A DNA stretch of 45,719 nucleotides from a marine gamma proteobacterium HTCC2148 (GTDB taxonomy: Bacteria; Pseudomonadota; Gammaproteobacteria; Pseudomonadales; Halieaceae): positions 261,442 through 307,160 of the forward strand of contig DS999223.1 in the NCBI GenBank assembly GCA_000156295.1, read 5' to 3'. The translations under genes were made by a program, and so were the position numbers. Below, one piece after another: positions 1 to 45,719 of this stretch. Below the pieces are notes generated by a model. That model saw only the letters and a program-made list of their open reading frames with translations. It ran no database searches and was not told the origin of the DNA. Positions within the stretch are counted from its first letter, which is position 1. The number at the start of each line of letters is the position of its first letter.

Positions 1-864
1 CTCGTCAATACGGGAGACATCACCGATTTCTTCCAGCATATCCAGCACAGCCTCGTTAGCGCCTCCGTGGGAGGGCCCCCAAAGGGCAGCAATACCAGCG
101 GCAATGCAGGCGAAGGGGTTGGCGCCGGAGGAGCCTGCCAGTCGCACCGTCGATGTGGACGCGTTTTGCTCGTGATCAGCGTGCAGCAGGAAAATACGGT
201 CCATGGCCTTGGCCAGAACCGGGCTGACGTTGCTCTTCTCGCAGGGCACGCCAAACATCATGTGAAGAAAGTTTTCAGCGTAGCTCATGCTGTTATCGGG
301 GTACATGAAAGGCTGGCCGATAGAGAATTTGTAGCTCATTGCTGCGATAGTTGGCATTTTGGCGATCAGGCGAAAGGCAGCAATTTCGCGGCTGCGCTCA
401 TCAGAAATATCCAGCGAGTCATGGTAGAAGGCAGAGAGTGCGCCAACCACGCCACACATAATGGCCATCGGGTGGGAATCACGACGGAAGCCGTTGAAGA
501 AATGGGCCAGTTGTTCGTGGACCATGGTATGGCTGGTGACAGTGCGGACAAACGACTCTTTTTCTTCTTCAGAAGGAAGTTCGCCGTAAAGAAGCAGGTA
601 GCAGGTCTCAAGATAGTCGGAGTGCTCGGCCAGCTGTTCAATGGGGTAGCCGCGGTGCAACAGGACGCCTTTGCCGCCATCGATATAGGTAATCTGTGAT
701 TCGCAAGCGGCGGTAGAGACAAAACCCGGATCGTAAGTGAACAAGCCCTGCCCGGTGAGGCTGCCCACATCTACAACGTCTGGCCCCAGCGTCCCTGAAT
801 AAATAGGTAGGTCAATAGCCTCGTCAATTCCATCGATAGAAAGAGTGGCTTTTTTGTCGCTCAT
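1..864 (-). CDS. gltA: Citrate synthase, N-terminal 288 codons (runs off left edge)
   Basis: Citrate synthase condenses acetyl-CoA and oxaloacetate to citrate, the entry step of the TCA cycle, in the cytoplasm. The reverse strand reads open from ATG at 864 down to base 1 with no stop, so the C-terminal third lies outside the window. The product begins [12 protein letters not shown]. It contains the substrate-binding [10 protein letters not shown] segment and the [10 protein letters not shown] segment, which carry the two active-site histidines of hexameric type II citrate synthases. The catalytic aspartate would lie beyond the edge. The gene is divergent from sdhCDAB, as in Pseudomonas, and has its own strong promoter at 900-927. 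The sequence looks intact as far as it goes. Confidence 0.96.
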
Positions 865-899
865 AAAGGGGTCCTGCTTGATATATCCATGGGGTGCTC

Positions 900-927
900 A
901 CTATAAAGTCTCAATGCTTTTTGTCAA
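900..927 (-). promoter_or_regulatory. sigma70 promoter of gltA
   Basis: On the minus strand a perfect -35 hexamer TTGACA (927-922) is followed after 16 bases by TATAGT (905-900), about 36 bases upstream of the gltA ATG. It sits in the roughly 300-bp gltA-sdhC divergent region. The hexamers are seen directly; promoter activity is inferred. Confidence 0.75.
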
Positions 928-1050
928 TCGGCCTCAAGCTAAAGTCGGCTATCTTGCGGGCGAAAAGACGCTAAAATCCAGGAACCGGTTTTTAGATGAT
1001 CGCCGAAGATGGAAACAAATCAATTTATCTCGACAAACTCGGTCTCAAGT

Positions 1051-1079
1051 TTGTAATTGATACGCTAAGTCCTTATAAT
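1051..1079 (+). promoter_or_regulatory. sigma70 promoter of the sdh operon
   Basis: TTGTAA (1051-1056), a 17-base spacer and a perfect TATAAT (1074-1079) point toward sdhC. They predict a 5' leader of about 80 bases. Apart from this promoter and the gltA promoter, I see no gene in the 865-1167 intergenic stretch. Confidence 0.75.
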
Positions 1080-1167
1080 TTCGCGCGTTTTAGCTGCTCA
1101 CTCTTTTTGAGCTGAGTGATCTGCAGCAGGCCGCTGAGCCGTACACACTTATCGCCTATTGGCATCA

Positions 1168-1557
1168 ATGATGGTATCCAAAGTGAAAGATAATCGCCCC
1201 GTTAATCTGGACATCGGCACCATGCGACTTCCTATCACCGCGTGGGCGTCGATTACCCACCGCGCCACTGGCGTGATCCTCTTCGTCGGCATGGGCATTT
1301 TGCTCTGGCTGCTGGACACCAGCCTCGCCGGCCCGGACGGGTTTGCGTTTGTGCAGGAAAGCCTGGGCGGTTTCGTTGCCAAGTTTGTGATCTGGGGCCT
1401 GGTAACGGCCCTGATTTATCACTCCCTGGCCGGTGTTAAACACTTAATCATGGATTTTGGGGTGGGGGAAACGATGGAAGGAGGCATTCTTGGTGCCCGG
1501 ATCGTCATCGCCCTGTCTGTCGTGCTCTCTCTGCTTACGGTGATCTGGATATGGTAA
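1168..1557 (+). CDS. sdhC: Succinate dehydrogenase cytochrome b556 subunit SdhC
   Basis: SdhC is one of two membrane anchors of complex II; it binds heme b and ubiquinone and holds SdhAB on the inner membrane. The product has the family opening KDNRPVNLDIGTMRLPITA, the SITHRATG segment, three hydrophobic helices and the YHSLAGVKHLIMDFG segment containing the conserved heme-ligand region. A TTG at 1159 is an alternative start, but ATG at 1168 or 1171 gives the N-terminus closest in length to E. coli SdhC. The 3' end overlaps sdhD by 7 bases (ATGGTAA), which implies translational coupling. No strong Shine-Dalgarno is visible, so the exact start is uncertain by a few codons. Confidence 0.93.
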   Translation: MMVSKVKDNRPVNLDIGTMRLPITAWASITHRATGVILFVGMGILLWLLDTSLAGPDGFAFVQESLGGFVAKFVIWGLVTALIYHSLAGVKHLIMDFGVGETMEGGILGARIVIALSVVLSLLTVIWIW

Positions 1558-1910
1558 AGTCAGTAACAAGTTTTGGTCGTTCCGGCCTGTCCGATTGGCT
1601 CCTGCAGCGCGTTAGCGGTGTCATTCTCCTTGCTTATGCAATTTGCCTTGGCGGCACTCTTGTCATCGGTGTTAATTACGCCCAGTGGCAAGCTATGTTT
1701 GCAAGTACGGGCATGCGCGTCTTCACATTGCTGGCCATTTTGTCCCTCGCAGCGCACGCATGGATCGGCATGTGGGCCGTTGGAACCGACTACTTGACTG
1801 AGCGCATGTTGGGCACCAAAGGAAATCTATTGCGTTTGGCTTTTCAAATTGGTTGCAGTCTGGCGATCTTTGTTTATGTGATCTGGGGAACCCAGATCCT
1901 CTGGGGTTAA
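1551..1910 (+). CDS. sdhD: Succinate dehydrogenase membrane anchor subunit SdhD
   Basis: SdhD is the second membrane anchor of complex II and forms the quinone and heme pocket with SdhC. The 119-residue product has three transmembrane segments at roughly residues 17-40, 55-80 and 92-117. The AHAWIGMWAVGTDYLTER stretch contains the conserved histidine and the Asp-Tyr pair that lines the quinone site in the E. coli enzyme. It overlaps the sdhC stop by 7 bases and lies 6 bases before sdhA. Size and order fit the family. Confidence 0.93.
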   Translation: MVKSVTSFGRSGLSDWLLQRVSGVILLAYAICLGGTLVIGVNYAQWQAMFASTGMRVFTLLAILSLAAHAWIGMWAVGTDYLTERMLGTKGNLLRLAFQIGCSLAIFVYVIWGTQILWG

Positions 1911-1916
1911 AACACT

Positions 1917-3689
1917 ATGTCCGGAATTCGTACTCTTTCATTCGACGGCGTTATCGTCGGTGGCGGCGGCGCTGGTATGCGCGCAGCCTTGCAACTTGCC
2001 CAGTCTGGTTACAAGACGGCGGTAATCTCCAAGGTTTTTCCCACTCGTTCTCACACCGTTTCCGCTCAGGGTGGCATCACCTGTGCCATTGCCAGTGCTG
2101 ACCCCAACGACGATTGGCGCTGGCATATGTATGACACCGTCAAGGGTTCCGATTACATCGGCGACCAGGATGCGATCGAGTACATGTGTTCGGTGGGCCC
2201 AGAGGCCGTTTTCGAACTGGAGCACATGGGACTTCCGTTCTCTCGCACCGAGGAAGGGCGCATTTATCAGCGTCCTTTTGGCGGCCAGTCAAAAGGCCCC
2301 GATGATCCGACCCAGGCTGCCCGCACCTGCGCCGCAGCGGATCGCACCGGCCACGCTCTGTTGCATACTCTTTACCAGGGCAACATGAAGAACAACACAG
2401 TCTTCTTTAACGAGTGGTATGCCACTGATATCGTTAAGAACCAGGATGGAGCCGTGGTTGGCGTCATTGCCATTTGCATGGAAACGGGCGAGACGGTCTA
2501 CGTCAAGTCCAAGGCAACCGTCTTCGCCACTGGCGGCGCGGGTCGCATCTATGCGTCTACTACCAACGCACACATTAATACCGGTGATGGCATCGGAATG
2601 GCGCTGCGAGCTGGCTTCCCAGTTCAGGACATTGAGATGTGGCAGTTTCACCCCACTGGAATCGCCGGTGCAGGTACTCTGGTGACAGAGGGCTGTCGCG
2701 GTGAGGGTGGTTACCTGATCAATAAGGATGGTGAGCGCTTTATGGAGCGTTACGCACCTAATGCCAAGGACCTTGCCGGTCGCGACGTGGTGGCGCGATC
2801 AATGGTACTGGAGATTCTGGAGGGCAGGGGTTGTGGTCCTGAAGGCGACCATGTTTACCTCAAACTGGATCATCTGGGCGAAGATGTTCTTGAGTCCCGT
2901 CTGCCGGGTATTCTCGAGCTGTCTCGTACCTTTGCCCATGCCGACCCTATTAAAGAGCCCATCCCCGTTGTGCCGACCTGTCACTACATGATGGGCGGCA
3001 TACCAACCAATGTGAACGGACAAGCGCTGACGGTCGATGCGAACGGTAACGATCAAATTATTCCCGGGCTTTACGCCTGTGGTGAGGTCGCTTGCGTGTC
3101 CGTCCATGGCGCTAACCGCCTCGGCGGTAACTCTTTACTCGACCTGGTAGTCTTCGGTCGCGCCTCCGGGCTTTATATCGAGAACGCCCTGCGCGACGGC
3201 ATCGAAATGCGTGACGCGTCAGAGTCTGACCTGGAAGCTGCCACGGCCCGCCTCGATAAACTCAACAGCACCGATGCCACTGAGAATGTTGCCGATCTGC
3301 GCAAGGAACTGCAAAACACGATGCAGAACCACTTCGGCGTATTCCGTAATGCAGAGTTCATGCAAGAAGGCATAAAGAAACTGGCTGGGCTGCGTGAGCG
3401 TATTGAAAACGTTGGTCTGGCTGACAAGAGCATGGTGTTTAATACGGCGCGTATCGAGGCGCTGGAGTTGCACAATTTACTGGAAGTGGCGGAAGCTACA
3501 GCGATTACAGCTGAAGAGCGCAAAGAGAGCCGCGGGGCACATGCCCGTGAAGATTTCCAGGACCGCGACGACGAAAACTGGTTGTGCCATTCCATGTACT
3601 ACCCAGCAGACAAGAGCGTTGGCAAGCGTGGCGTAAACTTTGAACCCAAAACCGTTGATACATTCCAGCCCAAGGCTCGGGTTTATTAA
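1917..3689 (+). CDS. sdhA: Succinate dehydrogenase flavoprotein subunit SdhA
   Basis: SdhA oxidises succinate to fumarate and passes electrons to SdhB. The 590-residue product is full length. A dinucleotide-binding GGGGAG lies at residues 15-20. The SHTVSAQGG segment carries His46, the residue that bears the covalent FAD in this family. The [18 protein letters not shown] segment of the FAD domain and a typical C-terminal helical domain ending in FQPKARVY follow. It is the third gene of sdhCDAB, with 6 bases between it and sdhD and 12 between it and sdhB. Confidence 0.98.
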
Positions 3690-3701
3690 GAGGCAGAAGA
3701 A

Positions 3702-4406
3702 ATGTTGCAAGTCAGTATCTACCGCTACAATCCCGAAACGGACGCCGAACCGTCCATGCAGGATTTCCAGATCGATACCAGCGGCAAGGATCTAATGGTT
3801 CTTGATGTGCTTGAACTGATCAAGGCGCAAGACACCACGGTGGGTTACCGTCGCTCATGTCGGGAGGGCGTTTGTGGCTCCGATGGTCTGAATATGAACG
3901 GTAAAAATGGTCTAGCCTGCATCACTCCGCTGTCCGAGACAGTGAAGAGTAACAAGCTGGTGATTCGCCCTCTGCCGGGTTTGCCCGTTATCCGCGATCT
4001 GGTGGTTGATATGGGTATGTTTTACGCCCAGTACGAAAAAGTGCAGCCCTATTTACAGAATGACACCCCGGCCCCTTCCATTGAGCGCCTCCAGACTCCC
4101 GAAGACCGGGCAAAGCTGGACGGTCTTTATGAGTGCATTCTTTGTGCATGTTGCTCTACCGCATGCCCGTCATTCTGGTGGAACCCTGATCGGTTTATTG
4201 GCCCATCTGGCTTGTTGCAGGCATATCGCTTCCTGGCAGACAGCCGCGATAATGCGACTGATGAGCGCTTGGCCCAGTTGGATGACCCTTTCAGTGTATT
4301 CCGCTGCCACGGCATTCAAAATTGCGTCAACGTGTGTCCCAAGGGCTTGAATCCGACCAAAGCAATCGGTCACATACGTAACATGCTTCTCACCCGGGCG
4401 ACTTAA
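3702..4406 (+). CDS. sdhB: Succinate dehydrogenase iron-sulfur subunit SdhB
   Basis: SdhB relays electrons from FAD to ubiquinone through three Fe-S clusters. In the 234-residue product the [2Fe-2S] ligands lie in SCREGVCGSDG with Cys53 and Cys58, Asp61 replacing the third cysteine as in E. coli, and Cys73. The [4Fe-4S]/[3Fe-4S] ligands lie in CILCACCSTACP (Cys145, 148, 151, 155) and in CHGIQNCVNVCP (Cys202, 208, 212). It is the last gene of the sdh group and is followed by a hairpin at 4474-4505. Confidence 0.98.
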   Translation: MLQVSIYRYNPETDAEPSMQDFQIDTSGKDLMVLDVLELIKAQDTTVGYRRSCREGVCGSDGLNMNGKNGLACITPLSETVKSNKLVIRPLPGLPVIRDLVVDMGMFYAQYEKVQPYLQNDTPAPSIERLQTPEDRAKLDGLYECILCACCSTACPSFWWNPDRFIGPSGLLQAYRFLADSRDNATDERLAQLDDPFSVFRCHGIQNCVNVCPKGLNPTKAIGHIRNMLLTRAT

Positions 4407-4473
4407 AACATTTAAGTTGCTTTAGGTTTATATGATAAGCGATTGAAAATAGTACGTATTTTTTAGTTGAAAC

Positions 4474-4505
4474 TTGCCGCTGAAACCCAGCGGCAAACTT
4501 GTTTT
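4474..4505 (+). terminator. Hairpin terminator or attenuator between sdhB and sucA
   Basis: A perfect 9-bp stem, TTGCCGCTG / CAGCGGCAA with a 5-base loop AAACC, is followed by ACTTGTTTT. The T-run is interrupted, so termination may be partial and allow some readthrough into sucA 110 bases downstream. Confidence 0.6.
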
Positions 4506-4611
4506 AAGTGACTCGGCCACGTTCTTATCGGCACGTGGGTCGGCTGACTGCTAGACTTCGGATTTATCGGCCCAATGTTGGGCACCCAACCCCTATTCCG
4601 GAAGGGCTGAA

Positions 4612-7464
4612 ATGCAAGAAAGCTCTATGGAACTCCTGTGGCGGAGTTCTCACATTGCAGGTGGTAACGCTACCTACGTTGAAGATCTTTACGAGTCCTA
4701 TCTCAAGGACCCCAATGGTGTGCCCGAACAGTGGCGCGACTATTTCGACAAGTTGCCCCTGGTGGAATCAGACTTCGTTCATACCGAGGATATTCCCCAC
4801 TCAGTAGTCCGCGATCGCTTTGCCCAAATCAGCAAAATGCGGGTGCGCACTGAAGCGACCGTCGCTCACGACTCTCAGGCTACCGAGTATGAGCGCAAGC
4901 AGGTTAGTGTGGTGCAATTGATCTCTGCATATCGGCAGAGGGGGCACCAGAAAGCGGACCTTGATCCCCTGGGTATCGCTGAGCGTGAGCATGTGCGTGA
5001 CCTCGAGCTTTCGTTTCACGAGCTATCGCAAGCCGACTATGAGACTGTTTTTCAGACGGGAAGCCTGCATATAGGCAAAGCAGATGCCACTTTGGGAGAA
5101 ATCCACGACGCGCTGGAGAGAACCTACTGCAAATCCATCGGCGCTGAGTTCATGCACATCGTTAACACTGACGAACGCCATTGGATTATGACTCGCATGG
5201 AGTCGGTGCGCAGTGCGCCCGATTTCGGCCGGGAAGTGCAGCTGACTCTGCTGCGACACCTGATCAACGCAGAAGGCCTGGAAAAATCGCTGGGATCGAA
5301 GTACCCGGGTACGAAGCGCTTCGGTCTGGAAGGTGGCGAAAGCTTGATTCCAATGCTGGAAGAAATGATTCAGCGCTCAGGCAACCACGGCGTGCAGGAA
5401 ATCGTTATTGGCATGGCTCACCGGGGCCGCTTGAATGTATTGATCAATGTACTCGGTAAGAATCCTTCAGAGCTGTTCGATGAATTTGAAGGCAAGGTTG
5501 AGTACGAAACCTCTGGTGACGTGAAGTACCACCAAGGTTTCTCTTCCAACGTGATGACCGCTGGCGGGGAGCTCCACCTGGCTTTGGCGTTTAATCCCTC
5601 GCACCTGGAAATTGTGTCACCCGTAGTCGAGGGCTCAGTGCGCGCTCGGCAGGAGCGGCGCAAGGATGAAAATGGCGAGCTCGTTACGCCTATTGTGATT
5701 CACGGTGACGCTGCCTTTGCCGGTCAGGGGGTCGTGATGGAAACATTCCAGATGTCCCAGACGCGTGCTTACAAGACGGGCGGCACCATCCACATCGTGC
5801 TTAATAATCAGGTAGGGTTTACGACTCACAAGCGTGAAGACGCGCGTTCTACCGAATACTGCACCGACGTTGCCAAGATGGTGCAGGCGCCGATTTTTCA
5901 TGTCAACGCCGACGATCCAGAGGCGGTCCTGTTTGTGACTCAAATGGCCGTCGATTATCGAACCGAGTTCAGGAAAGACGTTGTCATTGATTTGATTTGT
6001 TATCGACGTCGCGGTCATAACGAAGCGGACGAACCTTCCGTGACGCAACCTTTGATGTACCAGACGATCCGCAAACACAAGACTACGCGCGATTTGTACG
6101 CGGCCAAACTCGTTGGCATTGGCGCAGTGACAGAGGAAGAAGATAAGTACCTGGTTGACCGGTATCGCGAGTCCCTGGACAGGGGAGAGCCGCTGGTGAG
6201 CAGCCTGGTCAGCAAGCCCAACAAAACATTGTATGTAGACTGGTCTCCTTATATCGGTCATGTGTGGACCGATGAAGCCGATACCACGATCGATATTCAT
6301 AAGCTGCAAACTTTGGCTCACGATATCAATGTGCCGCCGGATAACTTTCCGATTCAGCGCCAGGTCGCTAAAATTCTTGAGGACAGGCGGAAGATGGGAG
6401 CAGGGGCAGCGCCAATCAACTGGGGCTTCGCTGAGACCATGGCTTATGCCAGCGTGTTGGAGGCAGGTTACCCTGTGCGTCTGACCGGGCAAGATGTGGG
6501 TCGCGGTACTTTCTCTCACCGTCATGCGGTCCTGCACAATCAGAAAGAAGAAGGCAGTTATATCCCACTGCAACACGTGTCAAAGGACCAGGCTTCCTTT
6601 GATATTTACGATTCTTTACTTTCAGAAGAAGCTGTACTGGCTTTTGAGTATGGCTATGCCACAACTTTGCCTCAGGGCCTGGTGATATGGGAGGCCCAGT
6701 TTGGTGACTTTGCCAATGGCGCCCAGGTGGTGATCGATCAGTTTATTACCAGCGGTGAGCACAAGTGGCAGCGCCTTTGTGGTTTGACTATGCTGTTGCC
6801 TCACGGTTACGAGGGGCAGGGGCCAGAGCATTCGTCGGCACGTCTGGAGCGTTTCTTACAACTTTGTGCCGAGCATAATATTCAGGTGTGTGTACCTACA
6901 ACACCTGCGCAGGTTTTTCACATGCTGCGCCGACAGGCCATTCGTCCTTTGCGCAAGCCATTGGTGGTGATGTCTCCCAAAAGCCTGCTGCGCCACAAGG
7001 AAGCAGTGTCGACGGTCGAAGATCTGGCCGAAGGGCAGTTCTATAACGTTCTGGACGAGTCCGATGACCTGGATAAGACCAAAGTCACGCGCGTGGTCAT
7101 TTGTAGCGGTAAAGTCTACTACGACTTACGAGCCGCGCGCAGAACTCGAAACATCGACGATATCGCTATTATTCGGATGGAACAGCTTTATCCCTTCCCG
7201 GAAGGAGATTTGCTGGATGTGTTGCAGCAGTACCCGAGCTTGAAAGAAGCAGTGTGGTGTCAGGAAGAACCCATGAATCAGGGTGCCTGGTACTCCAGTC
7301 AGCATCATATGCGTCGAGCATTAGCCAACCACAAGAAAGAGGCTTATCTGCACTTTGTTGGCAGAGAAGGCTCGGCGTCAAGTGCGGCGGGTTATATGGC
7401 TCTACATTTGGAACAACTTGAATCATTTATCAACCAAGCCCTGGCACCTGAGGTGCCGCGGTAG
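4612..7464 (+). CDS. sucA: 2-Oxoglutarate dehydrogenase E1 component
   Basis: SucA is the thiamine-diphosphate E1 of the 2-oxoglutarate dehydrogenase complex; it decarboxylates 2-oxoglutarate and succinylates the lipoyl group of SucB. The 950-residue product is full length. It opens with the E2-binding N-terminal segment (LLWRSSHIAGGNATYVEDLY), and has the HRGRLNVL motif. GDAAFAGQG plus a later NNQVGFTT form the ThDP/Mg site. The C-terminal region resembles the transketolase pyrimidine and C-terminal domains. The start at 4612 matches the family N-terminus and has GGAAGGG upstream. It is the first gene of sucAB-lpdA-sucCD. Confidence 0.98.
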   Translation: MQESSMELLWRSSHIAGGNATYVEDLYESYLKDPNGVPEQWRDYFDKLPLVESDFVHTEDIPHSVVRDRFAQISKMRVRTEATVAHDSQATEYERKQVSVVQLISAYRQRGHQKADLDPLGIAEREHVRDLELSFHELSQADYETVFQTGSLHIGKADATLGEIHDALERTYCKSIGAEFMHIVNTDERHWIMTRMESVRSAPDFGREVQLTLLRHLINAEGLEKSLGSKYPGTKRFGLEGGESLIPMLEEMIQRSGNHGVQEIVIGMAHRGRLNVLINVLGKNPSELFDEFEGKVEYETSGDVKYHQGFSSNVMTAGGELHLALAFNPSHLEIVSPVVEGSVRARQERRKDENGELVTPIVIHGDAAFAGQGVVMETFQMSQTRAYKTGGTIHIVLNNQVGFTTHKREDARSTEYCTDVAKMVQAPIFHVNADDPEAVLFVTQMAVDYRTEFRKDVVIDLICYRRRGHNEADEPSVTQPLMYQTIRKHKTTRDLYAAKLVGIGAVTEEEDKYLVDRYRESLDRGEPLVSSLVSKPNKTLYVDWSPYIGHVWTDEADTTIDIHKLQTLAHDINVPPDNFPIQRQVAKILEDRRKMGAGAAPINWGFAETMAYASVLEAGYPVRLTGQDVGRGTFSHRHAVLHNQKEEGSYIPLQHVSKDQASFDIYDSLLSEEAVLAFEYGYATTLPQGLVIWEAQFGDFANGAQVVIDQFITSGEHKWQRLCGLTMLLPHGYEGQGPEHSSARLERFLQLCAEHNIQVCVPTTPAQVFHMLRRQAIRPLRKPLVVMSPKSLLRHKEAVSTVEDLAEGQFYNVLDESDDLDKTKVTRVVICSGKVYYDLRAARRTRNIDDIAIIRMEQLYPFPEGDLLDVLQQYPSLKEAVWCQEEPMNQGAWYSSQHHMRRALANHKKEAYLHFVGREGSASSAAGYMALHLEQLESFINQALAPEVPR

Positions 7465-7485
7465 TCATAGCGCGAAGGAATACTT

Positions 7486-8712
7486 ATGGCGATTGAAATT
7501 AAGGCTCCAGCTTTTCCCGAGTCGGTAGCAGATGGCGAAGTAGCAGCCTGGCATAAGCAGGAAGGTGAGGCCGTTTCCCGCGATGAACTTATTGTCGAAA
7601 TTGAGACCGACAAAGTGGTGATGGAAGTCGTTGCACCTGAAGATGGCGTGCTGGCAAAAATGCATGTTCAGGAAGGCGACACCATTGAAAGCGAGCAACT
7701 GCTGGCGACTTTGGAACAGGGCGTCGCTGTTGCCGCGCCAGCTGCAGAGGATTCTACTGCAGAGGTTCCTGCCATTGAGGCTGCTGCTGAGGAAGATGTC
7801 GCGGCCTTGTTGGGTCCCGCTGCCAGACAATTAGTGGAAGAACATCAGCTGGATATCGGCAAAATCTCGGGCACCGGCAAGAACGGACGAATCACCAAAG
7901 AAGATATCTTAAAACACATGAAAGACGCCGCCAGTGCCGCGCCAGTTACCGCCGCACCAGAGCCACAGCCGGCCGCAGTGCCCGATGTTCCAGTAGCACC
8001 CACTGGAGAGAGGGTAGAGAAACGGGTTCCCATGACCCGAATGCGGGCGAAGATTGCAGAGCGCTTGCTCAATGCTACTCAGGAAACAGCCATGCTGACG
8101 ACCTTTAACGAGGTTAATATGGCGCCGATGATGGCCTTGCGCAGCAAGTACAGAGAAAAATTCGAGAAAGCGCATAACGGCACCCGCCTCGGATTCATGG
8201 GTATGTTTGTAAAAGCGGCCTGTGAAGCGTTGAAGCGATACCCCGAAGTGAATGCCTCCATAGACGGTAACGATGTTGTTTATCACGGCTATCAGGATAT
8301 TGGTGTCGCGGTCTCTACCGAAGGAGGTCTGGTCGTGCCAGTGCTGCGCGATGCTGACTTTATGAGCGTCGCCGATGTGGAAGCTGCAATCCGCGATATG
8401 GGCTTGCGTGCACGTGATAATAAACTGACCATTGAGGACATGACTGGAGGTACCTTTACCGTCACGAACGGAGGCGTTTTTGGCTCACTGATGTCTACGC
8501 CTATCCTCAATCCTCCGCAGACGGGCATCTTGGGTATGCACAAGATACAGGAGCGTCCCATGGCCGTTAATGGTGAGGTGGTGATATTGCCGATGATGTA
8601 CTTGGCATTGTCTTATGACCACCGCCTGGTCGATGGCAAGAGCGCAGTGCAATTCCTGGTGGCCGTCAAAGACCTGATCGAGGACCCGGCACGCATCCTG
8701 CTGCAGCTGTGA
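7486..8712 (+). CDS. sucB: 2-Oxoglutarate dehydrogenase E2 (dihydrolipoyl succinyltransferase)
   Basis: SucB forms the core of the 2-oxoglutarate dehydrogenase complex and transfers succinyl groups to CoA. The 408-residue product starts with a lipoyl domain whose ETDKVVMEV motif places the lipoylated lysine at residue 43. An Ala/Pro/Glu-rich linker follows, then a peripheral subunit-binding domain around residues 105-145 ([14 protein letters not shown]), a second Ala/Pro linker, and the catalytic acyltransferase domain ending in [10 protein letters not shown] with the active-site histidine. AAGGA lies upstream of the ATG. Confidence 0.98.
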
Positions 8713-8757
8713 TACCAATTGCATCCACTCAGGCCATGGCCGCGAGTGCATATTTAA

Positions 8758-10215
<1,458 letters not shown>

Positions 10216-10341
10216 ACTTCGCTCGCGCGCGTAAATCAAGAATAATCGCCAGCGTTCGCGAGTAACCAAGGGGCTTCTTGCAGCTAAGTCGCAAAAGCCG
10301 AAACTAGAGCAGCAATAGCTATTTAAAAAACAGGACAACAC

Positions 10342-11511
10342 ATGAATCTTCATGAGTACCAGGGCAAGCAACTGTTTGCCGACTACGGATTGCCGGTTTC
10401 TAAAGGGTATGCGGTTGATACTCCACTGGAAGCGGCAGAAGCGGCCGATTTGATTGGTGGCGACATGTGGGTAGTAAAAGCCCAGGTGCACGCCGGCGGT
10501 CGCGGCAAGGCTGGCGGAGTGAAGCTGGTTAAGACCAAAGATGAAATTCGCGAATTTGCCTCGAACTGGCTGGGCAAGAACCTGGTGACCTACCAGACTG
10601 ATGAGAACGGCCAGCCGGTCAGCAAGATTCTGGTTGAGTCCTGCACTGATATTGCAGAAGAGTTATATCTTGGCGCAGTTGTCGATCGTTCTTCTCGCCG
10701 CATTGTTTTCATGGCCTCCACTGAGGGTGGCGTAGAAATTGAAACCGTTGCAGAAGAAACTCCAGAAAAGATTCTTCGCGCTACAGTTGACCCCCTGGTG
10801 GGCCCGCAACCCTATCAGGGACGTGAATTGGCTTTCCAGTTGGGTCTGGCAGGCGAGCAGATTAAACAGTTCGTGAAAATTTTCATGGGCCTTGCGCAGA
10901 TGTTTATCGATAAGGATCTCGCACTCATTGAAATTAATCCGCTGGTGATCACAGACGAAGGTAATCTTCACTGCCTGGACGCCAAACTGGGAGTCGATAG
11001 CAATGCCCTGTATCGCCAGCCTCAGTTGCGCGAGATGCACGACCCTTCGCAGGATGATGAGCGCGAGTCGCATGCGGCACAGTGGGAACTCAACTATGTA
11101 GCCCTTGACGGCAACATTGGTTGCATGGTCAACGGCGCAGGCCTGGCCATGGGTACCATGGACATCGTTGCCTTACACGGCGGCTTCCCCGCCAATTTTC
11201 TGGACGTGGGCGGCGGTGCCACCAAAGAGCGTGTCTCTGAGGCGTTTAAGATCATTCTTTCAGACGACAATGTTAAGGCGGTGCTCATCAATATCTTCGG
11301 CGGCATTGTTCGCTGTGACCTCATTGCAGAGGGTGTTATTGGGGCGGTTGAAGAGATCGGTGTTGAAGTGCCGGTTGTTGTGCGCCTTGAGGGCAATAAC
11401 GCGGAACTGGGCCAAAAAGTATTGGCCGACAGTGGTTTAAATATTATTGCCGCCACCAGCCTCACAGACGCTGCTCAGCAGGCAGTTAAAGCAGCAGGAG
11501 GAGCGGCATAA
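10342..11511 (+). CDS. sucC: Succinyl-CoA synthetase beta subunit
   Basis: SucC is the ATP-grasp subunit of succinyl-CoA synthetase, which couples succinyl-CoA hydrolysis to nucleotide triphosphate formation. The 389-residue product begins [19 protein letters not shown] and contains the nucleotide-binding [17 protein letters not shown] loop and the C-terminal [14 protein letters not shown] segment of the ligase domain. The stop overlaps the sucD start by one base (TAATG). A 126-base gap separates it from lpdA, in which I see no convincing promoter or terminator. Confidence 0.98.
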
Positions 11512-12383
11512 TGAGCGTTCTCATAGACAAAAATACCAAAGTTATCTGCCAGGGCTTCACTGGTTCACAGGGCACCTTCCACTCAGAGCAGGCTATCGAA
11601 TACGGCACGAAGATGGTCGGTGGTGTGACCCCCGGTAAAGGCGGGCAGGAACATCTTGGCTTGCCCGTTTTTAACACCGTTGTCGAAGCCGTGGCAGCGA
11701 CTGGCGCAGATGCGTCTGTGATTTACGTTCCGGCACCGTTTTGTAAGGACTCAATCCTGGAAGCGGCCAATGGTGGCGTAAAGCTGATTGTGTGCATTAC
11801 CGAGGGAATTCCAACACTTGATATGCTCGAAGCAAAGGTTAAATGTGATGAGTTGGGTGTACGACTGGTTGGGCCTAACTGTCCCGGAGTCATTACTCCC
11901 GGTGAGTGCAAGATCGGTATCATGCCCGGCCATATTCATCTGCCCGGGAAGGTAGGCATTGTATCGCGCTCGGGCACCCTGACCTACGAAGCGGTTAAGC
12001 AGACCACTGACGCAGGCTACGGACAATCGACTTGCGTAGGCATAGGTGGCGATCCCATACCGGGTTCTAACTTTATCGATATTCTGGAGATGTTCCAGAA
12101 TGACCCTGCTACCGAAGCTATCGTTATGATTGGTGAAATTGGTGGTACCGCGGAAGAGGAAGCAGCGGCCTACATCAAGGCTAACGTGACCAAGCCGGTG
12201 GTGTCCTACATTGCCGGTGTGACAGCGCCCAAAGGCAAGCGCATGGGACATGCTGGCGCGATTATTTCCGGTGGCAAGGGAACGGCGGATGAGAAGTTTG
12301 CAGCCCTGGAAGACGCCGGTGTAAAGACCGTTCGCTCGCTGGCTGAAATCGGCACTGCTTTAGGTGAGATTACCGGCTGGTAA
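11511..12383 (+). CDS. sucD: Succinyl-CoA synthetase alpha subunit
   Basis: SucD binds CoA and carries the phosphohistidine intermediate of succinyl-CoA synthetase. The 290-residue product contains the N-terminal CoA-binding fold ([20 protein letters not shown]), the [10 protein letters not shown] segment, and [15 protein letters not shown] with the phosphorylated histidine. It is translationally coupled to sucC by the TAATG overlap and ends the TCA operon. A strong terminator follows at 12410-12441. Confidence 0.98.
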
Positions 12384-12409
12384 TTGCAACTTTAAAGGCG
12401 CAACACGTT

Positions 12410-12441
12410 AAAAGGGCTCATTGTAAGATGAGCCCTTTTTC
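12410..12441 (+). terminator. Rho-independent terminator after sucD
   Basis: A perfect 12-bp stem (AAAAGGGCTCAT / ATGAGCCCTTTT) with a TGTAAG loop ends in a T-run. It closes the sdh-suc gene run, and its flanking A-run would let it act in both directions. Confidence 0.92.
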
Positions 12442-12519
12442 GTTGCTGCTGAACCCGAAACCCGTTCATTTGGTCATTACCGGCTTGACCATTTAAGCCG
12501 CTGATTTCCCGTTGCCGCC

Positions 12520-12548
12520 CTTGAAATCACTTTAACTGGCCCCCATAT
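12520..12548 (+). promoter_or_regulatory. sigma32 (heat-shock) promoter of htpG
   Basis: CTTGAAA (12520-12526), a 14-base spacer and CCCCATAT (12541-12548) match the sigma32 consensus CTTGAAA-N(11-16)-CCCCATnT at every specified position. The site lies about 57 bases upstream of the htpG ATG. Heat-shock control of htpG is the inference. Confidence 0.85.
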
Positions 12549-12604
12549 CTTCGTTACAGAGAATTCCTATTCAATTTCAATGAGTTAGCAACAGAGGTTA
12601 ACAA

Positions 12605-14524
12605 ATGACTGCCGATGTAAAAAAGGAAACCATGGGCTTCCAGACTGAGGCGAAGCAACTGCTTCACCTGATGATTCACTCTCTCTATTCCAATCAAGAG
12701 ATCTTTCTGCGTGAGCTGATCTCCAATGCGTCAGACGCAATCGATAAGCTGCGCTTCGCGGCCTTGGCAGATGAATCACTATTGGAAGGACAAGGGGATT
12801 ATCAGGTCCAGGTAGATGTCGACAAAGAAGCGGGAACGATCACGATTGCCGATAACGGCATCGGCATGAACCGGGACGAGGTGGTTGAGCACCTGGGCAC
12901 CATTGCCAAGTCTGGAACCGCCGCTTTTATGGAGAACCTGACCGGCGACCAGCAGAAGGACTCCCAGCTCATAGGCCAGTTTGGCGTTGGCTTCTACTCT
13001 GCTTTCATCGTCGCTGACCGGGTAGCGGTTCATACCCGAAAGGCCGGAGACGCTTCCGACCTTGGAGTAGTGTGGGAATCCCATGGGGAATCCGAATTTT
13101 CGGTTGAGGCCAAGGACAAAGAGGCACGTGGAACCAGCATTACCTTGTTTCTGAAGGAGGGCAGTGAGGAGTTCGCAGAGGACTATCGTGTTCGCAGCGT
13201 AATTAAGAAGTATTCCGATCACATCTCGGTGCCAGTGATAATGCTCAAGCCTAGTGTGCCCGCCGCCGAAGATGAAGGGGAAGAGGTGACTGAAGCGGCG
13301 CCCGAGTACGAGGCAGTCAATGAAGCTACTGCCCTGTGGACGCGCAGTCGCACAGAGGTGTCGGACGAGGAATATAAAGAATTTTATAAGCACGTATCCC
13401 ACGACTTCGATGAGCCGCTGAGCTGGAGCCATAACCGTGTGGAAGGGAAATTCGAGTACACCAGCCTGCTGTACCTTCCAAAACGTGCGCCTTTTGATAT
13501 GTGGAATCGGGAAATGGCTCGCGGGCTCAAACTCTATGTCCAGCGTACCTTCATCATGGACGATGCCGAGCAGTTCCTGCCGTTGTACCTGCGGTTTGTG
13601 AAAGGGGTGGTCGACTCAAACGATCTGCCATTGAATGTCTCGCGCGAAATTTTACAGCAGGACGCGGCCGTAGATTCAATGCGTAGCGCCGTTACCAAAC
13701 GTGTACTGGACATGCTGGGTAAGCTTGCCAAGAAAGACGGTGATGATTACGCGGAGTTCTGGAAGGAGTTTGGACAGGTATTAAAAGAAGGTCCGGCAGA
13801 GGACTTCGCCAACAAGGAAAAAATCGCTAAATTACTACGTTTCGCCAGTACCCAGACTGATACCGAAGCCCAGGATCAGTCACTGGAAGATTATATCTCT
13901 CGAATGCAGGAATCGCAGGAGAAAATCTTTTATGTGGTAGCTGAAAATTTCAATACAGCAAAGAACAGCCCGCATCTTGAGGTATTCAGGAAAAAGGGCA
14001 TCGAAGTGCTGTTACTGACAGACCGTGTGGACGATTGGTTAATGAATCATCTTCAGGACTTTGACGGTAAACAGTTCCAGGACGTCGCACGCGGTGCCCT
14101 GGACCTCGCTACTGACTCTGATGAAGAAAAAGCAGAGCAGGAAAAGCTGGAGAAAGACAGTGAGGCTCTGGTAGAGCGCTTGGGTAAAGTGCTGGAAGCG
14201 CAAGTCGAAGAAGTTCGCGCTACTACTCGCTTGACCGAATCACCGGCCTGCCTTGTTGTGGGCGATCATGACATGGGCGCACAAATGCGTCGTATCATGG
14301 AGGCCGCGGGTCAACCTGTACCTGAGAGCAAGCCTATTCTGGAGGTTAACCCGGGTCACCCGTTGCTGGAGATGCTGGATCAGGAGCCGGATGAGGATCG
14401 ATTTGCAGATTTGGCGTCTGTTGTGTTCGACCAGGCAAACCTGGCAGAGGGAGGTCAGTTGGAAGATCCCGCGGCCTATGTATCAAGGTTAAACAAGTTG
14501 CTGCTGACACTCAGCGGTAAATAG
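12605..14524 (+). CDS. htpG: Hsp90-family molecular chaperone HtpG
   Basis: HtpG is the bacterial Hsp90, an ATP-dependent cytoplasmic chaperone. The 639-residue product is full length. The GHKL ATPase domain begins [21 protein letters not shown] and contains [21 protein letters not shown] and [10 protein letters not shown]. The middle domain includes the [10 protein letters not shown] segment, and the C-terminal dimerisation domain ends near residue 639. It is a single gene bounded by terminators at 12410-12441 and 14543-14570, with a consensus sigma32 promoter in front. Confidence 0.98.
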
Positions 14525-14542
14525 CCTCACCCTTCTCGCAAG

Positions 14543-14570
14543 AGGCCCCATCGTTTCACCGGGGCCTTTT
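14543..14570 (+). terminator. Rho-independent terminator after htpG
   Basis: The inverted repeat AGGCCCC / GGGGCCT with an 11-base loop is followed by TTTT, 19 bases after the htpG stop. Confidence 0.85.
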
Positions 14571-14644
14571 GCGTCAGTCCATCGCGAACTATCTGTTAGA
14601 CTGGAGCCCCGGTTCCAACTAAAAAATAATAATACGGATTGAGT

Positions 14645-15661
14645 ATGTCGGATTCATACGCGGTTGCCGTGCTTGGCGGTGGCAGTTTCGGTACTGTTAT
14701 CGGCAATATTGTCGCTGGCAACGGTAATCATGTTCAGCTCTGGCTGCGCAACGCTGGTCGTGCCCAGACTATCAATGAAAGCCACGAAAACACCGATTAT
14801 CTTCCGGGCTACAGCTTGGACCACAAGCTGAGGGCAACCACTGACCTGCAGGAAGCTGTCTCTGCCGTAGATATCATCTTCGTGGCAGTGCCCAGTCAGT
14901 CTTTTCGCGAGGTGGTGCTCGAATTGCGCTCACTGATAGCCGCAAACACCCTGGTGATTAGCCTGACCAAGGGTATTGAACCCGGCAGCTTCAGCCTGAT
15001 GAGCCAAATTTTGCTTGAAGAATTACCCGATAATCCCCGGGGTGTTCTGTCAGGCCCTAATCTGGCGGGGGAGATCGCCGCAGGTAAGGTATCTGCTTCG
15101 GTGATTGCCAGTGACCTGCGCTCCATTAACAGCCTGGTTCATGATTTGTTGCACTGCAATTCATTTCTTATCTACAGTTCACACGACATGTTTGGCGTCG
15201 AACTGGGTGGTGCGCTCAAGAACGTTTATGCCATTCTGGCTGGAGTCGGTGCGGCCCTGGGGTTCGGCGAAAATACTGTCGGTATGTTACTCACGCGTTC
15301 GTTGGCGGAGATGTCTCGCTTTGCCGTGCATATGGGGGCAAATCCTATGACATTTCTCGGTTTGTCCGGGGTAGGGGACCTGGTTGTAACCTGTTCCTCT
15401 GCTTTGTCGAGAAACTACCGAGTTGGGCTTGCCCTTGGCAAGGGGCAGCCGCTGGAAGAAATTCTGGGTGAGATGGACCAGGTGGCGGAGGGCATTAATA
15501 CTCTGGGCCTCCTCAAAGCAGAGGCTGATCGGCGAGGAGTTCACATGCCTTTAGTCAAAGGCCTTTACGCCATTTTGTATGAGCATCGACCCGTTGTAGA
15601 TGTGTTCGATGATATGATGCACACCGAGGAAGCACAGGACGTTGAATTTGTGACCCGTTAG
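14645..15661 (+). CDS. gpsA: Glycerol-3-phosphate dehydrogenase [NAD(P)+]
   Basis: GpsA reduces dihydroxyacetone phosphate to sn-glycerol-3-phosphate, the backbone precursor of phospholipids. The 338-residue product has the N-terminal nucleotide-binding GGGSFGT, the SLTKGIEPG and LSGPNLAGEIA segments, and the GGALKNVYAILAGVG stretch containing the catalytic lysine. A TTG at 14639 also opens the frame, but ATG at 14645 gives the usual N-terminus (MSDSYAVAVLGGG). It is followed 22 bases later by sixA. Confidence 0.96.
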   Translation: MSDSYAVAVLGGGSFGTVIGNIVAGNGNHVQLWLRNAGRAQTINESHENTDYLPGYSLDHKLRATTDLQEAVSAVDIIFVAVPSQSFREVVLELRSLIAANTLVISLTKGIEPGSFSLMSQILLEELPDNPRGVLSGPNLAGEIAAGKVSASVIASDLRSINSLVHDLLHCNSFLIYSSHDMFGVELGGALKNVYAILAGVGAALGFGENTVGMLLTRSLAEMSRFAVHMGANPMTFLGLSGVGDLVVTCSSALSRNYRVGLALGKGQPLEEILGEMDQVAEGINTLGLLKAEADRRGVHMPLVKGLYAILYEHRPVVDVFDDMMHTEEAQDVEFVTR

Positions 15662-15683
15662 TTCGATAGTCGAAGGAATAAGC

Positions 15684-16187
15684 ATGATTCTTACCATCTG
15701 GCGCCATGGAGAAGCGGGCAGCGCCGTGACAGACCGAGTGCGTGAATTAACCGACCATGGACGCAGCGATGTTGACCGTGGTTGCCGTCGATTTGCGAAC
15801 TACTGCGAAGATTACAAACTGCCAGTGCCCGGACGGTTGCTTTACAGTGAGTGGGTCAGAACCGAACAGACGTGCAATATTATTGAAACTCACTTTACGC
15901 AGGCTATTGCGCAATCTTCACGGGCGTTGATTCCGGGCTGTCGGCCCAACGAAGTCGATACAGCGCTGGAGGGTTTGCTGGCTGGTGGTGAAATCCCAGG
16001 CCATTTGCTATTGGTTTCCCATCAGCCACTTGTGTCATCGCTGATTGATTATTACCTGGGTGAATACGGACTGGTTGCGCCTTTGCTTCCCGGCGGGCTG
16101 GCAACGCTGGAAATGGATGCAGTAGGACCAGGCTGTGCTTCCCTATGCTTCAGTGTGCAACCGCCTCATTTCGAGACAAGCCAATGA
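15684..16187 (+). CDS. sixA: Phosphohistidine phosphatase SixA
   Basis: SixA is a small histidine phosphatase of the phosphoglycerate-mutase superfamily; in E. coli it dephosphorylates histidine-containing phosphotransfer domains. The 167-residue product begins MILTIWRHGEAG, with the catalytic Arg7-His8-Gly9, and has the LYSEWVRTEQT segment and the second histidine in LLLVSHQPL. AAGGAATAA precedes the ATG. The stop overlaps the start of the next gene by ATGA, so the two are likely translationally coupled. Confidence 0.9.
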   Translation: MILTIWRHGEAGSAVTDRVRELTDHGRSDVDRGCRRFANYCEDYKLPVPGRLLYSEWVRTEQTCNIIETHFTQAIAQSSRALIPGCRPNEVDTALEGLLAGGEIPGHLLLVSHQPLVSSLIDYYLGEYGLVAPLLPGGLATLEMDAVGPGCASLCFSVQPPHFETSQ

Positions 16188-17050
16188 CGCCATCAGGCGC
16201 AACAGAACGTAGCTGGGAAGTTGATGGTTTGCATATTGCCGGGCTGTCCTGGGGAGATACTGAGAAAAAGCCCTTGCTGGCGCTGCATGGCTGGCTGGAC
16301 AATGCTAATAGCTTTGCCATGTTGGCACCTCAGTTAGCAGACTTTCACGTTATTGCCCTGGACCTTACGGGGCACGGTAAGTCCAGCAGGCGTTCGGCCG
16401 ATGCCACCTACCAGATATATGATGATCTTCCCCAGGTTTTAGGCGTTGTCCAGCAACTGGGCTGGGATCGCTTTGATCTTATCGGGCATTCCAGAGGTGC
16501 CATTATTGCCTCTATCCTTGCCGCCAGTTTTCCGGAAAAAATTCATCACCTGGTTTTGCTGGATGGGGTTTCACCACCGCCGCTGGAAGCGGGTGAATTC
16601 GTCTCTCAAATGCGCCGCTATGTGATTGATAAAAAACGGCTTCAGAACCGGCAGACACGGATATACAAAAGCATGGATCTTGCTGTGTCGGCCCGAGAGG
16701 AGCAGGGGCTCAACGCAGAGGCATCACGACTCATTGTTTGTAGGAACTTAACTCCGGTGGAGGGAGGCTTCACCTGGGCGACCGACCCTCGCCTGCGAGG
16801 CGCCTCGGCGGTCAAACTCACCCAAGACCAGGTGGATACAGTAGTGCAGGAATTAACGATGCCTACCTTGCTGCTAATGGCAGAGAGAGGCCTGTCTGAG
16901 ACGCACTCGAGCGAGTTTACATCCTTGGGTGATCGGGTTTCTGATCTGGTGCTGGAGACATTTCCGGGTGGTCACCATTTCCATATGGAGCAAGGGGTCG
17001 CTACACTCAGTACCAGAATTCAGTCATTCTTGTTCAATGAGGAGTTGTAG
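16184..17050 (+). CDS. Alpha/beta-fold serine hydrolase
   Basis: This is a predicted cytoplasmic hydrolase of unknown substrate. In the 288-residue product the oxyanion HGWLDN lies near residue 35, the nucleophile elbow GHSRG puts the catalytic serine at residue 103, and the C-terminal FPGGHHFHME supplies the histidine. The overall sequence resembles the bacterial relatives of vertebrate SERHL/MEST-like hydrolases. The in-frame ATG at 16145 lies inside sixA; the ATG at 16184 overlapping the sixA stop is the better start. Its linkage to sixA says little about the substrate. Confidence 0.85.
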   Translation: MTPSGATERSWEVDGLHIAGLSWGDTEKKPLLALHGWLDNANSFAMLAPQLADFHVIALDLTGHGKSSRRSADATYQIYDDLPQVLGVVQQLGWDRFDLIGHSRGAIIASILAASFPEKIHHLVLLDGVSPPPLEAGEFVSQMRRYVIDKKRLQNRQTRIYKSMDLAVSAREEQGLNAEASRLIVCRNLTPVEGGFTWATDPRLRGASAVKLTQDQVDTVVQELTMPTLLLMAERGLSETHSSEFTSLGDRVSDLVLETFPGGHHFHMEQGVATLSTRIQSFLFNEEL

Positions 17051-17053
17051 CGA

Positions 17054-17581
17054 ATGATAAAGGGCTTTATAGCTTTGTTGGTAATGTCATTGACACTGGT
17101 ATCGTTTGCATATGCAGAGCCACCAGTGGAGCTGTTAGCACGCTTTAACGCTTATCCACACGCAGTAATCGTCAATCAAAGCGATGCGTCCGTGGTTGAT
17201 TACGAGATTGGTTTAGGTGCCATGCAGAAGGTGAGAGGCGCCTGGCGTTTCAAAACGAGTGAACGTCTCAACGGTAGATTGGTGCGTTATACCTGGCAAA
17301 TTACCGACGGCTTTAGCTCTAGCGAGGTGCTGGCAGAGCTCGAAGCGGCCGTAAAAGGTGGACAACTTCTGTTTTCCTGTGAGGGGCGCAGTTGCGGCCA
17401 GGGTGTGCAGTGGGCAAATCGGGTGTTTGGGGAGCGAGTGCTTTATGGCAGGGACGATCTGCAACGTTATCGGGTCTATGCCCCTGCTGAGGGCGACGAA
17501 TACCGACTGGTTTTATTCAGCTCCGCGCGAACGGCTGACCGTCAGTATTTGCACGCGGAGCTGTTGGAAATTAAACCCTAG
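17054..17581 (+). CDS. Secreted DUF4892-family protein
   Basis: This 175-residue protein has an N-terminal signal peptide (hydrophobic residues 4-20, cleavage near SFAYA|EPP), so it is probably periplasmic. The region around FSCEGRSCGQGVQWANRVFG and LYGRDDLQRY resembles the DUF4892 family, which is common in Pseudomonas relatives and often longer. The two cysteines of that motif could form a disulfide. The function is unknown. It follows the hydrolase gene by only 3 bases and is convergent with folE. Confidence 0.75.
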   Translation: MIKGFIALLVMSLTLVSFAYAEPPVELLARFNAYPHAVIVNQSDASVVDYEIGLGAMQKVRGAWRFKTSERLNGRLVRYTWQITDGFSSSEVLAELEAAVKGGQLLFSCEGRSCGQGVQWANRVFGERVLYGRDDLQRYRVYAPAEGDEYRLVLFSSARTADRQYLHAELLEIKP

Positions 17582-17585
17582 TGCG

Positions 17586-18134
17586 TTAGGTTCGCAACTG
17601 CAGTATTTGGAGGAATTCGTCTCGCGTCGCCTGGCAGGAGCGAAAATTACCGAGCATTGCTGAGGTTTTCATCATAGAGTTTTGTTTTTCTACGCCGCGC
17701 ATCATCATACACATGTGCCGTGCCTCAATAATAACGCCGACCCCGGATGCGTTGGTCACATCCATAATGGTCTGGGCAATCTGGGTGGTCAGAGACTCCT
17801 GAATTTGCAACCGGCGAGCAAACACGTCAACAATGCGAGCTACCTTGGAAAGACCCAGCACTTTGCCGGTAGGCAGGTAGGCGACGTGACATTTGCCAAT
17901 AAAGGGCAGCAGGTGGTGCTCACACAATGAGTAAAGCTCCACGTCCTGAACCAGGACCATCTCGCTGGACTCAGAGGGAAACAGAGCCTCGTTAACGACT
18001 TCATCAACCGATAAACCGTAGCCATGTGTCAGGAACTCAAAGGCCTTCGACGCGCGCTTCGGTGTATCGATCAAGCCGGGTCTGTCCAGGTCCTCTCCAA
18101 TCGACTTGATGATTTCCGCCCAATGCTTTTCCAA
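17586..18134 (-). CDS. folE: GTP cyclohydrolase I (TTG start)
   Basis: FolE converts GTP to 7,8-dihydroneopterin triphosphate, the first step to folate; in queuosine-making bacteria it also feeds the preQ0 pathway that leads to QueF. The 182-residue product has the zinc-site CEHHLLPF motif and the second cysteine in [15 protein letters not shown], with the active-site histidines present. The frame opens at TTG (18134), with GGGAG eight bases upstream and no better ATG, so a TTG start is assigned. It is convergent with the DUF4892 gene. Confidence 0.95.
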
Positions 18135-18249
18135 CGCTTATTCTCCCAGTATTTATAAGGGTTTTGGCCCACAGAGCCTACAGGTCGGGGATGGTATCAA
18201 TCGAGCTTTGCCATAGCAAACCAGGCTTCATGGCGGTTAAACTGCACCT

Positions 18250-19167
18250 ATGAAAGAGTTTTCTGCTTTACACGCTTCCGACCTGACAGTGGGCCAGGCC
18301 ATCCAGTTCTGCTGGGAACGGCTGAATGACAGCGACGTGTTTTATGGCCACGGTACAGATAACCCCTGGGACGAGGCAGTGCAACTGGTGCTGTCTGTTG
18401 CGCAGTTGCCAGTGGATACGGATGACAGTGCGCTGCCGCACCCAGTCGCAGCGCTTCAGGCAGAGGAAATCCATGCGTTGTTAACTCGCCGGATCGACCA
18501 GCACATGCCGCTACCTTACCTGCTCGGGCGAGCGTGGTTTGCAGGTCTGGAGTTTTCCTGTGATCGCAGAGCAATTATTCCCCGCTCTCCCATTGCCGAG
18601 CTGATTCTTCGCGATTACCAGCCTTGGTATTATGGCCCGCCACCGCAGACGATTCTGGACTTATGCTGCGGCGGGGGCTGTATTGGCCTCGCCGCTGCCC
18701 ACCATGGGCAGGCTAGCGTTGACCTTGCTGATCTGGATGCGGACTCACTCGCGCTAGCAAAAGAAAATCGTGCGCGGCTGCAGTTAACGGACAGGGTGGA
18801 GATTTACCAATCGGATTTATTCGATGAACTGCCTGAGAAACGCTATGACCTGATTTTGTCTAATCCTCCTTATGTCGATAGCGCAGACCTCGCCTCCATG
18901 CCTGCCGAGTATCATCATGAGCCAGAGCTGTCGCTGGGCAGCGGCCCAGATGGTCTGGCTCTCACTCGCAGGATCCTTTCTCAGGCGGCAAATTATCTAC
19001 ACGAGGACGGTTTGCTGGTGGTGGAAGTCGGCAATAGCTGGGAGACGCTGGAGCAGGTTTATCCGCTGGTGCCTTTTACCTGGTTGGAGTTTGAACATGG
19101 CGGCCATGGGGTGTTTGCCCTTAGCGCCAAGGAATTACAGGAATACAGCGCCAGTCTGTGTAGATAA
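18250..19167 (+). CDS. prmB: 50S ribosomal protein L3 glutamine N5-methyltransferase
   Basis: PrmB methylates a glutamine of ribosomal protein L3 using S-adenosylmethionine. The 305-residue product has the family N-terminal helical domain, the SAM-binding DLCCGGGCIG (residues 137-146) and the catalytic SNPPYVD (NPPY at 205-208), which recognises the glutamine side chain. The neighbouring aroC is the usual partner in gammaproteobacteria, which supports PrmB over PrmC. The gap to aroC is 42 bases. Confidence 0.93.
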   Translation: MKEFSALHASDLTVGQAIQFCWERLNDSDVFYGHGTDNPWDEAVQLVLSVAQLPVDTDDSALPHPVAALQAEEIHALLTRRIDQHMPLPYLLGRAWFAGLEFSCDRRAIIPRSPIAELILRDYQPWYYGPPPQTILDLCCGGGCIGLAAAHHGQASVDLADLDADSLALAKENRARLQLTDRVEIYQSDLFDELPEKRYDLILSNPPYVDSADLASMPAEYHHEPELSLGSGPDGLALTRRILSQAANYLHEDGLLVVEVGNSWETLEQVYPLVPFTWLEFEHGGHGVFALSAKELQEYSASLCR

Positions 19168-19209
19168 TCGGTATAATGACTGGCTTTAAACTCAGGTTGT
19201 GTAGGGTCA

Positions 19210-20313
19210 ATGTCCGGTAACAGCATAGGAAAACTTTTCACGGTCACCAGTTTTGGTGAAAGCCACGGCCCCGCGCTGGGCTGTATCGTCGATGGCTGTC
19301 CTCCAGGTCTGGAGCTCAGTGCAGCAGACTTGCAGGGTGACCTGGATAGACGCAAGCCCGGCACCTCGCGGTTTACTACACAGCGCCGCGAGGCTGACGA
19401 AGTGCGTATTTTGTCGGGTGTTTTTGAAGGCAAAACGACGGGCACCTCCATCGGCATGCTTATCGAAAATACCGATCAACGCTCGAAGGATTATTCAGGA
19501 ATAGCTAATACTTTCCGTCCAGCCCACGCGGATTACAGCTACAACCAGAAGTATGGCTTCCGCGATTATCGCGGTGGCGGTCGATCGTCTGCTCGTGAGA
19601 CAGCCATGCGCGTTGCCGCTGGAGCGATCGCCAAGAAGTACCTGTTGAGCCGATACGGGATTGAAGTACGCGGTTATCTGGCGCAGCTAGGTCCCATTCG
19701 CGCGCAAACACTCGATTGGTCGTTGGTTGAAACCAACCCGTTCTTTTGCCCCGATGCTGATGCTATTCCGAAATTAGAAAAATACATGACGGCCCTTAAT
19801 AAGGAAGGCAACTCAATTGGCGCGCGGATCAACGTGGTAGCGAGCAATGTGATGCCTGGGTTGGGCGAACCGATCTTCGATCGCCTCGATGCTGATATCG
19901 CGCACGCTATGATGGGTATTAATGCCGTGAAAGGAGTGGAGGTGGGAGCCGGTTTTGACAGTATTGAACAGAAGGGAACCGAGCATCGCGACTTGCTAAC
20001 GCCCGAGGGGTTTGTCGGCAATAACGCGGGTGGTGTTCTAGGTGGCATTTCAAGCGGCCAGGACATTACTGTCAGTATCGCACTCAAGCCAACTTCAAGT
20101 ATTCGCCAACCAGGGGCGACTATCGATACTCAGGGGCAAGCCATGGAAATGGTGACTCACGGCCGTCACGATCCCTGTGTAGGGATTCGAGCCACACCCA
20201 TTGCTGAAGCGATGTTGGCGATCGTGCTTATGGATCATTTGCTGCGCCATCGCGGTCAAAATGCCGATGTGGTCTGCGATACACCTGCGATTCCTGCCGC
20301 CAGGCCAGAGTAA
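19210..20313 (+). CDS. aroC: Chorismate synthase
   Basis: AroC makes chorismate from 5-enolpyruvylshikimate-3-phosphate, the last common step of aromatic biosynthesis, using reduced FMN. The 367-residue product opens [20 protein letters not shown] and contains [20 protein letters not shown] and [11 protein letters not shown], all AroC signatures, plus [11 protein letters not shown] near the C-terminus. It is probably cotranscribed with prmB and with the small membrane gene downstream. Confidence 0.98.
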
Positions 20314-20317
20314 GCAG

Positions 20318-20539
20318 TTGAGTAAGGCTACCCGAAAATACTATCGCACCTTGTTGCTGGGCGTGGCAGCTATGGCTGCCCTGGTCTGGTCTGCGGTCGA
20401 TCAGTTCGGCATTCCCTGGGCTGACATGCTCAATCTGCTGCTAACGACAGTGGCTGTTATCGGGATGGTTATTACCTGTGCTGCGGTCTGCGTTGGTTTG
20501 TGGGTCGGTCTAAGCAAACTATTGCATAAGGGCGAATAA
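20318..20539 (+). CDS. Small two-helix membrane protein (TTG start)
   Basis: A 73-residue frame begins with TTG five bases after the aroC stop and ends at 20539; a longer version would start inside aroC. The product has a charged N-terminus (SKATRKYYR) and two hydrophobic segments, at roughly residues 10-27 and 36-62, so it is a predicted inner-membrane protein. I do not recognise the family. Tight spacing after aroC and convergence with the GcvR-like gene suggest a real gene; TTG starts are also used at folE. Function unknown. Confidence 0.6.
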   Translation: MSKATRKYYRTLLLGVAAMAALVWSAVDQFGIPWADMLNLLLTTVAVIGMVITCAAVCVGLWVGLSKLLHKGE

Positions 20540-20541
20540 GC

Positions 20542-21060
20542 CTATTCCAGGTCGATATCCAGAGTCATAGAGTTGGCGATTTCGTCCAGGGTGTCATGAA
20601 GATCATCCATATTGGTGCTTTCTGGAATCTGAGCGTCTATCCGGGCTTCAAACAGGAGTTCATTGCTCATGGCTGCACTGCAAACCTTGCTATCCATTTC
20701 CACCACGTTGATTTCGCGTTCTGCTAGCGCACGGGAAATTTCGCGGACTATTCCCAATCGATCGGGACCCAGAACAGTAAGAGTGATGGCTTTGGCTCCG
20801 TTAGTGACAAAATCATCCGAGGTGGGCGTGACCCGCACGCTCAGACCGCTTAGGGACAGGGCCTTGAGTTTCGCCTCAAGGTCTGCGCCGCTGGCTGTAG
20901 GCAGGGACACCAATATTAGTCCCGCGAACTTGCCGCCTAATTGAGAGAGCCTGCTTTCGTGCCAATTGCCACTATTGCTTTCGATGACGCTGGATAGTTG
21001 TTCCACTAATCCAGGGCGGTCATCGCCGATAAAGGTAATGATGTAGGATGTTGCCACCAA
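20542..21060 (-). CDS. GcvR-like double-ACT-domain regulator
   Basis: The 172-residue product has two ACT domains, at about residues 3-80 (IITFIGDDRPGLVEQLSSVI) and 90-170 (LTVLGPDRLGIVREISRAL). This is the layout of GcvR, the partner that antagonises GcvA in glycine-cleavage control, but no gcv genes are in the window. The start is TTG (21060) or GTG (21057); GGAG lies 5 or 8 bases upstream respectively. It is divergent from UPF0270. The role in glycine sensing is inferred from the family. Confidence 0.75.
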   Translation of the reverse strand: MVATSYIITFIGDDRPGLVEQLSSVIESNSGNWHESRLSQLGGKFAGLILVSLPTASGADLEAKLKALSLSGLSVRVTPTSDDFVTNGAKAITLTVLGPDRLGIVREISRALAEREINVVEMDSKVCSAAMSNELLFEARIDAQIPESTNMDDLHDTLDEIANSMTLDIDLE

Positions 21061-21135
21061 TTTGTCTCCACATTAAAACGCGCAGGTCGTATATTAACCC
21101 GCAATTGGGGCGCACAGAAGGAGCAAGCAAAAAAG

Positions 21136-21378
21136 ATGTCTTCGTATGTACAGGTCCCACTGAATCGCCTGAGTGAGGATGTCTTGCAGGCGCTGCTGGA
21201 GGAGTTCGCCAGCCGGGATGGCACCGACTACGGTGCCGTGGAGTTGACCCTGGAGCAAAAGGCGGGCAACCTGCGCCGCCAACTCGAAAGGGAAGAGGTG
21301 GCGATTCTCTTCGACACCGAAAGTGAGCAATGGGACCTGGTGGCTGCAGATCAGCTGCAGGCGCTATTACAGGACTAG
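21136..21378 (+). CDS. UPF0270 (YheU-like) protein
   Basis: The 80-residue product matches the YheU family: VPLNRLSEDVLQALLEEF, the hallmark REGTDYG-type segment (here RDGTDYG), and LTLEQKAGNLRRQL. The function of this family is unknown; proteins are small, soluble and acidic. GAAGGAGCAAG precedes the start. It is the first gene of a run that continues with tusA, epmC, xni, pdxB, the NAD kinase-like gene and msrB. Confidence 0.85.
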   Translation: MSSYVQVPLNRLSEDVLQALLEEFASRDGTDYGAVELTLEQKAGNLRRQLEREEVAILFDTESEQWDLVAADQLQALLQD

Positions 21379-21387
21379 CACAGCCAA

Positions 21388-21630
21388 ATGTCGATAGATG
21401 CGGACCACATTCTGAATGCTACCGGGCTACTTTGTCCTGAGCCGGTCATGCTATTACACAACAAAATTAGGGATGTGGGTGTTGATGAGGTTGTGCTGGT
21501 GGTAGCTACGGACCCGTCAACTGAGCGCGACATCCCGAAGTTTTGTCACTTTCTAGGACATACTTTATTGAAGCAGGACACACTTGATGGCCAATATCGC
21601 TTCTGGCTGCGCAAGAAAGGTGATGATTAA
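21388..21630 (+). CDS. tusA: Sulfur carrier protein TusA
   Basis: TusA accepts persulfide sulfur from the cysteine desulfurase IscS and passes it to the tRNA 2-thiouridine pathway. The 80-residue product contains LNATGLLCPEPVMLLHNKI with the persulfide-carrying cysteine in the CPxP-like motif, and the DIPKFCHFLGH segment typical of TusA. Its stop overlaps the next gene by one base (TAATG), implying coupling to epmC. Other members of the SirA/TusA fold are possible, but length and motif fit TusA. Confidence 0.9.
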   Translation: MSIDADHILNATGLLCPEPVMLLHNKIRDVGVDEVVLVVATDPSTERDIPKFCHFLGHTLLKQDTLDGQYRFWLRKKGDD

Positions 21631-22196
21631 TGGCTGCTGCAATAAGTTCGCAGAGCATGGCATGTACCCGTCTTGAGTCAGTATTTAACGAATGCTTTCA
21701 ACAGTCTGAGAATACACGCCTGCTCGGTGGCGCGGCGGAGCCATTTTATCAGCCGGCTGAGCCGGAATATGACCTGCACTTATTATTCTATCGAGAAGAC
21801 TTTTTTGCCAGTGCACTGCACGAAGTTGCCCACTGGTGCATTGCCGGTGCACAGCGGCGCAAGCAAGTAGACTTCGGTTATTGGTATGCGCCGGAAGGGC
21901 GAAGCAACAAGCAACAAAAATCGTTTGAGGCAGTTGAGGTCAAACCACAGGCATTGGAGTGGTATTTTTCGCTGGCGTGTAGTTACCCTTTTCAAATCAG
22001 CGTTGATAATTTTTGCGACAGCGGTGAGCTACCCGATACTCGCTGCTTTCGAAGCAGCGTAGCTGCGCAGGCAAGGCAGTGGCAGTTCCATGGCCTGCCT
22101 GTTCGCGCGCTGCAGTTTTTTGAGTCGCTGGCCGACGAATTCAAAACCGGAGTCGATATAGACAGCCTTAATTTTGAGGCCGAGGCACTGGCCTGA
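21630..22196 (+). CDS. epmC: Elongation factor P hydroxylase EpmC
   Basis: EpmC (YfcM) hydroxylates the lysylated lysine of elongation factor P, the final step of a modification that helps ribosomes through polyproline stretches. The 188-residue product has the metal-binding HEVAHWCIAGAQRR motif, the DFGYWYAPEGR segment and the EVKPQALEW segment characteristic of the family. It is coupled to tusA by TAATG and lies 2 bases before xni. Its presence predicts epmA and epmB elsewhere in the genome. Confidence 0.9.
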   Translation: MAAAISSQSMACTRLESVFNECFQQSENTRLLGGAAEPFYQPAEPEYDLHLLFYREDFFASALHEVAHWCIAGAQRRKQVDFGYWYAPEGRSNKQQKSFEAVEVKPQALEWYFSLACSYPFQISVDNFCDSGELPDTRCFRSSVAAQARQWQFHGLPVRALQFFESLADEFKTGVDIDSLNFEAEALA

Positions 22197-22198
22197 TC

Positions 22199-23098
22199 AT
22201 GAAGCAGCGCGTCTGGCTACTGGACTCCTCCATCTACATATTTAGAGCCTGGTTCTCCATGCCTGATCAGTGGCATACAGCCGACGGAATGTCGCTAAAC
22301 GCGGTCTACGGTTACGCCAGCTTCCTATGCGACTTCGTCAAGCGAACACGGCAGTCACCCTGGCTGGCTGCGGCCTTTGATGAAAGTTTGGGCAGTTGCT
22401 TTCGCAACGAGTTATATCCGGGTTACAAGGCCAGTCGAACCTTGCCAGATGAGGCCCTGGCGTTCCAGCTGCGGGCGTGCAGAACATTGACCGATTTATG
22501 CGGTATTCCCAGTTACGGTGGCGAGCGTTACGAGGCAGATGATTATCTGGCCACGCTGGCAAGACTTGCTCGTACGAAAAAGCTGTCAACCACCGTGGTC
22601 ACTCGCGATAAAGACCTGGGGCAGTTGCTGGTAGAGAATAGCGACCAATGGTGGGATTTTGCATCTGATCAGACTCTGGATCGCGCTGCTTTTCAAGCTC
22701 GTTTTGGCGTCCCGCCTGACCAGTTCGCTGACTATTTGGGGCTGGTAGGTGATAGCGTCGACGATATTCCTGGGGTGCCCGGCGTCGGTGCAAAAACTGC
22801 GGCCGCTGTTATCTCCAGCCTGGGTGGCCTGGATGATATAGAACGAAACATAGACAGCGTTGCAGCACTGCCCCTGCGCGGTGCGTCGCGAATCAAGGAC
22901 AGATTGCAGGAACATTGGCCACAGGCATTACTCTCCAGGGAGTTAGCGCGCCTGCAAAGTGAAATTCCGGGCCTGGAAAACCTGCCCGAGTTTCATCTGA
23001 CCGCTGAGTCTACCGAACGTGTTGCTAACTATCTCGACTCGCTCGGCATCGGCGGGCCACTGGTCAAGCGTTGGCAGGCACTGGGGGCTGAGGTGTAA
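22199..23098 (+). CDS. xni: 5'-3' exonuclease-family protein (exonuclease IX / flap endonuclease like)
   Basis: The 299-residue product belongs to the PIN/FEN-type nuclease family that includes the DNA polymerase I 5' nuclease domain and E. coli ExoIX. It has LLDSSIYIFRAW, an acidic cluster in GGERYEADDYLATLAR, TRDKDLGQLL, and the helix-hairpin-helix region GDSVDDIPGVPGVGAKTA. It is a stand-alone nuclease without polymerase domains. ExoIX proper is about 250 residues, so this slightly longer protein may be a sister family. The downstream pdxB starts 5 bases after the stop. Confidence 0.85.
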   Translation: MKQRVWLLDSSIYIFRAWFSMPDQWHTADGMSLNAVYGYASFLCDFVKRTRQSPWLAAAFDESLGSCFRNELYPGYKASRTLPDEALAFQLRACRTLTDLCGIPSYGGERYEADDYLATLARLARTKKLSTTVVTRDKDLGQLLVENSDQWWDFASDQTLDRAAFQARFGVPPDQFADYLGLVGDSVDDIPGVPGVGAKTAAAVISSLGGLDDIERNIDSVAALPLRGASRIKDRLQEHWPQALLSRELARLQSEIPGLENLPEFHLTAESTERVANYLDSLGIGGPLVKRWQALGAEV

Positions 23099-23103
23099 AT
23101 ATT

Positions 23104-24258
23104 GTGACTTTGCGTATTTTAGTAGATGAAAATATACCCGCGGTTGAAGCTATTTTAGGCTCCGGGGTCGATATCTTGCGATCGCCAGGTAGAAATCTTT
23201 GCCGTGATCAATTGCAGGATGTGGACGCTCTCCTGGTTCGTTCAGTCACTCGGGTAGACGCTAATCTGTTGGCAGGCACTCCAGTTCGCTTTGTGGGAAC
23301 CGCCACTAGCGGGACCGATCATGTGGATCTGGACTGGCTACGATCTGCGCAGATCGGATTCGCCTTTGCGCCGGGTGCCAATGCCAATGCGGTTGTGGAA
23401 TATGTGATTGCAGCCATTGCCTATAACGGCAATTACCTTGAGCGGTTACGAGCTGGTGGTACTGTCGGTGTGGTCGGCTATGGCCTCGTTGGCAAGGCGC
23501 TGGTGGCACGGCTTTCAGCTTTGGGTATAGCTTACCGGGTCTGTGACCCCTGGCTGTCGGAACCTAGCGTGCCCGGACACGCCACGCTTAAGGAAATACT
23601 CGCCTGTGACCTGATCTGCCTGCACCCGGAATTGACTCATAGGGAACCCTGGCCTAGTTATCACCTGTTGGGCGAAACTGAGCTGGCCGCCTTAGCCAAA
23701 GAGCAACTGGTGATCAATGCCAGCCGTGGCCCCGTCATCGGCGGCAATGCGTTGCTGGAAAGACTCAATCACCCTGATAGTCCTGCTGTGGTTTTAGATG
23801 TGTGGGAGCATGAGCCGCAAGTCGATGCTGAGTTGTTGGCAAAAGTCCAGCTGGGTACTGCGCATATCGCGGGCTATAGTTTTGACGCTAAGCTGCGAGC
23901 CACACACATGTTGTGTTCAGCCATGGTGGCTAGTTTGGGCATCAATCTGCCAGAGCTTCCAGACCAAGCACTTGCTGCCAGGAAACCTCTCTGTTTGCCT
24001 GAGCATCTCTCGATTGAAGATTCTCTCAGAGCGTTGATTCGCTGTTGCTATCGCATTGAAGAAGACGATCGTTTGCTGCGTCGTGCGACGCTGGATCGCG
24101 CTTCCGACACACAAGCCCTGGAGTTTGATCAACTTCGTAAACACTACGCGAAGCGGCGTGAACTGGCGGGGCAATCCGTCCTTGTTCAGGATTTGCTGGG
24201 CCCGCAGGCTAAACTGGTCAGCGCTATGGGCTGTGTCCCGATCGCTGGGGATGATTAG
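23104..24258 (+). CDS. pdxB: 4-Phosphoerythronate dehydrogenase (GTG start)
   Basis: PdxB oxidises 4-phosphoerythronate in the DXP-dependent pathway of pyridoxal phosphate synthesis. The 384-residue product begins TLRILVDENIPAVEAIL, has the NAD-binding GVVGYGLVGKALV, catalytic arginine in NASRGPV, and the glutamate/histidine pair ending in HIAGYSFDAKLRAT, plus the C-terminal dimerisation domain unique to PdxB. It starts with GTG. PLP is the cofactor of the SbnA-like enzyme at 32464, although no direct link is implied. Confidence 0.93.
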   Translation: MTLRILVDENIPAVEAILGSGVDILRSPGRNLCRDQLQDVDALLVRSVTRVDANLLAGTPVRFVGTATSGTDHVDLDWLRSAQIGFAFAPGANANAVVEYVIAAIAYNGNYLERLRAGGTVGVVGYGLVGKALVARLSALGIAYRVCDPWLSEPSVPGHATLKEILACDLICLHPELTHREPWPSYHLLGETELAALAKEQLVINASRGPVIGGNALLERLNHPDSPAVVLDVWEHEPQVDAELLAKVQLGTAHIAGYSFDAKLRATHMLCSAMVASLGINLPELPDQALAARKPLCLPEHLSIEDSLRALIRCCYRIEEDDRLLRRATLDRASDTQALEFDQLRKHYAKRRELAGQSVLVQDLLGPQAKLVSAMGCVPIAGDD

Positions 24259-24261
24259 CTC

Positions 24262-25413
24262 ATGCCTGCTTTAACTCTCGGGTTTATTGTCAATCCTCTG
24301 GCAGGTCTGGGCGGCAGCCGCGGACTCAAAGGCAGTGACGGTGCTGAGCTTCGCTCATTGGCAATGACCCTGTCTCCGACTGAGAAGCAGCGTTCAAATG
24401 AACGAGCTGCCAGGGCAATGCAATGTCTGTGCACTATCGAGCATGTCAGTATTTTGACCTGGGGCGGGGCAATGGGTGGGGATCTTTGCGCTTCGCTTGG
24501 GCTCTCACATCGTAGCGTTGGGCAACATAACGCAACGCTTAGCGCGGCCGCTGATACACGCCTGGCCGCCGAGGCAATCATGGCCGTAGGGGTAGATGTG
24601 CTGGTATTCGTGGGGGGAGATGGCACTGCCCGGGATATCTTCGATGTCGTAGGCGACAGCTTTCCTGTCTTGGGAGTTCCTGCCGGCGTAAAAATGCACT
24701 CTGGCGTGTTTGCTGTCTCTCCTGAAGCTGCTGGAGAGCTGCTTAAGGAGCTAGCGATGGGTGGTCTCGTCGGCTTGCGTCGACAGGAAGTCAGGGATAT
24801 TGATGAGGACGCGTTTCGCCATGATCAGGTTCGTAGCCGCTTTTACGGTGATATGCAGGTCCCAGGCGAAGGGCGCTACCTGCAGCACACCAAAGTGGGT
24901 GGAAGAGAGAGTCAAGAGTTAGTGGCGGCAGACATTGCAGCATGGGTGACGGAGCAGCTGGACCAGGGGTTTCTGTATATTATTGGTCCAGGTTCAACGA
25001 CGGCGGCGATTATGGCAGAGCTCGGTCTGGACAATACACTGTTGGGCGTCGATGTAGTGCGCGACCGGCAATTGTTGTTGGCAGACGCAAACGAAGTTGA
25101 CTTACTCGAGATAATCGCCGAATACTCAGATCCGGCGAAAATTTTTGTCACCGCAATTGGTGGGCAAGGCCATGTTTTTGGCCGTGGCAATCAACAATTG
25201 TCGCCACAGGTTATCCGCGCGGTAGGCGTTGACGGTGTGTCCGTGGTGGCCGCAAAATCAAAGATCAGCAGTCTGGATGGTAGGCCGCTACTGGTGGATA
25301 CCAATGACCCGCAGCTGGACGCAGAGCTCTGTGGCTACCGCGAGGTCATAACAGGTTACGATGACCGAATACTGTATCCGGTCGCGAGCATGGTTAAAAC
25401 GGAGGAAGCATGA
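24262..25413 (+). CDS. ATP-NAD kinase / AcoX family protein
   Basis: The 383-residue product resembles the long, poorly characterised branch of the NAD kinase family (COG3199 type). The opening [21 protein letters not shown] and the [15 protein letters not shown] motif correspond to the nucleotide-kinase glycine-rich site. It is probably a kinase acting on NAD(H) or a related molecule, but it is not the canonical NadK, and the substrate is not visible from sequence. It lies 3 bases after pdxB and overlaps msrB by ATGA. Confidence 0.8.
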
Positions 25414-25787
25414 AAGACAACGAATACTGGCGTGACAAGCTCACTGAAGAAGAATATAAAGTCTGCCGCGAAAAAGGTACCGAGCAGCCATTTACAGGCG
25501 AATACTGGGATACAACCGAAGACGGCGTATACCATTGTCGTTGCTGTGGCGAAGCCTTGTTTATGTCTGACAGTAAGTTTGACGCAGGCTGTGGTTGGCC
25601 CAGCTTCTTTAGACCGGCAGATGCCGAGGTAGTAGAGGAAGCTTCAGACCATACTCATGGAATGACCCGAACTGAAATCATGTGTAAGAAATGTGGTTCT
25701 CATCTTGGACACGTGTTTGAAGACGGTCCCCAGCCCACGGGTCTGCGCTACTGTGTGAATAGTCTTTCGGTGAAACTGAATAATTGA
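25410..25787 (+). CDS. msrB: Peptide-methionine (R)-S-oxide reductase MsrB
   Basis: MsrB repairs oxidised methionine (R-sulfoxide). The 125-residue product has two zinc-binding CxxC pairs (CRCC and CKKC), the GCGWPSFF segment, and the catalytic cysteine in [10 protein letters not shown]. It overlaps the preceding gene by 4 bases (ATGA). Its stop codon lies one base from the CCA end of the oppositely oriented tRNA-Glu, leaving no room for a terminator. Confidence 0.96.
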
Positions 25788-25788
25788 G

Positions 25789-25864
25789 TGGCGTCCCCTA
25801 GGGGGTTCGAACCCCTGTTACCGCCGTGAAAGGGCAGTGTCCTAGGCCACTAGACGAAGGGGAC
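25789..25864 (-). tRNA. tRNA-Glu (anticodon TTC)
   Basis: On the minus strand a full cloverleaf can be read: acceptor GTCCCCT pairs with AGGGGAC, the anticodon arm CTGCCCTTTCACGGCGG-type has TTC in the loop, and the T arm is GGGGTTCGAACCCC. CCA is encoded. The 76-base gene is tail-to-tail with msrB, with a single base between the stop and the CCA end. Confidence 0.95.
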
Positions 25865-25891
25865 ATAGGGTCTCAATTGAGAGAGGCGCGC

Positions 25892-25920
25892 AGTTTAGGG
25901 TCCGTGCCAGGGGCAGTCAA
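25892..25920 (-). promoter_or_regulatory. Promoter of tRNA-Glu with GC-rich discriminator
   Basis: On the minus strand TTGACT (25920-25915), a 17-base spacer and TAAACT (25897-25892) are followed by GCGCGCC, a GC-rich discriminator typical of stringently controlled stable-RNA promoters. I see no other gene between the tRNA and the formyltransferase start at 26161. Confidence 0.75.
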
Positions 25921-26160
25921 GCCTCAGTCTGGGATTTTCTTGTCAGATTTTTTGCTGTAACTTCAGTGGCTTAGATATCAACTCAAGAACGACCTGTAGG
26001 GCCCAATGAAGATATACGGTGACGACATGTTCGGCAGGCCGACTTATTCCTGCACCCCTGTGACCTATGAGTCAGTGATCGCGCTGCAAATGCCTTCGGC
26101 AGGGCTCGCCGGGCTGGGATGTACCAGGGCAAGCGCCAGCTGCATGGAGATGCAAACTTC

Positions 26161-26982
26161 ATGAAGATACTGCTGTTAGCCAACAGCGATCTGGCGAGCA
26201 ATTATGCTTTAAACCTGCTGCTTCCGCGATTACAGGGTCACGAATTAAAGCTGCTATTGTCCTCCTCGGTCGGCAGCTCAAGCCAGCATAGACCAGAATT
26301 ACAGGCGCTAAAGTTCTTTGAGCAACAACTCTTCAGTGAGCTCGTCTTTCCGCTTTTGTGCGAGACTTCCGCGCCGGGTATGACTGGCTTCGATGGATTT
26401 TCGCGCTTACTGTCTGAGCCAGTCTCGATTGAGAATAATATCAACTCGACGGCCAGCCTTGCGCGCGTTACGAGTTTTTCACCAGAATTGATTGTTTCGA
26501 TCCGTTACGGCGGGATTCTCAAAGACCCGCTTATCGCCATGCCCAAGATGGGCGTGATTAATCTTCACTCCGGGAGGCTACCCCATTACCGGGGAGTAAT
26601 GGCCTCGTTCTGGGCTATGTTGTCCGGCGATGAGGCACTGGGCACCACGTTGCATACCATTGATGATGGCAGTATCGATACTGGCAGGGTGATCGCTTCG
26701 ACCAGCGCAGTGCTCGATAGAGAGAAGTCTTATCTTGGCAACGTATTGGACTTGTACGAATCGGGAGTAGAGATACTGGTCCAGGCAATTGCAGCTCTCG
26801 CTAGCGGGGAAACTCTATCGTGCATTGAACAGCAACAAGGAGGGAGCTACTACTCCTTCCCGTCGGCCCAAGATCTCGAGCGTTTTACTGCTATGGGCTA
26901 TGTTCTTTACAGCCCGCAGGAAGTGCTTGCATTTGCCCGTGAGCATTATCTCGGTGGCCAGCAGGCAGCAGTTTTACAATAA
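26161..26982 (+). CDS. Orphan formyltransferase-fold protein
   Basis: The 273-residue product has a Rossmann-like formyl-transferase domain with the hallmark NLHSGRLPHYRG (Asn134, His136) and HTIDDGSIDTG (Asp168/169), the Asn-His-Asp set used by 10-formyltetrahydrofolate-dependent formyltransferases such as Fmt, PurN and ArnA. It is shorter than Fmt and lacks the tRNA-binding C-terminal domain. The substrate is therefore more likely a small molecule or sugar amine than Met-tRNA. The frame opens at 26119, but ATG 26161 begins at the fold (MKILLLANSD). No sugar or lipid A genes flank it, so the substrate is unknown. Confidence 0.8.
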   Translation: MKILLLANSDLASNYALNLLLPRLQGHELKLLLSSSVGSSSQHRPELQALKFFEQQLFSELVFPLLCETSAPGMTGFDGFSRLLSEPVSIENNINSTASLARVTSFSPELIVSIRYGGILKDPLIAMPKMGVINLHSGRLPHYRGVMASFWAMLSGDEALGTTLHTIDDGSIDTGRVIASTSAVLDREKSYLGNVLDLYESGVEILVQAIAALASGETLSCIEQQQGGSYYSFPSAQDLERFTAMGYVLYSPQEVLAFAREHYLGGQQAAVLQ

Positions 26983-27006
26983 ACTTGAATGGGGATTGAT
27001 TGATTG

Positions 27007-27420
27007 ATGATTAAATACTTTTTTTCGTTATTAACAATGCTGGCAACCACATCGCTGGCAGCGCCATTGCTCACGACCACTCAATCCTGGGACGCCGGGA
27101 GTATTGCTTACCCAGTCGGACAGGCGGAGATCGCATCGATTGTCCTGCGTTTGGAGGAGGGCAAAGCTGCACCTTTTCACTGCCACCCAGTGCCAACAAT
27201 GGGGTATGTGCTGCAAGGAACGGTGCAAGTGGAGACGAAGTCGGGGAGAACAACCACGATAGCGAAAGGCGATGCGCTGGTAGAGGTCATGCGCACCGTG
27301 CATAGAGGTATCGCTGTTGATGGCCCTGCTGAGCTTGTTGTTTTCTATGCGGGGGCGGAAGGTATACCTCATACTGTGCTGCCGTCAGATGATCCTGGCG
27401 GTGTGCACTGTGATGATTAA
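27007..27420 (+). CDS. Secreted cupin-domain protein
   Basis: The 137-residue product has a signal peptide (hydrophobic residues 5-18, cleavage near SLAA|PLL) and a single cupin barrel: PFHCHPVPTMGYVLQGTVQV fits cupin motif 1 with metal-ligand histidines and the glutamate position replaced, and HRGIAVDGPAELVVFYAG fits motif 2. It is likely a periplasmic small-molecule-binding or detoxifying cupin of unknown substrate. ATG 27007 is preferred to the TTG at 27004. It ends just before an oppositely oriented small gene. Confidence 0.8.
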   Translation: MIKYFFSLLTMLATTSLAAPLLTTTQSWDAGSIAYPVGQAEIASIVLRLEEGKAAPFHCHPVPTMGYVLQGTVQVETKSGRTTTIAKGDALVEVMRTVHRGIAVDGPAELVVFYAGAEGIPHTVLPSDDPGGVHCDD

Positions 27421-27429
27421 CATCGCCGG

Positions 27430-27813
27430 CTACTTGTTGTTGCAGGGAAAAGCCCGTTGTAAGGCGTCTACCATCACCAGTGAAAACGGAACTTGAATAC
27501 CGAGTTCAGAAAATTCCTGGTACTCCGCCGCTCGAGCTTTGAGTTCTTTTTGGAATAGCTTCAATGCAAGTTCGTCGGTCATTTGTTGATCGTCAGGAAT
27601 ACACCAGGACTTCTTGTTTTCCGGCACATCGCTGGAAGCCATGAACAGGCCGTCTAGAAGACCGTCTAGGTACATTCGGACCTGCAAGTCGATTGCCGCG
27701 TTATCTTTACCGTGTTTTTCCCGCATTTCATAATAACCATCGACTGTAAGGGCAGCATGGGCATTTCCCGCCAGTATGAAAACCAAGGCAACTGCGATAC
27801 GTGTCATAAACAT
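27430..27813 (-). CDS. Small periplasmic protein, possibly Rap1a/Tai-like
   Basis: The product (about 127 residues) has a clear signal peptide (TRIAVALVFILAGNAHA). The mature part contains YLDGLLDGLF, a cysteine followed by proline (WCIPDDQQ) and a terminal FPCNNK; the two cysteines could form a disulfide. This pattern, tyrosine-glycine helix, CxP and C-terminal FPC, is reminiscent of Rap1a/Tai immunity-like proteins, but the likeness is weak and no toxin gene is adjacent. GGAGG precedes ATG 27813; ATG 27807 is an alternative. Function unknown. Confidence 0.65.
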   Translation of the reverse strand: MFMTRIAVALVFILAGNAHAALTVDGYYEMREKHGKDNAAIDLQVRMYLDGLLDGLFMASSDVPENKKSWCIPDDQQMTDELALKLFQKELKARAAEYQEFSELGIQVPFSLVMVDALQRAFPCNNK

Positions 27814-27862
27814 CACCCCTCCAGGGCATAGTCGGTTGGAATCAAGCTCGCCAATGGTGTCA

Positions 27863-28246
27863 CTATTGTAGTTTTAACAGGCTGGCTCGCGCGTCTCGCA
27901 GGTTGAGTGTTTCGCCTCTTTCGGCAGCTTCGTAACGCATATCGTCGAGCTTTTGGTAGGCAGCTATTTCGTCGTCGGGCATGTAGTGCAGACACTCTCC
28001 GCCAAGGAACCACAGCAAGTCTCTCGGGAATGTCGGTGCAAAGTCCGGGTAGGTAGTGAACAGGCGTGATACCAGGTTGGGGCCATCTGCGTACAAGTCG
28101 CTGTCATCTTTCCCAAGGGTGGTAAAACGACCTGCGAGTTCCCTCAGCGAATCACCCTCGGGCAAATGTTCCAAGCGCTTTGTCATACTGGTTGAAAATT
28201 CTGCCAGTTGTTCCTGGCAATGTCTGGCATATTGAGAATCGTTCAT
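27863..28246 (-). CDS. PA2817-family conserved protein
   Basis: The 127-residue cytoplasmic protein contains YPDFAPTFPRDLLWFLGGECLHYMPDDEIA, a stretch I recognise from the PA2817 family of Pseudomonas and relatives. That family is uncharacterised. The sequence is acidic and helical without membrane segments. It lies 50 bases from the Rap1a-like gene on the same strand, and is divergent from the ABC transporter genes. Confidence 0.7.
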   Translation of the reverse strand: MNDSQYARHCQEQLAEFSTSMTKRLEHLPEGDSLRELAGRFTTLGKDDSDLYADGPNLVSRLFTTYPDFAPTFPRDLLWFLGGECLHYMPDDEIAAYQKLDDMRYEAAERGETLNLRDARASLLKLQ

Positions 28247-28314
28247 GGTGAATATCGTCTAGTGGCGTTAATGCAGGTACAATGCGCGTTTTATTGAGGC
28301 GCCATAGTTTCCAA

Positions 28315-29232
28315 ATGATACCAGCACTTACCATCAAAAACCTCTCTAAGGTCTACGACAACGGCTTTGAAGCCCTCAAGGGCATCAGCCTTACAGTAGA
28401 ACAGGGTGATTTTTATGCGTTACTCGGTCCCAATGGTGCCGGAAAATCTACCACTATAGGAATTGTTTGCTCGCTGGTTAGCAAAACAGACGGACAGGTA
28501 CAGGTTTTTGATGCCGATATCGACGAAGATTTTCCTGCGGCCAAAAAATATATCGGCATCGTGCCCCAGGAATTTAACTTCAACATGTTCGAGACGGCGT
28601 TTGATATTGTCGTCAATCAGGGCGGCTATTATGGCATGCCAGTCAAGCTCGCCCGCCAACGTGCTGAAAAGTATCTGAAAGAGCTGGGCCTTTGGGATAA
28701 GCGAGCGGTGGCGACACGAACTTTGTCGGGTGGCATGAAGCGCCGCTTGATGATCGCGCGGGCATTGGTACACCAACCGAAGTTGCTGATTTTGGATGAA
28801 CCGACGGCAGGCGTGGATATTGAGATGCGCCGGTCCATGTGGGATTTCCTGCAAAAAATTAATGCCGAGGGTACGACTATTATCCTGACTACGCACTACC
28901 TCGAAGAAGCCGAAGCCTTGTGTCGGCATATCGGAATTATCAATCACGGTGAAATTGTAGAAGACACGTCAATACGCGAACTTTTGCGTCGTCTGCAACG
29001 CGAGGTATTTATTCTCGACAGCGTGGAGGACTTGCCAGAAGATTTGTCGCTTCCGGGTTTTGTTGCGCGGCGCATAGACGCACACAGCATGGAAGTCGAA
29101 GTCGAGAAAGGGCAGCATATCAACCAGGTCTTCGCCGCTCTCGATGCGCAGGGTATTCACGTGAGTAGTATGCGCAACAGGGCCAATCGGCTGGAGGAAA
29201 TGTTTGTGAGCCTGGTGGAGGGTGCCGCATGA
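28315..29232 (+). CDS. ABC-2 type exporter ATP-binding protein (YadG-like)
   Basis: This is the ATPase of a two-gene exporter. The product (about 305 residues) has Walker A GPNGAGKST, signature LSGGMKRRL, Walker B LLILDEPTAGVD and the switch histidine in LTTHYLEEAEAL, followed by a C-terminal regulatory extension of about 85 residues. The frame is open from ATG 28282, but ATG 28315 (MIPALTIKNLSKVYDNG) is the usual beginning of such proteins; neither has a strong ribosome site. It overlaps the permease gene by ATGA. The substrate is unknown; YadG/H-type homologues are also uncharacterised. Confidence 0.9.
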   Translation: MIPALTIKNLSKVYDNGFEALKGISLTVEQGDFYALLGPNGAGKSTTIGIVCSLVSKTDGQVQVFDADIDEDFPAAKKYIGIVPQEFNFNMFETAFDIVVNQGGYYGMPVKLARQRAEKYLKELGLWDKRAVATRTLSGGMKRRLMIARALVHQPKLLILDEPTAGVDIEMRRSMWDFLQKINAEGTTIILTTHYLEEAEALCRHIGIINHGEIVEDTSIRELLRRLQREVFILDSVEDLPEDLSLPGFVARRIDAHSMEVEVEKGQHINQVFAALDAQGIHVSSMRNRANRLEEMFVSLVEGAA

Positions 29233-30002
29233 ATGCCAGCGAACAATGCCGTGCTTTCATGACCATAGTGCGTAAAGAGATAAAACGTTACCTGCGTATC
29301 TGGCCACAAACCCTGCTGCCTTCGGCGATTACAATGTCCTTGTACTTTGTTATTTTCGGCTCGTTAATAGGCTCTCGCATTGGTGAAATGGGCGGATTCA
29401 GTTACATGGAGTTCGTAGTGCCTGGGCTAATCATGATGGCGATTGTTACCAATTCCTACTCTAACGTGGTGTCCTCGTTCTTTGGTTCCAAGTTTAATCA
29501 CAGTGTGGAAGAGTTGCTGGTTTCACCCACGCCAAACTACGTGATATTGCTGGGTTACGTGGTCGGTGGCGTTACTCGGGGTCTGTTTGTGGCTATTGTA
29601 GTTACTCTGGTCTCCCTGTTCTTTACCCGTCTGCACATTCATAATTTCTTTATTGTCATTGTGATTGTGCTGATGACATCGACACTGTTCGCGCTCGCCG
29701 GATTTATCAACGCGGTGTTCGCCAACAGCTTTGATGATATTTCTATTATTCCGACGTTCGTGTTAACACCGCTTATCTACTTGGGAGGCGTGTTTTACTC
29801 GATGGATTTATTGCCGGACTTCTGGGCAGGTGTATCAAAACTCAACCCATTGGTTTACGTAGTTAACGCCTTCCGCTATGGCGTGCTAGGCGTCTCCGAC
29901 GTTAACCTGCTTTTTTCTTTTGGCATGATAGGGCTGTTTACCGCTGCAGCGTTCGCCTTTAGCATGCACTTGCTTAATAGCGGCAAGCGCTTGAGGCAGT
30001 AG
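29229..30002 (+). CDS. ABC-2 type permease (YadH-like)
   Basis: The 257-residue membrane protein has six hydrophobic segments (roughly residues 28-48, 62-84, 112-132, 142-165, 178-195 and 230-250) and the LGGVFYSMDLLPDFWAGVSKLNPLVYVVNAFRYG segment, of which the PLVYVVNAFRYG part is typical of ABC-2 permeases. It is translationally coupled to the ATPase gene by an ATGA overlap, so the pair forms a complete half-transporter set that would dimerise. Substrate unknown. Confidence 0.9.
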   Translation: MNASEQCRAFMTIVRKEIKRYLRIWPQTLLPSAITMSLYFVIFGSLIGSRIGEMGGFSYMEFVVPGLIMMAIVTNSYSNVVSSFFGSKFNHSVEELLVSPTPNYVILLGYVVGGVTRGLFVAIVVTLVSLFFTRLHIHNFFIVIVIVLMTSTLFALAGFINAVFANSFDDISIIPTFVLTPLIYLGGVFYSMDLLPDFWAGVSKLNPLVYVVNAFRYGVLGVSDVNLLFSFGMIGLFTAAAFAFSMHLLNSGKRLRQ

Positions 30003-30006
30003 GCGA

Positions 30007-30824
30007 GTGAGCGATCCGAAGACGGAGTTACTGCTTGGGAAAAATGTTCCTGTAGTAGAAGCGTACAGCCCACAGCTGCTTTATCCCATTGCCAGATCAA
30101 CGGCACGGGCAGAGCTTGGTTTGACAGAGGAATTGCCTTTTAACGGGGTCGACCTGTGGCACGCCTACGAGGTTTCGTGGCTCGATGAGCGCAACAAACC
30201 GGTTGTCAGGGTGGGGCGTTTCTTCATTCCCGCAGACTCGCCAGCGATGGTCGAGTCAAAGTCCTTCAAGCTTTATCTTAACTCATTGAATGGCTCTCGT
30301 TTTCTGCAGAGAGGGCGGTGCGTGAAACCCTCAAAAAGGATATTGAGAATACGGTCGGGGCAAGCATTGAGCTTGAGTTGCTGCCGGTTGATGCGGTTGA
30401 ACTTGATGGTGGTATTCCAGACGGGCTTTGCATCGATGACCTGCAGATCAGTATCGACAGCAGCCCTCCAGGCGTGAATTTGCTGCAGGCAGGTGAGGAA
30501 CTAGTCGAGGAGGCTGTTTACAGTCACCTGCTGCGCTCCCTGTGTCCAGTGACCGGTCAGCCAGATTGGGCCACGGTCTATGTTCGTTACCGCGGCAGAG
30601 CGCTGACCCATGAAAGTCTCCTGCGTTACCTTATTGCCTTTCGCAAACACCAGGAGTTCCATGAGCAGTGCGTAGAACGCATGTATTGTGATATTCACAA
30701 GCTGGTGAGCCCGGAATTTTTAGAAATACAGGCGTTTTACACCCGACGCGGCGGTCTGGACATAAACCCGTTTCGCAGTAGCGACGCCAATCCCATTCCA
30801 CTATCCAGAATGAATCGACAGTAA
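30007..30824 (+). pseudogene. queF: NADPH-dependent 7-cyano-7-deazaguanine reductase QueF, split by a one-base frameshift
   Basis: QueF reduces preQ0 to preQ1 for queuosine in tRNA. The frame from GTG 30007 gives the N-terminal half, including the family ESKSFKLYLNSLNGSRF segment; after about 30303 it becomes nonsense. The true continuation (AVRETLKKDIEN, then SLCPVTGQPDW with the catalytic cysteine, RYRGR, HEQCVERM and YTRRGGLDINPFRS) lies in the next frame up to 30824. Inserting one T in the TTTT at 30300-30303 restores a full-length bimodular QueF of about 272 residues. Every key residue is intact, so this is either a very recent mutation or a base-calling error in a homopolymer. Confidence 0.88.
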
Positions 30825-30859
30825 CTACCAATAGGGCACCGCTTCAAGGCTCGCGGGAC

Positions 30860-30887
30860 TGGAAACTGATAGCGCTTATGGTATTAT
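30860..30887 (+). promoter_or_regulatory. Promoter of tRNA-Ser with GC-rich discriminator
   Basis: TGGAAA (30860-30865), a 16-base spacer and TATTAT (30882-30887) are followed by GCGCGCCC just before the tRNA. The -35 matches the consensus at four of six positions; the discriminator resembles that of the tRNA-Glu promoter. Confidence 0.6.
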
Positions 30888-30899
30888 GCGCGCCCTTAT

Positions 30900-30987
30900 G
30901 GTGAGGTGGCCGAGTGGTCGAAGGCGCACGCCTGGAAAGTGTGTAACGGGAAACCGTTCGAGGGTTCGAATCCCTCCCTCACCGCCA
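30900..30987 (+). tRNA. tRNA-Ser (anticodon GGA)
   Basis: This is an 88-base class II tRNA with acceptor GGTGAGG pairing with CCTCACC, D arm GGCCGAGTGGTCGAAGGC, anticodon loop CTGGAAA with GGA, a long variable arm (AACGGGAAACCGTT), T arm GAGGGTTCGAATCCCTC and encoded CCA. The recombinase-like remnant that begins 18 bases downstream suggests that its 3' end served as an integration site. Confidence 0.96.
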
Positions 30988-31005
30988 CATAAGTCGTTGT
31001 TTTTA

Positions 31006-31158
31006 TTATTTTTTTACGAATCGCAGCGCATCACAGGCCCATAATAGGCCCAATTCCTCGTCAAAGTGTTCAAGATCCAAACCTAATTGTTGCCCCACGA
31101 TCCCGGCTAAAAGTGGCGTATCGTCGGGAATGAATTTGGCGTAATGACGGATCAACAT
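31006..31158 (-). pseudogene. Probable tyrosine-recombinase C-terminal remnant
   Basis: A 50-codon minus-strand frame, too short for routine gene calling, reads MLIRHYAKFIPDD and continues through GQQLGLDLEHFDEELG to a stop at 31006. The RHYAKFIP stretch resembles the catalytic-tyrosine box and tail of phage/island integrases. A TAG stop lies directly before the ATG in the same frame, so nothing upstream remains in frame. Its place 18 bases downstream of tRNA-Ser, pointing toward the tRNA, fits an island integrase at its attachment site. The similarity is judged by eye from a short segment. Confidence 0.42.
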
Positions 31159-31534
31159 GTTCTAGAGAAGATCCCCTTACGATGGACCTTTTTACCTGTC
31201 CTATACTTAAATTTTCATCCTGCTTTTGATGATGGCTGCTATGACGTCGACGAACTAGGGGTCAAGGTAGTCAATGTTCTGAAGGGTTTTGAGGTCTAGG
31301 GCACCGCTGAACAACGCTGTGATACGGTGGTGACAAGCTAACTTGAGGTTATGGGTTGGCGCTACACCGGTGAGGCAAGACCGGCCGTTAGGGTGTTATC
31401 AGTCCCCAGTTTGAGTTCTATTGCCACATAAATATGACTCGTGATGTCCGCTTTTTGCGCAGAAGGAAATTAATTTTTCAGCACCACTCGTTACTGTGCA
31501 GTGAGTGGACAGGGTCGGCGGTTTTTGTGGTAAC

Positions 31535-31557
31535 TGAAGTGGCGCTTCAAATATAAT
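31535..31557 (+). promoter_or_regulatory. Dyad and -10 element before the PPTase gene
   Basis: A perfect TATAAT lies at 31552-31557, 36 bases before the start codon. The -35 position is poor, but the spacer is filled by the inverted repeat TGAAG-TGGCG-CTTCA (31535-31549). A weak -35 with a dyad across the spacer is a typical layout for an activator- or repressor-controlled promoter; no regulator gene is adjacent. Confidence 0.4.
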
Positions 31558-31593
31558 GTCTCGCTGGAATGACATCACATCGCGCGGGGGTGA

Positions 31594-32337
31594 ATGAATG
31601 GAAGTGAGCTGCTCAAAGCCGTCATCGGTTACGCCCGCACTGGTTTCAGGGATGGGTGTGGTCATTTGCATCTGCAGGAGACAGTGAATTTCTGCTCGCT
31701 TTTCAGTGACCTAAGTAGTCCGCATTTACGGGTTGCCTGCGCTGGTATTGCCTCGCTTCAGGGCGTTATTTTTCCAGAAGAACGGCTAGATATTCAAAAT
31801 GCTCACCCAAAGCGGCGCCGCGAGTTCATTGCCGGTCGACGAATGGCACGACAGCTTAGCCAGTCACTGGGTTTTCCTGACTATTCCCTGAGGCGTTCTG
31901 CACAGCGAGCGCCTCTATGGAGACATGGAGCCACCGGCAGTATTTCCCATAGCGCGACGATTTGTGCAGCAGCAGTGGCACGTAAGGCCGCCATTCCGGC
32001 CCTGGGTATCGATATCGAAGCGTTGGGCCGGGTGAGGCCCGAGTTGTGGGGCTCGATATTTACGGAATCAGAGCAGGAATTTCTCTACGCGCTCAGCACT
32101 ATAGAGGCGTGCCTGGCCGCCACAGTTATGTTCTCTGCAAAAGAGAGCTTTTATAAACTTCAGTACTCCATGACGGGCAATTGGGTTGGCTTTCACGATG
32201 TAGAGGTTAAGTTAATTGATGAGTCGCGCTGTCGAATTGCGCCCGTATCGAGTCAAGCTGATGTCTGGCATCAGCCCGATATTCACGTCGAGCGAGTTGG
32301 GTCAGATCACGTGGCAACGTTAATGCACATGAAGTGA
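31594..32337 (+). CDS. 4'-Phosphopantetheinyl transferase (EntD/Sfp type)
   Basis: This enzyme moves phosphopantetheine from CoA to the carrier-domain serine of synthetases. The 247-residue product has the N-terminal KRRREFIAGRRMAR motif, GSISHS, the metal-binding GIDIE (Asp140, Glu142) and FSAKESFYK (Lys183-Glu184), in family order. EntD/Sfp enzymes serve secondary-metabolism carriers. The natural client here is the carrier domain of the synthetase encoded at 35757-40022. GGGGGTGA precedes the ATG. The first 45 or so residues are not conserved in the family, so a later start is possible. Confidence 0.9.
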   Translation: MNGSELLKAVIGYARTGFRDGCGHLHLQETVNFCSLFSDLSSPHLRVACAGIASLQGVIFPEERLDIQNAHPKRRREFIAGRRMARQLSQSLGFPDYSLRRSAQRAPLWRHGATGSISHSATICAAAVARKAAIPALGIDIEALGRVRPELWGSIFTESEQEFLYALSTIEACLAATVMFSAKESFYKLQYSMTGNWVGFHDVEVKLIDESRCRIAPVSSQADVWHQPDIHVERVGSDHVATLMHMK

Positions 32338-32395
32338 CACAAGTGACGTAATGAACCATAAGCAGCAGACAGCAAGTTATCGAGTCCCTAAGTGA

Positions 32396-32424
32396 TTGAG
32401 TTTGCGGCTATTTCGGCTTACATT
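32396..32424 (+). promoter_or_regulatory. Possible promoter for the sbnA-sbnB-DUF418 operon
   Basis: TTGAGT (32396-32401), a 17-base spacer and TACATT (32419-32424) lie about 40 bases before the SbnA-like ATG, in the 126-base gap after the PPTase gene. This suggests that the three genes can be expressed apart from the PPTase gene. Confidence 0.5.
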
Positions 32425-32463
32425 GCGCTTCCGCTTTTAAACAATTTTTGACCGCGAGATGGC

Positions 32464-33483
32464 ATGAGAAATATACACACCTCAGTTTTGGAAGCCATCG
32501 GTGAAACGCCGATGATTCAGCTGGAGAGGTTCGGGGCGAGGGTCGAGCCAACACTGCTCGCAAAGCTTGAATTCACTAACCCCGGGGGTAGCATGAAGGA
32601 TCGAGCAGCGCTTGGCATGGTGGAGTGGGCCGAGCGTGAGTATGCTTTGCAGCCACAGGACGAAATTATTGTATCTACCTCCGGTAATCTCGGACTTGGT
32701 ATGGCGATGGTTTGTGCCGTAAAAGGCTACCGGTTAACCTGTCTTGTAGACCCCAAAGTAAATCCCTCCACCGAGCGGTGCATGCAACTTCTCGGTGCCG
32801 AGTTGGTAAAAGTTGATGAGCAGGATCATACTGGCGGCTACCACCTCTCCCGCTTAGATCGCCTGGAGTCTCTGCAGAAAGAGCGCCCTCGGGCTGTCTA
32901 CCTCGATCAGTACGACTGTCAGGCCGCAATCGACGCCCATCGGACCACGACAGGTCCTGAAATCTTTGCTCAGGTTGAAGGGAAACTTGATGCAATAGTG
33001 ATGGCGACAGGTACCGGCGGGAGTTCAATGGGGGTGGCCCAGTTTTTGCGGAAACATTCACCCAAGACCGAGATCTGGCTAGTGGACGAAAAGGGGTCGC
33101 TGGCGTTACCCGATAATGGAGGTGCAGCCCCTCGTTTTCTGAACGGGCTCGGTACCAGCATTGCTCCCGCAAACTTCGGGGGTGCCGAGGTGCATCAATA
33201 TGTCGATCATATTGTGTATGTCAACGCCGAAGAAAGTATCGCCGCCGCAGCTGAGCTGGCGTTGTCCGAAGGAATTCTCGTAGGCGGCTCCGGTGGTGCC
33301 GTCGTTCATGTCATGAAAAATTTGGTTGCCTCGAATTTCCAACTCGGCAGCACAATACTGTCACTCATTCCTGATCATGGCAGTCGTTACACGCAAACTC
33401 AATTCGATCCGGAATGGCTTTGCTCGATGGGGCTCGATGTGCCCTCAGTTACTTATTCTACAGTTGTGAAGCAGGACGCTTAA
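32464..33483 (+). CDS. sbnA: SbnA-like PLP enzyme (2,3-diaminopropionate biosynthesis)
   Basis: SbnA condenses O-phospho-L-serine with L-glutamate to N-(1-amino-1-carboxy-2-ethyl)-glutamate, first step to L-2,3-diaminopropionate (L-Dap). The 339-residue product is a cysteine-synthase-fold PLP enzyme: the PLP lysine is Lys45 in NPGGSMKDRA, the substrate loop is STSGNLG, and the phosphate-binding loop is GTGGSS. On sequence alone it could be a cysteine synthase or cystathionine beta-synthase relative. The gene four bases downstream encodes an SbnB-like protein, and this pairing is what identifies the pathway. It likely starts the operon. Confidence 0.87.
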   Translation: MRNIHTSVLEAIGETPMIQLERFGARVEPTLLAKLEFTNPGGSMKDRAALGMVEWAEREYALQPQDEIIVSTSGNLGLGMAMVCAVKGYRLTCLVDPKVNPSTERCMQLLGAELVKVDEQDHTGGYHLSRLDRLESLQKERPRAVYLDQYDCQAAIDAHRTTTGPEIFAQVEGKLDAIVMATGTGGSSMGVAQFLRKHSPKTEIWLVDEKGSLALPDNGGAAPRFLNGLGTSIAPANFGGAEVHQYVDHIVYVNAEESIAAAAELALSEGILVGGSGGAVVHVMKNLVASNFQLGSTILSLIPDHGSRYTQTQFDPEWLCSMGLDVPSVTYSTVVKQDA

Positions 33484-33487
33484 GCAG

Positions 33488-34510
33488 ATGACGTCGTCGA
33501 CTCTTTTTCTGTCACAGAATGACCTGATTGCTGCGGGTGCAACCGATATTGATCTTATCGGGAGTGTTCTAACGCAGGCTTTTCGGCTTCACACGGAGCA
33601 GGATTTTACTGCGCCACCCAGTAGCTTTTTAAAGCGTTCCGACTGCCCACATGTTGCCGATCGCATTATTGGTCTGTCTGCTCATGTGGGCGGTGAATTC
33701 AACATGGAGGGCATTAAATGGGTCGCCAGTTCGCATGTAAACCCCGACCACGGTCTACCCCGGGCCAATGCAGTCATTATTTTGAACGATCCTATTCACC
33801 GCCTGCCTGTAGCTATTATGGAAGGTGGGCTTATCAGCGCAATGCGAACGGCAGTCGTACAAGGCTTGGCGGCTAAGTACCTGGCCAGACCTGACGCGCA
33901 AACGGTGGGTCTAGTTGGCGCCGGTCGGATCGGTGCGCTGACGTTGTGGACTTTGTCTCAGTGGTTTCCACATATCAGTGACTACCGAGTATTTGATGTA
34001 TCGGCAGAACGAGCCCGCGCTTTCCAAGAGCACATGGAGCGGCAAGGCGTGAATGTATCGATCGTGAAATCTTTTCAAGCGGCGTTGGCCCCAGCAGATA
34101 TTGGCATCACTGCCACTACTGAATCGACGCCCTATGTGACTGCAGATGAATTTAAATCAGGGTCGCTATTTATGAATGTTTCGCTGATGGATCCGCAGTT
34201 TGATTTCGTGATGGCTGCAGACAAAGTTATAGTGGACGATTGGGAGCAGTGCGTGCATTCGGATAGGGTGCTGGCCAGAATGCATCGAGAGGGATTGCTT
34301 GATCGAGCGTCCATTCATGGCGAATTCGGTGAAGTGGTGTGCGGCAGTATTGCAGGCAGGGAGCACCCTGATGAGCGAATATTCTGGAACCCATTTGGTC
34401 TGGCGATAGAGGATATAGCGGTAGCATCGGTGTTGTATGAGCGGTCGCTGGCACGGCCGATAGGCCAGTCGATACAGTTGGTCGACCAGGAGTGGGACGT
34501 CCTTTTTTGA
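33488..34510 (+). CDS. sbnB: SbnB-like dehydrogenase (2,3-diaminopropionate biosynthesis)
   Basis: SbnB oxidatively hydrolyses the SbnA product to L-Dap and 2-oxoglutarate with NAD+. The 340-residue product belongs to the ornithine cyclodeaminase/mu-crystallin family. It has the SbnB-type GIKWVASSHVNPDHGLPRAN segment (Lys77), MRTAVVQGLAAKYL with Arg120, and a nucleotide-binding GAGRIG at 144-149. The stop overlaps the start of the DUF418 gene by one base (TGATG). An ornithine cyclodeaminase is the alternative, but the adjacent SbnA-like gene and the segment above favour SbnB. Confidence 0.87.
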   Translation: MTSSTLFLSQNDLIAAGATDIDLIGSVLTQAFRLHTEQDFTAPPSSFLKRSDCPHVADRIIGLSAHVGGEFNMEGIKWVASSHVNPDHGLPRANAVIILNDPIHRLPVAIMEGGLISAMRTAVVQGLAAKYLARPDAQTVGLVGAGRIGALTLWTLSQWFPHISDYRVFDVSAERARAFQEHMERQGVNVSIVKSFQAALAPADIGITATTESTPYVTADEFKSGSLFMNVSLMDPQFDFVMAADKVIVDDWEQCVHSDRVLARMHREGLLDRASIHGEFGEVVCGSIAGREHPDERIFWNPFGLAIEDIAVASVLYERSLARPIGQSIQLVDQEWDVLF

Positions 34511-35709
34511 TGACGACGAATAGCTCGGGGGGCCGTCTTGAGTTTCTTGATGTGCTTCGGGGTGTAGCGTTATTTGGCATTCTTACCGTCAATGTCTTCA
34601 GTTTCGGTGCTGAGTCTGCGGCGTGGGTCACCGCCCCTGATAGGGTGGCGTGGCATATCAAGTATTTTTTCTTTGAGTCGAAGTTCTGGTCGTTATATAG
34701 CCTTTTGTTCGGTATGGGGTTCTACCTGCAAGTATCGTCCGAGGGCTATTCCATGATCAAAAGCATTCGGCGCCTGACCGCGTTGATGTTGATTGGTTGC
34801 CTGCATGCCCTCCTGTTCGAGGGAGATATTTTGATGCTGTATGCCGAATTAGGGCTGCTATTACTTGTAGCGTACCGATGGCCTACCGCGATGTTAATGT
34901 CGTTGGGCGTGGTGCTGTTAATGAGCTTTCCTTTGGGGCATTTTTTTGCGGGTGACCGGGGTGACGATTGGCCGGCTAAGGACCATGCAGAGGCCCTGGA
35001 GTGGCTTCAATCCGATCGGGCGGATGCGGTTGAAGCCGTGGGAACGCTTCCCGAGATTGCGGTTTACCATGCCCAGTTTATACCTGAGAGGTTCTGGGAG
35101 GATTGGCAGTATCCGGATTCTGGATTGCTAGTACTTGCCCACTTTATTTTTGGTTTCTGTTTCATGCGAGGCGGGTGGCAATGGCTGCGTGCCTGTTCTG
35201 GAATTCAATTGCGCAGGATGTGCCTGGGGTTCTGGAGCCTGGGCATTGTTCTGATGTGTGTGGAGCGCTACCTGACGCATCGGTATGGATATTCGCTTTT
35301 CGAAGGGTCCGTGGCCTCAGAAGGGCTAGTTTTGCTCGGAGATTTGACCTACCTACTGGCTACCGTCAGTCTTAGCGCTGCGTGGTTTTTGAGCGTATGG
35401 ATCTGGGTTGACTGCGGAGCTTTTCGGCGGCTGAGAGCTTCTCTAGCGACTGCGGGGCGGCTGAGCTTGAGCTTATACCTTACCCAGACACTGGTATTTA
35501 CCAGCGTCTTTTATGGATATGGGCTGGGTTATGCTTATCAATGGGGTCCGCTGTCAGTAATCTGCTTTGCCGTATTCGTCTTCTTTTTGCAGTTACTGCT
35601 GAGTGCTTACTGGAGTCGATACTTCATATACGGGCCAGTGGAATGGCTGTGGCGTGTGTTCACCTACTTTGAATGGGAGCCGATTCGGCGCAGCCCTGTC
35701 AATCGCTGA
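34510..35709 (+). CDS. DUF418 multi-pass membrane protein
   Basis: The product (399 residues from ATG 34510; an upstream ATG at 34492 lies inside sbnB) has about ten hydrophobic segments. It shows the DUF418 hallmarks: an N-terminal RLEFLDVLRGVALFGILTVN, and a C-terminal GRLSLSLYLTQT with GPVEWLWRVFTYFEW. The family (YeiB-like) is uncharacterised but related to membrane acyltransferases. Its coupling to sbnB by TGATG places it in the pathway. It could export or acylate the product, which is inference. It converges on the synthetase gene with only 47 bases between. Confidence 0.87.
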   Translation: MTTNSSGGRLEFLDVLRGVALFGILTVNVFSFGAESAAWVTAPDRVAWHIKYFFFESKFWSLYSLLFGMGFYLQVSSEGYSMIKSIRRLTALMLIGCLHALLFEGDILMLYAELGLLLLVAYRWPTAMLMSLGVVLLMSFPLGHFFAGDRGDDWPAKDHAEALEWLQSDRADAVEAVGTLPEIAVYHAQFIPERFWEDWQYPDSGLLVLAHFIFGFCFMRGGWQWLRACSGIQLRRMCLGFWSLGIVLMCVERYLTHRYGYSLFEGSVASEGLVLLGDLTYLLATVSLSAAWFLSVWIWVDCGAFRRLRASLATAGRLSLSLYLTQTLVFTSVFYGYGLGYAYQWGPLSVICFAVFVFFLQLLLSAYWSRYFIYGPVEWLWRVFTYFEWEPIRRSPVNR

Positions 35710-35756
35710 CAGGTCGGTTCGACGGCCATATTTTCTTTAGTACCTGAGGTGTTGTC

Positions 35757-38700
35757 CTAGTCATAGTCAGCGCCGGATGGGAGCGGCATCGCAGGGTTGC
35801 CTGCGTGTATGCCACGGCTGAGGTGCATGGCTTTGAAAATAAGCGACTGGGGATGCACGGTGACGCCGGCTTCCAGGTTAGCACCGCCCATCAGCATTGA
35901 GCCGCAGTTAATAACAGTTCCTGCCCCTATCTTTGATCGCTTTACGGTCAGCAATCGTTCCTCAAAGCTGTGCAACTGCAATTGGCTGTTTACGATACAG
36001 TCGCTGCCAATGTCCACCGCGTGCCAGTCTGACATTTGAAGAGGCTGCCCGATCAGGGAACGTTTTCCGATTCGGCATCCAAACCTACGTAAAACTGGAT
36101 TGGCTAGTGCGGTACCTGACAAGGCAGTGAGTGTGCCCGACAGAAGCTTGAAAAAGCAATCCTGCGCCAGAAAATAGCTGAAGTGGCGTATTGACCAAAA
36201 AGGTGTTGTGTTATCTCGGCCCCAGTGCGCACCCACCAAAATATTTTTCAACCCAAGCGCGATTAAGAACAACAGAAAAGGGGCGAAGAGGCTGGTGATC
36301 AAAGCCGCGGAGATGTTACTAAAGCCTAATGTGTTGAGCGTTATAAGCAATAGCCCCCCCAGAAAAACCGTGAGGCCCGGCACAATCGCAACGGAGGCGA
36401 AGTCATTCAATAGGAATCGTGCCAGAAATATTCCCAGAGAGGGTGATGGGTGAACAGGTTGTGTCCGCCGCGTTGTTGTACCTATTTCAAGCGGAGGGTT
36501 GCCCGCAAGCACGCGTGGGATGTCAGGGCGATCCCGGTACTGGTTCCGATATAGGTGAGGCCCGATGCCAGTGGAGACCCCCAAGAGAAGGTTTCCGGGC
36601 AAAGGACCGTTCTCTACCATGGCATTGTTGCTGGCGAAAAATCCTGCCGGCAAGTCAATCGGCCGAGCTAATAAAAATCCACCATGCTCATCCAGAACGT
36701 TGCAGTAGCAACCCTGCGCCACAAAGATATTGGCGTCAGCGGTGAGATGCTCTGGCAGCAGGTTGACCAGGGCGTCACATTCAGAAGCGCCCACTTTGGA
36801 AAATTTTACGCCGGCCAGGGCCCGAAGATATTGCCCCGTCAAGCTCCAGCCCCACATGTGCTGTATCTGATTCATTTTCTGTTGCCTGTAACGGGCGAGG
36901 GTACCATGCAGGCTGGTCGAGGAAATCCAGCCTGATCGTGTCGGTGTGAGGCGCAAAAATCCGCACAATAACAGTGAACTTGCCAGGACGCCCAGCCAGA
37001 TGCCTACAGTACCAGCACCGGCAACCGCCAGTAGATCGGGCCAGTTTATCTGTTCAAATCCCAAAGTGGCTTTATTGAACGCGTCAAACCCTAGAATGTA
37101 GGTGCTTACAAGTGCTATAGCTGATCCGGGCAGAATGATCAGAGTTAACTCGAGCACCATTTGGAAAAAGACGTTGCGTGTATCTGTTATCCCCGCTTTA
37201 AAAGGGCCCATTTTGGTTGACTGCGGCGCTGTAAATGGCTGGGCGGCGCCGACTACGCGCCCCGGCACGCCATCAACTTGCACATTTTCACCGGTAATTG
37301 CGGATAATGAGGACATGGGCGTAAGCCATGAATTCGCGCCTAAACAGGCGCCGCTGTAGACCATGCCTCGGCTTCCGACACGTGCAGCCGCGCAAATATG
37401 AACAGGTTTGACGGTGCAGTGCTCACCCTCCCAGACCACCATACTGATTTGAGCTCCCGCTTGAATAATGGCGTTACGCTCTACTGTCAGTAATGACAGT
37501 GGGCCGAACCACTCTGTGCTTTGTGATATGTTTGCGCTCGCGTGAACGCTGGCACCGAGTTTACGCAACATCCAGTTGTAAAGCAGTTGACTGCGCAGTC
37601 CCTTGGATAATGGGCGTATAACAAAATCCGTTTGCTGTTCAGCCCACCATAGTTGCAGGTGCTGCGCCGAGAATTTCTGATATCTGCCGGGTGCGATTTC
37701 AGGCAGAAACCCAGACCAGCCCATAACCGCGCCCAGCGCCTTAACCCAGAGCAAGTTAACAAACGGGACCAGCATGTACAGGCCGTAAACAACGATTGTG
37801 GCGGTGATGAAGCCTGTTATGTCGCCTGCCAGAAGCAGTTCTTCTGGATTGACAATAGCCAGGCCCAGAACCGCGAAAACGAAGAGCGGCAGCCGAAGAG
37901 TTATGGCGCCGACGGCCTGCATCAGGCTGAAGTGACGAAACGCCAATGGCGTGTCTTGAGCTACGTCCCGCTGTTTTTGATCTTTAGACGCCCTCGCGCT
38001 GACTCTTTCATCGCGCGTTTTTGCAGCGGAGTCACTGTTGATGCCGAGATCTGCGATTTTTCCTGCACTGCGATGATCGCTAAGTAGACTCCTCACGCTG
38101 ACGTCGTAGCCCGCGCTTTGCAGAGTCTGGGTGAGTTGGGCGACAGCGATAGAATGCGCGCCCCAGTCCATGAAATCGTCATGCCAATTAAGGGATGCAC
38201 CCAATTCAGCCCGGCACATCGCAAGGACCGCCGGGTCTCTCTCGTGGTCACTTTCTGGGTCTTGTCCGGCAATCGATTCACCTGAACCGTCGGCAACGAA
38301 AAATTGTGATATCTGTGGCAGTGCTTGGCGGTCAATTTTGCCTGAGGCGGCGACTAGCTCGAATTTGTCCACCATAAAGAACCGAGTGGGTATGGCGTGG
38401 GGTGGGTGCGACCTGCCTATCAGTGCTTGTGCCCGCGAACGAATAGAAGAGGGCAGGGCTCTGATGCTGCCTTTTTCATCGGACTCCTGCCAGAGTTTAG
38501 GTGAGCGAACCAGCGCTACCAGTTCATTATTCTGACTACTCAGTACCGCTGTTTCGACGTCCGCGAAATGGTCTTGCAAGATTGACTCAATGGGCTGTGC
38601 TTCAACCCTGAATCCACGTACTTTTAATTGTGAGTCCAGACGACCATGGAAATGTACCCTCATTGTATAGGCATCAACATGGCAGCGATCTCCAGAGCGA

Positions 38701-40022
38701 TAGAGACGACCATAGGTAGGATGGTGAATGAATTTCTCGCGTGTGATTACATCCAGATTGCGATAACCCCTGGCCAACTGACAACCACCGATGCAGAGTT
38801 CGCCTTCCTCACCATGCGGCATAAGGCGCAGCGTGCCGGGCTCAAGGATATGGTATGACACGCCGGGGAAAGGGCTGCCGATGGTAACGGGTTCATCAGG
38901 CCTGAGCAGTTGGCGACTTGTATCGGTGCTCACCTCCGTTGGGCCATAGGTATTAACTATTTGGCGGCGAGCCGCCGACCAGGCAGGCACGAGCGATGCG
39001 GGGAAGGCCTCACCAGCGGGCACGATGTAGCGACAAACCGGATAAGGTAGATCTGTTGCGGGCTTATCGGTGAGCGTTGAGAGCAGTACAGGCGGGCAAA
39101 ACAGCGTCGTAATGTTGTGTTGCCGAAGTATAGGGAGTAGGCCCGGCCCGGAACGAAGTTCGGCCTTGGTTAATAAGACGACTTCGCATCCAGCGAGCCA
39201 GGCGCTATACATTTCTGAAATACTGCCGTCATAGCCTAGCGAAGATGTTAACGAGGTGGCATCGCTCTCTGGTACGAAGTCAAAAAACTGCGCATACGAC
39301 TTGGCGAGGTTGATGTAGCCCGCATGATGACACTCGACGCCCTTCGGAACGCCTGTCGTGCCGCTGGTATAAAAAATCGAAGCCAGTCTCTCCTGTGGAT
39401 CATCGAGCCAGGCGGGTGACTGCTCTTGACGTAGTGTCATGTCCTCAAGGTTCTGGGCAGCTGCGTCAGCATACTGGTTCGGTTGAAGCTCGTCAGGGCG
39501 CAATACGGGAACGTCGAGGCCAGCCACTGACTCCTCGGAAATCAGTAGCACCGGTGCTGCATCCAGCAAGGTTTGTTGGCACGCTGCCTCTGGTGCCTCT
39601 GGGTCCAGAAATAACTGTACGCCGCCAGCTTTTAGGATCGCCAAGTGGATCGCTACTATATCGGCTGTATTTTGTTCCAGGCGCACCGCGACTACTTGGT
39701 CCGGACCTGACAGATAGAAACCGATGCGATTCTTAAATTGCTCAGCTCGCTCGTTGAGCGCCCTATAGCTGAGCGTTTCGCCGGTACTCGCAACAGACAA
39801 AGCAGTCAACTCGGGGAAGGTAGCCGCTGATCGCTCAAACAACTCATGTAGCCATTGTGTATCCTGCTGGTGGCTATGAGTGCCCCAGGGGTTTTCGGGT
39901 GCTGGGTTGGACAAGAAGGGTTTGGGCGAAGCTGGACGAGTAGTCTCAGCTGCAATCAATCGATATCGGAACCACGCTGCGGTTACAGCCGCTGGAATGA
40001 TCACCATCCATATTAGTGACAT
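35757..40022 (-). CDS. Pls/PosA-type nonribosomal peptide synthetase (A-T plus membrane C-terminal domains)
   Basis: The 1421-residue single-module synthetase has an adenylation domain (about 55-570: IFYTSGTTGVPKG at 216-228, A4 Asp265 of the alpha-amino-acid pocket, NTYGPTE at 357-363, YRSGDR at 441-446, A10 Lys562) and a carrier domain with Ser624 in DWGAHSI. There is no ordinary condensation or thioesterase domain. Three soluble blocks with hexapeptide-repeat-like sequence (about 775-945, 1035-1205 and the C-terminus) alternate with three pairs of transmembrane helices (about 705-760, 950-1022, 1210-1270). This is the layout of epsilon-poly-lysine synthetase Pls and poly-ornithine synthetase PosA, which polymerise one basic amino acid. 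The neighbouring sbnAB suggests L-Dap as substrate. The N-terminal hydrophobic stretch (1-20) and weak ribosome site leave the start slightly uncertain. Confidence 0.9.
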   Translation of the reverse strand: MSLIWMVIIPAAVTAAWFRYRLIAAETTRPASPKPFLSNPAPENPWGTHSHQQDTQWLHELFERSAATFPELTALSVASTGETLSYRALNERAEQFKNRIGFYLSGPDQVVAVRLEQNTADIVAIHLAILKAGGVQLFLDPEAPEAACQQTLLDAAPVLLISEESVAGLDVPVLRPDELQPNQYADAAAQNLEDMTLRQEQSPAWLDDPQERLASIFYTSGTTGVPKGVECHHAGYINLAKSYAQFFDFVPESDATSLTSSLGYDGSISEMYSAWLAGCEVVLLTKAELRSGPGLLPILRQHNITTLFCPPVLLSTLTDKPATDLPYPVCRYIVPAGEAFPASLVPAWSAARRQIVNTYGPTEVSTDTSRQLLRPDEPVTIGSPFPGVSYHILEPGTLRLMPHGEEGELCIGGCQLARGYRNLDVITREKFIHHPTYGRLYRSGDRCHVDAYTMRVHFHGRLDSQLKVRGFRVEAQPIESILQDHFADVETAVLSSQNNELVALVRSPKLWQESDEKGSIRALPSSIRSRAQALIGRSHPPHAIPTRFFMVDKFELVAASGKIDRQALPQISQFFVADGSGESIAGQDPESDHERDPAVLAMCRAELGASLNWHDDFMDWGAHSIAVAQLTQTLQSAGYDVSVRSLLSDHRSAGKIADLGINSDSAAKTRDERVSARASKDQKQRDVAQDTPLAFRHFSLMQAVGAITLRLPLFVFAVLGLAIVNPEELLLAGDITGFITATIVVYGLYMLVPFVNLLWVKALGAVMGWSGFLPEIAPGRYQKFSAQHLQLWWAEQQTDFVIRPLSKGLRSQLLYNWMLRKLGASVHASANISQSTEWFGPLSLLTVERNAIIQAGAQISMVVWEGEHCTVKPVHICAAARVGSRGMVYSGACLGANSWLTPMSSLSAITGENVQVDGVPGRVVGAAQPFTAPQSTKMGPFKAGITDTRNVFFQMVLELTLIILPGSAIALVSTYILGFDAFNKATLGFEQINWPDLLAVAGAGTVGIWLGVLASSLLLCGFLRLTPTRSGWISSTSLHGTLARYRQQKMNQIQHMWGWSLTGQYLRALAGVKFSKVGASECDALVNLLPEHLTADANIFVAQGCYCNVLDEHGGFLLARPIDLPAGFFASNNAMVENGPLPGNLLLGVSTGIGPHLYRNQYRDRPDIPRVLAGNPPLEIGTTTRRTQPVHPSPSLGIFLARFLLNDFASVAIVPGLTVFLGGLLLITLNTLGFSNISAALITSLFAPFLLFLIALGLKNILVGAHWGRDNTTPFWSIRHFSYFLAQDCFFKLLSGTLTALSGTALANPVLRRFGCRIGKRSLIGQPLQMSDWHAVDIGSDCIVNSQLQLHSFEERLLTVKRSKIGAGTVINCGSMLMGGANLEAGVTVHPQSLIFKAMHLSRGIHAGNPAMPLPSGADYD

Positions 40023-40055
40023 GGGTTAACGAAGTTCACTGTTGATGCATGGGGG

Positions 40056-41105
40056 TCAAGAAAAATAAGATTCCATTGCCCCGCGGCGGCGCGTATCAAG
40101 GGTGACGCAGTGAAAGCCTCCCCCCATCATTCTGGAATGCCTCAATTTGAGTGGGACTACGTTCATGCCCTTCGTTTCAAGAAGTGTTATCAGCGCCGTT
40201 TGATCGCTGTCGACCACCACTGTATCCGGACCGAGGCTGAAGAGATTCATATCGATCCATTCGCTGCCGATGGCTTTCTCGAGATAGGTTGCGCTGTGTC
40301 GGGCCTGGTTCTCCATAGGAGGGCTATAAATAACCTCCCATTCTCTCAGAAAATCTGGAATTGTCTCATCGTCTATCCGCTCTGGGTTTGCCAGCACCAG
40401 ACCAGGCCTGAGAGCGACCAGTGTCGAGTCGATATGGCTGCCATAATATACGTCCCGCATAAAGTGAACTCGAAATTCGTCGCCCAGTGCGCGTTGTAGC
40501 CAGTAGCCGCCCATTTCATTGCCTGTTGCGCTAACTAAATAAAGTAGATCCCGACCAAAACGCAACACATTGGCCGCATCGAAAGCGGGTTCATGATTGC
40601 GAGGAGTGGGTTTGGAGGGATCAAAATCAAAAAGGCTATCAGCCAGCAGCGGCTTCGGCGCGCTGAACCAAATTGCGCCGTCCTGCAGGTATTCAACCAG
40701 CATGCTGCGATAACTGCCAGTTTCGATTGATCGGCCGCGTATGACATTGGGTGTCTCGATGATTCTGTCACCGACAACCAGAAGTACATCTCTGGGACAA
40801 TAGTTGTAGTAGCCCTTGGATGCCCAAAGCGTAGTTTTAATGGTCGACGCATGTGGCCAGCGTTCAGGTCTCCTCACCACAATGCCCAGTGCGGTCATCG
40901 CATCAATGAAGAGCTGCAAATCCTCTTCCGTTTCGTCAATGATTTGCTGTGGGAAAGGGCCTTGGGGAATATCGTTGAGCTGTCGGTCCGGATACTCGGC
41001 TAATTGTGTACTTGGATCAGCAAAAGGAAAGTGGGCGTCAAGGGGGTTGCCTACAACCACTTCTTCGAGTGGGTCCCACTCATTACAGCTCCATAACTTC
41101 GACAT
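40056..41105 (-). CDS. Arginine:X amidinotransferase (glycine amidinotransferase family)
   Basis: This family transfers the amidino group of arginine to an acceptor amine, releasing ornithine. The 349-residue product is full length and has all three catalytic residues: Asp176 in PAFDAANVLRFGRD, His224 in GSHIDSTL, and the nucleophile Cys333 in GGGFHCVTLDTRRRG. Relatives include mammalian AGAT and secondary-metabolism enzymes such as CyrA, SxtG and AmtA, so the acceptor cannot be read from sequence. It lies 33 bases upstream of the synthetase gene on the same strand. Its acceptor is plausibly L-Dap or a Dap-containing product. No clear ribosome site precedes the ATG. Confidence 0.92.
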   Translation of the reverse strand: MSKLWSCNEWDPLEEVVVGNPLDAHFPFADPSTQLAEYPDRQLNDIPQGPFPQQIIDETEEDLQLFIDAMTALGIVVRRPERWPHASTIKTTLWASKGYYNYCPRDVLLVVGDRIIETPNVIRGRSIETGSYRSMLVEYLQDGAIWFSAPKPLLADSLFDFDPSKPTPRNHEPAFDAANVLRFGRDLLYLVSATGNEMGGYWLQRALGDEFRVHFMRDVYYGSHIDSTLVALRPGLVLANPERIDDETIPDFLREWEVIYSPPMENQARHSATYLEKAIGSEWIDMNLFSLGPDTVVVDSDQTALITLLETKGMNVVPLKLRHSRMMGGGFHCVTLDTRRRGAMESYFS

Positions 41106-41130
41106 ATGGCGTTTGAATACTCGTGCGTTT

Positions 41131-41160
41131 TAAAAAAAAAGGCTGTCAGCAGACAGCCTT
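41131..41160 (-). terminator. Rho-independent terminator between the secreted-protein gene and the amidinotransferase
   Basis: Reading the minus strand, AAGGCTGTC / GACAGCCTT with a 4-base loop is followed by a run of nine T. It ends only 25 bases before the amidinotransferase start codon. It closes the 41183-41557 transcript and acts as a left boundary of the biosynthetic locus. Confidence 0.9.
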
Positions 41161-41182
41161 TATCGATGGACTATGCCCGCGT

Positions 41183-41557
41183 TCAGATCTCCGCAGTTTC
41201 CCACAGTGCGCTGCCGTGGCATGACATCGTTTCACCTTCCATTCCGGCGGCGTCAGAGTCGGGATAAACGTCCCAAAAAGCGCCGTAGGCAGCAAAGGAC
41301 GGCCATTTGACAGTGTAAATAAGATCTGTGCCAAGGCCGTCGGCACCGACAGCAACTGGGAAATGAATTTGCTGTGTAATTGCATCACCTCCGGGTAACG
41401 TCGCTGCCGCCTTCTTCCAATCCGCAGCGTGTTTCAATACCTGCTCTTCAGAAAGGTCGTCGTTGAGCTGGCACTTCCACATATGAGTGGGCGAACCGGC
41501 ATTCGCAAGTGGCGAAATGAGGCACAGTGCACTCAGGGTTGCTAATAAATACTTCAT
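41183..41557 (-). CDS. Small secreted protein of unknown function
   Basis: The 124-residue product has a signal peptide (KYLLATLSALCLISPLANA) and is probably periplasmic or secreted. The mature part has two cysteines (MWKCQLND and MSCHGS) that could pair, an acidic SEEQVLKHAADWKKAAA helix, and a FPVAVGADG/VKWPSFAAYGAFWDVY stretch. I recall similar small proteins from marine gammaproteobacteria but no function. The frame is open further upstream (to 41650), but GAGGAGAAAAACG directly before ATG 41557 and the signal peptide decide the start. A palindrome at 41606-41622 lies 49 bases upstream. Confidence 0.75.
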   Translation of the reverse strand: MKYLLATLSALCLISPLANAGSPTHMWKCQLNDDLSEEQVLKHAADWKKAAATLPGGDAITQQIHFPVAVGADGLGTDLIYTVKWPSFAAYGAFWDVYPDSDAAGMEGETMSCHGSALWETAEI

Positions 41558-41605
41558 CGTTTTTCTCCTCGGCTTGTTATTGGCTGGGAAAAGACTATCA
41601 GGGGG

Positions 41606-41622
41606 TATTGAAGGATTCAATA
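41606..41622. promoter_or_regulatory. Palindromic operator candidate
   Basis: TATTGAA-GGA-TTCAATA is a perfect 7-bp inverted repeat around three bases, lying 49 bases upstream of the secreted-protein start and 27 bases from the terminator at 41649. It has the size of a homodimeric repressor site. No regulator gene is in view. Confidence 0.4.
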
Positions 41623-41648
41623 GTATTAAGACATTTATCTTTGATAGC

Positions 41649-41671
41649 AAAAAGCCCCGCCGTTGGCGAGG
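41649..41671 (-). terminator. Rho-independent terminator after the DUF1254/DUF1214 gene pair
   Basis: On the minus strand CCTCGCC-AAC-GGCGGGG (seven pairs including one U-G) is followed by C and TTTTT. It ends 33 bases after the stop at 41705. Confidence 0.75.
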
Positions 41672-41704
41672 GTTTTAAATCCCTTGTTGGCCTGACGCAC
41701 TGGG

Positions 41705-42844
41705 TTAGTCAGCGGTCTGCAACTCCGGTCGGACCCACTTGCCAGAAAAGTAGTCTGTCAGTGGCGTGTAAATGCGCAGTGTTGCATTCCAGCCAGGATA
41801 AACAGGCAAATAATTATCAGCAGAAGGGTCACCGCCAAAGTTCACGACGGTGTCGCCATTGGCATCAGACTTGGCAAACGAGCTGTTTATATTGAAGGGG
41901 TCAGAGGCCACAAAACCCTCTTCGTCATAAACCGTGATCGACCAAAACGCAGTGGCTGCATGGGGCACCTCCCTAAGGGTTAGCGTCTGATGTTCACTCG
42001 AGTCGGACGTATAAAAAAGATACACCGCGCCCTCCTTCGGTTGACCACCCCAGCCGACCGCCACGCCTACATTAGCCATGTCCTGGTCAATTTCGTCCTG
42101 CTTACCGAACATGTCCTCTGATTTATAGCCTTTTTCGTCGCGCAGAATCTGCAACTCTTTGCGCATAGCCAGAATAGCGTCTTTGTCCCAGCGGTTAGTA
42201 AACACCATTTCCCCCGACGCGGCCTGCTCGACAGAAATCAGATCCTGAAGCTTGTTGGCCTCGGCAATATCCTCCTGATTCTGCATGTTCATCTGTGTTC
42301 TGAAACCCACCAACACATAACGGGAACCTGAATTGTCGCGGGTTAGCGTAAAGCTTCCGGGCTCTGTAATGACAAACGGCATCCAGTGACCTTCGTTAAG
42401 TACCTGCGCCGACTGATACCGGCCATTGGTCTCGGGCATTGAGATGGTGGCGGGAGTGGTAAGGTCCAGCAGTACCCATGAATACAACGTGTCGTAGTTC
42501 ACTCGAGCAAACGCACGGTGACTGGGGTCAGAAGGCTTGCGCTCATGCATAAGCACACCCATCCCGTCTGTGCAGGTCGCCTTGGCGATCATCGAGATAT
42601 ATGGCCCGGCAAATAGAGACTGAGTCTCGGCGGTCGCGTAATTTTGAGAAGTCAGAGGGGTGAACTCTTCCGCTTCCACCCGCACTGCGGGCGCAGGACA
42701 CTCCTTATCCTCTTGCGCCTGAACAGTCGGTAACCAGACAAGACATAGTGCAGCGAGCATACATAGCAACAACAGGCTTCCTTTCTTGGGCAGATGTCTC
42801 GATACGATGAGTGCGTGAGTCGATCCGGTACTGGATGGATACAT
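41705..42844 (-). CDS. Periplasmic DUF1254/DUF1214 protein, copy A
   Basis: The 379-residue product has a long signal peptide (LLLLCMLAALCLVWLPTVQAQ). It carries a DUF1254-type part (FARVNYDTLYSWVLLDLTTPATISMPETNGRYQS) and a DUF1214-type part (VGWGGQPKEGAVYLF, FWSITVYDEEGF, NFGGDPSADNYLPVYPGWNATLRIYTPL). The family is widespread and uncharacterised. AAGGAG lies eight bases before the ATG. The downstream neighbour on the same strand is its paralogue's partner, 80 bases away. Both domains appear complete. Function unknown. Confidence 0.87.
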   Translation of the reverse strand: MYPSSTGSTHALIVSRHLPKKGSLLLLCMLAALCLVWLPTVQAQEDKECPAPAVRVEAEEFTPLTSQNYATAETQSLFAGPYISMIAKATCTDGMGVLMHERKPSDPSHRAFARVNYDTLYSWVLLDLTTPATISMPETNGRYQSAQVLNEGHWMPFVITEPGSFTLTRDNSGSRYVLVGFRTQMNMQNQEDIAEANKLQDLISVEQAASGEMVFTNRWDKDAILAMRKELQILRDEKGYKSEDMFGKQDEIDQDMANVGVAVGWGGQPKEGAVYLFYTSDSSEHQTLTLREVPHAATAFWSITVYDEEGFVASDPFNINSSFAKSDANGDTVVNFGGDPSADNYLPVYPGWNATLRIYTPLTDYFSGKWVRPELQTAD

Positions 42845-42924
42845 TAGTTATTCTCCTTTTCTATCTAGTTCAGTTTTTCTCGCGGACTGAGAGCGTTAGG
42901 TGCCGCGCAAAGTGGTTGGGTTGA

Positions 42925-44034
42925 TCAATTGCCCACCGGCAGGAGCGAGGGAATTCCCCAGCTGCCATCAAAGTACTCGGCCTGGGGCGAGTAAATGCGG
43001 AAGGTCGCGTTCCAGCCCTGATAGACCTCGAGGTAGTTCTCCTGATCGGGTGAGCCGCCGAAGTGCACAACGGTCTCGCCTTCATCGTTCGCAGTAGCAA
43101 AGGTGCTGTTCAGACTAAAGTGCTCGCCCTGGGGGTAACCGTCCTTGTCGTATACTGTGATAGACCAGAAAGCATTGTTGGCCATGGGCACATCCTTCAC
43201 CAAGAGGGTTTGTGGCGCGTTGGGCTCGTCATCGATAAACAGGTAAATTGCGCCCTCCTTGGTTTGGCCGCCCCAGCCCACGGCGGGGCCAAAGTTGTGC
43301 ATATCCTGAGTGATCTCGCCGCGAGCGCCGGCCATATCTTCCGAGGGCACTTTGTCGCGCACCGCGCGAGCTTGGTAGGCTTTCCGCATGGCCAGGATAT
43401 CATCCATGTCCCAGGCGTCGCTGGCCACATAGCTGCCTGGGACTTCCTGTGCCACCTGAATCTGATCCTGCAGCGCATGCACGGCTTTTAGGTCTTCCTC
43501 ATCACCCATGGTCACCTGAGTGCGGAAGATCACAATCGCGTACTGCCCACCCACGTTCTCCTGAGTAAGTTCATAGGTGCCGGGCCGTTGGAAGATAAAC
43601 GGAATATAGTGCTCCTCGTCTAATACCTCGGCGCTTTGATAGCGGCCGTCGGTCTCGGGCAGCGTGATGATCGCCGGCGTTGTGAGGTCCAGAATCAAAA
43701 ACGAATAAATGGTGTCAAAGTTGATGCGCAAAATTGTGCGATCAGTGGGGTCGGGCGTATTACGCAGGTGCATGAGCTGGCCCACGCCGCCGCTGCAGGT
43801 AGTCGCGGCGATCTTGCGCACATAGTCGGCAAAGATCACCTGGGTCTCGGCCAGCGAGTAGTTCTGCTCACTCACGCTTGTAGTGGGCCCTGCTTTTACT
43901 GAGAGCGCTGGGGCAGGGCAGTGGTCGTCAGCTAGCACAGTTTGCTGGGCGGCCATCAGCGCGCCTCCTAAAACCAGCATTGCACTGGAGCGAATGCAGC
44001 GTTGTAAAAAAGTGTTGGGGTTGAGAGCGAACAT
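42925..44034 (-). CDS. Periplasmic DUF1254/DUF1214 protein, copy B
   Basis: This 369-residue paralogue of copy A has the same layout: a signal peptide (SSAMLVLGGALMAAQQTVLAD), a mature N-terminus beginning DHCPAPALSV as in copy A (KECPAPAVRV), the LRINFDTIYSFLILDLTTPAIITLPETDGRYQS block, and the C-terminal VGWGGQTKEGAIYLF and FGGSPDQENYLEVYQGWNATFRIYSP blocks. AAGGAGG precedes the ATG. It is upstream of copy A on the same strand with no terminator between, so the two probably form an operon derived by tandem duplication. Confidence 0.87.
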   Translation of the reverse strand: MFALNPNTFLQRCIRSSAMLVLGGALMAAQQTVLADDHCPAPALSVKAGPTTSVSEQNYSLAETQVIFADYVRKIAATTCSGGVGQLMHLRNTPDPTDRTILRINFDTIYSFLILDLTTPAIITLPETDGRYQSAEVLDEEHYIPFIFQRPGTYELTQENVGGQYAIVIFRTQVTMGDEEDLKAVHALQDQIQVAQEVPGSYVASDAWDMDDILAMRKAYQARAVRDKVPSEDMAGARGEITQDMHNFGPAVGWGGQTKEGAIYLFIDDEPNAPQTLLVKDVPMANNAFWSITVYDKDGYPQGEHFSLNSTFATANDEGETVVHFGGSPDQENYLEVYQGWNATFRIYSPQAEYFDGSWGIPSLLPVGN

Positions 44035-44632
44035 TTAAATTTCCTCCTTTTTAAGTTAGCGCAGTTTACTTTGAAAAACCATCTCAAGTGAAATGTGTTA
44101 TCTCATTAATCCAGCTGTATATCAGGAGAATAAATCGGGAAAAGCTATAGCGCAAATAAATGGTCTTTTGGAAGTATATTTTCTCGATGACGGTACCGAC
44201 TAAACTGCAAAAATTCGCGACATCACCGCCGCTTGCTCTGAAAAGTTGTGCTCGGTACTCATCTCGCAATGCATATCCATCTTTACTGCAAAAATATCGC
44301 TACTCATCAGTATGTATAAGTGGGCAAATTGATAATGATGAATATAACCCTGCTGGCCTATGAGTCAGCGCAGAACTATGACAGCAGTCGTTAATTGGGA
44401 GTTTTTTGGCACCACCGTAATATTATAATCAAAAGCGTACGTCTATGTTTGCTTCAACCTTGAACCGTAATTTAGAGTTTGGCGCGCGGGAAGACCTGCT
44501 ATGGCGAGAGATTATAGTCGTTCACTGAAAAGTTCTTCTGCGAAATGCAACATTGTATGTTTGCCAGAGCAGCCTTGCTGCATCTGGACGCAGACAGTAA
44601 CTCTGGATCAGACAGGCAGTGTTGGAGCAGCG
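44035..44632. other. 598-bp stretch without a convincing gene
   Basis: Only short unrecognised frames on both strands occur here. It contains the upstream region of the DUF1254 pair and the downstream region of the LLM gene. I saw no tRNA, clear terminator or strong promoter. The middle is AT-rich relative to its neighbours. Confidence 0.5.
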
Positions 44633-45649
44633 CTAGAGCACCAGCTCTGCCATATTGCGCATTAGGTTCTCATCGCCATTAATCAGCAGGCTGGTGACAG
44701 GGGAGTTCTCCCAGTCTTTGAGTTTCTCTTTGACTCTGTCCAGTGGACCGCAGAGGGATATTTCGTCTGCAAACTGATCGGGCACTGCTGCTATACCTTC
44801 GTCTCTTTTGCCCTCAAGAAACAACCGTTGAATCTCATCCGCTTCATCAGGGAAACCCATGCGTGCCATCAACTCCTTATGGAAATTTCGCTTTGCTGCG
44901 CCCATTCCGCCAACATAGAAGGCAAGCATGGCCTTCACCGGATACAGGGCATCGTTCAGGTTGTCGTTGATATAAACCATGACAGTCGGCGAAATCTCAA
45001 ACCCTTCCTTGGCGGCGACTAGCTGGTCAGCATATACATCCTGGCGATACGGAGAATAGTAAAGCGGCAACCATCCGTCGGCGATTTGTGCTGTCTGGGT
45101 GACGTTTTTAGGACCCTCGGCACCAATAAAAATGGGCACATCCGCTCTTACAGGGTGAGTGATCGGTTTCAGTGGCTTGCCCATGCCCCAGGAGCCAGGG
45201 CCCTCGTAAGGCAGTGGATAGAATTCACCATTACTGGTGACTGGGGCTTCTCTGGCCAATACTTGGCGAATGATGTCTACGTATTCACGGGTACGTGTGA
45301 CAGGTTTGGAATAGGGCTGGCCATACCAGCCTTCAACGACTTGCGGTCCGGATACACCGAGGCCAAGGATCATGCGACCTCCAGAGAGCGCATCCAGTGC
45401 TAGTGCGGCCATTGCACAGGCGGTTGGCGTTCGTGCCGAAAGCTGAGCTACCGATGTGCCCAGTCGAATGCGCGAGGTTTGTGCACCTATCCAGGAGAGC
45501 GGGGTGAAGCAATCATTACCCCAGGATTCTGCAGTCCAAACTGAATCAAACCCAAGCTTTTCCGCCGCCTGTGCCAGTTCGGTGTGATTGTTCCCCGGGC
45601 ACAGTGCTCCCCAGTAGCCCAGTTGTAAGCCCAATTTGAGTTTTGTCAT
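44633..45649 (-). CDS. LLM-class flavin-dependent oxidoreductase
   Basis: The 338-residue product is a luciferase-like TIM-barrel oxidoreductase, close to the F420-annotated group. It has LGLQLGYWG at the N-terminus, AEKLGFDSVWTAESWGND, the TSRIRLGTSVAQLSARTPTA strand-turn, ALDALSGGRMILGLGVSGPQ, and the late PIFIGAEGPKNVTQTAQIADGWLP segment. Whether it uses F420 or FMN cannot be told from sequence. GAGAGGAGC precedes the ATG. It is a single gene at the right edge; the 70 bases beyond hold nothing further that I can identify. Confidence 0.88.
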   Translation of the reverse strand: MTKLKLGLQLGYWGALCPGNNHTELAQAAEKLGFDSVWTAESWGNDCFTPLSWIGAQTSRIRLGTSVAQLSARTPTACAMAALALDALSGGRMILGLGVSGPQVVEGWYGQPYSKPVTRTREYVDIIRQVLAREAPVTSNGEFYPLPYEGPGSWGMGKPLKPITHPVRADVPIFIGAEGPKNVTQTAQIADGWLPLYYSPYRQDVYADQLVAAKEGFEISPTVMVYINDNLNDALYPVKAMLAFYVGGMGAAKRNFHKELMARMGFPDEADEIQRLFLEGKRDEGIAAVPDQFADEISLCGPLDRVKEKLKDWENSPVTSLLINGDENLMRNMAELVL

Positions 45650-45719
45650 CGAATTGCTCCTCTCATTGCGAGATACTCTACTTCAGCGTGAACAGGGCGA
45701 AAAGTGCCTTGCGGCCAAA

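Follow-up and report, generated by a model that had tools for sequence, protein, structure and literature searches.

The genes at positions 31594–41105 of the window (the whole 45,719-nucleotide stretch of DNA analyzed, from the marine gammaproteobacterium HTCC2148) raise the question of what they make together. The initial annotation, made from the sequence alone, proposed a pathway to L-2,3-diaminopropionate (Dap) that is optionally amidinated and then linked into a short cationic peptide or polymer. Its product is probably a cationic natural compound that has yet to be described, and the evidence on its precursor, its modification and its final form is treated below.

Gene content and genomic setting

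The six ORFs of the initial annotation were all recovered at the same positions and on the same strands (Table 1). To these is added a seventh gene of the set, absent from that annotation, which encodes a small secreted protein and heads the amidinotransferase–synthetase operon. The plus-strand genes are in the order PPTase, SbnA, SbnB and DUF418, with 4 bases between sbnA and sbnB and the ATG of the DUF418 gene overlapping the sbnB stop (an alternative start is the GTG at 34492). On the minus strand the secreted-protein gene comes first, 77 bases from that of the amidinotransferase, which in turn is 33 bases from that of the synthetase. The plus- and minus-strand sets are convergent, with 47 bases between them.

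Table 1. Features of the gene set and its left edge, in window coordinates.
Feature	Position	Strand	Evidence
tRNA-Ser(gga), left edge of lineage-specific stretch	30900..30987	+	
4'-phosphopantetheinyl transferase (PPTase)	31594..32337	+	Pfam 4PPT_N 84 bits, ACPS 58 bits
SbnA-like PLP enzyme	32464..33483	+	TIGR03945 280 bits; PDB SbnA 5d87
SbnB-like dehydrogenase	33488..34510	+	TIGR03944 346.6 bits; PDB 4m54
DUF418 membrane protein, predicted N-acetyltransferase fold	34510..35709	+	PF04235
Single-module synthetase, A + T + Pls-like membrane terminal domain	35757..40022	-	Pfam, NCBIfam, hydropathy
Arginine:amine amidinotransferase	40056..41105	-	PDB 1bwd, E 4.6e-109
Small secreted protein, dimeric alpha-beta-barrel fold	41183..41557	-	signal peptide by eye

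The congener comparison included five fetched stretches, of which two end before the site. The gene set is inside a 13.6 kb stretch that is missing from all three of the congeners for which the site is fully covered: the similarity runs to the tRNA-Ser and restarts at window position 44633 after approximately 1.4, 1.4 and 4.2 kb, against 13.6 kb in the window. Since all three spanning congeners have a short stretch between the same edges, the set is here a lineage-specific insertion. The amidinotransferase was found in none of seven congeners. The window genome and strain HTCC2080 (L035) belong to the same family, and further amidinotransferase matches are labelled Halieaceae.

The remainder of the insertion encodes, on the minus strand, two related and probably secreted proteins (41705–42844 and 42925–44034) that are 51% identical; the 76% relative in HTCC2080 (G018) is on a contig other than that of the amidinotransferase. 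At 30007–30824 on the plus strand, a queF-like gene is split over two overlapping frames and corresponds to a single 272-residue ORF in three congeners; either the frame is broken or the sequencing introduced an error.

Recurrence of the set across phyla

The scan with the amidinotransferase as seed, including one genome per species, identified 55 loci. Together with the loci from the scan of congeners and family members these gave 58 amidinotransferase matches, of which 51 were at least 60% identical; these counts include L009, which is the window, and L010, which repeats the L035 locus. According to the records' own labels, the loci include those of Luminiphilus and other Halieaceae, Alphaproteobacteria (Zhengella mangrovi), delta strain NaphS2, Verrucomicrobiota, Planctomycetaceae, Thermoanaerobaculales and a Chloracidobacterium assembly. 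The amidinotransferase–synthetase pair recurs in Halieaceae, Alphaproteobacteria, NaphS2, Verrucomicrobiota, Planctomycetes and Acidobacteriota.

Among the amidinotransferase loci with at least 60% identity and at least 1500 bases past the match, 37 of 42 have a synthetase (35 of 40 without repeats). The five loci without a synthetase match are L036, L045, L048, L051 and L054, and the contig of L048 starts with a synthetase end. The initial annotation regarded amidination as optional; because 37 of the 42 close amidinotransferase loci with room downstream have a synthetase, it hardly looks optional, an association measured by this seeding from the amidinotransferase side only. Synthetase-seeded searches of 398 phylum genomes and 369 class genomes produced no further member of the clade.

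SbnA and SbnB occur together in 20 of the 51 loci at or above 60% identity, a group in which contig ends cut many loci short. Seventeen of the synthetase loci have long flanks at either end, and here the set recurs in different degrees: a DUF418 or TraX protein was found in 16 of them, the gene for the secreted protein in 13, a PPTase in 11 and SbnA together with SbnB in 10. In some other lineages a TraX-family protein takes the place of DUF418. SbnA, SbnB, amidinotransferase and synthetase are co-linear on one strand in L029, L030, L033, L039, L046, L049 and L050.

It is extremely improbable that the genes are chance neighbors or an assembly artefact. Many of the related loci come from metagenome assemblies and their labels may be wrong, but named strains (HTCC2080, Zhengella mangrovi and NaphS2) carry the set as well, and the genome of the window has a completeness of 99.9%.

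Other genes were also seen repeatedly near the set. Several Halieaceae loci in the group L013–L027 have a common trio 5' of the secreted-protein gene, consisting of a 167-residue protein, an SDR-like protein and an FAD_binding_2 protein. A Tricorn-C1/S41 peptidase-like protein is encoded near the set in L029, L030, L033, L036, L037, L042 and L046, all outside the lineage of the window.

Putative Dap-making pair and amidinotransferase

The best NCBIfam family of the window SbnA was TIGR03945, with a score under the cut-off of 349.95 bits, and its best PDB match was SbnA (E 3e-55). The same cut-off was passed by the SbnA of L029 (363.7 bits), L030 (372.2 bits) and L039 (384.2 bits); those of L049 (341.8 bits) and L050 (344.6 bits) were slightly below it. 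The window SbnB exceeded the TIGR03944 cut-off of 326.9 bits and was the sole match to this family in the genome. In comparison to staphyloferrin B synthesis, homologues of both SbnA and SbnB are present and SbnB is over the curated cut-off, but SbnA is below its own and the neighbors are not recognizably siderophore synthetases.

In seven representative loci the amidinotransferases are 65–81% and the synthetases 41–71% identical. The SbnA sequences of the same loci are divided into four groups (window and L035; L029 and L030; L049 and L050; L039), with 33–38% identity between the groups, and the SbnB sequences are 31–50% identical between them. The trees separate the window-type SbnA and SbnB from the rest with full support; the branches are long, and the tree program cautions that joins of this kind can be false. 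A genome in the window's own family (G012) carries, at locus L011, the other SbnA/SbnB type. Different SbnA/SbnB stocks are found beside amidinotransferases and synthetases that are alike; therefore one lineage of the latter is paired with different Dap-making pairs. The Dap pair thus seems to have been recruited or displaced more than once, and we take this pairing as the strongest evidence for Dap as the precursor.

The test for absence of SbnAB included nine genomes, picked since their loci show no SbnAB (L018, L022–L024, L026, L027, L042, L043 and L053; the contigs of L023 and L026 end at or soon after DUF418), together with three SbnAB-positive genomes. No SbnB over the cut-off was found in any of the nine, mostly metagenome assemblies and possibly incomplete, while all three positives were detected. 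Neither was SbnA over the cut-off in any of the nine, which is a weak test as two of the three positives were also below it (one of the twelve genomes over). Also in L040 no SbnAB was found nearby. L019 and L020 have SbnB–SbnA between DUF418 and a shared next gene, where both are missing in L022, L024, L027 and L053, and the absence in these four looks like loss. Strains without SbnAB may have an outside source of Dap, or their acceptor may be other than Dap. The L-Dap route of the initial annotation is supported by the recurrence of the SbnA/SbnB pair with the set; against it stand the nine genomes that have the amidinotransferase–synthetase pair and no SbnB over the cut-off.

Of 13 genomes searched for Dap ammonia-lyase, three had it over the cut-off, and each of these belongs to the nine in which no SbnB passed. 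In the lineage of L018, L021 and L023 it is encoded near the set (487 bits in L018, cut-off 276), within a divergent operon (4964–9384 in L018) that also encodes EutA-like, glutamine amidotransferase and M24 proteins. Past this operon, ABC-importer-like genes were recognized by eye in L018 and L023. The EutA-like protein (ectoine utilization) reached 230 bits with a cut-off of 318, and the M24 protein scored higher as PepQ (Xaa-Pro dipeptidase; 89.9 bits) than as DoeA (ectoine hydrolase; 75 bits), the cut-offs being 630 and 575. The divergent operon may serve to catabolize Dap or a cyclic amidine derived from it.

For the amidinotransferase, no Pfam or NCBIfam family was found at E 0.001. Its best PDB match was the inosamine-phosphate amidinotransferase StrB1 (1bwd), and SxtG, HsvA and AGAT ranked below. 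Asp176, His224 and Cys333, which align to 1bwd and form the catalytic triad, were invariant in all 51 aligned rows. StrB1, SxtG, HsvA and AGAT are sequence homologues with the same Asp-His-Cys; unlike them, the window enzyme has no Pfam or NCBIfam match and is associated with a Pls-like synthetase. The joint recurrence across phyla of a Dap-making pair, a triad-intact amidinotransferase and a Pls/PosA-like synthetase is borne out, and the neighboring genes suggest an acceptor other than the scyllo-inosamine phosphate of StrB1.

That the amidinotransferase acts on some other amine (glycine, lysine or a polyamine), with Dap as a separate unit of a mixed product, we regard as improbable. The nine genomes having the pair without a clear SbnB would agree with it, as would AGAT (glycine, according to the PDB title) and HsvA, whose substrate is another amine; but different SbnA–SbnB stocks lie directly upstream of the amidinotransferase, and the synthetase pocket code described below is identical in loci with and without SbnAB.

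Related amidinotransferases were detected also in other kinds of clusters, in Robbsia (61.7%) and Streptomyces hygroscopicus (61%). In L101, on the Robbsia plasmid p3, the amidinotransferase (approximately 61%) has neighbors annotated as a peptide ligase, an SDR and an aldehyde dehydrogenase, and in L054 (also approximately 61%) the neighbors are similar by eye. No Pls-like synthetase was seen in the clusters of L054 or L101.

Synthetase and the proposed product

The synthetase consists of a short hydrophobic N terminus (by eye), an A domain (residues approximately 62–570), a T domain (599–658) and a Pls-like membrane terminal domain (approximately 690–1411), in which a simple hydropathy scan placed three pairs of membrane segments (approximately 698–768, 951–1026 and 1196–1267). 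The A-T-terminal layout is that of Pls and PosA. The Pls/PosA family TIGR02353 matched with 115.8 bits (E 1.9e-33, profile positions 65–695; 117.6 bits in the genome search), and the cut-off of 423 was not reached. Members over this cut-off were found in seven of the 369 class genomes. These seven, together with two enzymes from the 398 phylum genomes, were used as nine generic Pls-like enzymes, leaving out G517 and G761 (below the cut-off). The branch between the clade and these relatives had a length of 2.6 changes per site and a support of 100/100; judged by this tree, the synthetase is a long-branched sister clade and no ordinary Pls/PosA enzyme. The fetched stretches of the nine generic loci included no matches to amidinotransferase, SbnA, SbnB, DUF418 or PPTase.

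The pocket residues were read by alignment, in GrsA numbering. The code DGSF(V/I)ATTDK was constant in all 35 parsed rows, representing 33 distinct loci (DGSFVATTDK in the window). Position 299 was V in 24 rows and I in 11, and the last Lys was present in all 31 rows reaching it, lying past the end of the remaining four. Fifteen of the 50 cluster members were not parsed, these being five TraX proteins and otherwise fragments or sequences missed by the regular expression; the unparsed L018, L021 and L023 have the same pocket motifs, with position 278 not displayed. The generic Pls synthetases have Glu239 in nine of nine and Asp331 in none of nine, as against Ser239 and Asp331 in the clade. The reading of the pocket is sound, since it returned exactly the code of PosA for L102 and L103, and for L071 one of the codes that PMC10522769 prints.

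According to the accessible text of PMC10522769, Glu221 mutants of PosA are inactive, making the pocket Glu essential, and the characterized Dap polymerase (PDAP synthetase) has Phe at the position of PosA Met218, the adjacent Glu being conserved in the family. This Phe236/Glu239 pocket, as described in that text, is absent from the clade, which has Gly236 and Ser239. Plain poly-Dap, one of the products suggested in the initial annotation, is therefore less likely. In PMC12283262 Asp331 is part of some reported Arg codes and also of a Dab code; being in both, it suits a basic side chain and cannot separate guanidine from amine.

PosA (delta-poly-L-ornithine, Acinetobacter baumannii; accessible text of PMC10522769) and Pls (epsilon-poly-lysine) share the layout and the three membrane pairs, but the window enzyme differs from them in its separate clade, its score below the TIGR02353 cut-off, its pocket and its dedicated gene partners. 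The poly(L-diaminopropionic acid) pathway of Streptomyces albulus PD-1 (NjxA, NjxB and PDAP synthetase) has a comparable Dap supply and synthetase, in which cysteine-synthase-like and ornithine-cyclodeaminase-like enzymes feed Dap to a single-module A-T-membrane enzyme; no amidinotransferase is mentioned in the accessible portion of that source (PMC4668381), whereas one is present here.

The predicted fold of the DUF418 protein is that of the N-acetyltransferase HGSNAT (heparan-alpha-glucosaminide N-acetyltransferase), with an identity of 13–16%, and on this model the product is probably N-acetylated by DUF418.

Our preferred reading, to which we give slightly less than an even chance and which draws on the observed gene content, the recurrence of the set, the intact triad, the constant deviant pocket and the predicted DUF418 fold, is that the product of the locus is a cationic compound derived from Dap by amidination; every substrate and the order of the steps we infer, as also polymerization, acetylation and export. 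SbnA and then SbnB would synthesize Dap, and the PPTase would prime the T domain of the synthetase. The amidinotransferase would transfer the amidino group from arginine to Dap in the cytosol, the simplest amidinated unit being 2-amino-3-guanidinopropionate (beta-guanidinoalanine, a shortened arginine), which the A domain, with a pocket unlike those of the diamino-acid polymerases, would load on the T domain. As the amidino donor arginine is cytosolic and the diamino-acid pocket is lost, amidination is placed before loading. The membrane terminal domain would then join the units through the alpha amine, the side chain being blocked, or release the product. N-acetylation of this product, across the membrane, would be the task of DUF418 (TraX-family elsewhere), and the secreted alpha-beta-barrel protein would handle it outside.

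The same genes could also make an isopeptide polymer, in which Dap is joined through its beta amine and either the alpha amines (to beta-poly-alpha-guanidino-Dap) or the finished chain are amidinated. The known Pls-type enzymes link through the side-chain amine, as stated in the accessible text of PMC10522769, and the predicted match of the DUF418 fold to an amine acetylase would fit free amines in the product. The donor arginine is, however, cytosolic and the terminal domain a membrane domain, and the clade does not retain the pocket residues that the text describes for the known Dap polymerase; we consider this polymer unlikely.

When five members of the clade are compared with two of the generic Pls enzymes, 44 residues of the terminal domain are invariant. 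This suggests chain formation and speaks against a small cyclic guanidine, in which a beta-guanidinoalanine thioester would close through its own guanidine to an aminodihydropyrimidinone, or the guanidino acid to an imino-imidazolidine, with acetylation following. Such cyclization is chemically favorable and such a ring is found in TAN-1057, and the operon of the L018 lineage has the EutA-like and M24 proteins beside Dap ammonia-lyase; the M24 protein is, however, closer to PepQ than to DoeA, both far below the cut-offs. Such a cyclic product appears rather unlikely.

In the literature searched, no description of this gene set was found, in agreement with the initial annotation, to which no described product was known, and neither was any paper combining SbnA, SbnB and an amidinotransferase, or an amidinotransferase and diaminopropionate. 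Diaminopropionic acid, amidinotransferase and nonribosomal peptide synthetase occur together in one paper, a survey of signatures (PMC12283262, accessible part), and under the names guanidinoalanine and norarginine the one biosynthesis title among the matches listed, as far as these sources were accessible, concerned CmnC of capreomycin. Since subscription journals were mostly outside the search, the novelty of the gene set is provisional.

Extended beyond the window, the preferred reading of an amidinated Dap-derived compound would describe a second branch of the membrane homopolymer synthetases that takes a guanidino amino acid in place of a diamino acid. Several phyla would make acetylated beta-guanidinoalanine oligomers (a non-ribosomal polyguanidine) or a derived cyclic guanidine, and would have recruited the precursor pathway on several separate occasions; this we put forward as possible but rather doubtful. 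If true, it would add a guanidino branch to a synthetase family whose characterized members, in the accessible sources, make diamino-acid polymers, and polyguanidines of a short arginine would be potential antimicrobials or cell-penetrating materials. The pocket code DGSF[VI]ATTDK is a testable code for a substrate yet to be assigned, and the amidinotransferase together with the clade synthetase forms a marker pair for the product in genomes, those of named marine strains included. As some small Luminiphilus genomes have no SbnAB, Dap exchange between marine bacteria becomes a testable question.
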